A stretch of DNA of 64,000 bases from positions 20,207-84,206 of the forward strand of contig JAQGLW010000083.1 of the NCBI GenBank assembly GCA_028292665.1. The letters run 5' to 3'. The position numbers and the translations under genes were made by a program. Position 1 is the first letter of the stretch. Every line of letters begins with the position of its first letter. This stretch comes from Herminiimonas sp. Lineage in GTDB: Bacteria; Pseudomonadota; Gammaproteobacteria; Burkholderiales; Burkholderiaceae_D. The notes under the pieces were generated by a model. That model made no database searches. It was not told the origin of the DNA and saw nothing but the letters and a program-made list of their open reading frames with translations. Of the stretch, positions 1 to 64,000 are shown one piece after another.

Positions 1-509
1 TTCTGGAACGCAGCCAGCTGATCGAATTTTTCCGCCCAGATGCCGGCAATCAGACCCATCGTGCCCAATATCGCGGCACCCAGCAATGCAAAAACGGCAA
101 TCCACCAAGGTGCGACGAACGACAGCTTCGCAAACCACGCGGTAATCAGGAATACCCCTGCGCCGACCGTCAAGCCGCGCACGACCGCAGCCAGCACATA
201 AGCGCCGAACAACTCCCAATGCGACAGCGGCGGCAATAATACGAACACCAGATTGCCGGTAATCTTGGACTGGATCAAAGATGAAGACGAATTGGCAAAT
301 GCATTTTGCAGCACACTCATCATCACAAGACCGGGAACCAGGAACGCGGTGTATTTCACACCAGGATACACCTGCACATGCTCTTCCAGTACATGGCCGA
401 AAATCAGCAGATACAGCATCGCCGTGACGATCGGCGCGGTCAATGTCTGCGTCGCCACTTTCCAGAAGCGCAGCACTTCCTTGTAGAACAAAGTCTGGAA
501 GCCGATCAT
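1..509 (-). CDS. ABC-2 type transport permease, partial (3' end outside window)
   Basis: The minus-strand frame opens at an ATG at 509 (MIGFQTLFYKEVLRF...) and stays open to the window edge, giving about 169 N-terminal residues. It encodes the membrane subunit of an ABC-2 exporter of the YadH/NodJ type. A cytoplasmic N-terminus is followed by hydrophobic segments, with the family-typical stretch FLVPGLVMMSVLQNAF and then SSSSLIQSK. Its ATG overlaps the stop of the upstream ATPase gene as ATGA, so the two are translationally coupled and very likely form one transporter. The substrate is unknown. The C-terminal part lies beyond base 1, so completeness cannot be judged. Confidence 0.85.
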   Translation of the reverse strand, partial: MIGFQTLFYKEVLRFWKVATQTLTAPIVTAMLYLLIFGHVLEEHVQVYPGVKYTAFLVPGLVMMSVLQNAFANSSSSLIQSKITGNLVFVLLPPLSHWELFGAYVLAAVVRGLTVGAGVFLITAWFAKLSFVAPWWIAVFALLGAAILGTMGLIAGIWAEKFDQLAAFQ

Positions 510-1432
510 TTTTCGCCTTCCATGATCTGGATGAACACGTCTTCCAGATCCGCTTGATGCAGTTGCATGTCTTCGATCACCGCGCCGGATTCGCGCAGCT
601 TCACTAAAATCGGTTCGACATCCAGATACTCATTGACGCGCAAAGTGTACTTGTTGCCGGACACCAGTTCATCCGGATGCGATACCAGCGGTTTAAGCAC
701 ATCAGGCAGCGCGCCTTGGGCCAGACGCACCTCCAGTTGCGAACCGGATATCCGCTTGATCAACGCCGAGGTCGAATCGAGCGCAACGACCTTGCCTGCC
801 TTCAGCATCGCGATCCGATTGCACAATGCCTGGGCTTCTTCGAGATAATGCGTGGTCAACACCACGGTATGGCCTTCGCGATTGAGGCGCGAGACGAACT
901 TCCATAACGTCTGACGCAATTCCACATCGACGCCGGCGGTCGGTTCATCCAGCACGATGACCGGCGGCTTGTGCACCAGCGCTTGCGCGACCAGTACACG
1001 CCGTTTCATGCCGCCCGATAACGAGCGCATGTTGGCGTCGGCCTTGTTGGTCAGATCGAGATGGTGCATTACTTCGTCGATCCATTTATCGTTGTTCTTC
1101 AACCCGAAGTAACCGGATTGCATGCGCAAGGTTTCGCGCACTGTAAAAAACGGATCAAATACCAATTCCTGCGGCACCACACCGAGCCGCTTGCGTGCTT
1201 CCCGATATTCGGTGACTACATCATGGCCATGAATCGATACGCTGCCGGAATCGGCCCGACTGAGTCCGGCGATAATTGAAATCAGCGTCGTTTTGCCTGC
1301 GCCATTGGGACCCAGAAGCCCGAAGAATTCGCCTTCTTCGATCGACAGCGAGACGCCGCCCAGCGCCCGTAGCGCACCGTAGCGTTTTTCGACATTGGAT
1401 ATCTGGATTGCAGCCATGCGGGCTCGTTGCAT
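506..1432 (-). CDS. ABC transporter ATP-binding protein (YadG/NodI-like)
   Basis: Nucleotide-binding subunit of an ABC-2 exporter, 308 residues. Visible are Walker A GPNGAGKT (about 41-48), the signature LSGG (138-141) followed by MKRRV, Walker B VIVLDEP (158-164) and the H-loop TTHYLEEA. A C-terminal extension of about 80 residues, as in the NodI/YadG group, ends just before the ATGA overlap with the permease. A second in-frame ATG at residue 6 (about 1417) may be the real start, since neither has a strong ribosome binding site. It follows mlaB on the same strand after about 130 bases. This adjacency is common in Burkholderiales, but a role in the Mla pathway is not established. Confidence 0.9.
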   Translation of the reverse strand: MQRARMAAIQISNVEKRYGALRALGGVSLSIEEGEFFGLLGPNGAGKTTLISIIAGLSRADSGSVSIHGHDVVTEYREARKRLGVVPQELVFDPFFTVRETLRMQSGYFGLKNNDKWIDEVMHHLDLTNKADANMRSLSGGMKRRVLVAQALVHKPPVIVLDEPTAGVDVELRQTLWKFVSRLNREGHTVVLTTHYLEEAQALCNRIAMLKAGKVVALDSTSALIKRISGSQLEVRLAQGALPDVLKPLVSHPDELVSGNKYTLRVNEYLDVEPILVKLRESGAVIEDMQLHQADLEDVFIQIMEGEK

Positions 1433-1550
1433 ACTTTACGAAAAATTAATCAGGGGCGCTGCCAAATCCTTGCAAACCCCTAGGCGGAAAAGCTCTTGAT
1501 TATATTGGATTTCCGGCCACAGGACCGGATAAAGAAGGAAGCGCGAAGAG

Positions 1551-1566
1551 TTGACCGAGCGGTCAA
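1551..1566. promoter_or_regulatory. Perfect palindrome TTGACCGAGCGGTCAA, possible TetR-type operator
   Basis: The sixteen bases TTGACCGAGCGGTCAA form 7-base arms around AG. The site overlaps the stop codon of mlaB and lies about 120 bases upstream of the ABC ATPase start. Its shape and composition resemble operators of TetR-family repressors. It has no T-tract, so it is a poor terminator candidate. No TetR gene is visible in the window, so its use as an operator is inferred from symmetry only. Confidence 0.35.
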
Positions 1567-1820
1567 TGGTGCAGCAGGTCAGCCACTCCATACAACTTGG
1601 CGAGGCTCTGCAGGTTGGCCGGCATATTGTGGAACGTGAGCGGAGCGCCGCGTTCAGATGCCACCCGCTGCCATGCAAGCAGCGTGGCAACGGCGGCCGA
1701 GTCGACCGCCGTCAGTTGCGCCAGGTCGATCTCCGTCTGTCCGGACTCTATCGCAAGCAATCCTGCGTCCAATGCAGTTTTGGCATTGTTGACGGTCAGC
1801 GTTAAAGTAGGCCGGAACAT
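1563..1820 (-). CDS. mlaB: MlaB, STAS-domain subunit of the Mla phospholipid transporter
   Basis: 85-residue STAS-domain protein, the cytoplasmic accessory subunit that binds the MlaF ATPase in the MlaFEDB inner-membrane complex. The STAS hallmark is VDSAAVATLL in the middle of the protein, with the serine at the usual anti-sigma-antagonist position, followed by a helix rich in Leu and Ala. The size fits MlaB (about 90-100 residues). It starts 21 bases after the mlaC stop, at the distal end of the mla gene run. Alone such a short STAS protein would be ambiguous; the operon position decides the call. Confidence 0.88.
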   Translation of the reverse strand: MFRPTLTLTVNNAKTALDAGLLAIESGQTEIDLAQLTAVDSAAVATLLAWQRVASERGAPLTFHNMPANLQSLAKLYGVADLLHH

Positions 1821-1841
1821 GATGAAACAATCAGCAGGTTA

Positions 1842-2492
1842 TCAGGATGGCTTTGCCACGCCTTTGGCGGCGCTCGCAGCCAACTTCTTGTTTCGCTCGG
1901 ACAGGGTCTTGATCAAGCCATCGATGCCGCCCTTGCTGATTTCGGAAGCGAAGTTGCCCTTGTAAGTCTCTACCAGCCAGGCGCCGAGCACATTGACATC
2001 ATAAATCTTCCAGCCGGATGGCAATTTCTCAAGGCGATAATTGAGCTGGAGCGGCTCGCCGCGCGGTTGCACTACTTGAGAACGAACTTCCACTTCGGTA
2101 TCGGACGGATCCGCGCGCAACGGCTTGAATTCCAGTTTTTGATCCTTGACCTGAGCGATAGCGCCGGAATAGGTGTACACCAGCAAGCTGCGGAATTCAT
2201 TGATCAATTGTTTTTGCTGCTCAGGCGTCGCTTCACGCCAAAAACGGCCGGCAGCCAGAGCTGTCATGCGCTGAAAATCCACGTTGGGCAAAATTTTGGC
2301 TTCGACCACTTCCAGCACGCGTTTTTGATTGCCGCTTTGAATATCCTTGTCTGCTTTCGCGATGTCCAGTACTTCCTGGCTGATGCGCTTTACAAGCGCA
2401 TCAGGCGCCTCCTGTTGCGCACTGGCAGAGCCGGCAAATGCCAGGACGCCAATGGAAAACGCAGCGATAAGTAATTTCTTTAACATTTTCAT
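1842..2492 (-). CDS. mlaC: MlaC, periplasmic phospholipid-binding protein
   Basis: 216-residue periplasmic shuttle that carries phospholipid between the outer-membrane MlaA complex and the inner-membrane MlaFEDB complex. It begins MKMLKKLLIAAFSIGVLAFA with an AQQ cleavage region, a clear Sec signal peptide. The mature part has the MlaC/Ttg2D family pattern: an N-terminal helix (PDALVKRISQEVLDIAK), then FQRMTALAAGRFWR, and a beta-rich half with YDVNVLGAWLVETYKGNF. It lies between mlaA and mlaB; the 115 bases between it and mlaA could hold a minor promoter. Confidence 0.94.
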   Translation of the reverse strand: MKMLKKLLIAAFSIGVLAFAGSASAQQEAPDALVKRISQEVLDIAKADKDIQSGNQKRVLEVVEAKILPNVDFQRMTALAAGRFWREATPEQQKQLINEFRSLLVYTYSGAIAQVKDQKLEFKPLRADPSDTEVEVRSQVVQPRGEPLQLNYRLEKLPSGWKIYDVNVLGAWLVETYKGNFASEISKGGIDGLIKTLSERNKKLAASAAKGVAKPS

Positions 2493-2607
2493 AATTTCCT
2501 GAATGACTAAGCTGGATCTGATCGCATCGTAAATTACTGTGGGTCAATAATTAACTGTTAATTGATCGAATCGGATGACAAGGATATCCCACATAATGCA
2601 ACTGTAT

Positions 2608-3501
2608 CTATGGAGACTGCCGGTTAACAGGACTTTTCAACTGAGAAACTGGGCTTGCACCGTCTTTATCAAGGCGATCGTTCGTGTTGTTTAATATTAA
2701 GACATCAGGCTTCGATGCCGGTTCCACAGATTGCAAGGATACAACATCGGATGGCGCGGCCGCATCAGGCGATAACGGTATCTGATCCAGACCGGAATTA
2801 TTGTCGGTTTTCTTTGGTTTCTGGTCTTCTCCGTCATTGATTTTATTTGCACGGCGCTGCAAATACGCATCTCTTACGAACTCATATCGATCGAGTGCAG
2901 CATCTTCGATGAGATTGGAGGCATCGAGCACAACGGAACGCTGATCGATGACGCGCACGACCGAACCGGTGTTGCGCACCCAAACCGGATACTGGTAGTG
3001 CCATAAATCGCCTTGTATATCGACCGGCAACGCCACAGTGTCGCGCAATGTCGTCGAACCTAGAAACGGCAATACGACATAAGGACCGGACTCGATCCCC
3101 CACGTTCCCAAAGTCACACCGAAATCCTGCTTGTGCTTTTGCATTCCGGCCTCGGAACCGATATCGAGCAGACCTCCCAGACCCAACGTGCTGTTGACAG
3201 CCACCCGCATGACGTCAGAAAAACCATCGGCGCCTTTGCCTTGCAGCAGATTATTCACTGCGGTCCATACATCGCCGATATTACCGAAAAAATTGCCGAT
3301 TGCGGTCTGCACGAACGATGGCAGTACATTTCGATAGGCAATTGCAGCCGGTTTCAATGCAGCCTGGTCAAGCTTGTCATTGAAGCTGAACATCGCACGA
3401 TTGAAATCCTCAAAAGGATCTTGCGGATTATTGGTGGTGGCACAACCGGCAAGTGTCACCGCAATCGCCAGCGCGCCGATGCGACGCGGAATGTAATTCA
3501 T
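2608..3501 (-). CDS. mlaA: MlaA (VacJ), outer-membrane phospholipid-removal lipoprotein
   Basis: 297-residue lipoprotein that removes mislocalised phospholipids from the outer leaflet of the outer membrane. The signal sequence ends in the lipobox LAGC, then ATTNNPQDPFEDFNRAMFSF, which includes the family motif DPxExxNRxxxxFN. The VacJ core (GVWGIESGPYVVLPF-like) follows, then an extended, poorly conserved tail rich in Asp, Asn and Pro from about residue 225, longer than in E. coli. Its ATG overlaps the mlaD stop (ATGA), so here MlaA is co-translated with its partner complex rather than encoded elsewhere as in E. coli. Confidence 0.94.
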   Translation of the reverse strand: MNYIPRRIGALAIAVTLAGCATTNNPQDPFEDFNRAMFSFNDKLDQAALKPAAIAYRNVLPSFVQTAIGNFFGNIGDVWTAVNNLLQGKGADGFSDVMRVAVNSTLGLGGLLDIGSEAGMQKHKQDFGVTLGTWGIESGPYVVLPFLGSTTLRDTVALPVDIQGDLWHYQYPVWVRNTGSVVRVIDQRSVVLDASNLIEDAALDRYEFVRDAYLQRRANKINDGEDQKPKKTDNNSGLDQIPLSPDAAAPSDVVSLQSVEPASKPDVLILNNTNDRLDKDGASPVSQLKSPVNRQSP

Positions 3502-3974
3502 TTATTATTGCCCTCTTTTCCTTCAGCCGCTTTGCTGAACAGGAATTGACTGATTAAATTTTCCAGCACGATCGCCGATTGCGTCATCTTTATCTTGTCC
3601 CCGGCCACCAGGTTATTCGTATCGCCGCCAGGCTCAAGCCCGATGTATTGCTCCCCCAACAAGCCCGAGGTCAGAATCTTGGCCGAAGTATCTTTTGGAA
3701 ATTTGTAATGCCCTTGTACCTGTAACGTCACCATTGCCTGAAAACTTTTGTCATCGAACCTGATGTCCTCTACCCGGCCAACTACAACGCCCGCGCTTTT
3801 TACCGGCGCACGGGGTTTCAGGCCACCGATATTATCAAACCTGGCGATAACCGGATAAGTCTGTTCAAAGGATAACGAGCTCATGTTGCCGGCTTTCATC
3901 GCCAGGAAAAGCAGCGCCGCCGCACCCAACAGTACGAACACGCCTACCCATAAGTCTAACGATTTGCGTTGCAT
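3498..3974 (-). CDS. mlaD: MlaD, MCE-domain subunit of the Mla transporter
   Basis: Inner-membrane-anchored MCE protein that forms the hexameric lipid ring on the periplasmic side of MlaFE. The start is placed at the ATG giving MQRKSLDLWVGVFVLLGAAAL; the frame stays open 13 codons further up, but this start gives the usual short N-terminus before the single transmembrane helix. The MCE domain follows (FDNIGGLKPRAPVKSAGVVVGRV, then GLLGEQYIGLEPGG). At 158 residues the length is normal. It overlaps mlaA by four bases and follows mlaE after an unusual gap of about 130 bases. Confidence 0.93.
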   Translation of the reverse strand: MQRKSLDLWVGVFVLLGAAALLFLAMKAGNMSSLSFEQTYPVIARFDNIGGLKPRAPVKSAGVVVGRVEDIRFDDKSFQAMVTLQVQGHYKFPKDTSAKILTSGLLGEQYIGLEPGGDTNNLVAGDKIKMTQSAIVLENLISQFLFSKAAEGKEGNNK

Positions 3975-4107
3975 AATCCGATACCCTAAATATGGGATGT
4001 GAAGCCTTTTCAAGCCAAAAAATCTTAATGAATGAACTATATCTTCAAATATTTCATGTTCTTGATATTAAAAACAACTCTACAATCTTTTTTCGTATTG
4101 CGTCGGC

Positions 4108-4890
4108 TTACTGATTAAACATCAATGCAGTGAGCAAAAAGTCCAGCCACAAGACACTGAGCGATCCGATCACAACGGTACGGGTCGTCGCGCGCGCGAC
4201 GCCTTCCGGCGTCGGTTGCGCTTGATAGCCTTGAAACAGCGCGATGAAAGTGACCGCAAATCCGAACACCACGCTTTTGATGACTCCGTTGGCGATGTCT
4301 TTCCAGATGTCGACGCCGGCTTGCATCTGTGACCAGAATGCGCCTTCATCGACGCCGATCAATTGTACGCCGACAACGTAACCGCCAATGATGCCGACCG
4401 CGCTGAAAATCGCAGCCAGCACCGGCATCGCAATCACACCGGCCCAGAAGCGAGGAGCAAGCACGCGTTGCAGCGGATTGATTGCCATCATTTCCATTGC
4501 GGACAATTGCTCGCCCGCTTTCATCAGGCCGATTTCGGCAGTCAACGAGGTGCCGGCACGGCCGGCAAATAACAGCGCGGTCACCACCGGCCCCAGTTCA
4601 CGGGTCAATGACAGTGCGACCAATAAGCCCAACGCTTGTTCCGAACCGTATTTATTCAGTGTGTAATATCCTTGCAGTCCCAGCACGAAACCGACAAACA
4701 AACCTGACACCGCGATGATGACCAGCGAGTAATTGCCGATAAAATGAATCTGGTCGGTCACCAGCCGCAGGCGGCGCCATAATCCGCCCGATGCGCGCAA
4801 CACCTCAAAAAAGGTTCGGGTGGCAAAGCCCAGGTTGGCGATGTATTCGCGGATAAACCGCCCTATCGAAGACAGCAGATTCACCATCAT
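4108..4890 (-). CDS. mlaE: MlaE, permease of the Mla phospholipid transporter
   Basis: Integral membrane subunit (about 260 residues) of MlaFEDB, of the MlaE/YrbE family. Multiple hydrophobic segments surround the family signature LGPVVTALLFAGRAGTSLTAEIGLMKAGEQLSAMEMM (shown here only as landmarks: LFAGRAG, EIG and EQLSAMEMM), which forms the coupling helix that contacts the ATPase. The frame can start at a GTG at 4893, which overlaps the mlaF stop codon, or at ATG 4890 or 4887. The ATG at 4890 is chosen here. The tight junction with mlaF shows translational coupling. Confidence 0.93.
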   Translation of the reverse strand: MMVNLLSSIGRFIREYIANLGFATRTFFEVLRASGGLWRRLRLVTDQIHFIGNYSLVIIAVSGLFVGFVLGLQGYYTLNKYGSEQALGLLVALSLTRELGPVVTALLFAGRAGTSLTAEIGLMKAGEQLSAMEMMAINPLQRVLAPRFWAGVIAMPVLAAIFSAVGIIGGYVVGVQLIGVDEGAFWSQMQAGVDIWKDIANGVIKSVVFGFAVTFIALFQGYQAQPTPEGVARATTRTVVIGSLSVLWLDFLLTALMFNQ

Positions 4891-4892
4891 CA

Positions 4893-5690
4893 CTACGCCC
4901 TCAAGCCCAAATCGTCGGCCAGCGACCGGCCCGGATAATGGAAAGGCACCGGACCATCGGCCTCGGCATGCACAAACTGCTTTACGTAAGGATCGCTGGA
5001 AACGAGCATCTCGTCCGGCGTACCCTGCGCAACGATTTTTCCCTGCGACAGAAAATACACATAGTCTGCAATCGCGAACGATTCATGCACATCGTGCGAC
5101 ACCAGAATCGAAGTCGAGCCGAGCGCATCGTTCAATGTGCGAATCAGGTTGGCGATGACTCCCATCGAAATCGGATCGAGGCCGGCGAACGGCTCGTCAT
5201 ACATGATCAGTTGCGGATCGAGCGCAATCGCGCGCGCCACCGCCACGCGGCGGGCCATGCCGCCGGAAATCTCTGCCGGCTTCAATTGCGCTGCATTGCG
5301 CAGACCGACAGCATGCAATTTCATCAACACCAGATCGCGAATCAACAACTCCGGCAAATTCGTGTGTTCACGCAGCGGAAACGCAACGTTTTCAAATACT
5401 GTCAGGTCGGTGAAGAGCGCGCCATGCTGGAACAGCATTCCCATCCTGCGCCGCAATGCATACAATTCCTTGGTCTCCAGTGCATGGACCATTTGACCGT
5501 CGACGCACACTGTGCCTGATTGCGGCTGCAGCTGACCGCCGATCAGCCGCAAAATAGTGGTCTTTCCCGAACCGGAACCGCCCATTACGGCAATCACTTT
5601 GCCCCGAGGGAAATCCATCCGGAGATCCGATAAAATCGGACGCTCTCCATAACCAAAATGTAAATTGCGAATTTCGACGAGATTAGGCAC
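4893..5690 (-). CDS. mlaF: MlaF, ATP-binding protein of the Mla phospholipid transporter
   Basis: 265-residue ATPase, first gene of the mla run. It has Walker A GGSGSGKT (about residues 37-44), the signature ISGGMARRVAVARA, Walker B QLIMYDEPFAGLDP and the switch VSHDVHE. The MlaF-type tail continues past the core with VHAEADGPVPFHYPGR. The start codon is GTG at 5690 (GTG CCT AAT CTC), since no in-frame ATG gives the conserved N-terminal strand. The stop overlaps the alternative GTG start of mlaE. About 200 non-coding bases upstream carry a palindrome and the gltD terminator. Confidence 0.94.
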   Translation of the reverse strand: MPNLVEIRNLHFGYGERPILSDLRMDFPRGKVIAVMGGSGSGKTTILRLIGGQLQPQSGTVCVDGQMVHALETKELYALRRRMGMLFQHGALFTDLTVFENVAFPLREHTNLPELLIRDLVLMKLHAVGLRNAAQLKPAEISGGMARRVAVARAIALDPQLIMYDEPFAGLDPISMGVIANLIRTLNDALGSTSILVSHDVHESFAIADYVYFLSQGKIVAQGTPDEMLVSSDPYVKQFVHAEADGPVPFHYPGRSLADDLGLRA

Positions 5691-5733
5691 GACAACGCTT
5701 ATTTATTGCAATAACGTGATTGTAGTGCAGAAA

Positions 5734-5749
5734 GTACAATCGCTTGTAC
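5734..5749. promoter_or_regulatory. Palindrome GTACAATCGCTTGTAC upstream of mlaF
   Basis: Six-base arms GTACAA/TTGTAC are separated by TCGC, 44-59 bases upstream of the mlaF start, within the likely promoter region of the mla operon. It lacks a T-run and is short, so it looks more like a protein-binding site than a terminator. No regulator can be named from sequence. Confidence 0.3.
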
Positions 5750-5840
5750 GGAGGCTCACGGAGTTATCTTAAAACAACAGTTCATGAAGGCTGCACGAGG
5801 TAGTCGGTCCGTCTGAAACAACTGTACTTGTCGAAAAATC

Positions 5841-5867
5841 AAAAAGCCTGCGACTCGCAGGCTTTTT
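5841..5867 (-). terminator. Rho-independent terminator of gltBD
   Basis: Perfect inverted repeat AAAAAGCCTGCGA / TCGCAGGCTTTTT around one central base. On the minus strand it lies just downstream of the gltD stop and ends in a T-run. The A-run on the other side could also allow activity in the opposite direction, but no plus-strand gene ends here. Confidence 0.85.
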
Positions 5868-5888
5868 GATTTGCTTGTTCGATCCTGC

Positions 5889-7352
5889 TTATCGCGGCAG
5901 AACCGAGGAGCCCATCAAGAATTCATCAACCGCGCGTGCGCATTGACGTCCTTCACGAATCGCCCATACCACCAGCGACTGGCCGCGACGCATGTCGCCC
6001 GCTGCGAATACCTTGCCGGCCGAGGTCTGGTAGCAACCATCACCATCGGTAGACGCCTTCGCATTGCCGCGCACATCCCTGTCGACGCCGAAGGCATCCA
6101 GCACTTGCTGTACCGGCGAAACGAAACCCATTGCGAGCAGGACCAGGTCGGCTTTCATTTCAAATTCGGAATTCGGCATTTCCTGCATTTTGCCGTCTTT
6201 CCATTCGACGCGCGCCGCTATCAGTTTCTCAACCTTGCCGTTCTTCCCTTCCAGGCGCTTGGTCGCGACTGCCCAGTCACGCTCGCAGCCCTCTTCGTGC
6301 GATGACGAGGTGCGCAGCTTGGTCGGCCAATACGGCCACACCATCGGCTTGTTTTCCTGCTCCGGCGGTTGCGGCAGCAATTCGAATTGCGCGACCGACG
6401 TTGCCCCATGGCGATTGGAAGTGCCGACACAGTCGGAGCCGGTATCGCCGCCGCCGATCACAACCACGTGCTTGCCGGTGGCCATGATCTGATCCTTGAC
6501 CTTGTCGCCGGCATTCACCTTGTTTTGCAAAGGCAGAAACTCCATCGCAAAATGGACGCCTTTCAATTCGCGGCCCGGCACTGGCAAGTCGCGCGGCTGC
6601 TCTGCGCCGCCGGCGATCACGACGGCATCGAATTCCTTGTTGATCTGCTCGGGCGAGATGGTTTCCCTGGCCCAGTTGGTGACATTGGACGGGAAATCCT
6701 TGCCGATCAGCACGCCGGTGCGAAAAGTCACGCCTTCGGCTTGCATCTGTTCGACGCGGCGGTCGATATGTGTCTTTTCCATCTTGAAGTCGGGAATGCC
6801 GTAACGCAGCAAGCCGCCGATGCGATCGTTTTTCTCGAACACGGTCACATCGTGGCCGACACGGGCCAATTGCTGTGCAGCAGCCAGACCGGCCGGGCCG
6901 GAACCGACTACGGCGACTTTCTTGCCGGTTTTGACAGCCGCCGGCAACGGTACGACCCAGCCGTTTTCCCAACCTTTGTCGATGATGAAATGCTCGATCG
7001 ATTTGATCCCGACCGGGTCGTCGTTGATGCCGAGCGTACACGCGGTTTCGCACGGCGCCGGACAGATTCGGCCGGTAAATTCAGGAAAATTATTGGTCGA
7101 ATGCAGCGTGTCCAGCGCTTCCCTGTAGTTGCCGTTATAAACCAGGTCGTTCCAGTCGGGGATGATGTTGTTGACCGGGCAGCCACTATTGCAGAACGGT
7201 ATGCCGCAATCCATGCAGCGCGCACCCTGGACCTTCGCCTGATCGTCGCTCAGGTGCACCATGAATTCCTTGTAATGCTTCTTGCGCATCTGCGGCGCTT
7301 CGCTTGCTTCCTGCAAGCGCTGGAATTCCAGAAAGCCGGTTACTTTTCCCAT
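5889..7352 (-). CDS. gltD: Glutamate synthase (NADPH) small subunit
   Basis: 487-residue beta subunit of GOGAT. It passes electrons from NADPH through FAD and two [4Fe-4S] clusters to GltB, which makes two glutamates from 2-oxoglutarate and glutamine. N-terminal cysteines are at about 46, 49, 54 and 58 ([14 protein letters not shown]), with a second group in [12 protein letters not shown] near residue 100. The FAD-binding [11 protein letters not shown] is near 151, and the second Rossmann motif [12 protein letters not shown] binds NADPH. It follows gltB after about 80 bases and is closed by a strong terminator. Full family length. Confidence 0.96.
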
Positions 7353-7431
7353 TTTTTACTCACCCTCTTGACACAAAGTTTACACAGCCCGGATATCCCC
7401 CGGCCTGTGCGTCTGCATGGTTTGTTGATCG

Positions 7432-10400
7432 TTATGCTGCAATTTTTTCTTTTGCCAGCTTGGCAGCCTTGGCCGCATCCATCTCGCCCAGCGCCCGCTT
7501 GTACTCGGTCGGGAAGACTTTGACGAACTTGCTGCGCGCGGTGGCCCAGTCGTCCAGCAGACTGCGCGCGCGCGTACTGCCGGTGTACTTGAAATGACGC
7601 TCGATCAAGCCTTTCAAAATCTCTTCGTGGGTTTGCGCTTCGCCGCCGCGCACCGTGGTATGCCAGATTGCACGGTCGGTCTTTGCCTCCTGCTCGGCCG
7701 ATGACAAGACCGGATTGAGATCGACCATCGCCATGTTGCATTTCCTGGCAAAGTCTCCATCCGGGTCATACACGTAAGCGATACCGCCCGACATGCCTGC
7801 GGCGAAGTTGCGGCCGGTCGCGCCCAGCACGACGACGGTGCCGCCGGTCATGTATTCGCAACCATGATCGCCGGTACCTTCGACTACTGCGGTTGCGCCG
7901 GAATTACGCACTGCGAAACGCTCGCCGGCGACACCATTGATGAATGCCTCACCAGCAATCGCGCCATACAGGACAGTATTGCCGACGATAATGTTGTCGA
8001 CCGCCCAGCCGCGGAACTCGGTATTGGGGCGCACGATGATGCGGCCGCCCGACAAGCCTTTGCCGACATAATCGTTGCCCTCGCCGACCAGATCGAGCGT
8101 GATCCCATGCGCCAGGAATGCACCAACCGATTGGCCGGCGGTTCCATGCAACTGGATATGGATCGTATCGTCGGGCAAACCTTCGTGTCCGTATTTTTTG
8201 GCAACTTCGCCGGACAGCATTGTGCCGACAGTCCGATTGACGTTCTTGACCGGCGAAATGAATGAGACTTTCTCGCCTTTGTCGAGCGCCGCCTTCGCCT
8301 GTGCGATCAGTTTGTGGTCAAGCGCTTTTTCCAGACCGTGCTCCTGCTCTTCGACCTGATAACGCGGCTCGGAAGCCGGCATGTCCGGCTGATAGAAAAT
8401 CCTGCTGAAATCGAGACCTTTCGCCTTCCAATGCGAAATCGCCTTTGATTTATCGAGCAGATCGGAACGGCCGATCAATTCGTTGTATGAAGGGATGCCC
8501 AGTTGCGCCATGATCTGACGCGCCTCTTCAGCGACGAAGAAGAAGAAGTTGACGACATGCTCGGGCTTGCCCGCAAATTTCGCGCGCAGTACCGGGTCTT
8601 GCGTGGCGACGCCGACCGGGCAAGTATTCAAATGGCATTTGCGCATCATGATGCAGCCTTCGACCACCAATGGCGCGGTCGCAAAGCCTACCTCATCGGC
8701 ACCCAGCAATGCAGCGATCACGACGTCGCGTCCGGTCTTGATCTGGCCGTCGGTCTGCACACGGATACGGCTGCGCAGACGGTTCAGCACCAGCGTCTGC
8801 TGCGTTTCGGCCAGGCCCAATTCCCACGGCGTGCCGGCATGTTTGACCGAAGACAGCGGTGATGCGCCGGTACCGCCATCATGACCGGCGATCACGACGT
8901 GGTCCGATTTCGCTTTTGCGACACCGGCAGCAACTGTGCCGACGCCGACTTCGGAGACCAGCTTGACGGAAATCGATGCTTTCGGATTGGCGTTTTTCAA
9001 ATCATGAATCAGCTGCGCCAGATCCTCGATCGAATAAATATCATGATGCGGCGGCGGAGAAATCAGGCCGACACCTGGCACCGAGAAACGCAGCTTGGCG
9101 ATGTATTCCGACACTTTGTGTCCGGGCAATTGTCCACCTTCGCCGGGCTTTGCGCCTTGCGCCATCTTGATCTGGATTTGATCGGCCGATGTGAGGTATT
9201 CGGCGGTCACGCCGAAACGTCCCGACGCAACCTGCTTGATTTTGGATCGCAACGAGTCGCCTGGCAGCAATGGCATATCGACTTCGATACGATCCTTGCC
9301 GATTACCGATGCCAGTGTATCGCCTTGCTTGATCGGGATGCCTTTCAATTCCTGGCGATAGCGATTTTCGTCTTCGCCGCCTTCGCCGGTATTGGATTTG
9401 CCCCCGATGCGGTTCATCGCAATCGCCAGCGTTGCATGGGCTTCGGTCGAGATCGAGCCGAGCGACATTGCGCCGGTTGCAAAACGCTTGACTATTTCCT
9501 TGGCGGGTTCGACTTCGTCAAGCGGAATCGCTTGCGATGGATCCAGCTTGAATTCAAACAAGCCGCGCAACGTCATGTGACGCTTCGATTGATCGTTGAT
9601 GATCTGCGCGTATTCCTTGTATGTGTTGAAGTTGTTGGCGCGTGCCGAATGCTGCAGTTTTGCAATCGCATCCGGTGTCCACATGTGATCTTCGCCGCGC
9701 ACACGGAACGCATATTCACCGCCGGCATCCAGGGCATTGGCGAGCACCGGGTCGGTGCCGAATGCCAGTTTGTGCAGATGCAACGCTTCTTCGGCGACTT
9801 CGAATACGCCGATCCCTTCGACATTGGACGCGGTGCCTTTGAAGTACTTGTCAACCAGCGCCTTGTTCAAACCGATCGCTTCAAAAATCTGCGCGCCGCA
9901 ATACGACATGTAAGTGGAGATGCCCATCTTCGACATCACCTTCATCAAGCCCTTGCCGATGGCCTTCTGAAAATTGTAGATTGCTTTTTCCGGCAACAGA
10001 TCGCCGGGCAGACCCTTGGCCATGTCGATCAGCGTATCCATGGCCAGATATGGATGGATTGCTTCGGCGCCGTAACCGGCGAGCAGCGCGAAATGATGTG
10101 TTTCACGCGCGGAACCGGTTTCGACGACGAGTCCGGTCGATGTACGCAAACCCTTGCTGACCAGATGCAGATGAATTGCCGACGTGGCAAGCAGTGCGGG
10201 TATTGCGACCTGCTCGGCATCGACTTTGCGATCGGAGATGATCAGGATGTTGTGGCCGGATCTGACCGCATCGACCGCTTTCGCGCACAGCGAAGCCAGG
10301 CGCGCCTCGATGCCTTCCTTGCCCCATGCAACCGGGTAGCAGATATTCAGTTCATGCGACTTGAACTTGCCGCCGGTATGTACGCTGATGTTGCGCAGCT

Positions 10401-12126
10401 TTGCGATGTCGGCATAATCGAGAATCGGCTGCGACACTTCGAGACGCATCGGCGGGTTGATGTTGTTGGTATCGAGCAGATTCGGCTTAGGACCGATGAA
10501 CGATACCAGCGACATTACCATCGCCTCGCGGATCGGGTCGATCGGCGGATTGGTCACTTGCGCAAACAATTGCTTGAAATAGTGGTACAGCGTCTTGTTC
10601 TTGTTGGACATGACGGCCAGCGGCGAATCATTGCCCATCGAACCGGTCGCCTCTTCCGCCAGCACCGCCATTGGCGACATCAGGAATTTCAGATCTTCCT
10701 GCGTGTAGCCGAACAATTGCTGGAGGTCGAGCAGCGGCGTGGTCGGCTTGGCTTCTTCCGGCTCCGCCTTGAGTTCGCCGAGCCTGATGCGCACCGACTT
10801 GATCCATTGCTTGTACGGCTTGGCGTTGGCGTATGTGTCCTTGAGTTCCTTGTCGTCGATGATGCGGCCCGCATCGAGGTCGATCAGGAACATTTTGCCT
10901 GGCTGCAGGCGCCATTTCTTGATGATTTTCGATTCGGGAATCGGCAATACGCCGGATTCCGACGCCATCACGACCAGGTCGTCATCGGTCACGATATAAC
11001 GCGCCGGACGCAAGCCGTTACGGTCCAGGGTTCCGCCGATATGGCGGCCATCGGTAAAAGCCATTGCGGCAGGGCCATCCCATGGCTCCATCATTGCGGC
11101 ATGATATTCATAGAAAGCGCGACGGTTGTCATCCATCAGAGTATGGTTTTCCCATGCCTCCGGGATCATCATCATCATCGCTTGTGCGATAGGATAGCCC
11201 GCCATCAGCAGCAATTCCAGCGCATTGTCGAAGCATGCGGTATCGGACTGGCCTTCATAAATCAGCGGGAACAGCTTCTTCAGATCGTCGCCCAGCACAG
11301 CGGATTTCATCACGCCTTCGCGCGCGCGCATCCAGTTGAAGTTGCCTTTGACGGTATTGATCTCGCCGTTATGCGCGAGCAGGCGGTATGGATGGGCCAG
11401 CGGCCACTCAGGAAACGTATTGGTCGAAAACCGTTGATGCACCAGCGCCAGCGCAGATACGCAGCGCGGATCCTGCAAGTCCTTGTAATACACGCCGACC
11501 TGGTCCGCCAGCAGCAAACCCTTGTAGACGATCGTGCGGGCCGACATCGACGGCACGAAAAATTCCTTGCCGTGAAGCAGATTGAGCGCCTGAATCGCAT
11601 GACCAGACGACTTGCGGATTACATACAATTTGCGCTCGAGCGCATCGGTCACCATGATGTCCTGGCCACGGCCGATAAAAATCTGGCGGATCACCGGTTC
11701 TTTTTGACGCACGGTAGGCGACATCGGCATATCGATATCGATCGGCACATCACGCCAGCCGAGCACGACTTGGCCTTCGGCATGCGTTGCCCGCTCGATT
11801 TCCTGTTCACAAGCAATGCGAGAAGCATTTTCTTTTGGCAAAAAGACCATGCCGACGCCATATTCACCGGGCGGCGGCAACGTCACACCTTGCCTGGCCA
11901 TTTCTTCCCGGTAATATTGATCGGGAATCTGAATCAGAATACCGGCGCCGTCACCCATCAATTTATCGGCCCCGACCGCACCCCGATGATCGAGATTTTT
12001 CAGGATAAGCAAACCCTGCTCGACAATTGAATGGCTCTTTTTGCCTTTGATATGAGCAATGAAACCGACGCCGCAAGCGTCGTGTTCGTTGGATGGGTCG
12101 TACAGACCTTGCGCATGCATATGCAT
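7432..12126 (-). CDS. gltB: Glutamate synthase (NADPH) large subunit
   Basis: 1564-residue alpha subunit of GOGAT, central to ammonia assimilation together with glutamine synthetase. The sequence begins with a 17-residue propeptide-like leader and then Cys18 in ACGVGFIAH, the nucleophile that becomes the N-terminus of the mature glutaminase domain. The FMN-binding synthase barrel includes [23 protein letters not shown] and [11 protein letters not shown]. The [3Fe-4S] ligands are in CHLNTCPVG near residue 1160. A C-terminal GXGXG beta-helix domain follows ([21 protein letters not shown]). Length is normal and no break is seen. A RAYT element lies directly upstream. Confidence 0.97.
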
Positions 12127-12190
12127 TCTCCGCTACTGATGGGATTGAATCAGAAGGATAATGCACTGCAACAGATTATTCAACCCAAAA

Positions 12191-12260
12191 AAACGGGGTC
12201 AGAGTCAATTAAATCCAGAGCATCTTGGCGGCCTAAATAATTAGGGACAGAGTACAAAGA
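12191..12260. repeat. REP-like motifs GGGGTCAGAGT and AGGGACAGAGT, left flank of RAYT
   Basis: GGGGTCAGAGTCAATTAAA starts at about 12195. A related copy, AGGGACAGAGTACAAA, starts at about 12243, both on the plus strand. The first is repeated inverted at 13051-13072 on the other side of the transposase gene. Short GTCAGAGT-type motifs of this sort are commonly found bordering RAYT genes in proteobacteria (general knowledge) and are taken here as the element's ends or its REP substrate. Confidence 0.6.
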
Positions 12261-12307
12261 TTATTACAAGCACTTGATTCTGCTGCCATTTATGCTGACG
12301 GCTTCTT

Positions 12308-13015
12308 TCATGAATTAGTCGGACCATGTTTTTCTTTCAATGGCCGTCCTCTCTTTGCAGGACTGATACGGCGGCTTGCTTTTTTCTCCAGACTGGCCTT
12401 GAACTTTTCCGATCCCAACACCCATCCTTTGAGCGTGGCCTCACTCAAGGCATTAATTTCCTCCAAGGTAAGCGCTTGCTCAATCAAGGCCTTGTATGCT
12501 GCTTCACGATCAAAAGGAGTATTGCCCAAAGCCCAATATAACGGATGATCGATGATCAGCGGATCCGGCTTTATGCCGGCGTGATGCGCATAACTCGACC
12601 AACGATATTCTGCGGCATTGGCGACGATGCCGGCGCGCACCGGATTGAGTTCGATATAGCGCGAACAAGTCATGAAATAACGTTCCGAATCGATCACCGT
12701 TGCTTTGAACCGTCCTTGCCAGAGCGTGCCGACGCGTTCATATTTATGATTGAAATAAGGAACGTAATAACGCCCTATCCACTGCATCATGCGCCCCAAG
12801 CCGGTTTCGTCCATCGGCGAAGCCAATAAATGGAAATGATCAGGCAACAAGACATACGCATGAAGCGCGACCTTGAACCGCTTGGCAGCTTCGCGCAACC
12901 AGCCCAAAAAGGCGGCATGATCTTCGGTGTCGCGGAAGATCAGTTGACGATCATTGCCGCGCTGGATGATGTGATGGGGCTGATGCGGAATAACAAGTCT
13001 GGGGAGCCGGGCCAT
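12308..13015 (-). CDS. REP-associated tyrosine transposase (RAYT, Y1/IS200-like)
   Basis: HUH-type single-strand transposase family protein thought to mobilise REP/BIME repeats. Start chosen at MARLPRLVIPHQPHHIIQRG, five codons inside the longest frame, because conservation normally begins there. The metal-binding HUH pair is in LPDHFHLLASP and the catalytic tyrosine in the helix RYIELNPVRAGIV. LWQGRFKATVI and YRWSSYAHH are further family signatures. A basic tail (KRGRPLKEKHG) is typical. It is intact and lies between ssb and gltB, flanked by inverted GGGTCAGAGT motifs. Whether it is still active, or domesticated as many RAYTs are, cannot be told from sequence. Confidence 0.92.
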   Translation of the reverse strand: MARLPRLVIPHQPHHIIQRGNDRQLIFRDTEDHAAFLGWLREAAKRFKVALHAYVLLPDHFHLLASPMDETGLGRMMQWIGRYYVPYFNHKYERVGTLWQGRFKATVIDSERYFMTCSRYIELNPVRAGIVANAAEYRWSSYAHHAGIKPDPLIIDHPLYWALGNTPFDREAAYKALIEQALTLEEINALSEATLKGWVLGSEKFKASLEKKASRRISPAKRGRPLKEKHGPTNS

Positions 13016-13050
13016 AACGGAAAAGAACAATAATGATCTTGAGGATTATA

Positions 13051-13072
13051 TTAAATCACTCTGACCCTATTT
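13051..13072. repeat. Inverted copy of the REP-like motif, right flank of RAYT
   Basis: On the plus strand it reads TTAAATCACTCTGACCCTAT, whose reverse complement contains AGGGTCAGAGTGATTTAA. This matches GGGGTCAGAGTCAATTAAA on the left flank with only a few differences. The pair brackets the transposase gene and its short flanks, about 880 bases in total. Confidence 0.6.
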
Positions 13073-13093
13073 GCCTCTATTTGTCGTCGCCCG

Positions 13094-13119
13094 AAAAGAA
13101 AAACCCTGAATTAACAGGG
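13094..13119 (-). terminator. Rho-independent terminator after ssb
   Basis: The hairpin CCCTG-AATTAA-CAGGG (13104-13119) is followed on the minus strand by a T-rich run (reverse complement of GAAAAGAAAAA). It lies about 30 bases downstream of the ssb stop. The stem is only five base pairs, so strength is moderate. Confidence 0.65.
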
Positions 13120-13148
13120 CTGTCCAGTCGTTTCAACCACAAAATGCG

Positions 13149-13640
13149 TTAGAACGGAATATCGTCATCCATATCCGAAAAGTTCGGAGCCGGCTTGGAA
13201 GCCGGACGGGAGGCGCCGCCGCCGCCAGTTCCGGCGGTGCCTTGGCGTGAAGCCGGCGCGTTGTTGCCGTAGCCTTCATCCATCGGTGCACCTCCACCCA
13301 TGCCCTGACGGCTGCCGAGCATTTGCATCGTGTCGGCTCTGATGTCGGTCGCATACTTTTCTACGCCGTCCTTATCTGTGTATTTACGAGTCCGCAGACT
13401 GCCCTCGACATATACTTGCGATCCTTTCTTGAGATACTGTCCTGCAATTTCAGCGAGCTTTCCAAAGAAGGTGATGCGGTGCCATTCTGTTTGCTCTTTC
13501 TTTTCGCCGGTGGCTTTATCTTTCCATGAATCGGTAGTCGCCACAGCGATGGTAGTCATTGCGTCACCACTCGGCATATAGCGTGTTTCCGGATCGCGCC
13601 CGAGATTACCGACGATGATGACTTTGTTAACCGATGCCAT
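13149..13640 (-). CDS. ssb: Single-stranded DNA-binding protein
   Basis: 163 residues from the start [14 protein letters not shown], chosen because AGGAGAAATATT stands directly before this ATG; the frame itself extends 14 codons further into the upstream gene. The OB fold shows the usual [28 protein letters not shown] and [16 protein letters not shown] Gly/Pro/Ser-rich flexible linker ends in the acidic tip DMDDDIPF that recruits replication and repair proteins. The start lies 13 bases after the MFS gene stop. Placement next to uvrA is common in Burkholderiales and joins two DNA maintenance genes. Confidence 0.97.
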
Positions 13641-13653
13641 AATATTTCTCCTG

Positions 13654-14886
13654 TTAAACGACTGCGGCCTGCGGTATTGCACCGCGCCGCGGTAAATTTT
13701 TCATGTTGGCTGCAATTATAATCCAGACAACAGTGAGTACTGCGCCCAAAATAAACACCGATGGCGCTCCGGCGTGTTGCGTCAACCAGCCTCCCAATGC
13801 GCCGCCGCAGAATAAACCCAGCGCCTGCAACGTGTTATAAACGCCGAGCGCCGCGCCTCTGGCAGCAGGCGGCGCGATACGCGAAACCAGTGAAGGCTGG
13901 CTCGCCTCCAGAATATTAAATGCAATAAAAAATGCCAACAGCAGCAAAACAAGCATCGTCCCATGCACCACCGGTTGCGACAGCACCGCCCACATGGCGA
14001 TCTGCACCAGCAACAGCAATCCGATCGCAGCGACAAAAATCTGTTTCATCTTGCCGCGCTTCTCACCGATGAAGATGGGCGGCAGCATCAATATGAACGA
14101 TGCCAGAACGACCGGCAGATAGATTTTCCAATGCATGGACAGGGGCAGCCCTGCGTATTGCACCAGTGCCGATGGCATGACCACAAACATGGCGACTTGC
14201 GTTACATGCAATGCAAATACGCCGTAATTCAACCGCATCAGTTCGGCATTTTTCAGCACTTCGCGGAATGACACGCGCCGCGGCGGCAATGCGGGCGCCG
14301 CAGGCACCACGAATACGACGATCAGAATCGCCACTAATGACAGGATGCCGATCAATACAAAAATTCCGCTCATGCCGATCACGTTATACAACAGCGGCGC
14401 AGCGACCAGCGATACTGCAAATGTCAGGCCGATCGAACCGCCGACCATCGCCATCGCCTTGGTGCGATGCTCTTCTCTCGTCGCATCTGCAATGAGCGCC
14501 GTCACTGCGGCTGAAATCGCGCCGGCGCCTTGCACCGCGCGGCCGACGATTACCCAAACGATATCGGTAGCCGCAGCGGCGATGAATGATCCGAGAGCGA
14601 ACAGAACCAGACCGATGATAATGATCCGCTTGCGGCCATATTTATCGGATGCGGCGCCGAATGGAATTTGTCCGAATGACTGGGTCAATCCGTAGATTCC
14701 CAGCGCCAAGCCGACCAAGGCAGCATTATTCCCTCCATGCAACGATTTTGCATGAACTGAAAATACCGGCAGGATTAAAAAAAGCCCCAGCATCCGTAGC
14801 GCAAAAACAGACGCCAGCGATACGCCTGCGCGGATTTCGGTGCGCGACATGCCGGTACTTGATTCGATAGCAATATTGGAAGACAT
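13654..14886 (-). CDS. MFS transporter (DHA1/YajR-like drug:H+ antiporter type)
   Basis: 410 residues with about 12 hydrophobic segments. The MFS loop-2/3 motif is seen as [17 protein letters not shown], and the antiporter-type motif in the fifth helix as [32 protein letters not shown]. The N-terminus has [16 protein letters not shown], common in YajR-type exporters that sit beside ssb/uvrA in betaproteobacteria. The start ATG at 14886 faces uvrA across 141 bases. A second ATG at residue 13 is possible. Substrate unknown. Confidence 0.9.
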
Positions 14887-15027
14887 ATAAGAGAGGATTG
14901 CGGGATAAGCACGCGTATTACGACGAGCATCAAAACCCGCTATAGTATCAGGTTGACCCGTTTTAACCCGCTCGTTGCTTTATAAAAATTCTGTGAGCCC
15001 AGGAAAAACTTACGCTGAAAGTAGCTA

Positions 15028-17880
15028 ATGGAAGAAATTCGCATCCGCGGCGCACGCACGCACAATCTTAAAAACATCAATCTCGATTTACCACGCAATC
15101 AGCTCATCGTAATCACAGGCTTATCCGGCTCCGGCAAGTCGTCGCTCGCCTTCGACACGCTCTATGCGGAAGGGCAGCGGCGCTACGTCGAATCGCTGTC
15201 ATCCTATGCGCGCCAGTTTTTGCAGTTGATGGAGAAGCCGGACGTCGATTTGATCGAAGGATTGTCGCCGGCGATTTCGATCGAGCAAAAAGCCACGTCG
15301 CACAATCCGCGCTCGACCGTCGGAACCGTTACCGAGATCCATGATTATCTGCGCCTGCTTTACGCGCGCGTCGGCACGCCCTATTGCCCAGATCATCCGG
15401 AAAACCCGCTGGCAGCGCAATCGGTTTCGCAAATGGTCGATGCGGTGCTGGCGATGCCGGAAGACACAAAGCTGATGATCCTGGCGCCCGTGGTCGCCGA
15501 CCGTAAAGGCGAGCATGTCGATCTGTTCGAGCAGATGCAGGCGCAAGGTTTCGTCCGGTTCCGCATCCAGAGCGGCACCGGCAAGGCCAGAATATTCGAA
15601 GTCGATGATTTACCGAAGCTGAAGAAAACGGAAAAGCATACGATTGACGTCGTGATCGATCGCTTGAAGGTGAAGGACGACATCAAGCAACGGTTGGCCG
15701 AGAGTTTCGAGACCGCATTGCGGCTGGCCGAAGGTCGTGCCATCGCACTGGAAATGGATAGCGGCAACGAGCATCTTTTTTCCAACAAATTCGCGTGCCC
15801 GATTTGCGGCTATTCGCTGCAGGAGCTGGAGCCGCGGCTGTTTTCGTTCAACAATCCGATGGGCGCATGCCCGGAATGCGACGGCCTGGGGCATATCGAG
15901 TTCTTCGATCCGAAACGCATCGTCGCTTTTCCCAATCTGTCGCTGGCATCCGGCGCAGTCAAAGGCTGGGATCGGCGCAACCAGTTTTATTTCCAGATGC
16001 TGTCGAACCTCGCCGAGCATTATGCGTTCGACGTCGATGTGCCATTCGAGAAATTGCCGGAAAAGGCGCAGCAGGTAGTGCTGTACGGTTCCGGCCGCCA
16101 GACGGTTCCGTTCACTTACATCAACGAGCGCGGCCGCGCGGTGGTGCGCGCGCATACGTTTGAAGGAGTGGTCAATAATCTGCAGCGGCGCTATCGGGAA
16201 ACCGATTCGATGGCGGTCAAGGAAGAACTGGCCAAATTCATCAATGAAAAGGAATGCCCGTCTTGCCACGGCGCGCGGTTGCGCATCGAGGCGCGCTTCG
16301 TCAAGGTCGGCAACGGCGCACAGCAGCGCGCAATTTACGAGGTGGCTGCAACGCCTTTGCGTGAAACCCTCGCCTTCTTTGAAAACCTCAAGTTGAAAGG
16401 CGCGAAAAAAGAAATCGCCGACCGGATCACCAAGGAAATCATTTCGCGCCTGAAATTCCTGAATAACGTCGGCCTCGATTACCTGTCGCTGGAACGCAGT
16501 GCGGACACATTGTCCGGCGGCGAAGCGCAGCGCATCCGGCTGGCATCCCAAATCGGATCGGGTCTGACCGGTGTTATGTACGTACTGGATGAGCCATCGA
16601 TCGGCCTGCATCAGCGCGACAATGACCGGCTGATCACGACATTGAAGCACCTGCGCGATATCGGCAACAGCGTGCTGGTGGTCGAGCACGACGAAGATGC
16701 GATACGCTGCGCCGATTTTATCGTCGATATGGGACTGGGCGCCGGTGTCCATGGCGGCGAAATCATCGCGCAAGGCACGTTGGCGCAAATATTGAAAAAT
16801 AAAAAATCGCTGACTGCGCAATACCTGAACGGCACCTTTGAAATCAAGGTGCCCAAAAAACGTACACCGATGGATCCGAAGAGACTGTTCACCATCACCG
16901 GCGCAACCGGCAACAATCTTAAAAACGTCACATTAAGCTTGCCGGTGGGTCTATTGACCTGCGTGACGGGGGTATCCGGCTCGGGCAAGTCGACTTTGGT
17001 CAACGACACGCTCTACCATGCGGCAGCAAGACATTTGTATGGTTCCCATACCGAGCCGGCGGCGCATGAGTCGATCAGCGGCATGGAACATTTCGATAAA
17101 GTGATTTCAGTCGATCAGGCGCCGATCGGACGCACGCCGCGCTCGAATCCGGCAACCTACACGGGCTTGTTCACACCGATCCGCGACCTGTTTTCGACCG
17201 TGCCTGCCTCCAAGGAGCGCGGTTACAGCGCAGGGCGTTTTTCGTTCAACGTCAAGGGCGGACGCTGCGAAGCATGCCAGGGCGACGGCGTGATCAAGGT
17301 TGAAATGCATTTTCTGCCTGATGTCTATGTACCGTGCGATGTCTGCCATGGCAAGCGTTACAACCGCGAAACGCTGGAAGTGCAATACAAGGGCAAGAAC
17401 ATCACCGAAGTGCTGGATATGACGGTTGAAGAAGCGCATGTATTTTTCAAGCCTGTGCCGGTGATTGCACGCAAGCTGCAAACGCTGCTCGATGTCGGCC
17501 TCGGCTACATCCGGCTGGGACAGAGCGCCACCACGCTGTCGGGCGGCGAAGCGCAGCGGGTGAAGCTGTCGCTGGAATTATCGAAGCGCGATACCGGCCG
17601 AACGCTCTATATTCTGGATGAACCGACCACCGGCTTGCATTTTCACGACATCGACTTGCTGCTGAAAGTCATTCACCGGCTGCGCGATCAAGGCAATACG
17701 GTGGTAATCATCGAGCACAATCTCGATGTAATCAAAACGGCCGATTGGCTGGTCGATCTGGGGCCTGAAGGCGGCGCAGGCGGCGGGCAGATTATCGCAA
17801 CAGGCACGCCGGAGGATGTCGCGAAGAGCCCGCGCAGCTTTACCGGAAAATATCTGGCGCCGATATTGAACAAGAAATGA
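15028..17880 (+). CDS. uvrA: Excinuclease ABC subunit A
   Basis: 950-residue damage-recognition ATPase of nucleotide excision repair; it loads UvrB at lesions. Two ABC modules are visible. The first has Walker [10 protein letters not shown] (31-39), a zinc module with CPICG...CPEC (about 253-280), signature [18 protein letters not shown] and Walker [17 protein letters not shown]. The second has Walker [10 protein letters not shown] near 648, zinc ligands CEACQGDG...CDVCHG, and [18 protein letters not shown]. Length is normal. It is transcribed away from the MFS gene. I saw no clear LexA box (CTGT-N8-ACAG) in the 141 bases upstream. Confidence 0.98.
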
Positions 17881-17967
17881 TCGGGTTCGCTGCGCATGCA
17901 CGACACCGGCTACCTGGCCATCCAATGACGGCACTGGTTAAATAGAATAGAAGCAAGAGAAGAAAAA

Positions 17968-18243
17968 TTGGCAAAACATCTGCGCATCGCCGGTATCGTC
18001 CAGGGCGTCGGGTATCGCGCCGCTTTTGCGGCGAAAGCGCGCGCATTGCAGCTTTCAGGCTGGGTGAGAAACCGCCGCGATGGTTCAGTCGAGGTAACCG
18101 TTTCCGGTTCGACGGGGGCGCTCGACAGTATCATCGATTGGGCTCGGCGCGGCCCGCCCGGTGCACAGGTACGGGAAATATCGATTGCCGAAGCGGACGA
18201 TCCGCTTGCAGAGAGAAAGTTCGAGATATTGCCGACCGAATAG
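17968..18243 (+). CDS. acyP: Acylphosphatase
   Basis: 91-residue enzyme hydrolysing acyl phosphates. The catalytic arginine is in GIVQGVGYRAAF (R17) and the catalytic asparagine in WVRNRRDGSVEV (N35), both intact. The start is TTG at 17968, preceded by a purine-rich AGAGAAGAAAAA; no in-frame ATG or GTG keeps the first beta strand (KHLRIAGIVQGVG). It lies 87 bases after uvrA and may share its transcript. It faces the AEC transporter gene tail-to-tail. Confidence 0.93.
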   Translation: MAKHLRIAGIVQGVGYRAAFAAKARALQLSGWVRNRRDGSVEVTVSGSTGALDSIIDWARRGPPGAQVREISIAEADDPLAERKFEILPTE

Positions 18244-18260
18244 AACAGGCTGTCTTGTTT

Positions 18261-19172
18261 CTAACGCAATCCGAACCACAGTCCGGCCGGCACAAACACC
18301 AATGCCGCCAGATTGCCGATTAACACAATCGATGCAACCTTTTCCGGTTCCTGCTGGTACTGTTCCGCCACCATGAAGCAGAATACAGCCGGCGGCAATG
18401 ATGCGAACAGATACATCTGTCCGCGTTGAACCGCCGTCAAAGTCATCATGCCGTCAAGCATCCAGGCCACAGCCAGCCCGGCAATCGGGCAGATAATCGC
18501 GCCGACCAGTCCGATATGCCAGCTCTTGAAATTGATGTCGAGCATGCGCACTCCAAGCGCAAACAGCATGATCGGTATGCAGGCTTCCCCGAGCATCTTC
18601 AATGCCTGGAACAAAGGTGCGGGCAGACCGATGTGCGCAACGGCAAACACCATGCCGCCCATCATCGACAGCATCATCGGGCTGGCGAGGAATTTCAGAA
18701 AAGCGGTGCGCCGCCCGCCTCTGCCGGTTTCGATGATCTTGATGCCGACCGAAAAATAAACCAGATTGCATGCCATGAACAAAGCGACTGCCGCCGACAA
18801 GCCGGTCGTACCGAATGCCAATACCGCAAGCGGCAAGCCCATATTGCCGCAATTGTTGTACATCATCGGCGGCACAAAACTGCGCACATCGTAACCGAGC
18901 AGGCGCGCAACCGGCCATGCCAGCAGTCCGGAACCGAGAGAAATCAGCACGCCGGCGAGAATCAACATGCCGTTATGTGCGACATCGAAATCCCTGGCTG
19001 CCAGCGCGGTAAACACCAGCAACGGACAGAGCACTTCCATGCTGACGCGATTAACGGCAGCCATATCGGACTTCACGGTTTCACCGCGCAGGCGCGCATA
19101 CACATAGCCGACGCCGATGATGGCAAATACCGGCAGGATAATACTGGCGATGTGTTCCAACATTTCCATCAA
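18261..19172 (-). CDS. AEC-family transporter (auxin efflux carrier-like permease)
   Basis: 303 residues with ten or so hydrophobic segments. The family is the auxin efflux carrier group, which in bacteria includes malonate and other organic-acid permeases. Landmarks are IGVGYVYARLRGETV in the first segment, the MMYNNCGNMGLPLAVLAFG motif in the first half, and VRMLDINFKSWHIGL between the halves. Substrate cannot be assigned. It stands alone, convergent with acyP. The 180 bases to the next gene upstream are non-coding and should hold its promoter. Confidence 0.88.
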   Translation of the reverse strand: MMEMLEHIASIILPVFAIIGVGYVYARLRGETVKSDMAAVNRVSMEVLCPLLVFTALAARDFDVAHNGMLILAGVLISLGSGLLAWPVARLLGYDVRSFVPPMMYNNCGNMGLPLAVLAFGTTGLSAAVALFMACNLVYFSVGIKIIETGRGGRRTAFLKFLASPMMLSMMGGMVFAVAHIGLPAPLFQALKMLGEACIPIMLFALGVRMLDINFKSWHIGLVGAIICPIAGLAVAWMLDGMMTLTAVQRGQMYLFASLPPAVFCFMVAEQYQQEPEKVASIVLIGNLAALVFVPAGLWFGLR

Positions 19173-19352
19173 CGATTCATTTCTTCAGAAGGGACGTCTG
19201 CGCTGCATTGCGACGGGCATCGACATTCTAACGATATCCGGCGCACTTCGTGTCGCAGAGTCACATCGCTACGGACAAGAAAAGCCTGGCCGGAAACAAC
19301 CGATGCAGAATTTGCAGCGGAAGACCGGCCGCCGTCTGTTTACCTCTTTCAT

Positions 19353-20150
19353 TTATTTTTTGAGTGCTGCCAGCGCCATGTCATCCACCTTCTTCGGTGC
19401 AATCAATTTCAGCCATAATCCGATCCTGGCTTTGACGGTCATCACCAGTTCCCGCTTGCGGGATGTCATCGCTTCCAGCATCCGTTCGACACATTCTTCA
19501 GTCGACATCGCCCCTTTTTCTTCCAACCCGCTCTTGCCTGCCGCTTTGCCGTCCGGACCGTAGCCGTGATATCGGATCTGCGTGGCGACTACTCCCGGAT
19601 AAATCATCGTGACATCGACGCCTGTGCCGCGCAATTCGATACGCAACGCATCGAAAAATCCCGCCATCGCGAATTTGCTCGGACTGTAAGCTGTACGGCC
19701 CGGCACGCCGATCTTGCCGGCCAGGCTGGAAACGCCGACGATCAGGCCGCGGGTTTTCTTCAAGTGCGGCAGCGCATGGCGAGTACACCACAGGCTGCCG
19801 AAAAAATTGACGCGCATCATGTCTTCGTACCATGTGAAATCGGTGACCTCTTCAAACATCGCATGGCCCGATACGCCGGCATTGTTGACCAGCGCATCGA
19901 TGCAACCAAAACGGTCAAGCGTTTGCCCGATCAGATTCCTGCAATCCGTTTCGACGCCGACATCGGTACGCACCGCGAGCACCTGCGCTCCGGCCGCCAC
20001 ACAGTCGGCAGCGACCTGGTTGAGCGCATCGATCCCGCGTGCGGCAATGACGAGCCTGGCGCGCTGCCTTGCCAGCGTGCGCGCCAATTCCGCGCCGATG
20101 CCATCGGAAGCGCCGGTGATGACGACGACCTTGTCATGAAAGGATTTCAT
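19353..20150 (-). CDS. Short-chain dehydrogenase/reductase (SDR)
   Basis: 265-residue classical SDR. It shows the cofactor-binding TGASDGIG (12-19), the NNAG motif (89-92), the catalytic serine in VSSLAGKIG, and Tyr155/Lys159 in YSPSK. An arginine-rich helix after the first Gly motif (ARTLARQRARLVIAAR) suggests NADP preference. A short hydrophobic region near the C-terminus, rich in Leu and Trp (ARIGLWLKLIAP), is like SDRs acting on lipidic substrates. Substrate unknown. It stands alone between the AEC carrier and the KefB-type gene. Confidence 0.9.
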   Translation of the reverse strand: MKSFHDKVVVITGASDGIGAELARTLARQRARLVIAARGIDALNQVAADCVAAGAQVLAVRTDVGVETDCRNLIGQTLDRFGCIDALVNNAGVSGHAMFEEVTDFTWYEDMMRVNFFGSLWCTRHALPHLKKTRGLIVGVSSLAGKIGVPGRTAYSPSKFAMAGFFDALRIELRGTGVDVTMIYPGVVATQIRYHGYGPDGKAAGKSGLEEKGAMSTEECVERMLEAMTSRKRELVMTVKARIGLWLKLIAPKKVDDMALAALKK

Positions 20151-20254
20151 GTTTTCTCCGTTTTATATGGCTGTCATTCAATAAAACATGCGAATTCTTT
20201 TTGTTGCCATGCAAACAGTGCGGAACGCCCATCCGGCTCATCTACTATTATTCA

Positions 20255-22243
20255 TCACGATTTCAACAGCCGCGCTTCGGCCCGCGCGATGCCTTCGGTT
20301 GAGCCGCGCAGCACAACGATATCGCCGGCCTGCAGGATCGTTTCGGGCGCGATGTCGATACGAAGCTTGCCGCGGCGAATCGCGGTGACTTCGGCGCCGG
20401 CCTCCGCCAGATTGAGTTTCGCGAGCGATTTTCCGATACCTTTGGCATTGTCGGTCATTCCGACCGAATGCAGCCGCACCTGCAAATGTTCTGCATCATC
20501 CGCCGCATCGCCTGCGCCGTGGAAATAGCCGCGCAGCGACGCATAACGCTCGCCACGCGCCGCCTGTACCCGGTGCACGACACGTCTTAACGGCACACCG
20601 AGCATCAACAAAGCATGCGAGGCCAGCATCAGACTTCCTTCAATCGCTTCCGGCACCACTTCGGCCGCGCCGGCGGCCCGCAATTTGTCGAGATCGGTAT
20701 CGTCGTAACTGCGTACGATGACCGGCAGCGCAGGCGCCAGTTCATGTGCAAAATGGAGTGTTTTAAGAGCCGACGGCGTGCTGGCATAGGTAATGACTAG
20801 CGCAGCGGCACGGTGGATGCCGGCAGCGACCAGGCTCTCGCGCCGCGCCGCATCGCCATAGGACACGTTTGCGCCTGCGGCCTGCGCTTCATGCACCCGC
20901 TCCGGATCGAGGTCCAACGCATGGTAGATAATTTTTTCTTCTTCCAAAAGCTTGGCCAGGCTTTGTCCGCTGCGACCGAAACCCGCAATGATCACATGCT
21001 TCTGCGTCGTCATCGTGCGGGTCGCAATCTGGGTCAATGTCAGCGATTGCATCATCCACTCATTGGCGGACAGCTTCATCACGATCGCATCGGCATTGGC
21101 CAGGATAAAAGGGGCAAGCAGCATCGACAGCACCATCGACGCCAGGATCAACTGGATGATCAGCGGATCCATCAATTGCAATCCGCCTGCCTGATTCAGC
21201 AGCACAAAACCGAATTCACCGGCCTGCGCCAGGGCCAGGCCGGTACGCAAGGCGACACCGGTCGAAGCGCCGAACAACCTGGCCAGCGCCGCAATCAGGC
21301 CGAATTTCAACAGTATTGGCCCGGTCAGCAGCAGCAATACCAGCCACCAGTTTTGCAACACCAGCGGCACATTGAGCAGCATGCCGATCGTGATGAAAAA
21401 CAAACCCAGCAGTACATCGCGGAACGGCTTTATATCTTCCTCGACCTGATGCTTGTATTCGGTTTCCGAAATCAGCATGCCGGCGATAAACGCGCCGAGC
21501 GCAAGCGATAGCCCGGCGCGTTCGGTAATCCACGCAGCACCCAGCGTGATTAACAACAGGTTGAGCATGAACAACTCTTGCGAACGCCGTTTGACGACCA
21601 CATGGAACCAGCTTCTTATCAATTTCTGGCCAATGAACAATAGCAAGACCAGCACGAAGACGGCCTTAAGCGCAGCCCAGGCAAGCGTGGCGGCCACATC
21701 CCCCAGCGGATGCGCCAATGCAGGCACCAGAATCAGCAGCGGCACCAGGGCCAGGTCCTGGAACAACAGGATGCTGATGATGCGCCGCCCATGTTCGCTT
21801 TCCAGCTCAAGCCGTTCAGTGAGCAGCTTGGATACGATTGCGGTGGATGACATCGCCAGCGCGCCGCCAAGGGCGAACGCGGCGCGCCAGCTGATATTGA
21901 CCAGTTGCGGCAACAGGTAAGCGATCAGCCAGCCGAATACCATGGTGGCGCCGATGGTCAATATAACCTGTGCCATGCCCAGCCCGAACACCGTGCGCCG
22001 CATCGATGACAGTTTGGGCAGCGAGAATTCGAGCCCGATCGAAAACATCAGGAATACGACCCCGAATTCAGCCAGCGTATGCATGGTCGCGTTGTCCTCG
22101 ACCAAGCCGAGCGCATGCGGCCCGATCAGGATGCCGACCGCCAGGTAGCCCAGCATCGGCGGCAAATGCAGCATGCGGAAAGCCACGACGCCAAGTACGG
22201 CGACGGCGAGCAAAAGAAGGGTCAGTTCAAGAGCAGAAAACAT
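20255..22243 (-). CDS. KefB/CPA2-type cation:proton antiporter with TrkA domains
   Basis: 662 residues in three parts. First is a Na+/H+ exchanger domain of about 12 helices (residues 1-390, with LLLAVAVLGVVAFRMLHLPPMLGYL and FSIGLEFSLPKL). Second is an RCK N-terminal Rossmann domain starting near 405 (HVIIAGFGRSGQSLAKLLEEE), where the GxGxxG motif binds nucleotide. Third is a TrkA-C domain at the end. This layout is that of KefB/KefC-like potassium efflux or YbaL-like antiporters. No kefF/kefG-type partner is adjacent, so regulation by glutathione adducts is not supported here. It is divergent from kdsD across 122 bases, which include the palindrome GGGCCTGCAGGCCC at 22271-22284. Confidence 0.92.
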   Translation of the reverse strand: MFSALELTLLLLAVAVLGVVAFRMLHLPPMLGYLAVGILIGPHALGLVEDNATMHTLAEFGVVFLMFSIGLEFSLPKLSSMRRTVFGLGMAQVILTIGATMVFGWLIAYLLPQLVNISWRAAFALGGALAMSSTAIVSKLLTERLELESEHGRRIISILLFQDLALVPLLILVPALAHPLGDVAATLAWAALKAVFVLVLLLFIGQKLIRSWFHVVVKRRSQELFMLNLLLITLGAAWITERAGLSLALGAFIAGMLISETEYKHQVEEDIKPFRDVLLGLFFITIGMLLNVPLVLQNWWLVLLLLTGPILLKFGLIAALARLFGASTGVALRTGLALAQAGEFGFVLLNQAGGLQLMDPLIIQLILASMVLSMLLAPFILANADAIVMKLSANEWMMQSLTLTQIATRTMTTQKHVIIAGFGRSGQSLAKLLEEEKIIYHALDLDPERVHEAQAAGANVSYGDAARRESLVAAGIHRAAALVITYASTPSALKTLHFAHELAPALPVIVRSYDDTDLDKLRAAGAAEVVPEAIEGSLMLASHALLMLGVPLRRVVHRVQAARGERYASLRGYFHGAGDAADDAEHLQVRLHSVGMTDNAKGIGKSLAKLNLAEAGAEVTAIRRGKLRIDIAPETILQAGDIVVLRGSTEGIARAEARLLKS

Positions 22244-22365
22244 GTTCGGAAGTTATCATAACGGTTGGTCGGGCCTGCAGGCCCTTAATTTGACTCTTAT
22301 CAAGGCCGGATTTTTTGTTATGTCTGGCAGGTTTTTTGCTTTGGTAATTCGTTTATACTTTCGGC

Positions 22366-23394
22366 ATGAGTGTAACCCATGGAAAAACCTTGTCGAAAGC
22401 TTTTGATATCCAAAATGCACAGCGCGCGCTGGAACTAGCGCGGGAGACGCTGCAAATCGAAGCCGATGCGATTATCGCGCTGAAAAATCGGATATCAACC
22501 CGTTCCGACGATCCCTTTGCGCAAGCCGTTGCCTTGTTGCTTGGCTGCACCGGCCGTGTAGTCGTATCAGGCATCGGAAAATCCGGCCATATCGCGCGCA
22601 AAATTGCCGCTACGCTGGCATCGACCGGCACTCCCGCATTGTTCATGCATCCGGCCGAAGCAGCGCATGGCGACTTGGGCATGGTCACGGAAAACGATGC
22701 ATTCGTCGCGATTTCCAACTCGGGCGAAACAAGCGAACTGATGGCGATCGTGCCGATCATCAAGCGCATGGGCGCCAAGCTGATTGCGATGACCGGCAAC
22801 GACGCGTCGAGCCTCGCGCTGCTGGCAAATGTCCATTTGAATGTCGGAGTAGCCAAGGAAGCCTGTCCGTTGAATCTGGCGCCGACTGCGAGCACAACCG
22901 CAACGCTGGCAATGGGCGATGCGCTGGCGGTGGCGCTGCTCGATGCACATGGTTTCCGAGAAGAGGATTTTGCGCGCTCGCATCCTGGAGGCGCACTCGG
23001 GCGACGGCTATTGACGCACGTGTACGACGTAATGCGCAGCGGCGACGCTGTTCCGGCGGTGACTGCAGACGTTTCCTTGACTACCGCATTGCTTGAGATC
23101 ACGAAAAAAGGAATTGCGATGACTGCGATAGTCGATGCCGGCTATCGCCCGATTGGCGTTTTCACCGACGGCGATCTGCGCCGCCTGCTCGAAAAAGTCC
23201 AGGATTTCACAAAACTGTCAATTGCCGAGGTAATGCATGCCAATCCGCAGGTGATCGGCCCGAATCAATTGGCAGTGGAAGCGGTTGAACTGATGGAACA
23301 TTTCCGCATCAACCAATTGCTGGTGGCGGACGCGGACGGCACACTGGTCGGCGCGCTTCACATTCACGATCTGACACGCGCGAAGGTGATTTGA
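22366..23394 (+). CDS. kdsD: Arabinose-5-phosphate isomerase
   Basis: 342 residues; interconverts ribulose 5-phosphate and arabinose 5-phosphate, the first committed step to Kdo of LPS. The SIS domain carries VVVSGIGKSGHIARKIAATLASTG and the conserved FAISNSGETSEL; SHPGGALGRRL closes it. A tandem CBS pair occupies the C-terminal part (about 205-340). Its stop shares one base with the kdsC ATG (TGATG), so the two Kdo genes are coupled. It opens the LPS cluster kdsD-kdsC-lptC-lptA-lptB. The start ATG follows a T-rich region with TATACT as a possible -10 at about 22354. Confidence 0.95.
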   Translation: MSVTHGKTLSKAFDIQNAQRALELARETLQIEADAIIALKNRISTRSDDPFAQAVALLLGCTGRVVVSGIGKSGHIARKIAATLASTGTPALFMHPAEAAHGDLGMVTENDAFVAISNSGETSELMAIVPIIKRMGAKLIAMTGNDASSLALLANVHLNVGVAKEACPLNLAPTASTTATLAMGDALAVALLDAHGFREEDFARSHPGGALGRRLLTHVYDVMRSGDAVPAVTADVSLTTALLEITKKGIAMTAIVDAGYRPIGVFTDGDLRRLLEKVQDFTKLSIAEVMHANPQVIGPNQLAVEAVELMEHFRINQLLVADADGTLVGALHIHDLTRAKVI

Positions 23395-23939
23395 TGCAAA
23401 CCGATCCTCATGCTGAAAGCAACGCCGGCGCACGCGCGGCGCGCATCCGGCTGATGATTTTCGATGTCGACGGCGTCCTGACCGACGGAAGCCTGCACTA
23501 CGGGCCGGAAGGCGAAGTCATCAAGACTTTCAATGTTATCGACGGTCACGGCATCAAATTGCTGCAGCAATCCGGTGTCGCCGCTGCGATCATCAGCGCA
23601 CGCCAGTCGGCCATCGTCGCACGGCGTGCGGAAGACCTGGGCATCGCCCATGTATATCAAGGCATGCACGACAAGCGCACGGCATTCGAACAGTTATTGG
23701 CACAGGTCGGCATCGGTCCGGAAGCATGCGGCTTCGTCGGCGACGATGTGATTGATTTGCCGATTCTCGCACGCGTGGGTTTTGCGGCCAGCGTTCCCAA
23801 CGGACATCCGGACGTGCGGGCGCGCGTGCATTATGTAACGCAGGCGCGAGGTGGCTGTGGCGCGGCCCGCGAAATTTGCGATTTCATTTTGCGCGCTCAA
23901 GGCAATTACGAGACGGCACTGGCGCCGTATCTGGCATGA
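23394..23939 (+). CDS. kdsC: 3-deoxy-D-manno-octulosonate 8-phosphate phosphatase
   Basis: 181-residue HAD-type phosphatase that releases Kdo from Kdo 8-phosphate. The catalytic aspartates are in IFDVDGVLTDG (D24 and D26 from the ATG). HAD motif II lies at AIISARQSAIVARRAEDLGI and the metal-binding motif at GFVGDDVIDLPIL. Family-typical size, with a C2-type minimal cap. The ATG at 23394 overlaps the kdsD stop by one base, and its stop overlaps the lptC start as ATGA. Confidence 0.96.
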   Translation: MQTDPHAESNAGARAARIRLMIFDVDGVLTDGSLHYGPEGEVIKTFNVIDGHGIKLLQQSGVAAAIISARQSAIVARRAEDLGIAHVYQGMHDKRTAFEQLLAQVGIGPEACGFVGDDVIDLPILARVGFAASVPNGHPDVRARVHYVTQARGGCGAAREICDFILRAQGNYETALAPYLA

Positions 23940-24541
23940 ACGATGTGCGCTCCGCGAACCGGTTCCGGCTGGCCGTGATTCTTGCGCTCGGCGCGGCACT
24001 GGCGCTGGGCAGTTTCTGGATGGTCGAGGTCATGCGCCAGGCAATCAAGGACAGCACACCGGACCTCCCCAGAAACGAACCGGATTACTATGTCGAAAAA
24101 TTCAACTTCGTCCGAATGTCGATGACCGGCGAGGCGCAGTACAACATTTCCGGCAAGAAGCTCACCCACAATCCAATAGACGATTCCCATGCGATCGATT
24201 TACCCGTCGTCAACGGCTTGAGCAAGGATCGCCCGCCGATGAAGATCTATTCAGAGCGCGCAATGGTCGATAGCGAAAGCAGAAAAGTACATATGTACAA
24301 CAACGCGCAGATCGATCGGCCGGCAACTGCGACCAGTGAACATTTCCATCTCAAATCCGATTATCTGTTGATATTGCCGGACGACGACGTGATAAAAACG
24401 GACAAGCCGGTTGAAATCACACTCGGCACATCGAGATTGAACGGCACCGGAATGTATGCCAACAACGCAACGCGCGAACTTCAGCTGTCGAGCAATGTTC
24501 ATGCTACATATCAACCACCGTTACCGACCGCGTCGCGCTGA
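23936..24541 (+). CDS. lptC: LptC, inner-membrane LPS export protein
   Basis: 201 residues. LptC is anchored by one N-terminal helix (FRLAVILALGAALALGSFWM) and forms the first part of the periplasmic beta-jellyroll bridge that receives LPS from LptBFG. After the helix come the LptC-typical PDYYVEKFNFVRMS and IYSERAMVDSESRKV. The start MNDVRSANRF is chosen because it overlaps the kdsC stop (ATGA) and places the helix correctly; a longer frame upstream overlaps kdsC and is not conserved in character. Followed after 46 bases by lptA. Confidence 0.92.
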   Translation: MNDVRSANRFRLAVILALGAALALGSFWMVEVMRQAIKDSTPDLPRNEPDYYVEKFNFVRMSMTGEAQYNISGKKLTHNPIDDSHAIDLPVVNGLSKDRPPMKIYSERAMVDSESRKVHMYNNAQIDRPATATSEHFHLKSDYLLILPDDDVIKTDKPVEITLGTSRLNGTGMYANNATRELQLSSNVHATYQPPLPTASR

Positions 24542-24587
24542 TCGACCACTTCATGTATAAACGAATGCACCATCCTAGAGACTTCTC

Positions 24588-25142
24588 ATGAAACGATTTT
24601 ATTTTCTGGTGTTATTCCTGTTCGGCGTTTCCATCAACAATGGTGCGCATGCCGAAAAGGCGGATTCGGACAAGCCGACCAATGTCGAGGCCAACCAGAT
24701 GTCTTATAACGACGTGAAGCAGATCAATACCTTCACCGGCAACGTGATTCTCACGCGCGGCACACTAATCATGAAGGCAGACAAGATGGTCGTCACGCAG
24801 GATCCCGCCGGGTATCAATTTGCCACCTTGTTTGCAGCGCCCGGCGGAACGGCAACATTCCGGCAAAAACGCGACGGCGGCCCCAATCTCTGGATTGAAG
24901 GCCAGGCTGCCGACCGGATCGAGTACGACTCCAAGACCGAGGTCGCCAAATTTTTCGTCAAGGCAAAAGTAAAACTCCTGGATGGTCCAAAACCCACCGA
25001 CGAAGTGGAAGGCGAATTCATCTCCTACGATAGCAAAGCCGAATTCTATTCGGTCAATAACACGCCAACCGCCGAGAGCAAGCCGGGCGCCGGACGCATC
25101 AAGGCGGTGATTCAACCGCGCAATGACAACAAAGGCAAGTGA
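24588..25142 (+). CDS. lptA: LptA, periplasmic LPS bridge protein
   Basis: 184 residues with a Sec signal peptide ([22 protein letters not shown]). The mature OstA/LptA domain includes [32 protein letters not shown] as family landmark in its first strands. Its beta-jellyroll continues the LPS path from LptC to LptD at the outer membrane. The stop lies one base before the lptB ATG. Confidence 0.94.
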
Positions 25143-25143
25143 A

Positions 25144-25884
25144 ATGACGAGTACGTTGATTGTTCGCGGCTTGCAGAAAAGTTATGGCGCACGACAAGTC
25201 GTACGCGACGTATCGCTGCAAGTCGAAAGCGGCGAAGTAATCGGCTTGCTGGGTCCGAATGGCGCCGGCAAGACGACATCGTTCTACATGATTGTCGGAC
25301 TGGTGCCGTCGGATGCGGGCGCAATCGATCTCAACGGCGTCGATATTTCGCGCCTGCCGATCCATCGCCGCGCGGCGCTGGGTTTGTCGTATCTGCCGCA
25401 GGAAGCATCGGTCTTTCGCAAGCTGACGGTGGAAGACAATATTCGCGCCGTACTGGAACTGCAGCGCAAAGACGGCAAACCACTGTCGAAGGCAGCGCTT
25501 GAAAAACGCCTTGATACGCTGCTGTCCGAATTGCAGATTGAAAAACTGCGCGAAAACCAGGCACTGTCGTTATCCGGCGGCGAACGGCGCCGGGTTGAAA
25601 TCGCCCGTGCATTGGCAACCAATCCGCGCTTCGTATTGCTCGATGAACCGTTTGCCGGCGTCGATCCGATTGCCGTCATCGAAATTCAACGCATTGTGCG
25701 ATTCCTGAAAGAACGGGGCATCGGCGTGTTGATCACAGATCACAATGTACGTGAAACGCTCGGTATCTGCGACCGCGCCTACATCATCAATCAAGGCGCC
25801 GTTCTGGCAAGCGGCCGGCCCGATGACATCATCGCCAACGAGTCGGTACGCCGCGTCTATCTTGGCGAACATTTCCGGATGTGA
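25144..25884 (+). CDS. lptB: LptB, ATPase of the LPS exporter
   Basis: 246 residues from the ATG at 25144, one base after the lptA stop ([19 protein letters not shown]); an upstream in-frame ATG lies inside lptA. It powers LPS extraction together with LptF and LptG, which are not in this window. Walker A GPNGAGKT, the signature [15 protein letters not shown], Walker [14 protein letters not shown] and the switch [17 protein letters not shown] match LptB specifically. It ends 15 bases before rpoN, the usual proteobacterial order. Confidence 0.96.
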
Positions 25885-25899
25885 CGGAAACGGATCAGC

Positions 25900-27378
25900 A
25901 TGAAGCAAACTCTCCAGCTCCGCATTTCGCAGCATCTTGCGCTGACACCGCAACTGCAGCAATCGATTCGCCTGCTGCAGTTGTCGACGCTGGAGCTGCA
26001 TCAGGAACTGGAACAGATTCTCGCCGATAATCCATTGCTTGAGCGTCTGGATGATCCTCTCGATCATTCGATACGGCTGCTGGCCGACGGCGCGATCAGT
26101 CCGGTCGTAAGCCCCTCTTCCGCGAATGACATCAATACCGATAACGGCGCCGCGGCGGCAGATCCTGAAGGCGCATTCGAAGCGCCTGATGCACAGGATG
26201 CAGCGCCGGCCGGCGAGACCGACTGGAGCTTCGACGATGTCGCCCGTACTTCGAAGGCCCCCGAGGATGACGATTCGCGGCCGCAACTGGAAGCGAATGA
26301 ATTAACATTGCGCGAACATTTGCTGGAACAGATGCGTGTGACTGCGGCCAACCTGCGTGACCGGGCGCTGATTGAATTGATGATCGACGCATTGAATGAC
26401 AACGGTTATCTGGAAGAGCCGCTTGAAGAAATCCATGCCAGGCTGCCGGCCGAACTCGAAATTGAAATCGAGGAATTATCAATCGCGCTCAAAATGCTGC
26501 AAAGTTTTGATCCGTCCGGTGTCGGCGCACGCAACGCCGCGGAATGTCTGGCGCTTCAAATACGACGTTTCCCCAAAGTGCCGATGGTCACCCGGCGCAT
26601 GGCGCTTGCCATCGTCGAAAATCATTTGAATCTGTTTGCGCAGCGCGATTTCAACAAGTTGAAAAAAGCGCTCGATTGCGATGATGAAGATTTACGCGAA
26701 GCCCAGGCAGTTATCCGGCAATGCAATCCGCATCCCGGTGCGATCTTCGCCACCGACGCATCCGATTATGTCGTCCCTGATGTCATCGTCAAGCGCACAA
26801 AAAACGGATGGCAGGTTACCCTCAATCATGAAGTCATGCCGCGACTTCGTGTGAATGCGATGTATGCCAATATCTTGAAGCAAAGCAAGGGTGAGGGATC
26901 GCTCACTTCCCAGCTTCAGGAAGCCAAATGGTTGATCAAGAATATGCGGCAACGTTTTGACACAATCCTTAGGGTGGCGCAAGCAATTGTCGATCGGCAA
27001 CGGAACTTTTTTTCGCATGGAGCTGTCGCGATGCGGCCCCTTGTCTTGCGCGAAATAGCTGATACACTGGGTTTACACGAAAGTACTATTTCTCGCGTAA
27101 CAACCCAGAAATACATGCTTACTCCACATGGGATGTTCGAATTAAAATATTTTTTCGGCAGCCATGTCGCCACTGAAGCGGGAGGTGAAGCTTCATCGAC
27201 GGCGATACGTGCACTCATCAAACAACTGATAGGAGCTGAAGACCCAAAGAACCCATTCTCCGACAGCAAAATTGCAGACATGCTGGCGGAACAAGGCATG
27301 GTGGTGGCACGCCGTACTGTTGCAAAATACCGTGAAGCCCTGAAGATTCCCCCAGTTAATCTGCGCAAGTCCTTGTAG
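25900..27378 (+). CDS. rpoN: RNA polymerase sigma-54 factor
   Basis: 492 residues. The Gln/Leu-rich region I is at the start ([23 protein letters not shown]), which binds enhancer-binding activators. An acidic, variable region II follows (about 60-130), then the core-binding domain. The HTH is near [17 protein letters not shown], and the RpoN box is [10 protein letters not shown] close to the C-terminus, which reads the -24 promoter element. It follows lptB by 15 bases and precedes hpf by 94. Functions that depend on it are usually nitrogen use, motility and pili. Confidence 0.97.
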
Positions 27379-27472
27379 TTTTTGTAGTTTCCGACATGTT
27401 GCTGTGTTCCGTCGTGCCAGCCTGCGCGGGCACGTTCAGAACCGCCAGCGACAACATCCATAGGAGCATTGT

Positions 27473-27838
27473 ATGAATCTCACCATCAGTGGACATCATC
27501 TCGAATTGACACCCGCCATCCGTGAATACGTGCAAAGCAAGCTGGAACGCATAAAACGCCATTTCGATAATGTCATTGATATTGCAGTCATTCTGACCGT
27601 CGATAATCTTCCCGAAAAAGAAAAGCGGCAAAAAGCGGAAATCAATCTGCATATGAGAGGAAAGGATCTGCATGTGGAAAGTATCGCGCACGATCTATAT
27701 GCGGCCATTGACATGCTGATCGACAAGCTCGACCGTCAGGTCATCAAATACAAAACCAAAATACAGGATCATCAGCATGCAGCAATCAAGCGCTTGCCTG
27801 AAGATTCCCAAATCGACGCGACGGCCAGCGCTTCCTGA
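27473..27838 (+). CDS. hpf: Ribosome hibernation promoting factor (short HPF/RaiA family)
   Basis: 121 residues. The family starts [24 protein letters not shown] and has the central [16 protein letters not shown] and the helix [17 protein letters not shown]. It binds the small ribosomal subunit in stationary phase and promotes inactive dimers. The short form lacks the long dimerisation tail. GGAG stands eight bases before the ATG. A terminator directly downstream ends the lpt-rpoN-hpf run; the ptsN/hprK genes often found next in Burkholderiales are absent here. Confidence 0.94.
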
Positions 27839-27876
27839 TTGCGGCCGACTCTGCCGACCAGTTTGGCAAATCAATC

Positions 27877-27905
27877 AAGGGCGCATTTACTGCGTCCTTT
27901 TTAAT
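27877..27905 (+). terminator. Rho-independent terminator after hpf
   Basis: AAGGGCGCA-TTTAC-TGCGTCCTT forms a nine-pair stem (one G-T pair) followed by TTTTT and a T-rich stretch. It lies about 40 bases after the hpf stop on the same strand. Confidence 0.8.
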
Positions 27906-27997
27906 TTCCGGCAAATTGCATTACACGGGAATATGTCGCGGATGCCGTTATTACCCCTTTCTTTTTAATGTCAGTTATCTGACTGTGGAAATCAACG

Positions 27998-28020
27998 GAT
28001 GCCGATACACTATCGGCATC
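27998..28020 (+). promoter_or_regulatory. Strong hairpin in the leader of the CoA hydrolase gene
   Basis: GATGCCGAT-ACACT-ATCGGCATC is a perfect nine-pair stem followed by TTT, ending 22 bases before the start codon at 28043. It may be a weak terminator or attenuator, or an mRNA 5' structure. Only three Ts follow, so termination is doubtful. Confidence 0.45.
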
Positions 28021-28042
28021 TTTACTGCCTGCTTATCACGTC

Positions 28043-29149
28043 ATGGCCGAACACGTTCAAACCATCATTAAAAACAGGATCGGTTTTGTCTTGCTCAACC
28101 GGCCCAAAGCATTGAATTCATTGTCGCTCGATATGATCCGCGCAATAACGCAGGCTCTGTCAGCCTGGCGTGGCGATCCGGACGTGAACGCAGTTGTCAT
28201 CCGCAGCACCAGCGAAAAAGCGTTTTGCGCGGGAGGCGATATCCGTTTTCTCCACGAAGCCGGCCACGCCACACCCAAAGGCGGCAGCGCACTGCTGGAA
28301 GATTTTTTCACTGAAGAATATGCACTGAATCATTTGATCCATCATTATCCGAAACCGACTATCGCCCTCATGGACGGCATCATCATGGGCGGCGGCATGG
28401 GCATTGCGCAAGGAGGTCCGTCATACCGGATGCGGATCGTGACGGAGCGTACCAGCATGGCGATGCCGGAAGTCAGTATTGGTCTGTTCCCGGACGTCGG
28501 CGGCAGCTATTTCCTGTCGCGGACACCGGGTGAAATCGGCACCTACCTCGGCGTCACAGGCGGAACGATCGATGCGGCCGATGCGTTATATGCAAGCCTG
28601 GCTGATGTATTCGTACCGGCAGCACAGTTGCCGGCACTCTCGGCGATGCTGGAGTCGACTGCTGCCATCGATATACGCGACGCTGTCCGCACATTTGCGG
28701 CGCCGTTTCAGATGAAGCCGGATTCGGCCAGCATCCTGGCATCGCAACGCACGCTGATCGATCGCCATTTCAGACACAACGATGTGCCGACCATCAGGTT
28801 GTCGCTGGCGGACGATGGCGGCCCATTCGCGCAAAAGATCCTGGCTCTGATGCAGCAACGTTCACCGTTGATGATGTGTGTGACTCTGGCGCAGATACGG
28901 CGCGGTGCGACGATGAGCCTGGCGGAATGTTTGCGAATGGAACGCACGATGGTGCGCCGCTGTTTTGAATACGGCGAAGTACTGGAAGGAGTGCGCGCAC
29001 GGGTGATCGACAAGGATAATTCACCGCGATGGTCGCCGGCCATGCTGGAAGAAGTGACGCCGGAAATGGTTGCACGCTTTTTTAATCCGGCATGGCCGGT
29101 TCACGCACATCCATTGCGGACGCTGGATCAGCCCCGTCAGGATCATTGA
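28043..29149 (+). CDS. Enoyl-CoA hydratase/isomerase-family protein, 3-hydroxyisobutyryl-CoA hydrolase-like
   Basis: 368-residue crotonase-fold protein. It shows the CoA-binding and oxyanion-hole regions KAFCAGGDIRFLHE and LMDGIIMGGGMGI. The HIBCH-type stretch MAMPEVSIGLFPDVGGSYFLSR carries the catalytic glutamate and aspartate of 3-hydroxyisobutyryl-CoA hydrolases. Length (about 350-380) also fits HIBCH rather than simple hydratases (about 260). The likely role is valine catabolism, but no other valine-pathway gene is nearby, so substrate is inferred. It is monocistronic, with a hairpin in its leader, and is convergent with dgt. Confidence 0.85.
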   Translation: MAEHVQTIIKNRIGFVLLNRPKALNSLSLDMIRAITQALSAWRGDPDVNAVVIRSTSEKAFCAGGDIRFLHEAGHATPKGGSALLEDFFTEEYALNHLIHHYPKPTIALMDGIIMGGGMGIAQGGPSYRMRIVTERTSMAMPEVSIGLFPDVGGSYFLSRTPGEIGTYLGVTGGTIDAADALYASLADVFVPAAQLPALSAMLESTAAIDIRDAVRTFAAPFQMKPDSASILASQRTLIDRHFRHNDVPTIRLSLADDGGPFAQKILALMQQRSPLMMCVTLAQIRRGATMSLAECLRMERTMVRRCFEYGEVLEGVRARVIDKDNSPRWSPAMLEEVTPEMVARFFNPAWPVHAHPLRTLDQPRQDH

Positions 29150-29192
29150 TGGTAAAACCAGTAGCCGCCAACGGGCCGGATGCGATTTCCGC

Positions 29193-30341
29193 TCAGATTT
29201 CATCCACCATGAACAAGCGGCGATGCTCACGCATTGCATAACGATCCGTCATGCCTGCGATGTAATCGGCGACATGACGGGCTTGCACCGGCAATCTGTC
29301 TGCCCGATGGTCGTTCGCCACTTGATAGTCAGGCGGCAGCAAGGCCGGCTCGTGCATGAACGCATCGAACAATTCATTGACGATGCGGCGCGCCTTGCTG
29401 GTCATCCGATTGACCTGATAGTGCTGATAAAGATTTTCATGCAGAAAACGCTTCAGGAGCACTGCTTCCTTGTTCATGTTTTCAGAAAATGTAATCAATG
29501 CCGGCGCATTGCGCACGTCGTCGACTGTCTTTAATCGAGCTTCATTGATCCTGGTTTCGGATGCATTGATCAAATCGACGATCAGCGCATTGATCATGCG
29601 ACGGACTGTTTCATTGATCGCGCGGCGTCCGCTGATACCGGGAAATACCGTCTCAACCTCACGCCGATGCCGTGCATAGAAGCCGATTTCATCCAGCTGC
29701 GACGTCGTCAGCAGACCGGAGCGCAAGCCGTCATCGATATCGTGATTGTTGTAGGCGATTTCATCCGCCAGGTTCGCCAATTGCGCTTCCAGAGTCGGCT
29801 GCTTCCTGTCTATAAAACGCTGGCCGATCTCGCCAAGCTTTTTTGCATTGGCAAGCGAACAGTGTTTAAGAACGCCTTCACGGGTTTCGAACATCAGGTT
29901 CAAGCCGTCAAACGCGCCGTAGCGTTCTTCCAGCGCATCGACTACCCGCAGGCTTTGCAGGTTATGCTCAAAACCACCGTAATCTTTCATGCAAGCGTTG
30001 AGCGCGTCCTGTCCGGCATGACCGAATGGCGTGTGGCCCAGATCGTGCGCCAGGGAAATCGCCTCGACCAGATCTTCATTCAATCTCAGATTGCGTGCGA
30101 TCGAACGCGCAATCTGCGCCACTTCGATGCTATGCGTCAGCCGGGTGCGGAACAGGTCTCCTTCATGATTGACGAACACCTGGGTCTTGTATTCGAGCCG
30201 GCGGAACGCGGTCGAATGGATGATGCGGTCGCGGTCGCGCTGGAATTCGGTGCGCGACGGGGATGCTGTCTCAGGAAAGCGACGGCCTCGCGATTGCGCC
30301 GAATGGGCTGCATAGGAGGCGAGGTGCGCTTCGACGCTCAT
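29193..30341 (-). CDS. dgt: Deoxyguanosinetriphosphate triphosphohydrolase-like protein
   Basis: 382-residue HD-domain dNTPase of the Dgt type-2 group. The metal-binding HD motif is seen in [18 protein letters not shown] and [15 protein letters not shown]; later come [14 protein letters not shown] and the family C-terminus. Start at [13 protein letters not shown] is chosen because this ATG is only four bases after the aroB stop (TAACCGCATG), indicating coupling; the longer frame overlaps aroB by 25 codons. Gene order aroK-aroB-dgt is usual in betaproteobacteria. Possible role is control of dNTP pools. Confidence 0.93.
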
Positions 30342-30345
30342 GCGG

Positions 30346-32040
30346 TTACCCGATGCAAGCCCTGATTGTTTCCAGCAAGGCGTCATCCGGTACCGTTGTG
30401 ATAATCGGCGTGCCAAGCGGCTTCAGCAGGATGAACTTGATCCGGCCGCCTTCGTTTTTTTTATCGACCTGCATCAGTTCCAGCCAGCGTTCGGTTCCGA
30501 GATCCGGCGCAACGGTGGGCAAACCGGCTGCCTGCACCAGTGCAACGATGCGTGCCTTTGCATCTGCATCGATGAATCCCGACCGATACGACAAATCGGC
30601 GGCCATCACCATGCCGCATCCGACCGCCTCGCCATGCAGCCATTCGCCATAGCCAAGTCCTGCTTCAATCGCATGGCCGAAGGTATGGCCGAAATTGAGA
30701 ACGGCGCGCAGCCCTTCTTCGCGTTCATCCTGTCGCACCACCTCGGCCTTGATTTCGCATGAACGTTGAATCGCATAAGCCAGCGCCGCGGCATCCTGGC
30801 CGACCAGTTTCGCAATATTGGCTTCGATCCAGTCGAAAAATTTTGCGTCGATGATCGCGCCATGCTTGATCACTTCCGCCAGTCCGGCTGACAGTTCGCG
30901 TGTCGGCAAGGTATCGAGCGTAGCGGTATCGGCTATTACCGCCTGCGGCTGATAAAACGCCCCGATCATGTTCTTGCCGAGCGGATGATTGATGCCGGTC
31001 TTGCCGCCGACCGAGGAATCGACCTGTGCCAGCAATGTGGTGGGCACCTGAACGAATGGCACGCCGCGCATATAGGTTGCGGCGGCAAAACCGGTCATGT
31101 CGCCAATGACGCCGCCGCCCAGCGCGATCAGGGTGGTTTTCCGATCGCATTTTTCCGCCAGCAGAATATTGAATATCTGCATCAGGTTTTCCCAGTTTTT
31201 CTCTTCCTCGCCGTCGGGCAACACGATCGTGGTTACCTGCTTGCCTGCGGAAATCAACGTCCGGGCAAGCTGGTCGAGATACAGCGGACCTACGATCGTA
31301 TTGGTCACGATCGCGGCCCTTGGTCCGGCCACATGCCGGCTAATGCCTTCGATATCGGAAAGAAGCGACTGCCCGATCGTTATCGGGTAGCTTCTGTCGC
31401 CCAGATCGACTGACAAGGTAACAGGAGTTGGTTGCTGCATCGTCATGTCGGATTCGAATGAAGTGTCTTTATCGCGCTGAGTCGCGGATGCGGTTTTGGC
31501 AAGCGGATTTGCGGCGAGTTCGAGCCGGGACAGAATTGTTTGCATCAGCCATTGTACGTTAGGCCGGCCGGTATCGATGGTGATGTGCGCTACCTCGCGG
31601 TAAAACGGCTCGCGCTGGCGTGAAAGGTCTTCAATGCATTTGCGCGGGTCGGCGGTTTGCAGCAAAGGGCGATTTTTGTCGTGGCTGGTGCGTTGCAGGA
31701 TGCTGTTGACGCTGGCGCGCAGATAAATGACTGTACCGCGGGACTTGAGATAGGCACGGCTGTCGGAATTGAGGATGGCTCCCCCGCCGGTAGCCAAGAC
31801 GATATCCTGCTGTGCCGTGAGATCGCGGATTACTTCCGCCTCGCGCTGACGAAAACTTTCCTCACCCTCAATCTCGAAAATCAAAGGAATCGAGGCGCCG
31901 GTACGCGCCTCGATTTCATGATCGGAATCGATAAATCGCTTATTGAGTTTTTTGGCAAGCGCGCGACCAACCGTGGTCTTGCCCGAACCCATCAAACCAA
32001 CCAAAAAAATATTCCGAGACACGTTTACGAAATTTCCCAC
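30346..32040 (-). CDS. aroKB: Bifunctional shikimate kinase / 3-dehydroquinate synthase (AroK-AroB fusion)
   Basis: One uninterrupted 564-residue frame. Residues about 7-175 are shikimate kinase: P-loop [39 protein letters not shown] and [10 protein letters not shown] linker of about 30 polar residues (near 176-205) follows. Residues about 206-564 are 3-dehydroquinate synthase: [50 protein letters not shown] and [10 protein letters not shown], with zinc- and NAD-binding residues present. An internal ATG at residue 199 (31446) could start AroB alone, but no clear ribosome binding site precedes it. Enzymes 2 and 5 of the shikimate pathway are joined here; they are adjacent genes in relatives. 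Confidence 0.93.
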
Positions 32041-32086
32041 AAGTCCTGAATAAATTATAAGGCCCCAATATGCGGATTCAACCGAT

Positions 32087-34231
32087 TTACCTCACAACGA
32101 CTTTGTCATTGATGATTTTGGGTGTAAGGAAAATCAACAGCTCGGTTTTATCGTTCGTACGGGAAGTTGTTTTAAACAGATTCCCGACTACCGGAATGTC
32201 GCCAAAGAACGGGACTTTAGTCACTGTATCCCGATCTTGTTGTATATAGATACCGCCAATTACGACCGTACCGCCGTTCTCGATAAGGACCTGGGTTTTC
32301 ACATGTTTCGTATCGATTGCAAATCCTTGCAACGTCGCTTGACCGACACTGTCCTTGTTTACATCGACATCCAGAACCACGTTTCCGTCGGGCGTAATTT
32401 GCGGCGTCACTTCCAGCTTCAGATTGGCTTTGCGAAAAGCCAAAGATGTCGCACCACTGCTCGTTGCCGTCTGATACGGCAGTTCCGTACCCTGCTCGAT
32501 AGTGGCTTTGAGCTGGTCCGCAGTAATTACCCTTGGACTGGAAAGAATTTTTCCTTTGCCGTCCGATTCCAGCGCGGACAATTCCAGACTGATAAATCGT
32601 GTCGCCGCAGCATTAAATAGAGTTAATGCAACTGATCCTGCGGAAGCTCCATTAAGGCCTGACGCTGGCAAATTTACTGCATTGCCATTAACGGTCTGCA
32701 ATGCTGCTGAATTCAAACCCGGTACAGTAGCGCCGGCTCCGACAGCTCCTGCCTGTTGTTGACCGCCCAATTCAATAATACCCGGCTGATTGGTGTTGCT
32801 TGTCCTCTGGACGCCAAAACCAAGCTTTGCACCTAAATTTTTGCTGAATGTATCATTTGCTTCGACAATGCGGGCTTCGATCAACACTTGACGGCTCGGT
32901 ATGTCGGTTTTTTGCACCAGCTTACGAATCTCTTCCAGTTTCGACACAATATCGGTAACAAAAAGCTGATTTGTCCTTGGGTCGATTACCGCACTGCCGC
33001 GCTTCGACAGAATGCTGCGGCCGCTGCCGCCTGCATTGTCCAGGAGCTGCTTGAACGCATCCGCCTTCTGATAATTCAGTTGAAATGTTTCAGTCCTTAC
33101 CGGCTCAAGTTCCGCTATCTGCGAACGCTGCTCGAGTTCGAGCTTCTCTTTGGTCAGCAATTCGTCCTTTGGCGCGATCCACAATACCGTGCCGTTCTTG
33201 CGCATATCGAGGCCCTTGGCCTGCATCACGATATCCAGCGCCTGATCCCACGGTACGTCCTTCAAACGCAATGTCAGGTTGCCGTTGACGGTGTCGCTCG
33301 TGATAATGTTCAAACCGGTGAAATCTGCAATGACCTGCAGCACCGCCCTGACTTCCACATTCTGGAAATTCAGCGACAATTTCTCGCCGCGGTAGCCTTG
33401 CGTGCCCTGAGTCAGTTTATTCGGCTCTTCCTTGATCGGCTTGACTTCAATCACCAATTGAGAATCGCTTTGATAAGCACTGTGTTCCCATAAGCCTTTC
33501 GGTTCGATGACCATCCGAACGTTTTCACCTTGCGGCGTGGTAGTGATCGTTTGCACCGGCGTGCCGAAGTCAGTGACATCCAGACGGCGACGCAAAACTT
33601 GAGGCAACGCCGCCTTCATAAAATCAACCACGATGGTCTGGCCTTGCTGACGCACATCGACTCCGATCTGGTTGTCGGGCAAATCCACCACGATACGCCC
33701 TTCGCCTGCCACGCCACGCCGAAAATCAATGTCGCGAATATTCTGCTTGCCTGTTGCAACAGGTGCGGAAGACACGGGAAGACCGGCTGAATTGACTGCA
33801 GTGGCAATGCCGCCGGAACCATCGATCGTCACGATAACGCTATTACCCTCGATCGCAGTTGCGTAATTCAATGGCCGCTTCAGATTGAACACCAGGCGCG
33901 AACGCTCACCGGCTTGCACCACGTTCACATTCCGGACGTCACCCAGAGCTATCTCCTGGACTGCGGCACCGGTTTCATTACTGGTGGCGGAAAAATCAAG
34001 CGCAATGCGTGCCGGACTGTTGATGGAAAATCCGACCGGTGGTTTAGCGACGGGTTTTTTAAGAGATATCTTCACGATGACGTTTGAACCTTGCTGGTTC
34101 GCACTGATCGATTCGATTGCATTTTCCTGTGCGGCCGCCAAGCTGCCGATACTCGCAAGGCAGACAAAAACGCACTGTTGAAATCTTTGGCGAGTGAGCA
34201 CGTTCAGGCTTGTATTTTTAAGCATCATCAT
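32087..34231 (-). CDS. pilQ: PilQ, type IV pilus secretin
   Basis: 714 residues; outer-membrane pore for the pilus fibre. A signal peptide ends near SLAAAQ. AMIN domains (about 35-270) bind peptidoglycan. An STN/N0 domain at about 290-360 has [19 protein letters not shown], the secretin N1 domain is at about 380-460 ([15 protein letters not shown]), and the secretin beta-barrel ends the protein with [18 protein letters not shown] overlaps the pilP stop (ATGA). A Ser/Ala/Gly-rich insertion lies between about 490 and 540. Last gene of pilMNOPQ. Confidence 0.96.
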
Positions 34232-34770
34232 TTCTTGTTCTCCTGCAACTCTAACTTCGCTTTACGTTCGACCCAATCGCCGGACGCATCTTGTACGATT
34301 TCCTTCAGTTCGACTTCGGTATCGGTTACCTTGGTGATCATGCCGAAATTCTGCCCGATATAGTTGCCGGCCTTGACTTGATAGACTGTCTTGTCGGCTT
34401 GCAGCAACGCATAGCTCAAACCAGGTTTTTCCAGCGTGCCGACCATTTTCAGCGTGTCAAGCGGATAACTCTCCAGCGGTTCCCGACGACGATCAAGGTC
34501 CGGTTTGAAAGCACTGCTTGAACTGGATTGCAGCTTGGCGAATGCCACAGCAAGCTTTCCCGGATTATAGGGATCGACGGCATTTTTACCATCATAGATA
34601 AAAGGAATGAATTTTTTGGGCTCCGACAATTTCGGAATAGCCACTTTAGTTTGGCGTTTGGTTTCGTCCATCCACTGCCTGAGTTCCTGAATGCCGCCAT
34701 CACCGCACCCTGCCAAGCCGGACAATAGCGCGATTGTCATCACAATGCGTTCATTACGGGAGATCATCAT
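34228..34770 (-). CDS. pilP: PilP, type IV pilus alignment lipoprotein
   Basis: 180 residues with a lipoprotein signal (LLSGLAGCGDGG). The mature chain has the PilP-specific RREPLESYPLDTLKMVGTLEKPG and VKAGNYIGQNFGMITKV, forming the beta-sandwich that contacts the PilQ N0 domain. It links the inner-membrane PilNO platform to the secretin. Overlaps pilO and pilQ by four bases each (ATGA), so translation is coupled. Confidence 0.95.
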   Translation of the reverse strand: MMISRNERIVMTIALLSGLAGCGDGGIQELRQWMDETKRQTKVAIPKLSEPKKFIPFIYDGKNAVDPYNPGKLAVAFAKLQSSSSSAFKPDLDRRREPLESYPLDTLKMVGTLEKPGLSYALLQADKTVYQVKAGNYIGQNFGMITKVTDTEVELKEIVQDASGDWVERKAKLELQENKK

Positions 34771-35426
34771 TTCTTGGCTCCCTTTTTATCACCTGCAGCT
34801 TTGCGTTGTGCCGATACTTCGTCCTTATCGAGATAACGGAATGTCTTGGCTACCGCATCCAATGTCAATACACCGCCGTCCTTGGCCGCAACAAGGCTCA
34901 TGTTGTTTAACGTTACGATACGCGGCAAATTGGCGATATCGCTCGTGAAGGCCCCAACGTCGTGATAATTGCCTGTCACCTTGATGTCAATGGGCAATTC
35001 TGCGTAATAGTCTTTTACGACTACCTGCCCCGGCCTGAACAATTCAAATTGCAAACCACGACCCAAGCCTGCCTGGTTGATGTCGGACAGAAGCGCATCC
35101 ATTTCCGCCTTGCTCGGCAACTGTTTTTCCAGTGAGGCGACATATTCGCCTACCTGTTCTTTTTGTTTACGCAAACCATCTAGATTGATCGCTTGTTGTA
35201 CCTTGGTCTTGTAAGATTCTTTCAGCTTTACTTCTTCCTGCTCGCCAAGGTTAAGCGTTTCCAACTGGCTATCCCAATAAAGAAACCATCCTAATCCGAT
35301 GGCGGCAACCAGTACGCCCACGCCGCATAATGCCCGCGGGATGAGCGGCCATTGGCCTGGATGCCGGCCGTTCAGACCGCGAAACTGCGCACTGACCAGC
35401 TCTCCCAAATTTTTCAAATCTGCCAT
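34767..35426 (-). CDS. pilO: PilO, type IV pilus inner-membrane alignment protein
   Basis: 219 residues: cytoplasmic N-terminus, one transmembrane helix (ALCGVGVLVAAIGLGWFLYW, about 32-51), a coiled coil (EQEEVKLKESYKTKVQQAI and on to about 105) and a ferredoxin-like periplasmic domain. It pairs with PilN. C-terminus is Lys-rich. Starts 15 bases after the pilN stop and ends in an ATGA overlap with pilP. Confidence 0.95.
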   Translation of the reverse strand: MADLKNLGELVSAQFRGLNGRHPGQWPLIPRALCGVGVLVAAIGLGWFLYWDSQLETLNLGEQEEVKLKESYKTKVQQAINLDGLRKQKEQVGEYVASLEKQLPSKAEMDALLSDINQAGLGRGLQFELFRPGQVVVKDYYAELPIDIKVTGNYHDVGAFTSDIANLPRIVTLNNMSLVAAKDGGVLTLDAVAKTFRYLDKDEVSAQRKAAGDKKGAKK

Positions 35427-35441
35427 GGTGCGTCTCTCGTA

Positions 35442-36080
35442 TCAGGGTTTCTTTGACGCGGCACCGGCCGCCGCACCAGCAGCACCAGCTTTGACCGGGC
35501 CTGAAGCAGCTTGCTCCTTGTCTCGCGGACGCTTGATGCCGACGTTGATGGTGAAATCGAAGACCTTTTTCGCGTCTTTCCCTTGACCCACGCCGGTCGA
35601 GCGTATTTCGATCAAGTCCGGACGTTCGAGCCAAGGCGAGTTATTGCTTAAATTGCGCAGCAATTCGGATACACGCTCGTTGGATTGCGCATAACCATTG
35701 AGGGCTACGCGCTGACCAGTCTGCTTGAATGTACGGAGGTAGACCCCTTCAGGAACCTGCTTGACCAGTTCATCCATCAAATACACGGGCTGATTGCGGT
35801 CGCTCTGCAAATCTTCCACCGCTTGCTGACGCGCTTTGAGCGCTTCAATTTCCTGCTTGAGCGTTGCGATTTCCGCGATTTGGGCATCCAGTCTGGTATT
35901 TTCCGCCTTGATAAAATCATTTCGTTGATTCTGGTTCGAAATCTTGGTCGCAATAAACCCGCCGACCACCAGCACGATTAAACCGCCGAAAACAAGAGAA
36001 ACCAGCAACATTGCATAAAACGCATTTTTACGTTCCTTGCGTTTTGCTTCACGATGCGGAAGTAAGTTGATTTTGATCAT
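35442..36080 (-). CDS. pilN: PilN, type IV pilus inner-membrane alignment protein
   Basis: 212 residues. The conserved cytoplasmic motif INLLPHREAKRK at residues 4-15 is the part that binds PilM. A transmembrane helix (about 22-46) precedes a coiled coil (NTRLDAQIAEIATLKQEIEAL) and the periplasmic domain. An Ala/Gly/Pro-rich tail ends the protein. ATG overlaps the pilM stop by one base (TGATG). Confidence 0.96.
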   Translation of the reverse strand: MIKINLLPHREAKRKERKNAFYAMLLVSLVFGGLIVLVVGGFIATKISNQNQRNDFIKAENTRLDAQIAEIATLKQEIEALKARQQAVEDLQSDRNQPVYLMDELVKQVPEGVYLRTFKQTGQRVALNGYAQSNERVSELLRNLSNNSPWLERPDLIEIRSTGVGQGKDAKKVFDFTINVGIKRPRDKEQAASGPVKAGAAGAAAGAASKKP

Positions 36081-37159
36081 CAGTCAAATCTCCGCATCGC
36101 CAATCCGCACGCGACCAGATATGCCGGCGCTTCATTCCGCAATTGCTTTTCCCGTATGGCAGGCGACAATTGCATGCCTTTGAAGGGACTCACTACCGAG
36201 GTCGAGATCTTGGTGCGGCTTGCTATGATTTCCACCAGGCCGGGAATAACCGCACAGCCTCCCGCCATGAAAATCTGATCGATCCGCGTGTATGGTGTAG
36301 AGGTAAAGAAAAACTGGATCGCGCGCGTCACTTCCAGTGCCGCGCTTTCCAGAAATGGCTCAAGCAGCTCACTTTCGTAACCTTGCGGCAGGTCACCGGT
36401 TTTTTTCTTCGTTTCGGCTTCTTCCTGAGATATTCCGTAAGCACGCACAATATCCTGTGTTAATTGATTGCCGCCGAACGGCTGCTCGCGCTCGTAAAGC
36501 GGTTGTCCATCCAGTAGTACTGAAATGTGCGTAATCTGGGCGCCAATCTGGAACAATGCGACGATTTGACCTTGCCCGGCCTGAGGCAACTGATCGGTAA
36601 TACGTTCAATGGCAGCTCGGGCGGCATAGGATTCGATATCCATTACAGTCGGTTTCAGGCCGGCAGCTTCTGCAACAGCCACGCGGTCTTCGACTTTCTC
36701 CTTGCGGGTTGCCGCGAGCAATACCTCGACATCCTCCGGAGAGTTTTGCGCCTGCCCGATGACATCGAAATCGAGACTCACTTCATCGAGCGCAAATGGA
36801 ATATATTGATTTGCCTCCGTTTCCACCTGAAGCTCCAGCTCATCTTCAGAGAGGCCGCCCGGCAGAATGATTTTTTTGGTGATGACGGACGCAGGAGGCA
36901 GTCCCAATGCAACCAGCTTGGCACGCGTGCCGCTTTTTTTCCAAACCCGGCGCACCGCTTCCGACACTTGTTCGATGTTTTCGATGTTGCCATCCACAAC
37001 CGCACCGCGCGGCAGCGGTTCTGTTGCATAGCGTTCGAGGCGCAATTCGTTTTTGCCGATTTCCGACAGTTCAACCAGCTTGACGCCTGACGTGCTGATG
37101 TCCAGACCAATTAGCGGAACATTCTTTTTGCCTAGTAAAAATCCAAGATCTAAAGCCAA
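36080..37159 (-). CDS. pilM: PilM, actin-like type IV pilus assembly ATPase
   Basis: 359 residues, cytoplasmic actin-fold protein that binds the PilN N-terminus. It has the ATP-fold landmarks GLDISTSGVKLVELS near the start, VLLAATRKEKVEDRVAVAEAAGL, VMDIESYAARAA and FMAGGCAVIPGLVE. First gene of pilMNOPQ. Divergent from mrcA, as in other Gram-negatives, with 354 non-coding bases between. Pilus operon completeness: no pilin or motor genes in this window. Confidence 0.96.
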   Translation of the reverse strand: MALDLGFLLGKKNVPLIGLDISTSGVKLVELSEIGKNELRLERYATEPLPRGAVVDGNIENIEQVSEAVRRVWKKSGTRAKLVALGLPPASVITKKIILPGGLSEDELELQVETEANQYIPFALDEVSLDFDVIGQAQNSPEDVEVLLAATRKEKVEDRVAVAEAAGLKPTVMDIESYAARAAIERITDQLPQAGQGQIVALFQIGAQITHISVLLDGQPLYEREQPFGGNQLTQDIVRAYGISQEEAETKKKTGDLPQGYESELLEPFLESAALEVTRAIQFFFTSTPYTRIDQIFMAGGCAVIPGLVEIIASRTKISTSVVSPFKGMQLSPAIREKQLRNEAPAYLVACGLAMRRFD

Positions 37160-37513
37160 GAGCGTTTCTCCCCGAAAACGTGGTTTTCCATGTGAACGTA
37201 TCTTCCAGGCATTGGTCTAATTTCGAAATAGGAAGCTAGCATTCAAAAAATCCGTTTAAAAACCAGTGTTTAGGCGACATTTATCAAACGTTACATTAAA
37301 TCGTAGCAATAAGGTTCCGAAAGTGTAAAGCACTTTCCGTAAAGTAATTTGCAAATCCGTTGTCAAAACCCCACGCTAGGATATATTAGCCGCCACGTTA
37401 TGTTAGCAATCAGTTATTACTGTTTCTAAAGGACTATCGCTTAGTCCTGTTACGTGCCGTTATAATGAGGCCAAGCAAGATTTTCCACTCGATTTTCATC
37501 TCATCCTTTCCGC
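37160..37513. promoter_or_regulatory. Divergent pilM/mrcA promoter region
   Basis: 354 bases without a gene. For mrcA a good sigma-70 promoter is TTGTCA (37360-37365), 16 bases, TATATT (37382-37387); a second possible -10 is TATAAT at 37461-37466. GAAAGTG-TAAAG-CACTTTC at 37319-37337 is a perfect seven-pair inverted repeat of unknown role, placed between the two outward promoters. For pilM no convincing promoter was found; TTGCTA on the minus strand near 37307 is the best weak candidate. Confidence 0.5.
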
Positions 37514-39877
37514 ATGACCTCTTCCAATACCAACGGTAACACCCCACAGAAACTGCCCAAGCGTCAATTCAGCATGTTCACGCGCGTTGCCGTCGGCGTC
37601 GCCGGAGTTCTTGCCGGACTGGCTTTAATCAGCGTACTGCTGGTCGGCTTCATGCTGGCAATGGCTTATCCGAATCTGCCTGCGCTTGATTCACTGACCG
37701 ATTACCGGCCTAAAATCCCCCTCCGAATTTTCTCCGCAGATAATGTGTTGATTGGCGAATTTGGCGAAGAGCGCCGCAATGTGGTGCACTTCAAGGAAAT
37801 TCCCGATGTGATGAAGAAAGCGGTACTCGCTATTGAGGATGACCGTTTTTATGAGCATGGCGGCGTTGACTACCTGGGCATCGCGCGTGCGGCCATACAT
37901 AATCTGACTGGCGGCACCAAACAGGGTGCTTCTACCATTACGCAGCAAGTCGCGCGCAACTTCTTTCTGTCCAGTGAGCAAACCCTCAGACGCAAGCTGT
38001 ATGAAGTTTTGCTGGCTTGGAAAATCGAGCAAAACCTGTCGAAAGACCAGATTCTTGAAGTTTACATGAACCAGATTTATCTGGGGCAACGCGCCTATGG
38101 ATTCTCGTCTGCGGCACAAATTTATTTCGGCAAGAAATTGTCCGAAATCACGATTGCGGAAGCAGCGATGCTGGCAGGCTTGCCGAAAGCGCCGTCTGCC
38201 AATAATCCGGTGGTGAATCCGAAGCGGGCCAAGGCTCGTCAGCAATACATCCTGCTTCGCATGCAAGAGCTCGGCTACATCACCGACGCGCAATATGCGA
38301 AAGCCAAGGAAGAAGAACTCAAGATCAAGATGGACAGCAACGAATTTGGCATCCATGCCGAGTATGTGGCTGAAATGACGCGGCAATTGGTGTATGAACA
38401 ATTCAAGGAAGAAACATATACGCGCGGTCTGAGTGTCTTCACCACCATCACCAAAACCGATCAGGATGCCGCCTATATTGCATTGCGCCGAGGCGTCATG
38501 GACTATGAAAAACGCCATGGTTATCGCGGGCCGGAAGGTTATATGGAAATTCCGTCCGCCAAAAATGAAGCCGAAGATGCGATTGAAACCGAGCTTGCCG
38601 ATCATCCGGACAGTGACGATCTGGTTGCCGCTGTCGTACTGGAAGCATCACCGAAAAACGTGCTTGCGGTGTTGGCATCCGGAGAAGAAATCACCATCAG
38701 CGGATCCGGCCTGAGTTTCGCCGCCAACCTGTTAAGCGACAAGGCAGCGCCGAACCGCCGCGTCAAGCGCGGCGCCATCATCCGCGTCGTTCAGGAGGGC
38801 AAAGCCTGGAACATCACACAGATGCCGGAAGTCGAATCGGCGTTCGTCTCCGCCAATACCGAAGATGGCTCGATCCGCGCACTGGTCGGCGGGTTTGACT
38901 ACAACCGCAATAAATTCAATCATGTCACCCAGGCTTGGCGTCAGCCGGGCTCGTCGTTCAAGCCCTTCATATATTCTGCGTCGCTTGAAAAGGGCCTGTC
39001 GCCTTCGACCGTCATCAACGACTCGCCCATTTCCTTCGACGCCGGACAGACCGGCGGCCAGGCATGGGAGCCCAAGAACTACGACGGCAAGTATGAGGGC
39101 CCGATGACGATGCGCAAAGGTCTGACCAAATCGAAGAACATGATCTCGATTCGCATCCTTAATAAAATCGGTGCAAAGTACGGCCAGGAATATGCGACAC
39201 GTTTCGGTTTCGATGCGGACAAGAATCCTCCGTATCTGACACTGGCGCTCGGTTCAGGCGCAGTCACTCCGCTGCAGATGGCGGGAGCGTACGCAGTCTT
39301 TGCGAATGGCGGTTATAAAGTCAATCCTTATCTGATTTCAAAGATTACCGATGCAAGCGGCAAGATATTGTCTCAAGTCAATCCCGACCGAGCCGGCAAT
39401 GAAACAAATCGCGTCATCGACGTACGCAATGCCTTTCTAATGGATAGCATGTTGAAAGACGTGGTCAAGTATGGAACTGCAGCCAAAGCGGGCCAGGCCT
39501 TGAAGCGCCCTGACCTTGCCGGTAAAACCGGCACTACCAACGATTCGATCGATGCGTGGTTTGCAGGCTATCAACCGAAAATAGTCGGCATTGCATGGAT
39601 AGGTTTCGATCAGCCAAAAAACCTGGGCAACAGAGAAACCGGCGGCGGCCTCGCATTGCCGATCTGGATCGGCTATATGCAGAAAATATTGAAAAACATG
39701 CCGGTCGAAGAACGTCCGGTGCCGGATGGCTTGATACAGGCCGGCAACGATTACTTCTATGCCGAATACCCGCCAGGCGCGGGAGTGCGCAATCTCGGCC
39801 TGGGCGAGCGTGCGCCCGGCGAAACTCCTTCTGCAACGGAAAAGACGAAGGACGAGGTCAAGAACGAATTGTTCTGA
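37514..39877 (+). CDS. mrcA: Penicillin-binding protein 1A (bifunctional glycosyltransferase/transpeptidase)
   Basis: 787-residue class A PBP anchored by one helix (about 25-52). The glycosyltransferase GT51 domain includes AIEDDRFYEHGGVD with the catalytic Glu, GASTITQQVARN and ILEVYMNQIYLGQRAYG. An OB-like insert lies at about 330-430. The transpeptidase domain has the active serine in GSSFKPFIYSASLEKG, the SKN motif in TKSKNMISIRI, and AGKTGTTNDSIDAWFAGYQ. Polymerises and crosslinks peptidoglycan in the periplasm. Its divergent placement with pilM is conserved in many proteobacteria. Convergent with cyaY. Confidence 0.97.
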   Translation: MTSSNTNGNTPQKLPKRQFSMFTRVAVGVAGVLAGLALISVLLVGFMLAMAYPNLPALDSLTDYRPKIPLRIFSADNVLIGEFGEERRNVVHFKEIPDVMKKAVLAIEDDRFYEHGGVDYLGIARAAIHNLTGGTKQGASTITQQVARNFFLSSEQTLRRKLYEVLLAWKIEQNLSKDQILEVYMNQIYLGQRAYGFSSAAQIYFGKKLSEITIAEAAMLAGLPKAPSANNPVVNPKRAKARQQYILLRMQELGYITDAQYAKAKEEELKIKMDSNEFGIHAEYVAEMTRQLVYEQFKEETYTRGLSVFTTITKTDQDAAYIALRRGVMDYEKRHGYRGPEGYMEIPSAKNEAEDAIETELADHPDSDDLVAAVVLEASPKNVLAVLASGEEITISGSGLSFAANLLSDKAAPNRRVKRGAIIRVVQEGKAWNITQMPEVESAFVSANTEDGSIRALVGGFDYNRNKFNHVTQAWRQPGSSFKPFIYSASLEKGLSPSTVINDSPISFDAGQTGGQAWEPKNYDGKYEGPMTMRKGLTKSKNMISIRILNKIGAKYGQEYATRFGFDADKNPPYLTLALGSGAVTPLQMAGAYAVFANGGYKVNPYLISKITDASGKILSQVNPDRAGNETNRVIDVRNAFLMDSMLKDVVKYGTAAKAGQALKRPDLAGKTGTTNDSIDAWFAGYQPKIVGIAWIGFDQPKNLGNRETGGGLALPIWIGYMQKILKNMPVEERPVPDGLIQAGNDYFYAEYPPGAGVRNLGLGERAPGETPSATEKTKDEVKNELF

Positions 39878-39977
39878 TATGCACGTTCGTTGCGACAAGC
39901 GGCGTCGGAAATAGCTGGCTCGCCAGCCGCTCGGGAAACCCGCTTCATCACATCGGACGTGCCGGCCCCATATTTAT

Positions 39978-40316
39978 CTAATCGTCGGCACTGAGGATCA
40001 GCGCAATGCCGGCTTGCGCGCTGACCATTGCCGATAGCGCGGCAAACAACTCCGATCCGTCACGCGAGTCGATCCAGTACCGCCCGTCACGCTTATAGTG
40101 GAATCCGCCCGATTTGGCGGCAATCCACATTTCCTGCATCGGCGCCTGGCTGTTGATAATGATTTTTGTACCGTTATCGACAAACTCGATTTCCAGCACA
40201 TTGCCGGCGCGGCTGGATTCGACATCCAACCCGCGGGTATCCGCTGCCCGTTCCAGCGCTGCTTCGATTTCATCGAGCGTGGTCTCGGCCAATGCCAAAA
40301 ATTCTGATTCTGTCAT
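39978..40316 (-). CDS. cyaY: Iron-sulfur cluster assembly protein CyaY (bacterial frataxin)
   Basis: 112 residues from MTESEFLALAETTLDEIE; the frame extends four codons further up but this start matches the family. The acidic first helix (ETTLDEIEAALE) provides the iron-binding ridge; the sheet includes EIEFVDNGTKIIINSQAPMQEMW with the conserved Asn-Gln-Pro-like and Trp positions, then AKSGGFHYKRDGRYWIDSRDG. Modulates cysteine desulfurase IscS. Divergent from lptM-lysA across only about 26 bases, so their promoters must overlap the gene ends. Confidence 0.95.
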   Translation of the reverse strand: MTESEFLALAETTLDEIEAALERAADTRGLDVESSRAGNVLEIEFVDNGTKIIINSQAPMQEMWIAAKSGGFHYKRDGRYWIDSRDGSELFAALSAMVSAQAGIALILSADD

Positions 40317-40342
40317 GCTACACTCCATTAGTTTCCCAAACC

Positions 40343-40540
40343 GTGATTCTAATCGTGAAGTCCACTTTTAATTTGCCGCGCCTCGCCGCTATTTCAATCG
40401 CTATTGCGCTGACAAATCTGCTGACCGCATGCGGTCAGATGGGCCCGCTCTATATGCCGGCCAAACCCGCGCCTGCCGCTACGCCTGCCAATACCGCGAT
40501 TCCGGCACCCGCCGTCACTCCCGTTCCCGCTTCCAGATAA
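40343..40540 (+). CDS. lptM: LptM-like small lipoprotein (YifL family)
   Basis: About 65 residues. The start is GTG at 40343 or GTG at 40355, since no ATG is available in the proper region. A hydrophobic signal (LAAISIAIALTNLLTAC) ends in a lipobox, and the lipidated Cys is followed by GQMGPLYMPAKP. The CGxxGPLYxP block is the hallmark of LptM/YifL, which assists maturation of the LPS translocon protein LptD. The rest is a Pro/Ala-rich tail. It sits between cyaY and lysA, 12 bases before lysA, matching the usual order near dapF/lysA in other proteobacteria. Confidence 0.82.
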   Translation: MILIVKSTFNLPRLAAISIAIALTNLLTACGQMGPLYMPAKPAPAATPANTAIPAPAVTPVPASR

Positions 40541-40552
40541 CTCCATTCAACG

Positions 40553-41821
40553 ATGTCGCACTTTTCCTATCGAGACGGCGTGCTATGCGCCGAAAACATG
40601 CCGTTGACTGCGATTGCCAGTCAATTCGGCACGCCCGCCTATGTGTACTCCCGAAAAGCGCTGGTGGAAAATTTTTCTGCCTATGCGGACATGTGCAAGG
40701 GACGCGATGCGCTGGTTTGCTATGCGATGAAAGCCAACTCCAACCTTGCCATTTTGAACCTGCTGGCAAAACACGGCGCCGGTTTCGATCTGGTTTCGGG
40801 TGGCGAATTGCTGCGCGTGATCGCGGCAGGCGGCGATCCGAAAAAATGCCTGTTTTCCGGCGTCGGCAAATCACGCGACGAGATGGCGCTTGCACTGTCG
40901 CACGATATCCTGTGCTTCAATGTCGAATCGATTCCGGAGCTGCATCGACTCAACCAAGTTGCCGGAGAACTCGGCAAGACTGCACCTGTCAGCCTGCGCG
41001 TCAATCCGAACGTCGATGCAAAAACACATCCTTACATAGCCACCGGCCTCAAGGCAAACAAATTCGGCGTTGCATTCGACGATGCGCTCGCAACTTACCG
41101 CACCGCATCGCAGCTGCCTCACATCAACGTGATCGGCATCGATTGCCATATCGGTTCCCAATTGCTGGACGATGCGCCGCTGCTGGAAGCGCTCGATAAA
41201 CTGATCGAGCTGATCGACACATTGGCGCAACAAGGCATTGTCCTGCACCACCTCGATCTCGGCGGCGGCATCGGCATCACATACGACGACGAAAAACCGG
41301 TCGCCGTGCGTGATTATCTGGAACGCGTGTTCGCCAGAATCGATCAATGGCGCAGCACCAGGCATGACGGCGCGCCGATCAAAATCATTTTCGAACCGGG
41401 CCGGTCCGTTGTAGGGAATGCAGGCGTGCTGCTGACGAAAGTGGAATACATCAAGCCCGGCGCAGAAAAGAACTTTTGCATTGTCGATGCCGCGATGAAT
41501 GATCTGATGCGTCCCGCGATGTACCAGGCGTGGATGGGCGTGCAGGAAGTCAGGAAACGAAACGATGCCGCCGTCACCTATGACGTGGTCGGTCCGATAT
41601 GCGAATCCGGTGACTGGCTGGCCCGCGATCGTCAATTGGCAGTGGTGCAGGATGATTTATTGGCGATTGCCAGTGCCGGCGCCTATGGAATGACAATGGC
41701 ATCCAACTACAATACGCGCGGCCGGGCAGTGGAAGTGATGGTCGATGGCGACCGCGCCCATTTGATTCGCAAGCGCGAAGAACCGGGCGATTTATTCGCG
41801 CTGGAATCGATTCCGGCATAA
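40553..41821 (+). CDS. lysA: Diaminopimelate decarboxylase
   Basis: 422-residue PLP enzyme of alanine racemase fold; last step of lysine synthesis. PLP lysine in CYAMKANSNLAIL (K near 62); HIGSQL and the glycine loop DLGGGIGI bind the phosphate; FEPGRSVVGNAGVL binds substrate and cofactor; the Cys of GPICESGDWLA and YGMTMASNYNTRGR are catalytic-site landmarks. Follows lptM by 12 bases, probably co-transcribed. Confidence 0.97.
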   Translation: MSHFSYRDGVLCAENMPLTAIASQFGTPAYVYSRKALVENFSAYADMCKGRDALVCYAMKANSNLAILNLLAKHGAGFDLVSGGELLRVIAAGGDPKKCLFSGVGKSRDEMALALSHDILCFNVESIPELHRLNQVAGELGKTAPVSLRVNPNVDAKTHPYIATGLKANKFGVAFDDALATYRTASQLPHINVIGIDCHIGSQLLDDAPLLEALDKLIELIDTLAQQGIVLHHLDLGGGIGITYDDEKPVAVRDYLERVFARIDQWRSTRHDGAPIKIIFEPGRSVVGNAGVLLTKVEYIKPGAEKNFCIVDAAMNDLMRPAMYQAWMGVQEVRKRNDAAVTYDVVGPICESGDWLARDRQLAVVQDDLLAIASAGAYGMTMASNYNTRGRAVEVMVDGDRAHLIRKREEPGDLFALESIPA

Positions 41822-41971
41822 CGCCCGGATTGCCGGATAGTGACTGACGTAGCCTGAGCCCGGCAATCATTTCTTCGAATCCTGGTCAACCATGACCGTT
41901 GTGCAGACTCGCACTTCCGGGATAGGCGCTTAACCGATATTCCATGGATATATTCATCTTTGGATGTAATA

Positions 41972-41994
41972 TTCGGCATTCGCTTCATGCCGAA
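41972..41994. repeat. Hairpin TTCGGCAT-TCGCTTC-ATGCCGAA upstream of nikR
   Basis: Perfect eight-base arms around a seven-base loop, ending 26 bases before the nikR ATG. A near copy with nine-base arms is at 56638-56663. There is no T-run. It may be a dispersed repeat, an operator or a leader structure. It does not match the NikR operator. Confidence 0.5.
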
Positions 41995-42020
41995 GCGGCA
42001 TCGAATTCAATGTGAAAATC

Positions 42021-42476
42021 ATGCGCCGAATTACTATTTCTGTTGAAGATTCCCTTGCCCAGCAATTCGACGATTTGATTGAACGCCATGGCTATCAAAA
42101 CCGGTCGGAAGCATTCCGGGACCTGGTGCGCGGACGGCTTGAGCAGGAGCGCAAAATCACCTACCAGGTGCGCTATTGCATCGCCAGCCTGAGTTATGTC
42201 TATAACCATCATGAACGCGAGCTGGCCAGTCGGCTGGCGGCACTTCAGCATGAACATCACGACATCTGCGTGTCGAGCATGCATGTGCATCTGGATCATG
42301 ACAACTGCCTCGAAACCATCGTCCTGCGCGGTTTATACAGGCAGGTGAGCGCATTCGCCGACAGCGTGATCGCGCAAAGCGGCGTACGCCACGGCAACGT
42401 CAATGTCGTGCCGGTTGATATGGCCACGCCATCGCTGGCGCAGCATCGTCATCCTCACTTTCATCCCAAGACTTAG
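42021..42476 (+). CDS. nikR: Nickel-responsive regulator NikR
   Basis: 151 residues from MRRITISVEDSL, which aligns with the start of known NikR proteins (a GTG three codons upstream is possible). The ribbon-helix-helix DNA-binding part is at 1-45 (RRITISVEDS, YQNRSEAFRDLVR). The ACT-like metal domain follows. The four nickel ligands of E. coli NikR (His76, His87, His89, Cys95) all have counterparts in the string ALQHEHHD...MHVHLDHDNC. It ends six bases from the end of a TonB receptor gene that runs towards it. No nikABCDE genes are in view. Confidence 0.93.
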   Translation: MRRITISVEDSLAQQFDDLIERHGYQNRSEAFRDLVRGRLEQERKITYQVRYCIASLSYVYNHHERELASRLAALQHEHHDICVSSMHVHLDHDNCLETIVLRGLYRQVSAFADSVIAQSGVRHGNVNVVPVDMATPSLAQHRHPHFHPKT

Positions 42477-42482
42477 AAAAAC

Positions 42483-44570
42483 CTAGAAATTCGCCGTAAG
42501 GGTCAGGCGGAACGAGCGTGACTCGATCGGGTGGAAATGAATGTCTTGCGTCGACGACCCTGGCGGCTCGCTTGCCAGGCGAGAAGCATAATAGTAATCA
42601 ATCGCCGAATCGCTCCTGTTGGTCAGGTTGAAGCCTTCCAGCTCGATGCGCATTTTCGGATTGATCTTGTAGCCGATGCGGCCGTTCAGCGTCGCGGTCG
42701 GCCTGGAACGCACGCTGTTGTCCTCTATCAGCGGGCGCGGACCGAAATATCGCAGCTGCAAGGCGCCGAAATACGGTCCGACGTTATCCACGGCCAGCGC
42801 GACCGAGGCTACGCCTTCGACTGCACCCGGAATGCGGTCACCGACAAGATCGAATTCACGGAAACGCGCCCGCGCAAAAGCCAGATCGGCATCGATCGTC
42901 AGCCATTTGGCGGCCTTGTAATAGTTGTTGAACTCGAAGCCGTAACGGCGGCTGGGCCGGCTGGGCTCGGTGGTGCCCGCATCGCCGGTAAATAGCAATT
43001 CCGAATCGAAGTCCAGCCGGTAGAGCGCAAAGGAGCTCTGCAGGCCGGGAATGATTTCCGTGCGCACGCCCACTTCAAGGCCCTTGGACCGCACCAGCGG
43101 CGTTACCCTGTCAACCGGGCTGCCGGATTTTGGATCAACCGTAATCGTCGTACCGCGTGCATCGTTGCTGTGGAAGCCGCTGCCGATGTTGAAGTAATAC
43201 TCCGTCTTGGCCCAGGGGCCGAAGATGAGGCTCAGCTTGGGGCTGATGATATTGTCGCTGGCTTTGCCCGAGTTGGCCGGGTTGTCGCTGTTGACGTCAA
43301 ACCGGTAGTAGTCGCCGCGCACACCGGCGACGGTCCTGAACTTGTCCGTCCATTCGGTCCTGTTTTCGAAATACGCGCCCGCGCTGCTTTCGACGATGTG
43401 GTCTTCACGAGTGGTCGAGAGTATTTGCCGCGCCGCGGTGCTGAACAGGCCGTTGAAGATATTGTCATTCTGAAGTTGCAGGCCGACCGTGTTTTCCGAC
43501 TGCCGGCCCAACCAAGGCCCGCGCCAGCTGTGGCTCATGTTGATGCCGGTGGTGGTGCGCCTGTCGGGCTGGGCAAACTGGTCGCCATTGACCGGATCGT
43601 TCAGAAAGTAGGTGAAATTGGAAAACAGGTCCAGCTTGTTGTGGATGACGTAGGCATTGATATCGCTGGAGGACTCCGCCGTGCTCTTGTGCCATGCCGC
43701 CGACAGGCTGTAACGATGCGACTGGCCGCCATCGGTGGGATCGATCGCATCGAAACGGCCCAGCAAGCCGCTGTCCACCGCCCGCTGTGGAATCTGGTCA
43801 GTGGCATTCCACTTGGCGCGATACGCCATGGCCGTGACATTGAAGCCGTTGGCGGCGTTGCCTTCGCTATAACGCAAGACGCCATTGAGTTTGCTATAGT
43901 CGTCCGGATGCGTGAACGGCCCGTCGTTATGGAACAGTTCCAGCGCATACAGGAGGTTGCCATTGCCCACCTTGGGTGAATCGGCCAGCAGGGTGCGCAG
44001 GAAGCCGTTCTGTCCGAAACCGACACTGGCAATGCCCTGCTCCAGTTTGTCCGCATACAGCACACTCGCTGTTCCTGCGGATGCAAAATCGCCTTCAGCG
44101 GCATAATACGGGCCTTTTTTGTATTCGAGTCTCGCAGCCAATTCCGGAATGAGGAAATTGAGATCGGTCCAGCCCTGCCCATGTCCGTGGCTTCGCTGGT
44201 TAACCAGCATGCCGTCGACAGTCGTTCGCAAGTCGGTGCCGTGATCGAGGTTAAATCCGCGCAAGTAAAACTGATTGGCCTTTCCTTCGCCGCTATGCTG
44301 GCTGACGATCAGGCCGGGTGTTGCTTCCAGCAGTTCGCCGGCGCGGTAGACGGTGCGTGCCTCGAGCTGCTTTTGCGTCACGACTCCGGCATTGGCGGAA
44401 TCGGCGATGCCCATTTGACTGTTGCGGGAAGTCTCGACAACGACGGCATCGAGCGATTTTTCTTCGTCCGCCGCCCAGGCCGACGGGTTGGCGATGGATA
44501 AACCGAGAAGCGAGGCTACCAGTGTTTTAAGTCTTGATTTTTGCTGTGTTGCCTTTGTTGCCTGTCTCAT
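42483..44570 (-). CDS. TonB-dependent outer-membrane receptor, predicted nickel-linked
   Basis: 695 residues. A signal peptide ends at PSAWAADEE; the TonB box region is probably LDAVVVE. The plug domain has LLEATPGLIVSQHSGEGKANQFYLRGFNLDHGTDL and the His-containing RSHGHGQGWTDLNFLIPE, followed by a 22-strand-type beta barrel ending in the aromatic Phe (LTLTANF). The substrate is not readable from the barrel itself. It is linked to nickel by the adjacent nikR gene and by a NikR-like operator 77 bases upstream of the start. Alternative substrates include other metal chelates. Confidence 0.9.
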   Translation of the reverse strand: MRQATKATQQKSRLKTLVASLLGLSIANPSAWAADEEKSLDAVVVETSRNSQMGIADSANAGVVTQKQLEARTVYRAGELLEATPGLIVSQHSGEGKANQFYLRGFNLDHGTDLRTTVDGMLVNQRSHGHGQGWTDLNFLIPELAARLEYKKGPYYAAEGDFASAGTASVLYADKLEQGIASVGFGQNGFLRTLLADSPKVGNGNLLYALELFHNDGPFTHPDDYSKLNGVLRYSEGNAANGFNVTAMAYRAKWNATDQIPQRAVDSGLLGRFDAIDPTDGGQSHRYSLSAAWHKSTAESSSDINAYVIHNKLDLFSNFTYFLNDPVNGDQFAQPDRRTTTGINMSHSWRGPWLGRQSENTVGLQLQNDNIFNGLFSTAARQILSTTREDHIVESSAGAYFENRTEWTDKFRTVAGVRGDYYRFDVNSDNPANSGKASDNIISPKLSLIFGPWAKTEYYFNIGSGFHSNDARGTTITVDPKSGSPVDRVTPLVRSKGLEVGVRTEIIPGLQSSFALYRLDFDSELLFTGDAGTTEPSRPSRRYGFEFNNYYKAAKWLTIDADLAFARARFREFDLVGDRIPGAVEGVASVALAVDNVGPYFGALQLRYFGPRPLIEDNSVRSRPTATLNGRIGYKINPKMRIELEGFNLTNRSDSAIDYYYASRLASEPPGSSTQDIHFHPIESRSFRLTLTANF

Positions 44571-44646
44571 CGAGTTTTAATAATGAAGGCCATAGCGGCA
44601 TGGATTTTTTTGAAAGCGGGAATCCATAAAAATTACTGAACATTGA

Positions 44647-44673
44647 GTATGAATAATAATATATTCTTCATAC
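44647..44673 (-). promoter_or_regulatory. NikR-like operator GTATGA-N15-TCATAC upstream of the TonB receptor
   Basis: GTATGA at 44647-44652 and TCATAC at 44668-44673 form perfectly inverted half-sites, and the 15-base A/T-rich spacer is itself largely palindromic. The E. coli nik operator is GTATGA-N16-TCATAC, so half-sites are identical and the spacer one base shorter. On the minus strand a possible promoter (TTGTAT as -35, CATACT as -10) coincides with the two half-sites, which would allow direct repression by nickel-bound NikR. Confidence 0.7.
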
Positions 44674-44711
44674 AAAGGCAACGGTACTCCACCCAAAAGC
44701 ATCCAATGCCC

Positions 44712-44757
44712 GACTGCAGATTGCGATCTACCGAAAGGCGGATCGCAATCTGCAGTC
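44712..44757. repeat. 17-base perfect stem-loop between msrQ and the TonB receptor
   Basis: Arms GACTGCAGATTGCGATC and GATCGCAATCTGCAGTC flank the 12-base loop TACCGAAAGGCG. It is a very stable hairpin in either direction, but neither side ends in a T-run. It lies between the msrQ 3' end and the NikR-like operator. It may insulate the two units or protect the 3' end of the msrPQ message. Confidence 0.7.
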
Positions 44758-44858
44758 AAGCATCAACACGATGGGGATAATCAAGCGTGGCTGTCAGCCA
44801 AGCCTCGGGCTGGCTTGCCGCCGTTGAGTCCGTTGCGCCAGTCGCCAATAAACGCGCG

Positions 44859-45479
44859 TCAATAACAGGATCGCACGATTGTTCCGAACAGGATCGGCTG
44901 CGAAAAGTTGTGCTTGCCCGCCTTCATCCACCAGAAGTGCAATATGCCGAGCGGCGCGATAATGTAAATCGCACGATGCAGCCACTGCCAGCGCCTGCCG
45001 CCCAATCGCCTTACCATGCCATTGGTACTCGTCGCTGCGAGTGGGATCAATAGAATGAATGCGATGAAACCGACCGTGATGAAGGGACGTTTGACGACGT
45101 CTTTCCACATCTCCTGCAGATCAAAAAAATGATCGAACCAAAGGAAGGTCGTGAAATGCAGCGTGGCGTAAAAGAAAGCGAATAATCCGATCATGCGGCG
45201 CAGCTTGAGCAGCCAGTTCCATTTGCTCAGCCGACGCAATGGGGTCACCGCCAACGTAATGCACAGAAAATAAAGCGTCCAGTCGCCGGTATTGCGCGTG
45301 ATGAACTCGATCGGATTGGCGCCCAGCCGGTCGGTGAAAGTAAAAAGCACCAAGCGGGCAAAAGGCAGCAAGGCTGCGGCAAATAGCGCAGCTTTGAGAA
45401 GGGCGAACTGTTTTGGAGCAGGATTGAACATGCCGACATTGCCGAGAACGTGAGACGAAATTCCGGCCTTCGCATTCAT
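44859..45479 (-). CDS. msrQ: MsrQ, heme-binding membrane subunit of MsrPQ (C-terminus apparently frameshifted)
   Basis: 206-residue membrane protein that passes electrons to MsrP for repair of oxidised methionines in the periplasm. It shows the ferric-reductase-like helices ATLHFTTFLWFDHFF and RWQWLHRAIYIIAPLGILHFWW with conserved heme histidines. The frame ends abruptly in TIVRSCY. If one G is restored around 44872-44876 (GTGCGATCC read as GTGGCGATCC), it continues with a plausible last helix, VAILLLTRVYWRL, and a basic tail to a stop at 44794. A one-base deletion or a sequencing error is therefore likely. It follows msrP after 76 bases. Confidence 0.88.
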   Translation of the reverse strand: MNAKAGISSHVLGNVGMFNPAPKQFALLKAALFAAALLPFARLVLFTFTDRLGANPIEFITRNTGDWTLYFLCITLAVTPLRRLSKWNWLLKLRRMIGLFAFFYATLHFTTFLWFDHFFDLQEMWKDVVKRPFITVGFIAFILLIPLAATSTNGMVRRLGGRRWQWLHRAIYIIAPLGILHFWWMKAGKHNFSQPILFGTIVRSCY

Positions 45480-45555
45480 CTGGATTCGAAGACCGGAATG
45501 ACGGTTGATCGATACGGCCCTTAACCAGTGCCAGAGCCGACAGCGCTTTTAATCG

Positions 45556-46536
45556 TTAGAAAAACTTTTTCATGTCCATACCCTTGTATAACGATGCAAC
45601 GTCGTTATAGCCATTGAACATCAGGGTCTTGCGCTTTTTCGTGAACAGGCCGTCTTCGCCGATGCGGCGTTCGCTTGCCTGCGACCAGCGCGGATGATCG
45701 ACTGCAGGATTCACATTGGAATAAAACCCGTATTCCTGCGGCGCCGCGATGTTCCATGCCGTTCTGGGCTGATCTTTGGTGAAGCGGATTTTGACGATTG
45801 ACTTGGCGGATTTGAAACCGTATTTCCACGGCACCACGATCCGTACCGGCGCACCATTCTGGTTTGGCAGCACTTCGCCATACATGCCTACGCTCAACAG
45901 CGTCAGCGGATGATTTGCTTCATCGAGCCGCAAGCCTTCCACATACGGCCATTCCAGCACAGGACTGCCGATGCCCGGCATCTGCTTCTTGTCCGCCAGC
46001 GAAATGAATTCGACATATTTCGCATTGCCGGTCGGTTCGACTTTTTTGATCAGCTCGGCCAGCGAATAGCCGATCCACGGAATGACCATCGACCAGCCTT
46101 CGACGCAACGCAGCCGGTAGATACGCTCTTCCAGCGGCGCCAGTTTCAACAGGCTGTCGATGTCGAGCGTCATTGGTTTTTTGACTTCGCCTTCGATTGC
46201 CACCGTCCATGGACGGGGCTTCAGCGTGCCGGCATATTCAGCCGGATCGGCTTTATCGGTGCCGAATTCATAGAAATTATTGTAGGTCGTCGCATCCTTG
46301 TATGCCGTCGTTTTATCCATCACCACATAGGCAGGATTGGCTTTGGCGGCCAACTTGTGCGCGGAGGCCGATTGGGCGAATGCCTGCCGGGAAGCCATGT
46401 CGAACAATGCGCCGCCGGCAATCGAACCGACTGCCAATTGCCTGATGAAGGTACGGCGCGATTCGAATATTTCGCGCGGAGTGATTTCCGACGCGAAGGG
46501 AAGATCTATCCCGTTTGGATTACGTTTAATCAGCAT
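45556..46536 (-). CDS. msrP: MsrP, periplasmic protein-methionine-sulfoxide reductase catalytic subunit
   Basis: 326-residue molybdoenzyme of the sulfite oxidase fold (formerly YedY). The twin-arginine signal is [17 protein letters not shown] near residues 27-42, so it is exported folded. The molybdenum-ligand cysteine is Cys144 in [10 protein letters not shown], followed by [13 protein letters not shown]. The sequence ends with the family-typical [17 protein letters not shown]. Works with MsrQ. Upstream on the same strand are an anti-sigma factor and an ECF sigma factor. Intact and full length. Confidence 0.96.
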
Positions 46537-46605
46537 GAATACTCCGTAATGTGAACTGCATGAATCCTTTGTCTTTTGGACTACGGGAACCTTACACCAA
46601 TCTGA

Positions 46606-47358
46606 TTAGCGCCGCAGTTGGCCGTCGACTGCATGCGCCACCGCCAGCAGCCGTGCCCGATCCATGCCGCCGGACAACGCATAGCCATAATCGCGGTCTA
46701 TCCAGTAAAACACGCGCGTCCCATTCTGCTCCAGCACCTTGAACCCGGTATTGGACTGCTGTTGCGCCGCATGTTTAACGGTCAGCGTCAATCGCTCGCC
46801 GTCCGGCGACTGGTACATCAATTGCGCCAACGGCCCGTCATTGCCCGGCAACAGGCGTCCGCCCAGCAGCGAAAAACCTTGCGGCTGGAGGTCGGGAGCG
46901 TGGATCGGGACATCGAGCCGTTTGGATAACCATGCGACCAGGTGCGCTTCCTGCTCCGCCGGAACTTCGACCGGATGCCGCTGATCGGCCGCGTACAGCA
47001 CATAGGCGGCCAGCGCGTCTTTTGCGAAAACAGCCGCGGCAGGCGCCGGTAATGGCGCCGGCATGTGCGCAAACCAGCCCGCCACCAAGCCGCATGTCAG
47101 CCAGGCCAGACCGGCGGCGAGTCCGCGCGGCCATGGCCGCGTCTGCAGCGTATTCGTCAATCGAAGCGGCACCGGTTCATTCAACACAGCGTCATAACTG
47201 CCGTGCAGCGCATGCATTTGCGCACGCAAGTCATGAACCTGTGCGGCGGCTTCGGGGTGAGCGGCCAGATGTGCTTCGACTTCAGCCCGGCGCGCTGCAT
47301 CGAGCTGCCCATCGACATAAGCATGCAAGTCCAGTTCGCTTATCGAAGAAATCGTCAT
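46606..47358 (-). CDS. Anti-sigma factor (RsiW-like membrane regulator)
   Basis: 250 residues. The N-terminal anti-sigma domain is ELDLHAYVDGQLDAARRAEVEAHLAAHPEAAAQV (residues 8-41 region). It lacks the full His-Cys-Cys zinc motif of ZAS domains, with no CxxC. A single transmembrane helix (about 79-100, GLAAGLAWLTCGLVAGWF) is followed by a periplasmic domain of about 150 residues. It starts one base after the sigma factor stop, the usual pairing in which the membrane protein holds its cognate sigma factor until a signal arrives. Located directly upstream of msrP. Confidence 0.88.
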   Translation of the reverse strand: MTISSISELDLHAYVDGQLDAARRAEVEAHLAAHPEAAAQVHDLRAQMHALHGSYDAVLNEPVPLRLTNTLQTRPWPRGLAAGLAWLTCGLVAGWFAHMPAPLPAPAAAVFAKDALAAYVLYAADQRHPVEVPAEQEAHLVAWLSKRLDVPIHAPDLQPQGFSLLGGRLLPGNDGPLAQLMYQSPDGERLTLTVKHAAQQQSNTGFKVLEQNGTRVFYWIDRDYGYALSGGMDRARLLAVAHAVDGQLRR

Positions 47359-47359
47359 C

Positions 47360-47878
47360 TCACTTGATCCGGGTTAAATGCGCAGACGTTGCAGTCGCAG
47401 CCGATGCCGCCGAAGGCGAATCCGACAGCAAGGTCCTTAATTGTTCGCGCGCACGCGCCAATCGCGACATCACGGTGCCGAGCGGAACATTGAGCACGTC
47501 GGCAGCTTCCTTATAGCTTAATTGCTCCAGGCCGATCAGCACGATGACGGCGCGATGCTCGGGACTGAGTCTGGCCAGCGCGCGCTTCATGTCTATCTGC
47601 AGCGCCATATCGCCTGACGCGACAGGCTCCGGCGCATCGTCTTCAGCCACGGCCAACGCGACATGATGGCGCGATGCGTCATTCAGATACAGGCGGTACA
47701 GCATGGTAAACAACCACGCCGTCAGATTGCCGTACCGGAACAGCCAGCGACGCTGGAGCGCGCGCTCCAGCGTATCCTGCACCAGATCATCCGCCCAGGC
47801 GGCATTGTGTGCGAGCGCACGTGCGTAACGTCGCAAGCGCGGAATCTGCAAGGCCAATGCCTGAGCGAAATCGGACAT
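47360..47878 (-). CDS. ECF-type RNA polymerase sigma factor
   Basis: 172 residues with sigma-70 region 2 (HNAAWADDLVQDTLERALQRRWLFR, then LTAWLFTMLYRLYLND) and region 4 (LSPEHRAVIVLIGLEQLSYKEAADVLNVPLGTVMSRLARARE, named here by its ends). No region 1 or 3, as in extracytoplasmic-function factors. A 17-base gap separates it from the upstream secreted-protein gene, and a 1-base gap from the downstream anti-sigma gene. Its target genes are unknown; msrPQ and its own operon are the natural candidates. Confidence 0.93.
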   Translation of the reverse strand: MSDFAQALALQIPRLRRYARALAHNAAWADDLVQDTLERALQRRWLFRYGNLTAWLFTMLYRLYLNDASRHHVALAVAEDDAPEPVASGDMALQIDMKRALARLSPEHRAVIVLIGLEQLSYKEAADVLNVPLGTVMSRLARAREQLRTLLSDSPSAASAATATSAHLTRIK

Positions 47879-47895
47879 GACCGGCTATGCGGACG

Positions 47896-48270
47896 TCAAG
47901 GCTTGGCGACGTGCCAGATATTATTGAAACCGTCCCCGGTCTTGTCGCCGGGCTTCTGGTCTTTGACCCACGTATAAAGCGGCTTGCCCTTGTAGGCCCA
48001 CTGCTTTTTACCGTCGTCACGGGTGACAATGCTGTAGTCTCCGGTTGCCTGATCGGTATCTGTTGCCGTCAGCGCCGGCCAGTTCGTTGCGCAAGGGCCA
48101 TTGCAAGTGCTTTTGCCATCGCCCGGCATATCACGGTCAAAAATATAGAGAGTCATGCCGGCCGGGCTGGTCAAGATGCCATTGGTCACGTTGACCGGAG
48201 CGGATGCGGCCATGACAACAGTGCCGGCCATCATCAATGCTGCAAAAGCAAAAGCGGGAAAAATTTTCAT
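47896..48270 (-). CDS. Secreted protein with two Yx[FW]xxD motifs (COG4315-type)
   Basis: 124 residues from MKIFPAFAFAALMMAGTVVMA, a clear signal peptide; the longer frame adds 13 unlikely codons. The mature protein carries LYIFDRD and LYTWVKD, the two Yx[FW]xxD repeats of this poorly characterised periplasmic/lipoprotein family, and the conserved GKSTCNGPCATNWPAL. It is the first gene of the sigma/anti-sigma unit. Function is not established; in many Burkholderiales it travels with ECF factors. Confidence 0.88.
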   Translation of the reverse strand: MKIFPAFAFAALMMAGTVVMAASAPVNVTNGILTSPAGMTLYIFDRDMPGDGKSTCNGPCATNWPALTATDTDQATGDYSIVTRDDGKKQWAYKGKPLYTWVKDQKPGDKTGDGFNNIWHVAKP

Positions 48271-48319
48271 GAGATCCTCACTAGGCTGGTTGATCGAGAA
48301 TGCCGCCAAAGCAGCACAA

Positions 48320-48351
48320 CCGGTAAACAGCCGGACCCTGCGATTTATTCC
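48320..48351 (-). promoter_or_regulatory. Possible ECF-type promoter of the sigma-factor operon
   Basis: On the minus strand GGAATAAAT (48351-48343) stands about 75 bases upstream of the start codon of the secreted-protein gene, followed about 16 bases later by CTGTTTAC. GGAATAA-type -35 elements occur in ECF autoregulated promoters (general knowledge); this is a single-site guess without comparison. Confidence 0.3.
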
Positions 48352-48369
48352 ATCGGCACCGAAATAATT

Positions 48370-49521
48370 TTAGAGTTGTCCGTAAGAATGCAAACCGGAC
48401 AAGAACATGTTGACGCCCAGGAATGCAAACGTCGTCACCAGCAAGCCGACCAGCGCCCACCATGCGGCGACTTGTCCGCGCAAGCCTTTCATCAGCCGCA
48501 TATGGAGCCATGCAGCGTAATTGAGCCAGACAATCAATGCCCAGGTTTCTTTCGGATCCCACGACCAGTAGCCGCCCCATGCTTCGGCTGCCCACAATCC
48601 GCCCAGTATCGTTGCGATGGTAAAGAACGTGAATCCGACTGCGATTGCCTTGTACATGATGTCGTCGAGCACTTCGAGCGCCGGCAAGCGATCGGACAGC
48701 ATGCCGTTGGATTTGAGCAAATACGCCACGGAAACCATTGCCGCCAGTGCGAATGTTCCATAACCGATGAAATTGGCCGGCACATGAATTTTCATCCACC
48801 AGCTTTGCAGTGCGGGAACCAGCGGTTGAATTTCCGATGCGTCACGGCTGATCGTATACCACAGCAAAAATCCGACGGCGGCCGAAATCACCAACAGCAC
48901 AAACGGGCCCAATTGACGCGTCGCGTAATGCTGTTCGTAATACAGATAAAACAGCGAGGTGATCATGCAAAACAGGATGAACACTTCATACAGATTCGAT
49001 ACCGGAATATGACCGACATCCATTCCAACCAGATACGACTCATACCAGCGCACCAGCATGCCGGTAAATCCGAGCACGACCGCCGCCCAGCATAGTTTGC
49101 TCCCGACCGAACCGCCGAAATCCGACTTTGCAATCAACCCGCCCCAGTAGAACAGCGTCGACAGGAAAAACAGGGTGCTCATCCATAGAATCGCCGACTG
49201 GCTGGACAACAGATATTTCAGCAGGAATTTCTTGTTTGCCATGTCGAGCGCACCACCGTATTGCGCGATTGCGAACAATGCCAGCACGGCGAGCAACGCG
49301 ATCAGCCAGCGCACCGGCTTCCAGTGCCAGCCGAGCCAGGCAAATGTGGGCGCCGCCATGACCAGGATTATTTTTTCGTAATAATCCATATGCGCGCCGA
49401 AACGGTTAAGCGCGAATAACGATGCGGCCATCAATGCGGCGGCATACAGCCAGTCGATCACCGTCAGCCGCTTGAAAAATCCCGGCGGTTGCGTGTAAGT
49501 TTGATTTTGCGTTAATTCCAT
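48370..49521 (-). CDS. ccsB: CcsB/CcsA-type cytochrome c assembly protein (system II)
   Basis: 383 residues with about eight hydrophobic segments. The heme-handling WWD motif is WGGYWSWDPKETWALIVWL, with flanking histidines in NYAAWLHMRLMKG and IHVPANFIGYG. It forms the heme exporter and cytochrome c synthetase together with ResB. Naming varies: the WWD protein is CcsA in some species, but is annotated ccsB in most betaproteobacteria. Follows resB by 81 bases. Confidence 0.94.
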   Translation of the reverse strand: MELTQNQTYTQPPGFFKRLTVIDWLYAAALMAASLFALNRFGAHMDYYEKIILVMAAPTFAWLGWHWKPVRWLIALLAVLALFAIAQYGGALDMANKKFLLKYLLSSQSAILWMSTLFFLSTLFYWGGLIAKSDFGGSVGSKLCWAAVVLGFTGMLVRWYESYLVGMDVGHIPVSNLYEVFILFCMITSLFYLYYEQHYATRQLGPFVLLVISAAVGFLLWYTISRDASEIQPLVPALQSWWMKIHVPANFIGYGTFALAAMVSVAYLLKSNGMLSDRLPALEVLDDIMYKAIAVGFTFFTIATILGGLWAAEAWGGYWSWDPKETWALIVWLNYAAWLHMRLMKGLRGQVAAWWALVGLLVTTFAFLGVNMFLSGLHSYGQL

Positions 49522-49602
49522 TAATTTTCTCCGCGACGTTTCAGTCGATGTCGAAACAACGATGGCCGATACCAGCCAACGGCTCAGTATAGTTGAGGGA
49601 AG

Positions 49603-51726
49603 TTATTGCTGCTCTGGCGCTCCCGCTTGCGCCAAGCGGCCTTTGAGCGTCTCGAATTCCTTATCGAAATCCAGTGTCTTGCGTTGTGAACTCATTGCCA
49701 TCAATGCGCGCGATTGTCCATCCTGTTCCGACTTGATCCAGATCCAGAGACGCCGCTCGCGGATATACAACATCGAGAACACGCCGAGAACCAGAAACAG
49801 GCAACCCAGATACACGACGTTTTTGCCCGGCGAGCGCGTCACTTGCAGCACCGATGCTTTCACTTCGTCGAATTCCTTCAATTGCAAATAGACCGGCGCA
49901 CTGTAAAAAAACGCATCGGCGAACGCGTTGGTGGCAAACTGCAGGAAGCGTGCGTGCTTCTCATCCGCCGTCACCGGTTTCAAGCCGTCCTTTTCACGTG
50001 CAGCCTGCCATAAATCCCACAAGCTGCCGTTAAGAATTTTCATGAAAATATCGGCTGCTTTCTCCTGCTGGGCCGGCGGTATTTTTTCGAGAAACCTCGA
50101 TACGGCAACATAGCCCGATTCCTTTTCATTGCCGGCGAAAATCGATAATCCTTTCAGCGCGGATTCCTGCAACTGTGTCCGCAGGTTGTCCCCGTCTGCG
50201 CGCGCTTCGGGCATCGCACGTTGCGCATAACGTTGCGCCGCCTTCGCACGCAGTTCAGGATTCAGAATGGCCGCGCGCAGGCGCATCCACTCCTCCACCG
50301 AATCATTGTCGTCAGCCGGAATGCGCAAGTAACGGAACGCGTCGCTCGGCGAATCACGCATGCCGGCGAGGAACACATAGGTCCCGTCGGCGAGCACCGG
50401 TTGCATGTAGTTATGGTACTCGCGCGCCTGACCCGTCTTGTCGCGCAGTTTGTATTGCACGCTGGGGCCGACGTTTTTCAGGTTTTTATTATTTGCATTT
50501 TTTGCGGCAGAACCCAGACGCTGATCCAGCCCATCTGAAAATTTCTGATTGAAGGTTTTGTTCGTATTTACCGCGCGGACATCCTGCCCGCTTTGCGCCA
50601 TGTTTTCCACATTGAAGGGCCGAAATCCCGACCATTCGACGGTGTATTCGTTGCCCTTATTGTTGCCGAGCGCCGTCGAATTGCCGACTTCTCCGGCAAG
50701 CTGAAACGTGTAATTCTGTGCGCCGGCCATCGGATAACCGGCCACCTTGAGCTTGCTGCCGCCATCCTCGAAGCTGGACTGATAAACCGCGAGACCTTTG
50801 TAAATCAATGGCTCATTTACCTTGATCGTTGCCGGAAAACTCTTGCCGGTATCATGGTCGGTCACCACCACGTCGCTCGCGAACAGTTTCGGCATGCCGG
50901 TCGAATAATAATCGATGACGAATTTTTTCAACTGAATCGTAAAGGGCAAATCCTGAATAAACACCCCGTTTTGTTCCGGAACGATTGCGGTATTGCTGCT
51001 GGAGCCCTCGGGAATGAATGTGTTGCCGCGAAAAGTCGGATTGCCCAAACCCAGTCGGTGCTGCGCCGGAATCTGGGCAATGACGCCATTGCCGGTGAAT
51101 GGCGTTTTACCGTAAAACCATTGCTGAAAACGGATCGGCAAATCGGAGTCGAGCAAGCCGCCGATACAGATGATGACGATCGCGCTGTGCGCAAAAATAT
51201 AACCCCATTTATTGGCCGCACCCTGCTTGGCGGTAATCAGCGTTGCATTGCCTTTGTCGACGGCTTTGACTTTGTAACCGCTTGCCGCGACCCGATCCAT
51301 CAATTGTTGCGCGAGCGTGGCGCGCGGTACGGCGGCAGTCCATTCGGACTTGTGATGAAAGTTGCGCAGCGACTGCTCACGCACATTCTCGCGCCAGCTG
51401 CGCATGTCTTTCAGCATTTTCGGCGCATTGCGCGTAATGCACAACGACGTCGACAACACCAGAAAACCCATGATCAGCAGGAACCACCATGCCGAATACA
51501 CCGAGTACAAACCAATCTTGCCGAATACCTCGAACCAGAACGGGCCGAACTGGTTCACATAATTGGTCATCGGTTCATTCTGCTTCATGATCGTGCCGAT
51601 GATCGACGCGATCGCCAGCAACGACAGCAGGCTGATCGCAAAACGCATCGACGATACGAGCTCCACTGCGTCCGACAGCCAGCGGCGATTGGTTTTCAGT
51701 TTTATTCCGGCAGTACTTGTATTCAT
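49603..51726 (-). CDS. resB: ResB-family cytochrome c biogenesis protein
   Basis: 707 residues, partner of the WWD protein in system II. N-terminal helices include SMRFAISLLSLLAIASIIGT and SAWWFLLIMGFLVLS; a third helix is near 170 (GYIFAHSAIVIICIGGLLDS). A large periplasmic domain (about 195-600) follows, with FQSSFEDGGSKLKVAGYP, and a last helix (VVYLGCLFLVLGVFSMLY) near 640. Length agrees with long betaproteobacterial ResB. Order cytochrome c4-resB-ccsB is consistent with supply and assembly of c-type cytochromes. Confidence 0.95.
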   Translation of the reverse strand: MNTSTAGIKLKTNRRWLSDAVELVSSMRFAISLLSLLAIASIIGTIMKQNEPMTNYVNQFGPFWFEVFGKIGLYSVYSAWWFLLIMGFLVLSTSLCITRNAPKMLKDMRSWRENVREQSLRNFHHKSEWTAAVPRATLAQQLMDRVAASGYKVKAVDKGNATLITAKQGAANKWGYIFAHSAIVIICIGGLLDSDLPIRFQQWFYGKTPFTGNGVIAQIPAQHRLGLGNPTFRGNTFIPEGSSSNTAIVPEQNGVFIQDLPFTIQLKKFVIDYYSTGMPKLFASDVVVTDHDTGKSFPATIKVNEPLIYKGLAVYQSSFEDGGSKLKVAGYPMAGAQNYTFQLAGEVGNSTALGNNKGNEYTVEWSGFRPFNVENMAQSGQDVRAVNTNKTFNQKFSDGLDQRLGSAAKNANNKNLKNVGPSVQYKLRDKTGQAREYHNYMQPVLADGTYVFLAGMRDSPSDAFRYLRIPADDNDSVEEWMRLRAAILNPELRAKAAQRYAQRAMPEARADGDNLRTQLQESALKGLSIFAGNEKESGYVAVSRFLEKIPPAQQEKAADIFMKILNGSLWDLWQAAREKDGLKPVTADEKHARFLQFATNAFADAFFYSAPVYLQLKEFDEVKASVLQVTRSPGKNVVYLGCLFLVLGVFSMLYIRERRLWIWIKSEQDGQSRALMAMSSQRKTLDFDKEFETLKGRLAQAGAPEQQ

Positions 51727-51823
51727 GTCAGTGTGCTTATTATGCTTGCGTCAATGGTACGCCGCCAAAAGCAAAAGGGGCGGCCTTCGCCACCCCCTTA
51801 TTCTTTTCATTTTATTATTATTT

Positions 51824-52483
51824 CTACTTCAAGCCTGCGACATAATCCGCCACCGCTTGAATTTCGTCGTCCGACAAGCGTTTGGCGATTGCCGTCATCG
51901 GCGTACTGTTCTTGCGGGCGCCGGAGCGGAAATTGATCAATTGCGCTGCCGTGTAGTCTTGGTGCTGGCCGGCAAGGCGCGCGAATTGGGCCGGAATACC
52001 GGCGCCGTTCGGACTGTGGCAACCGGCGCAGGCAGGCACGCTTTTCTCGGCGATACCGCCGCGGTAAATCTTTTTGCCGATATCAACGGTATCCTTGTTC
52101 CTTGCCGCGCCGGGCTTCTCCGTCTGCGCATTGAGGTAGGCGGCGATATTTTTCATTTCGTCATCGGTCAGCGCCTTGGCAATCGGACTCATGATGGCGT
52201 TGTTGCGTTCCGGGCCTTTGAAATTCACCAGCTGCTTGTAAATATAAGACTCGTGCTGGGACGCCAGTTTGGGATTTTGCACAATGGTGGAATTGCCTGC
52301 CGCGCCATGGCACGACACGCAGGCCGGGATATTGCGGGCCGCATCGCCATTGGTGTAGATGGCTTCGCCCTTGGCCGGATCCGCTTTGGCGGCTTCCTTT
52401 TCTTCTGCGGCGATGGCAATGGACGACACTGCCAGCATCGCTACGAACAAGGATTTTAAAAATGGTAGAAACGCACGATTCAT
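51824..52483 (-). CDS. Cytochrome c4-type diheme protein
   Basis: 219 residues with a signal peptide (to about residue 25) and two c-type heme sites, CVSCH (55-59) and CAGCH (152-156), in two similar halves. Each half carries a distal Met-containing stretch (NAIMSPIAKALTDDEM, NSTPMTAIAKRLSDDEI). Such proteins pass electrons to terminal oxidases in the periplasm. Transcribed ahead of resB-ccsB; its start lies about 160 bases from engB, which is divergent. Confidence 0.94.
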   Translation of the reverse strand: MNRAFLPFLKSLFVAMLAVSSIAIAAEEKEAAKADPAKGEAIYTNGDAARNIPACVSCHGAAGNSTIVQNPKLASQHESYIYKQLVNFKGPERNNAIMSPIAKALTDDEMKNIAAYLNAQTEKPGAARNKDTVDIGKKIYRGGIAEKSVPACAGCHSPNGAGIPAQFARLAGQHQDYTAAQLINFRSGARKNSTPMTAIAKRLSDDEIQAVADYVAGLK

Positions 52484-52641
52484 TCAAACACCCTGAGACT
52501 TGATATTAAAATTTTGCCCTGTTGGCGGCGGACATATTATTCTGCGCGGCTTCGCTTTTGCGGTGCAGCAGTACATAACCTCTTATTGTACAATAGCTTT
52601 CTGGCATTTTCGCCTCTTTTGCTGCATTTTCTCCCCATTCT

Positions 52642-53355
52642 ATGTCCCTACTTTGGCAAGCCCGCTTCTTCACCACGGCGAACCATCTCCGTGATTTGCC
52701 AAAGACGCAAGTCCCCGAAGTTGCCTTCGCCGGACGCTCCAATGCCGGCAAATCGACCGCGATCAATATTCTGTGCAACCAGAAGAAGCTGGCCTTCGCT
52801 TCCAAAACTCCCGGCCGCACGCAACACATCAATTATTTTTCGATCGGCGGCGGCCATGTCGGCCAGCACCGCAAGGATGAAACCAAAGTCGATGAGATCC
52901 GCGCGCTGCTGGTCGATTTGCCCGGCTATGGTTATGCAGAAGTGTCCGGTTCGGCAAAACTCCACTGGCAGGAACTGCTGGGCGATTATGTGCAACACCG
53001 GGAGCAATTGGCCGCGCTGGTGCTGATCATCGATTCGCGCCGCCCGTTTACTGCGCTCGATATCCAGATGCTTGAGTGGTTTGCGCCGACCGGCAAGCCG
53101 ATCCATTGCATCCTGACCAAGGCGGATAAACTCAATCGCAACGATGCGGTCAATGCATTGCGGCTTGCGCGTACCGTCCTGGGCAGCTATGTCGATGGGG
53201 AAGGAAAACCGTTTCCGTTCACTGCGCAATTATTTTCAGCGCTGAAGCGAACCGGACTGGAAGAAGCCGACGGCAAGATTCTGGAATTGCTTGGATTATC
53301 GGATGAAGAGTCGGAACACGAACTGCCCGGCGCAACGAAGGATTCCGGCATTTGA
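52642..53355 (+). CDS. engB: Ribosome biogenesis GTP-binding protein YihA/EngB
   Basis: 237 residues; essential GTPase in assembly of the large ribosomal subunit. G1 [12 protein letters not shown]3 [11 protein letters not shown]4 TKADKL and G5-like FSALKRTG are all present. An insertion [17 protein letters not shown] after the switch region is longer than in E. coli, and the acidic tail is extended. Divergent from the cytochrome c4 gene, a common order. Start ATG chosen at the conserved [16 protein letters not shown]. Confidence 0.96.
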
Positions 53356-53386
53356 CGCACGGAACGATAGTGAAGAGCAAAAAAAT

Positions 53387-53414
53387 CCCTGGAGAAAGGG
53401 GAGTATCTCCAGGG
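53387..53414. repeat. Hairpin CCCTGGAGA-N10-TCTCCAGGG between engB and hemB
   Basis: Nine-pair perfect stem about 30 bases after the engB stop. The A-run lies on its upstream side, so it would terminate minus-strand rather than plus-strand transcripts, yet no minus-strand gene is seen here. A purine-rich stretch GGGAGGAGAAGCGGGAGG follows at about 53455. Possible small RNA or part of the hemB leader. Confidence 0.45.
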
Positions 53415-53564
53415 CAGTAACGCCTTATCGTCAAGAACGATTCGGCCCCGCTCAGGGAGGAGAAGCGGGAGGTGAATGAATCACCTATATTCTCTGATAT
53501 ACACTGTCATAAAAAGTTTCAAACATTTTTCAATTCTTGTTTTTGCCTTGCATTCCGCCTATAA

Positions 53565-54587
<1,023 letters not shown>

Positions 54588-55060
54588 TCCGTGCGCTAAT
54601 CCGGCTGCATTGCGCTTTCAAGCCGCTGACCGGTATCCTGGTTTTTCACCAGATCACGTGACCGATGCATGCCATATGCCGCAGCGGCGCGGAAACAATC
54701 GTTGCGTCTGCCGCATTAGTAGAGAGTCATATCTAAAATTTCCTGTCTAAGCAATTCCGACGTATTGGATTGCTCGCAAGGAACGAGGAGTTGAATGGAA
54801 CGAGCCATGCCGGGCTGACAGTGAATGAAGCCATGGCGCTTGAGGGTTTTGAGTAGTTATGAACGCTGGGCAGGGTGGTACGAAAGAAATGCTATATATC
54901 GTGCTCTGCTGGCGTTTGTCCATGAATTGTCGTGTAGACATAAATAAACGCTAGATATTGACCCTGCTGAGCCGTCCATGGCGCCGGGTTGGAGTTTGTG
55001 ATCGACATCGTTGTCATGGAAGTGGTAAATCTGCTGTTTTGATACAGAGGACTCTACCCC
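54588..55060. other. 473 bases without a recognisable gene, before an IS remnant
   Basis: Short frames occur on both strands, but none has a good start, ribosome binding site or familiar motif. The part after about 54720 has a different feel from the flanking genes and may be decayed mobile-element or insertion debris leading into the transposase remnant at 55061. No hairpin with a T-run was found after hemB. Confidence 0.4.
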
Positions 55061-55587
55061 ATGAACATACGATACCGTGTCACCCTGAGCGAAGAAGAAC
55101 GCCCCCAACTGCAAGCCCTGCTCGCGAAGGGGCACTCCCGCGTGCGTGAAATCAAACGCGCGCAGATTCTGCTGGCAGCCGCCGAAGGCGCGACCGCAGA
55201 ACAGATTGCCAAAGCCATACGCGTTAGTGCAGCGACGATTTACCGCACCCAGCGCAGCTTTGTTGAACAAGGGCTGGAGGCTGCCTTGCATGAAGCGTAG
55301 CGCACCGGCGGTCGTCGCAAACTCTCGAAGGCGCTGGTCGACGAGCACTACCACGATGCCCAATGCGTCCGAATCGTGCTGGATAATCTCTCGATCCATA
55401 CCGCCACCGCGCTCTACGATAAGTTTCACCCATCGAACCCTGCTGGTCGGCGATCAAAACCAGACTGCGCGGCATGAAGGCACGCACCCGGGCAGCATTG
55501 GACAGTGCCCTCACGAAGACCGTCAACACCGTCAGCAATAGCGACGCCACAGGTTGGTTCGCACACTGCGGCTATGCCGTGCACTAA
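55061..55587 (+). pseudogene. IS630-type transposase remnant
   Basis: The first frame (MNIRYRVTLSEEERPQLQAL...) has the N-terminal helix-turn-helix of IS630-family transposases with GATAEQIAKAIRVSAATIYRTQRSF. It hits a TAG at 55301 and continues in frame as RTGGRRKLSKALVDEHY and IVLDNLSIHTATALYD, a later catalytic-domain segment, so a large internal part is missing. A C-terminal piece resumes in another frame, ending TGWFAHCGYAVH at 55587. At least one stop, one internal deletion and one frame change make it non-functional. No clear terminal repeats were identified. Confidence 0.8.
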
Positions 55588-55658
55588 TTCCCTGCTCCAC
55601 CCTGGCGCTGCATCCGCCCAGACCACGTTCGCACATATGAATATTGATCAAATGAGTC

Positions 55659-56576
55659 CTAGTCTTTTCCCGCTTCGACATCGGGTTCGAAAAAACACCA
55701 TTTCGCTTGCGGCCAGCGTTGCTGAATGCTGGCCTCGACCGCATTGATCGCGTCAATCAAAGTGATATCGGAAGGATGCGGCTGCATTTTCGCCTGCACC
55801 GCCACCATCAATTGTTCGCCCCATTGCAGCGTGATCAGATGAATCACGCGCTCGACTTCCGATCGCGCCTCAATATGCGCCTTGATTGCGGCATGCACTT
55901 CAGGTGCGGCCGATTCGCCGGTGATCATCGCTTTCACTTCACGCATGATGAACACCGCAACCGTCATCAGCAATACGCCAACCGCGATCGAGCCGCATGC
56001 ATCCCACATCGGATTACCGGTCGCCATTGCCGCCAGCACTGCGGCAAATGCGATGCAGAGACCGGCGAGCGCGGCGATATCTTCGCCGGCAATCACCATC
56101 AGTTCCGATTGGCGCGTTTCGCGAAACCATTTGAAAAACGGTTTGCCGCCCGCTATTTTACGGATTTCCCGCATCGCGCCAATCAGCGAAAAAGCTTCCA
56201 GCAGGACCGATACGCCCAGCACGATCAACGCAACGGCGGCATTGCTTAACGGTTCCGGATGATTGAAATGCTTGATGCCTTCCGATACCGAAAATGCGCC
56301 TCCCAGAAAGAAGAGCAGCAGCGCAACCATCATCGCCCAGAAATAAACGACGCGGCCGTATCCCATCGGATGGGACTCGTCAGCCGGTTTCCTTGACTCC
56401 TGCAAACCGCGCAACAGAAATATCTGATTGGTGCAGTCCGCCAGCGAATGAATCGCTTCCGCCAGCATGGCTCCCGAACCGGTAAAGAATGCTGCGCTGA
56501 ATTTTGCAATCGCAATGCCGCCGTTGGCGCCGAGCGCATAGAAAATAGCTTTGGTAGAACCTTCTGGCGATGACAT
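55659..56576 (-). CDS. Cation diffusion facilitator family transporter (ZnT9-like)
   Basis: 305 residues with six predicted helices and a cytoplasmic C-terminal domain (about 215-300, ITLQWGEQLMVAVQAKMQPH). Helix 2 has AEAIHSLADCTNQ, the HSxxD half of the metal site. In helix 5, GEDIAALAGL replaces the usual HDxxxD-type motif, so the site is of the ED/AAL variant seen in ZnT9-like proteins. It probably exports a divalent metal, but which one is unclear. Transcribed towards the IS remnant; the start faces about 445 non-coding bases. Confidence 0.88.
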   Translation of the reverse strand: MSSPEGSTKAIFYALGANGGIAIAKFSAAFFTGSGAMLAEAIHSLADCTNQIFLLRGLQESRKPADESHPMGYGRVVYFWAMMVALLLFFLGGAFSVSEGIKHFNHPEPLSNAAVALIVLGVSVLLEAFSLIGAMREIRKIAGGKPFFKWFRETRQSELMVIAGEDIAALAGLCIAFAAVLAAMATGNPMWDACGSIAVGVLLMTVAVFIMREVKAMITGESAAPEVHAAIKAHIEARSEVERVIHLITLQWGEQLMVAVQAKMQPHPSDITLIDAINAVEASIQQRWPQAKWCFFEPDVEAGKD

Positions 56577-57022
56577 GGGTATTTACCGAAAATATAAACT
56601 GCCACCTTAACGGCTACAGCATTACCGTGCAAGCCGCGTTCGGCATTGCGGTTCATGCCGAACGGTCCGAGGCCGGCTGCCAGTGCGGTGTATCGAGGGT
56701 AGCGTAGTGAAGAGTCTCGGTAGATAGTCCTTCAATATGCTTTCTGCGATACGCCCCTTCGACATGTCCTGCGGATTGAGGCGGCCTGTTTAGCGCGAAC
56801 GGTCTGATGCGTGCCGACCGGAACGAATATTTCGCATGTATTGATCATCTGCAAGCTTGCATAAAAAACTTGCACGCGTTGACAGAAATCAACCTTTTAT
56901 GCATTGGTGAAAAAACTTGTCGGAACTTCTACATCTTGAGGGCCTCTACTTACGGCATACATGCAACGTCCCGGCATGTTCAGTATTGCGTGCCGTTCTT
57001 CAACATTCTTCAAGGAGCTTTT
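56577..57022. promoter_or_regulatory. Intergenic region with repeat hairpin and sigma-E-like promoter
   Basis: 446 bases without a gene. GTTCGGCAT-TGCGGTTC-ATGCCGAAC at 56638-56663 is a near copy of the hairpin before nikR. A candidate promoter for the downstream lipoprotein is GGAACTT (56922-56928), 16 bases, TCTACTT (from 56945), close to the sigma-E consensus GGAACTT-N16-TCTnA; it would give a leader of about 68 bases. TTGACA at about 56879 is a possible second -35 without a clear -10. Confidence 0.45.
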
Positions 57023-57430
57023 ATGAATAAATGGATCATGCCTCTAGCATGCGTTTTTGTACTTGGCGCCTGTAGTTCGACAGGATCGGGCAGGATGGGC
57101 TCCAGCTCTTCGTCCGGAACGAGTTCAGGCAGTTCCGGTGCCGGCACGTCCGCCACCTCTCCGACGACTTCCGGCACATATAGTTCGCCCAGCGGCGCGA
57201 ACATGCCTGGGCCCAAGGGTACTACTGGCACCCCTGATCCTAATTCAGGCTCCTCCGGCGTGTCCGGCTCCGGTAGTTCAAGCTCCGGCGTGTCCGGTTC
57301 TTCCAGCACCGGCGTATCGGGCTCCACTTCTCCCGATACAGGAGTAGGTAAAGCCGGCATGACCGGTTATCCCAAAACAGGCGCCGAGGGCGAGACCAGC
57401 AATTCAACCGGCGGCCCATCGAGCAAGTAA
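57023..57430 (+). CDS. Ser/Gly-rich repeat lipoprotein
   Basis: 135 residues from the ATG at 57023, preceded by AAGGAG; the frame upstream is open but has no such site. A lipoprotein signal (LACVFVLGAC) is followed by a low-complexity chain of Ser, Gly and Thr. The units SSGVSGS and STGVSGS recur three times near residues 80-105, repeated also at DNA level. The end is GMTGYPKTGAEGE... Function unknown; the unfolded, repeat-rich chain suggests a surface or envelope spacer. The ogt gene on the other strand ends one base away. Confidence 0.8.
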   Translation: MNKWIMPLACVFVLGACSSTGSGRMGSSSSSGTSSGSSGAGTSATSPTTSGTYSSPSGANMPGPKGTTGTPDPNSGSSGVSGSGSSSSGVSGSSSTGVSGSTSPDTGVGKAGMTGYPKTGAEGETSNSTGGPSSK

Positions 57431-57431
57431 T

Positions 57432-57920
57432 TTATTGCTGCATTACCGGAGCCCCCTCGAGTGCGAGCAGATACCGCTTGCGCTCGAGTCCGCCTGCATA
57501 TCCGGCCAAACCGCCTGCTGCGCCGATTATTCGATGGCACGGAACGATGATCGAAACCGGATTGCGGCCGATCGCGGTGCCTACCGCGCGTACTGCAGCG
57601 GGATTGCCGATGCGTAATGCGTGCTGAGCGTAACTGCCGGTACGGCCGAACGGAATCTCCATCAACTCTTGCCAGACTGCGCGCTGAAATGGAGTGCCGC
57701 TCAGATCGAGAGACAAGTCGAAAGCTTTTCTCTGCCGTGAAAAATATTCATCGAGCTGGCATGCCGCCTGTTTCAGCAGCGCATGGCTGTCGTCTTGCTG
57801 CCATCCCTCTTTTCCCTTGAAATATTTATGCTCCTCGAAATAGAGTCCGCTTAATCCTTTCGCGGTGGCCGCCAGCAATAATGTGCCGACAGGGCTGCGA
57901 TGTTCGGTGTAATAAATCAT
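57432..57920 (-). CDS. ogt: Methylated-DNA--protein-cysteine methyltransferase
   Basis: 162 residues from MIYYTEHRSPVG, chosen because AAAGGAAGACCC precedes this ATG; the longer frame runs into the upstream gene region. The suicide cysteine lies in IIVPCHRIIG, and the arginine finger/helix region is in GTPFQRAVWQELMEIPFG. It removes methyl groups from O6-methylguanine. Follows the Ada-AlkA fusion gene after 50 bases, making a repair unit. Confidence 0.95.
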   Translation of the reverse strand: MIYYTEHRSPVGTLLLAATAKGLSGLYFEEHKYFKGKEGWQQDDSHALLKQAACQLDEYFSRQRKAFDLSLDLSGTPFQRAVWQELMEIPFGRTGSYAQHALRIGNPAAVRAVGTAIGRNPVSIIVPCHRIIGAAGGLAGYAGGLERKRYLLALEGAPVMQQ

Positions 57921-57970
57921 GGGTCTTCCTTTCATCGATAATTGGCGGCAGCGCAGGCCGACCGAACTGC

Positions 57971-59491
57971 TTACCGCAATGACTGCCATAACATCAATGC
58001 CGCATAACCGCGCCAAGGCGACCATCCGGTTGCGCGGGCAATCAATTGCTTCTCGCTGAGCCTGGCAACGGACGGCGTATTTGATGCATCCATGGCCGCC
58101 GCCTTTTGCAAACCCATATCTCCCGCCGGAAAAGCATCCGGAAAGCGCAATGCACGAAGCGCAATGTAATGCGCGGTCCAGTCGCCGATGCCGCGCACCG
58201 TCTTCAAATGTGCGATCGCATCGCCGAGCGCCGCGCCCGGCGGCAGATTCAATCCGCCGCTCGCGGAAAATTGTGCAAGGCGCTGGATGGTTTCCGCACG
58301 CGTTTTCGGCAAACCGATTTGCGCAATGTCGGCAACCGGCACCGAAGCCAGCTTCTCTGCGCTGGGAAAGTGCTGCGTGACGTTCGCAAAAGGCGCCTCG
58401 GCCGCATCCCCGAAACGCGCAGCCAGCCGTCCCGACAGCGTTGTCGCTCCCGCCACGCTGACTTGCTGGCCCAGCACCGCCCGCACTGCGAGTTCGAACG
58501 CGTCAAATGCGCCCGGCACGCGCAGCCCCGGTACTGCATCTATTTGCCTGGCCAGCAGCGGATCCTGCGACAAATGCGCTTCGATGGCGGTGGGATTGGC
58601 ATCCAGATCGAACTGGCTGCGTACGCGTGCGAGCAGCGGCATCAACACCGGCGCCAGTGCCGGAGCCACTTCCAGTTCCAGCTGATGCTTTGGCGCCAGA
58701 TGCGTCATGCGCAGCCAGCCTGCCACGCCGTTACAGCGCACGCTGCGCGCATAGGATCCGGATGGCTGCGTCCGATCTATCGCTTCAACGCCGGGTATGG
58801 CGCGGCCGGCAAGGTAATCGAGGATTTCACGCCAGGCGAAGGGCGGCCGATAGGCAAGCCGCAAAGTCAGGCCGCCGAATCCGATCTCCTCCGCCTTGAC
58901 GACGCGCCGGATCGAGGTAGGGGCCATTCCATAGCGTGTTGCAAATAATGCGTTGAAGCGCCGCACACTGCCGAATCCGGCCGCATATGCGACATCGACC
59001 ATCGGCAAGCGCGTTTCCTGCAACAGTTTTTTCGCGAACAGCAAACGCTGCGTCTGCGCCAGTTCGATCGGCGTGACGCCGAAATGCTGGAGCAGCACGC
59101 GCCGCAGCTGGCGCGACGACAATCCGACTTCAGCGGCCAGCCGCTCGACCGCACATTCGCCATCTTTGCCGTTAAGCGCTCCGGCGGCGATGCGCTGCCA
59201 TACCGCGTACGCCAGATTCTGCTGCAATGCATAAGGCGCCAGCTCCGGCCGGCAACGCAGGCACGGACGGAATCCGGCTGCTTCGGCAGCAGCGGCCGTG
59301 CTGAAAAAAAGGCACGAGGATTCGCGCGGCGTCTTTACCGAACAAACCGGGCGGCAATAAATTCCGGTTGTTTTGACGCCGGTGAAAAATACTCCGTCGA
59401 ACCGCGTATCTTTGGCGGCCAATGCGCGATAACAGCTTTCGCTATTCAGCACCGGCGCCGCACCGGAGTATGAAGAAAAATCATGTTCCAT
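57971..59491 (-). CDS. Ada-AlkA fusion: methyl-sensing regulator/3-methyladenine DNA glycosylase
   Basis: 506 residues in three parts. The AdaA domain (about 14-90) keeps the four metal cysteines C46, C50, C77 and C80 (YCRPVC, CLRC), with the first being the methylphosphotriester acceptor in E. coli Ada. An AraC-type HTH (about 95-190) has LSSRQLRRVLLQHFG. The AlkA part (about 200-506) has the helix-hairpin-helix LKTVRGIGDWTAHYIALRAL and catalytic Asp near 458 (PAGDMGLQKA). It can both sense alkylation and excise 3-methyladenine, and probably controls itself and ogt. Confidence 0.94.
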   Translation of the reverse strand: MEHDFSSYSGAAPVLNSESCYRALAAKDTRFDGVFFTGVKTTGIYCRPVCSVKTPRESSCLFFSTAAAAEAAGFRPCLRCRPELAPYALQQNLAYAVWQRIAAGALNGKDGECAVERLAAEVGLSSRQLRRVLLQHFGVTPIELAQTQRLLFAKKLLQETRLPMVDVAYAAGFGSVRRFNALFATRYGMAPTSIRRVVKAEEIGFGGLTLRLAYRPPFAWREILDYLAGRAIPGVEAIDRTQPSGSYARSVRCNGVAGWLRMTHLAPKHQLELEVAPALAPVLMPLLARVRSQFDLDANPTAIEAHLSQDPLLARQIDAVPGLRVPGAFDAFELAVRAVLGQQVSVAGATTLSGRLAARFGDAAEAPFANVTQHFPSAEKLASVPVADIAQIGLPKTRAETIQRLAQFSASGGLNLPPGAALGDAIAHLKTVRGIGDWTAHYIALRALRFPDAFPAGDMGLQKAAAMDASNTPSVARLSEKQLIARATGWSPWRGYAALMLWQSLR

Positions 59492-59849
59492 GCCGTATTT
59501 ATACGCTCTCGCACAGTCTGGGTCTAGCCGTTTTCGGACATCATTTCATTACCGCCGGGCGCGTCACGGCGGTAATCGCTGCACCTGCCGACGGCATAAG
59601 GATGTCCATGCGGCCGGCGCGACGGCGCTCTGCTGCCGTATGCAGTGCGGAGGTTATTTCAACGGACACTGCATTTCCGATTACAATAATCGCAAGAGGA
59701 ATGCAGGCGGACGCAAATGAATGCCATGCCTCGTCATTACTGGAGCAGAGACCGGCTTTAAACTGCATGTACGAATGGCGCCTTGGAATGCAGTGCGATC
59801 TCTATAGACATCATATGAAGCGACGGCAAGTCGCCATGAGCCAATAACA
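59492..59849. promoter_or_regulatory. 358-base intergenic region upstream of the Ada-AlkA gene
   Basis: No convincing gene. ATTACCGCC (59548-59556) and GGCGGTAAT (59568-59576) form perfect nine-base arms around an 11-base spacer, 57-85 bases upstream of the Ada-AlkA start. This could be a regulator site or a leader hairpin. A 75-residue frame on the minus strand crosses it but lacks a start signal or family resemblance. Confidence 0.35.
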
Positions 59850-60395
59850 GTGAAACCTAAAACGGCCAACCGTGCACCCGCTATCGGGCAACAGGCGCTT
59901 ATATGCAAAGTCGGACTTTCCGACATCGCACCGATCTTCAATCTGATACAAGAGTGTTCCTTGCTCGGCTGCTTCAGCAAGCTATACCTTCAACCAAGAT
60001 ATCAGGCAGGTCTGGCACTGCAATTATTCGGCGTGTGGCTGATGCGAAAAATACGTTTGCCCGGCGGCGACTGGCATAAAGCCGATCTGCAAGTGCTGCG
60101 CTGCCAGGACAAGTTTGCCGGTTTCATGCTTATCCGATATCAGATGCCGTCCGGGGTGGACCGGGAAATATACATGTGCGCCATCGAAAAACAATATCGG
60201 GGAAGAGGCCTGGGAAAATTATTGATTCAAGAACTGTTCGACGGCATGGCGGCGGGGCAGTGCATCGAAGCTGATTGTTTGCCGAACGCGATCACGATGA
60301 AACATCTGCTCGCCAATCTCGGATTCCAGAACGTGACCCCGGGACAGAAATCGGTCTCCATGGTCACGGCAAAAAAATTCCGGTACTGCAGATAA
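59850..60395 (+). CDS. GNAT-family N-acetyltransferase
   Basis: 181 residues. The acetyl-CoA-binding motif A is in MCAIEKQYRGRGLGKLLIQELFDGM (R/Q-x-x-G-x-G), followed by motif B-like region NAITMKHLLANLGFQNV. The start is GTG at 59850, with no good ribosome binding site, and the first 25 residues are weakly conserved in character, so the start is uncertain. Substrate unknown. A single gene between the DNA-repair pair and a DUF3717 gene. Confidence 0.82.
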   Translation: MKPKTANRAPAIGQQALICKVGLSDIAPIFNLIQECSLLGCFSKLYLQPRYQAGLALQLFGVWLMRKIRLPGGDWHKADLQVLRCQDKFAGFMLIRYQMPSGVDREIYMCAIEKQYRGRGLGKLLIQELFDGMAAGQCIEADCLPNAITMKHLLANLGFQNVTPGQKSVSMVTAKKFRYCR

Positions 60396-60504
60396 GCCGG
60401 TTCGCCCGCAACGCCGATTTCCGATGCCGCTGTACACGCAAAACTCGCGCTGTTCAATCAGCGATAACAGGTCCGGCCGTCCGGCGCAAACGCCGCGCTA
60501 CAAT

Positions 60505-60726
60505 ATGCGTATGGAAATCACATTGACCGAACTGGAACAGGCTATCAATTACTGGCGCTTGCTGCGTCCGTCGATCGGCGAGGAACGTGCGCTGTCGCCG
60601 GAAGTCGATCTGCTTGCGACCACGTATGCGCTGATGATTTTCAGCCGCGTCAAATCGGTGCCGCTCGAAGCGCTCGACCCGGCCTGCCTGAAATTGGTGG
60701 AAGCCTGGCGCAAGCAGCACGTCTGA
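60505..60726 (+). CDS. DUF3717-family small protein
   Basis: 73 residues from MRMEITLTELEQAINYWR. It resembles the betaproteobacterial DUF3717 family: ITLTELEQAINYWR, then LSPEVDLLATTYALMIF. The protein is all-helical in appearance and cytoplasmic, with no signal peptide. A second ATG two codons later is an alternative start. Function unknown. It ends about 50 bases before the tail of the convergent radical SAM gene. Confidence 0.8.
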   Translation: MRMEITLTELEQAINYWRLLRPSIGEERALSPEVDLLATTYALMIFSRVKSVPLEALDPACLKLVEAWRKQHV

Positions 60727-60777
60727 TTTTTCAGCGATCAACCGAGCCTTGCCTGTTGCCGGCCGTTTCCGTAAAGC

Positions 60778-62286
60778 TCAAGAAACGGCAAGATGCCGCG
60801 CCTGGCGCTGCGGTATCGCCGGTTCGGCTTTCGCATGCGCCTGTGTTTTCGGCTTGAGATGCGACTTGTGTGCCTGGCCTGCATAGTCGCTGCCCAGCAG
60901 AGCGGTCACTGTATCGGCATCGGCGCCCTGCGTTCCCAGCCATTCGGCCACCAGTGCGGCCAGGCGTTCGAGCGCGATGCGATGCGTCGCGTCGGTCTTC
61001 GCATAAATCCAGTCTGACAGCGCCATGAAGTTCGCGAACGGCGAGTCCCTCAGAATCAGCGGCAGGGTATGGACGAACCGTCCGGAATTCGCAATCAGAT
61101 CCCAGTAACGCGCAAACCGGACCAGCCGCTGCATCGTTGCAAAATCGATGCGATCGGTCGCCAGGATCGTGTAGGGCGGATTCGAATCGAATACAAGATG
61201 ATAGGTTTCGGTATGACGGATGATCGGCGTGCCGCGCAGGCGCTTCAAAATGCCGAACTGGATTTCATGCGGCTTCAATGCGTACAGTCGATCGAAGCCG
61301 CGCGCGAAACTTTCCACATCTTCGCCGGGCAAGCCGGCAATCAGATCGACATGCAGATGCGCATTCGAATGCTCGCACAGCCAGCGGATATTCTCCGCCG
61401 CCTTTTCATTATTCTGCTTGCGGCTGACCAGCGCCTGCACATCGGGATTGAACGACTGGATGCCGATTTCGAATTGCAGCGTGCCGGGCGGAAATTTCCT
61501 GATTCCTTCCTTCAATGCATCGGGCAGATGATCCGGCACCACTTCGAAATGCGCGAATACCGGATCGTCCGGATCGGCGGCCAGCTTCTCGAGAAAGAAT
61601 TGCATGATCTTCAGGCTCGACTTGATATTCAGGTTGAATGTACGGTCGACGAATTTGAACAGGCGCGCGCCGCGCGCATGCAGTGCTTCGAGCTCGGCCA
61701 GAAAGCCATCCAGCTCAAACGGCCAGGCGGTCTTGTCCAGCGCAGACAGGCAGAATTCGCATTTGAACGGACAGCCGCGCGACGCTTCCACATACAAAGT
61801 GCGGTGCGCAATGTCCTCGTCGGTGTACAGCGCATACGGCAGTGCGATCTCGGCCAGCGGCGGCTGCACGCCGGCATGGATTTTCATCAGCGGTTTCGGG
61901 CCGTTGATGATTGCACGGCACAACTGCGGGAATGTGACGTCGCCCCAGCCGGTCACCAGATAATCGGCCGATTGCACGATCGTCTGCTCGCCGGGTTCGT
62001 ACGACACTTCCGGCCCGCCCAGCACGATGACGACGTGCGGCGCCACGCGCTTGAGCATCGCGACTGCTTTCGTGGTTTCTTCGACGTTCCAGATATAGAC
62101 GCCGAATCCGATGACGCGCGGCTGGTGCGCCAATAATTTTTCGACGATTTCAGCCGTCTTTGTGCCGATCACGAATTCCTGCAGCCGTGTGTCGTCCCGC
62201 AAGTCGCCCATGTTGGCGAGCAGATAACGCAAGCCGAGCGATGCATGCGCATAGCGGGCATTGAGGGTCGAGAGCAGGATGGTCAT
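60778..62286 (-). CDS. B12-binding domain radical SAM protein (DUF4080-type)
   Basis: 502 residues. The N-terminal B12-binding-like Rossmann domain (about 1-135) has VIGFGVYIWNVEETTKAVAMLK and VVLGGPEVSYEPGE, without a clear DxHxxG motif. The radical SAM domain has the cluster cysteines in RGCPFKCEFCLSALD (CxxxCxxC), then FKFVDRTFNLNI and QFEIGIQSFNPDV. A third, C-terminal region (about 370-450) is typical of DUF4080 proteins. A Lys/Gln/His-rich tail follows. Substrate unknown; possible methyl or thio-modification chemistry. Confidence 0.9.
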   Translation of the reverse strand: MTILLSTLNARYAHASLGLRYLLANMGDLRDDTRLQEFVIGTKTAEIVEKLLAHQPRVIGFGVYIWNVEETTKAVAMLKRVAPHVVIVLGGPEVSYEPGEQTIVQSADYLVTGWGDVTFPQLCRAIINGPKPLMKIHAGVQPPLAEIALPYALYTDEDIAHRTLYVEASRGCPFKCEFCLSALDKTAWPFELDGFLAELEALHARGARLFKFVDRTFNLNIKSSLKIMQFFLEKLAADPDDPVFAHFEVVPDHLPDALKEGIRKFPPGTLQFEIGIQSFNPDVQALVSRKQNNEKAAENIRWLCEHSNAHLHVDLIAGLPGEDVESFARGFDRLYALKPHEIQFGILKRLRGTPIIRHTETYHLVFDSNPPYTILATDRIDFATMQRLVRFARYWDLIANSGRFVHTLPLILRDSPFANFMALSDWIYAKTDATHRIALERLAALVAEWLGTQGADADTVTALLGSDYAGQAHKSHLKPKTQAHAKAEPAIPQRQARHLAVS

Positions 62287-62344
62287 TGCAAGGGCGCGTT
62301 CGGTAAAACCGGTATTTTACGCCCTGGCGTTTGACCGATGGCTG

Positions 62345-63067
62345 TTATTGCCGGGGAGTTCCCTGCTTCTGCAGCACGGCGCAAGGATCGGCGCCTTGAC
62401 CTTCCAGCAATTGCCCCATGCTTCTGGCGCGCACTTGCATCTGTGCCATATACGCATCCTGATAGGCCTTGCATTGCGCAGCTGTCGTAATGCTGCTCAT
62501 CTGGTCGCTATAGCGTTGCTGTTCCTGCGGCGTCATCATCGACCAGCCCGGCGTAACGGTCGGATCAATTCGTGCCGTGCCGGCCGGCGCTTGACCGCTT
62601 GCGCTTGCCGCAGCGCCGCTGCTCTGACCGGATGCCGCGCCGGAACCCGGCACACTTGAAGGACCCGACATGGCGCCTGCATTCGGCCCGGTTGCGGATG
62701 CCGGTGCGGCGCTCCTATCCGGCATGGTTGTTACAGATTGCGATGCCGTGCCCGGGCTTGGATTGGGCGAAGACCCCGGCGCAACTACCATGCCCGAACC
62801 GGTTGACGTACCGGAAGACGCTGCTGTACCGGAACCGGCTGAGGAACCGGACGTGTTGCCTGCTCCCGGTGTTGTCGCAACGCCGGAGGCAGCGCCTGTA
62901 CCGGGCGCAGCGGTCGCGCCGGGTACAGTGCCCGCGCCTGAGGCTGGCGCAGATCCGTATGTGCTTCCCTGCGCGCTCGCCGGTCCGGACGGCGTGCCAA
63001 AGGTTTGCGCCAGCCCGGTGCTTGCCCACAGCGCCATCAGTATTGCACTCAGATATCGCTTTTTCAT
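62345..63067 (-). CDS. Secreted Ala/Ser/Gly/Pro-rich protein with conserved C-terminal domain
   Basis: 240 residues from MKKRYLSAILMALWASTGLAQ, a Sec signal peptide; four further codons lie upstream. Residues about 25-165 are a low-complexity chain of Ala, Ser, Gly, Thr and Pro. The last 70 residues are ordinary in composition (MTPQEQQRYSDQMSSITTAAQ, KAYQDAYMAQMQVRARSMG) and hold two cysteines that could pair. Probably a tethered or extracytoplasmic protein; function unknown. An FNR-like box lies about 60 bases upstream. Confidence 0.82.
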   Translation of the reverse strand: MKKRYLSAILMALWASTGLAQTFGTPSGPASAQGSTYGSAPASGAGTVPGATAAPGTGAASGVATTPGAGNTSGSSAGSGTAASSGTSTGSGMVVAPGSSPNPSPGTASQSVTTMPDRSAAPASATGPNAGAMSGPSSVPGSGAASGQSSGAAASASGQAPAGTARIDPTVTPGWSMMTPQEQQRYSDQMSSITTAAQCKAYQDAYMAQMQVRARSMGQLLEGQGADPCAVLQKQGTPRQ

Positions 63068-63402
63068 TGCATGCTCCATAACGTGATGATGAATTCTTCA
63101 CCTTATGCAACGGCAAATGACAAGACTTGATTTAGCTCAACTTGACCGGAATAACGGAACAGCATTTACCGTAGGCAACTCATCGGAGCTGATGCGATCA
63201 ATACCAGCAAAAAAGACCGGCTGAAATTTTTCGCTGCCTTTTGCTGTTTGTTACGGCTTGTCGGCTGCGAGCTCTTTTCCCTGCAGTGTGCGCCACATGA
63301 GTCAGATTGGTATGGGTGGCCGCCATGGTTTCGGACAGGTTGTATCCCTCCATGTATTGCAGCCCGGTCAAATCAAGCAGCACGTGCGAGATTAGAGCGT
63401 TA
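63068..63402. promoter_or_regulatory. Intergenic region with FNR/Anr-like box
   Basis: 335 bases. TTGAT-TTAG-CTCAA at 63127-63140 matches the FNR/Anr consensus TTGAT-N4-ATCAA at nine of ten positions. On the minus strand it reads TTGAG-CTAA-ATCAA and stands about 60 bases before the secreted-protein start, with CATAAG about 20 bases further on as a possible -10, close to a class II activator geometry. A 61-codon minus-strand frame in the rest shows nothing recognisable. Confidence 0.55.
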
Positions 63403-64000
63403 TCACGTCCGACTCGGAATAATCGGCAAGATCACTTGCGACGCATGCGTGGAATCCAGGTAGATGCGATTCTTCGCCACCCGATAATTGGGAGAGCCGC
63501 CTTCGGGTTCGCCGGTATTCGGATTGATGTCGAAGCGCGGGAAATTGCTGCTCGAAATATCGATTCGAATCCGATGGCCCTTCTTAAAAAGATTGCTGGT
63601 CGGGAAGGCGTCGATCTGGATTTGATACACCTCGCCAGGCGTCATCAAGACCGGTTTTTCCCAGGAATCGCGATAACGGGCGCGCAGTATGCCGTCGGTC
63701 AGATTCATCGCGAACCCTTCCGGGTAATCCAGGTTGGCCGGATGCACGTCGATGAGTTTGAACGTGAAGTCCGTATCGGAGCAGTTGGACGAGATCCAGA
63801 GGATCGCCTTGATGGGACCGGTGAGCTCGATGTCTTCTTCCAGCGGCGGCGTCTGGAAAACCAGCACGTCGGACCGCTCCGCCAGCGGCCGGTATGGCGC
63901 TTGCGCACCGAAAATCGCCGGCGTTTCACGCTGATCGAAGGCCCCTCCGAACATCAGCGGTTCGCCCGAAGTGACGGCGCCACCGATGGTCGGCACCGGG
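63403..64000 (-). CDS. CocE/NonD-type hydrolase, C-terminal part (5' end outside window)
   Basis: About 198 residues of the 3' portion; the frame is open at base 64000. The sequence is the PepX C-terminal jelly-roll domain: LVFQTPPLEEDIELTGPIKA, SDTDFTFKLIDVHP, PGEVYQIQIDAFPTSNLFKKGHRIRIDISSSNFPRFDINPNTG (landmarks only) and a short tail ending at SRT. This domain follows an alpha/beta hydrolase in X-Pro dipeptidyl peptidase/cocaine esterase-like enzymes; the catalytic part is beyond the window, so activity cannot be judged. Confidence 0.85.
   Translation of the reverse strand, partial: PVPTIGGAVTSGEPLMFGGAFDQRETPAIFGAQAPYRPLAERSDVLVFQTPPLEEDIELTGPIKAILWISSNCSDTDFTFKLIDVHPANLDYPEGFAMNLTDGILRARYRDSWEKPVLMTPGEVYQIQIDAFPTSNLFKKGHRIRIDISSSNFPRFDINPNTGEPEGGSPNYRVAKNRIYLDSTHASQVILPIIPSRT

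Follow-up and report, generated by a model that had tools for sequence, protein, structure and literature searches.

A gene for a TonB-dependent outer-membrane receptor and a gene for the nickel-sensing repressor NikR lie side by side in a Herminiimonas genome, raising the questions of whether NikR controls the receptor and whether the receptor carries nickel. The window, a 64,000-nucleotide stretch of contig JAQGLW010000083.1, contains both genes together with a putative promoter and a palindrome (hereafter the box; Table 1). An earlier note on this DNA had proposed that nickel is taken up across the outer membrane and that NikR switches this uptake off once the metal is abundant. The comparisons described here support that reading, as box and NikR go together throughout the receptor family. 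The receptor gene is probably repressed by nickel-loaded NikR acting at a predicted 27-bp operator, and its product would import nickel, probably in chelated form; NikR binding, the direction of control, the substrate, its chelate and the inner-membrane partner are what we infer from sequence comparison.

Table 1. Features of the nikR–receptor region (window coordinates).
Feature	Coordinates	Strand	Basis
nikR, 151 aa, ribbon-helix-helix + NikR_C	42021..42476	+	domain and equivalog models
TonB-dependent outer-membrane receptor (695 aa), putatively for nickel	42483..44570	-	PF07715 + PF00593
Predicted NikR operator, 27-bp palindrome GTATGA-N15-TCATAC	44647..44673	.	pattern search; conserved with NikR
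Predicted receptor promoter TTGCCT-17-TATTAT	44653..44681	-	consensus scan

The nikR gene is intact and its product contains an N-terminal ribbon-helix-helix domain (PF01402, 32.4 bits) and a NikR_C domain (PF08753, 103.5 bits). It passes two NCBIfam NikR equivalog models (NF002815, 194.8 against 83 bits; NF003381, 147.2 against 105) and falls below the cut-off of TIGR02793 (154.1 against 175.45). Residues H77, H88, H90 and C96 align with H76, H87, H89 and C95 of E. coli NikR, which we take to be its nickel ligands, and the earlier description of a NikR with all four ligands is borne out on this basis. Arg3 and Thr5, presumably residues of the DNA-reading strand, are kept, and in the same alignment E. 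coli Thr7 is replaced by Ser and K64, which we assume to be a DNA contact, by Glu. The C-terminal tail is His-rich (H142, H144, H146 and H148; window 42444–42464) and extends past the aligned end of E. coli NikR. As the earlier note had it, nikR lies directly downstream of the receptor gene and tail-to-tail with it, the two convergent genes having stop codons 6 bases apart.

The receptor has both domains of a TonB-dependent receptor, a Plug (PF07715, 53.6 bits) and a beta-barrel (PF00593, 94.6 bits), and its AlphaFold2 model has a pLDDT of 82.5 and a pTM of 0.82, with residues 1–58 scoring below 50. The best Foldseek matches of the model are PqqU/YncD, FoxA and FecA, and a PDB profile search places PqqU/YncD and BtuB, which are not nickel receptors, as the nearest solved relatives; the PqqU/YncD matches say little about cargo. 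The plug contains an HxHGQG motif that is common to 21 aligned relatives, among which five histidines are invariant (H92, H110, H130, H467 and H680). A database search returned at least 7,998 matches, and most of the 120 listed lack a specific name, with a few called 'outer membrane cobalamin receptor' or 'Fe transport'. These names and the nearest solved relatives favor an alternative in which NikR controls the receptor and its main cargo is cobalt, cobalamin, iron, or some other ligand or metal–peptide complex. We regard this as unlikely, since a repressor that senses nickel would be ill suited to gauging the supply of a different cargo, and the gene neighborhoods described below bear on it further.

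Within the window, the pattern GTATGA-N{10,20}-TCATAC matches nowhere but at the box (GTATGAATAATAATATATTCTTCATAC), and it is found in none of 100 dinucleotide-shuffled versions, confirming the earlier observation of this palindrome before the receptor gene; the receptor start codon lies 77–103 bases downstream. All 12 half-site letters agree with the E. coli NikR operator (PMC7055735), again as claimed, and the spacer is 15 bases rather than the 16 of an E. coli-type operator. A search of the whole genome for exact half-sites with spacers of 13–18 identified one other match (C126:6008, N16), which forms the core of a longer intergenic hairpin (AAAACGTATGAATT...AATTCATACGTTTT) and is therefore read as a terminator; with its A-rich and T-rich ends it was rejected as a further NikR target. 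No Rfam families are found at 41800–45600.

Of the sigma-70-like sites on the receptor strand, the best has a -35 hexamer TTGCCT (44681–44676) and a -10 hexamer TATTAT (44658–44653), a weak call because the scan yields two sites where 1.9 are expected by chance. The box spans the predicted -10 and most of the promoter spacer and stops 2 bases before the predicted -35, such that the earlier statement that it overlaps both elements holds for the -10, which is inside the box, and fails for the -35. Between msrQ and the box is an inverted repeat (44706–44763) with 23-base arms that are 91% complementary and 12 bases apart, whose 17-base core has no second copy in the window and which may terminate msrPQ transcription. 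Farther upstream of the box (44859–47878) are msrQ and msrP followed by genes for an anti-sigma-like protein and an ECF-type sigma factor, all ordinary by domain content.

Conservation of the box was followed in a first set of 60 genomes, the host included, each searched for the receptor and for NikR. The receptor was found at 28 places scoring above 500 bits and 22 of these were used, 10 in genomes with NikR and 12 in genomes without it; those left out are G024, whose reading frame is broken close to the end of a contig, and five second copies for which there was no locus (in G002, G004, G010, G017 and G035). When a box is defined as at least 10 of the 12 half-site letters with a 15-base spacer upstream of the receptor, it is present at all 10 receptors with NikR compared with one of the 12 without (Fisher 3.4e-5, kinship ignored), the single NikR-less case being G008, whose genome is 80% complete. 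Any other spacer from 8 to 22 is seen at no more than one of the 10 receptors in NikR genomes. The doubt raised by a spacer one base short of the E. coli length is thus largely removed, the N15 form recurring in all 10 genomes that have both genes, and the 15-base spacer is probably not a defect. Conservation before orthologous receptors, which the earlier note had set as a test, is likewise found where NikR is present.

The evidence in the first set is collective rather than per-site, as six of the 10 boxes fall short of significance when taken one by one (their scores are reached in 4 to 23 of 100 shuffles). Two permuted control motifs occur at no more than 1/10 and 1/11 receptors in the NikR sets, and one of them at 5/68 named receptors without linked NikR (at N17). 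An 'everted' control motif reaches 3/10 at N18, which is unexplained, and a 'reversed' one reaches 5/10 and 5/11 at N17 because, wherever A and T border those sites, most of its letters coincide with theirs. The exact GTATGA/TCATAC pattern is also present in 7 of 44 NikR-less relatives, and the half-site conservation of 24 tallied sites arises partly by construction because these were picked for a good match.

A second set consists of the best 80 of at least 584 confirmed receptor loci in named genomes. Eleven of these 80 have nikR within 6 kb and nine of the eleven have an N15 box; the remaining two have N15 sites that match less well, with 9 letters in L072, and in L129 with 9 letters near the receptor start and 10 letters farther upstream. 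Among the 69 named loci without a linked nikR, 68 were used (L132 was dropped for its short upstream region) and two of these, again from the best 80 of at least 584, have the box (L065 and L070). A genome-wide search of 49 of the 69 identified NikR in five, including both box carriers. The genome-wide NikR status is thus known for 60 of the 80 loci (L085 is among the other 20), and within these the box is present in 11 of 16 with NikR compared with 0 of 44 without. The two sets are not to be summed because at least one genome is common to both.

In a receptor tree of 81 members (a quick tree under a simple model, with the duplicate L084 removed), 21 receptors have both box and NikR, 54 have neither, five have NikR only and one has the box only, so the two agree in 75 and disagree in six. 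Put another way, a box of at least 10 letters is missing from 5 of the 26 receptors in NikR genomes, and 55 of the 81 are in genomes in which NikR was not found. Each trait requires 13 changes on the tree. In 10 independent pairs differing in the box, NikR changes with it in a mean of 6.5 and never against it (sign test, median p 0.016, range 0.016–0.125), and in nine independent pairs differing in NikR the box follows in 5.4 on average and is never opposed.

These joint changes bear on whether the box could serve a different regulator, or no regulator at all, its proximity to nikR being chance. The background does lend this some weight: a class-wide scan for GTATGA-N13-18-TCATAC has matches in at least 110 of 369 genomes, including a recurrent N16 match that is probably coding sequence, and by hand counts bare palindromes are present in at least 91 of 328 NikR-less genomes and at least 19 of 41 with NikR (Fisher 0.018), a weak contrast. 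Set against this, agreement with NikR in 75 of 81 receptors, joint changes on the tree, half-sites identical to those of the E. coli operator (PMC7055735) and retention of the two DNA-reading residues make this alternative very improbable. The consensus sites of Zur and Fur, and a third consensus, match none of 63 regions upstream of receptors without known NikR. Within 1.5 kb on either side of nikR at 15 class loci, with NikR at least 50% identical, strong boxes are scarce: three N15 sites of at least 11 letters, all at one locus. The idea that spacer length goes with NikR clade was dropped, since G054 combines an N16 site with a NikR 57% identical to that of the window, and G408 an N15 site with one 32% identical.

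Gene order supports the control of the receptor by NikR. Sixteen genomes of the first set, host included, have NikR and 10 of these have the receptor, with the two genes adjacent in nine: tail-to-tail in G000, G022, G030 and G032, head-to-head in G050 and G057, and co-oriented in G009, G034 and G049. In the tenth (G007) they are on separate contigs and two N15 sites precede the receptor. An exact N15 box precedes a tonB-exbB-exbD-receptor-nikR array in G228, and an N15 box (11/12) is located before a gene for a HoxN-type nickel permease in G025, with nikR convergent behind it; an N16 site in G054 precedes a DUF4198 gene followed by CbiM-like genes below model cut-offs. In a Nitrosomonas genome (L097) the receptor and nikR are flanked on one side by a ZnuA-type ABC importer and on the other by a urea transporter accompanied by urease genes; the importer, transporter and UreG were identified by domain scans, and the urease subunits, as well as the Nitrosospira locus L101, were recognized by reading. 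A Sulfuricella locus (L110) encodes the large subunit of a [NiFe] hydrogenase, and a tonB gene comes after the receptor gene in L068 and L128. The receptor, box and NikR are tied to nickel because their neighbors include urease, [NiFe] hydrogenase, HoxN, HupE/UreJ and TonB-ExbBD.

Other boxes are situated away from this receptor. An exact N15 box is located 119 bases before ureD of the urease operon in G049 (L152:14755–14781), ~7 kb from nikR, and NikR may also control urease there. In G053 (L158:1930–5908) a FecCD-type ABC permease gene has an exact N15 box at its 5′ end and is followed at some distance by a gene for a periplasmic binding protein; together they may encode an ABC importer that takes up a nickel chelate under the control of NikR. 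N15 boxes are also near a short Cys-rich open reading frame and a TonB gene in G080 (L191:1242–5216) and G336 (L193:4053–5942), followed in G080 by a TonB receptor of another kind; NikR may therefore control more than one type of receptor. A urease operon is a place where activation by nickel would make sense, and the G049 box is what favors a reading in which NikR activates the receptor gene upon nickel rather than repressing it; for the receptor this is the least probable of the readings considered, as a box over the predicted -10 is in a position for repression and an uptake receptor made in plentiful nickel would be wasteful.

Loci without a linked NikR have different company. Receptor genes follow M1-peptidase genes, often with DUF6702, in Massilia, Duganella, Janthinobacterium and their kin (L073:3123–8028 and 19 other loci). 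Among the best 80 of at least 584 named loci, members of the M1-peptidase cluster are near the receptor in 20, of the DUF6702 cluster in 14 and of a HupE/UreJ_2 cluster in seven, none of them with a linked NikR (one member of each cluster was domain-scanned). The first two of these associations add to the case for another cargo, as does the ability of the NicO and HupE/UreJ families to carry cobalt as well as nickel, but the box or the nikR–receptor pair is beside urease, [NiFe] hydrogenase or HoxN genes in relatives. In G011, an 85% identical receptor without NikR or the box is in the order hupE-tonB-exbB-exbD-receptor. We read these loci as probably having the same nickel cargo under other control, or possibly another chelate or metal. 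With somewhat less than even confidence we suggest that the whole HxHGQG-plug family are outer-membrane nickel receptors whose database names are wrong, and that NikR with the 27-bp box is a detachable module, gained or lost several times while the cargo stays constant.

In the host genome, nickel import by a NikR-repressed receptor would proceed as follows. When nickel is scarce NikR would be off the box and the receptor would be made; TonB-ExbBD would power the passage of nickel through it into the periplasm, and an inner-membrane permease would finish import. Candidates for the permease are a NicO-family protein on contig C104 (67.6 bits against the Pfam cut-off of 27.7, and far below that of the HoxN model) and a HupE/UreJ_2 protein on contig C56; no N15 box of at least 10 letters is present in the stretches read near either gene. 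The imported nickel would feed mainly the urease encoded on contig C132, the likely main consumer, and plentiful nickel would lead NikR to close the receptor promoter. One N15 match of at least 10 letters is near the urease genes, inside ureC. A search of the host genome for [NiFe] hydrogenase gave no match, and one for NikA gave eight, none above the cut-off.

What began as a guess from one genome is now a comparison of 81 receptors in which box, gene order and shared gain and loss tie the receptor to NikR. If the reading is correct, a likely substrate can be assigned to a large family of outer-membrane receptors most of which have no specific name, and nickel supply across the outer membrane becomes a testable step in urease-using soil bacteria and ammonia oxidizers.

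Nickel TonB receptors of the Betaproteobacteria and NikR sites of 27–28 bp are both already in print. Daro_3944, Rgel01002199 and Bll6948 are predicted nickel TonB receptors of Proteobacteria, two of them Betaproteobacterial; TonB receptors are named as nickel transporters in PMC11247825 and are predicted or clustered as such in PMC3400609 and PMC7142613, the latter crediting Rodionov et al. 2006. The receptor of Dechloromonas sp. H13 (L129) is 52% identical to the window receptor. No publication on the N15 box of this receptor or on its joint gain and loss with NikR was recognized in a literature search that covered few subscription journals. The E. coli nikABCDE operator, GTATGA-N16-TCATAC, has the same half-sites as the window box (PMC7055735), but has a 16-base spacer and an ABC importer as its target, whereas the window box has a 15-base spacer and a receptor as its target; the enterobacterial consensus GTATGAT-[N13/14]-ATCATAC, 27–28 bp (PMC545781), covers the N15 spacing. 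The window receptor can be likened to FrpB4 and FecA3 of Helicobacter pylori, outer-membrane receptors whose genes are NikR-repressed according to the titles of references. As expected of a receptor of that kind, it has a predicted NikR site in its promoter region that is conserved with NikR. The NikR sites of H. pylori have different half-sites. The placement of the window receptor in a known, mostly predicted, kind is well supported by these sequence comparisons, at a level now far above that of a single genome.
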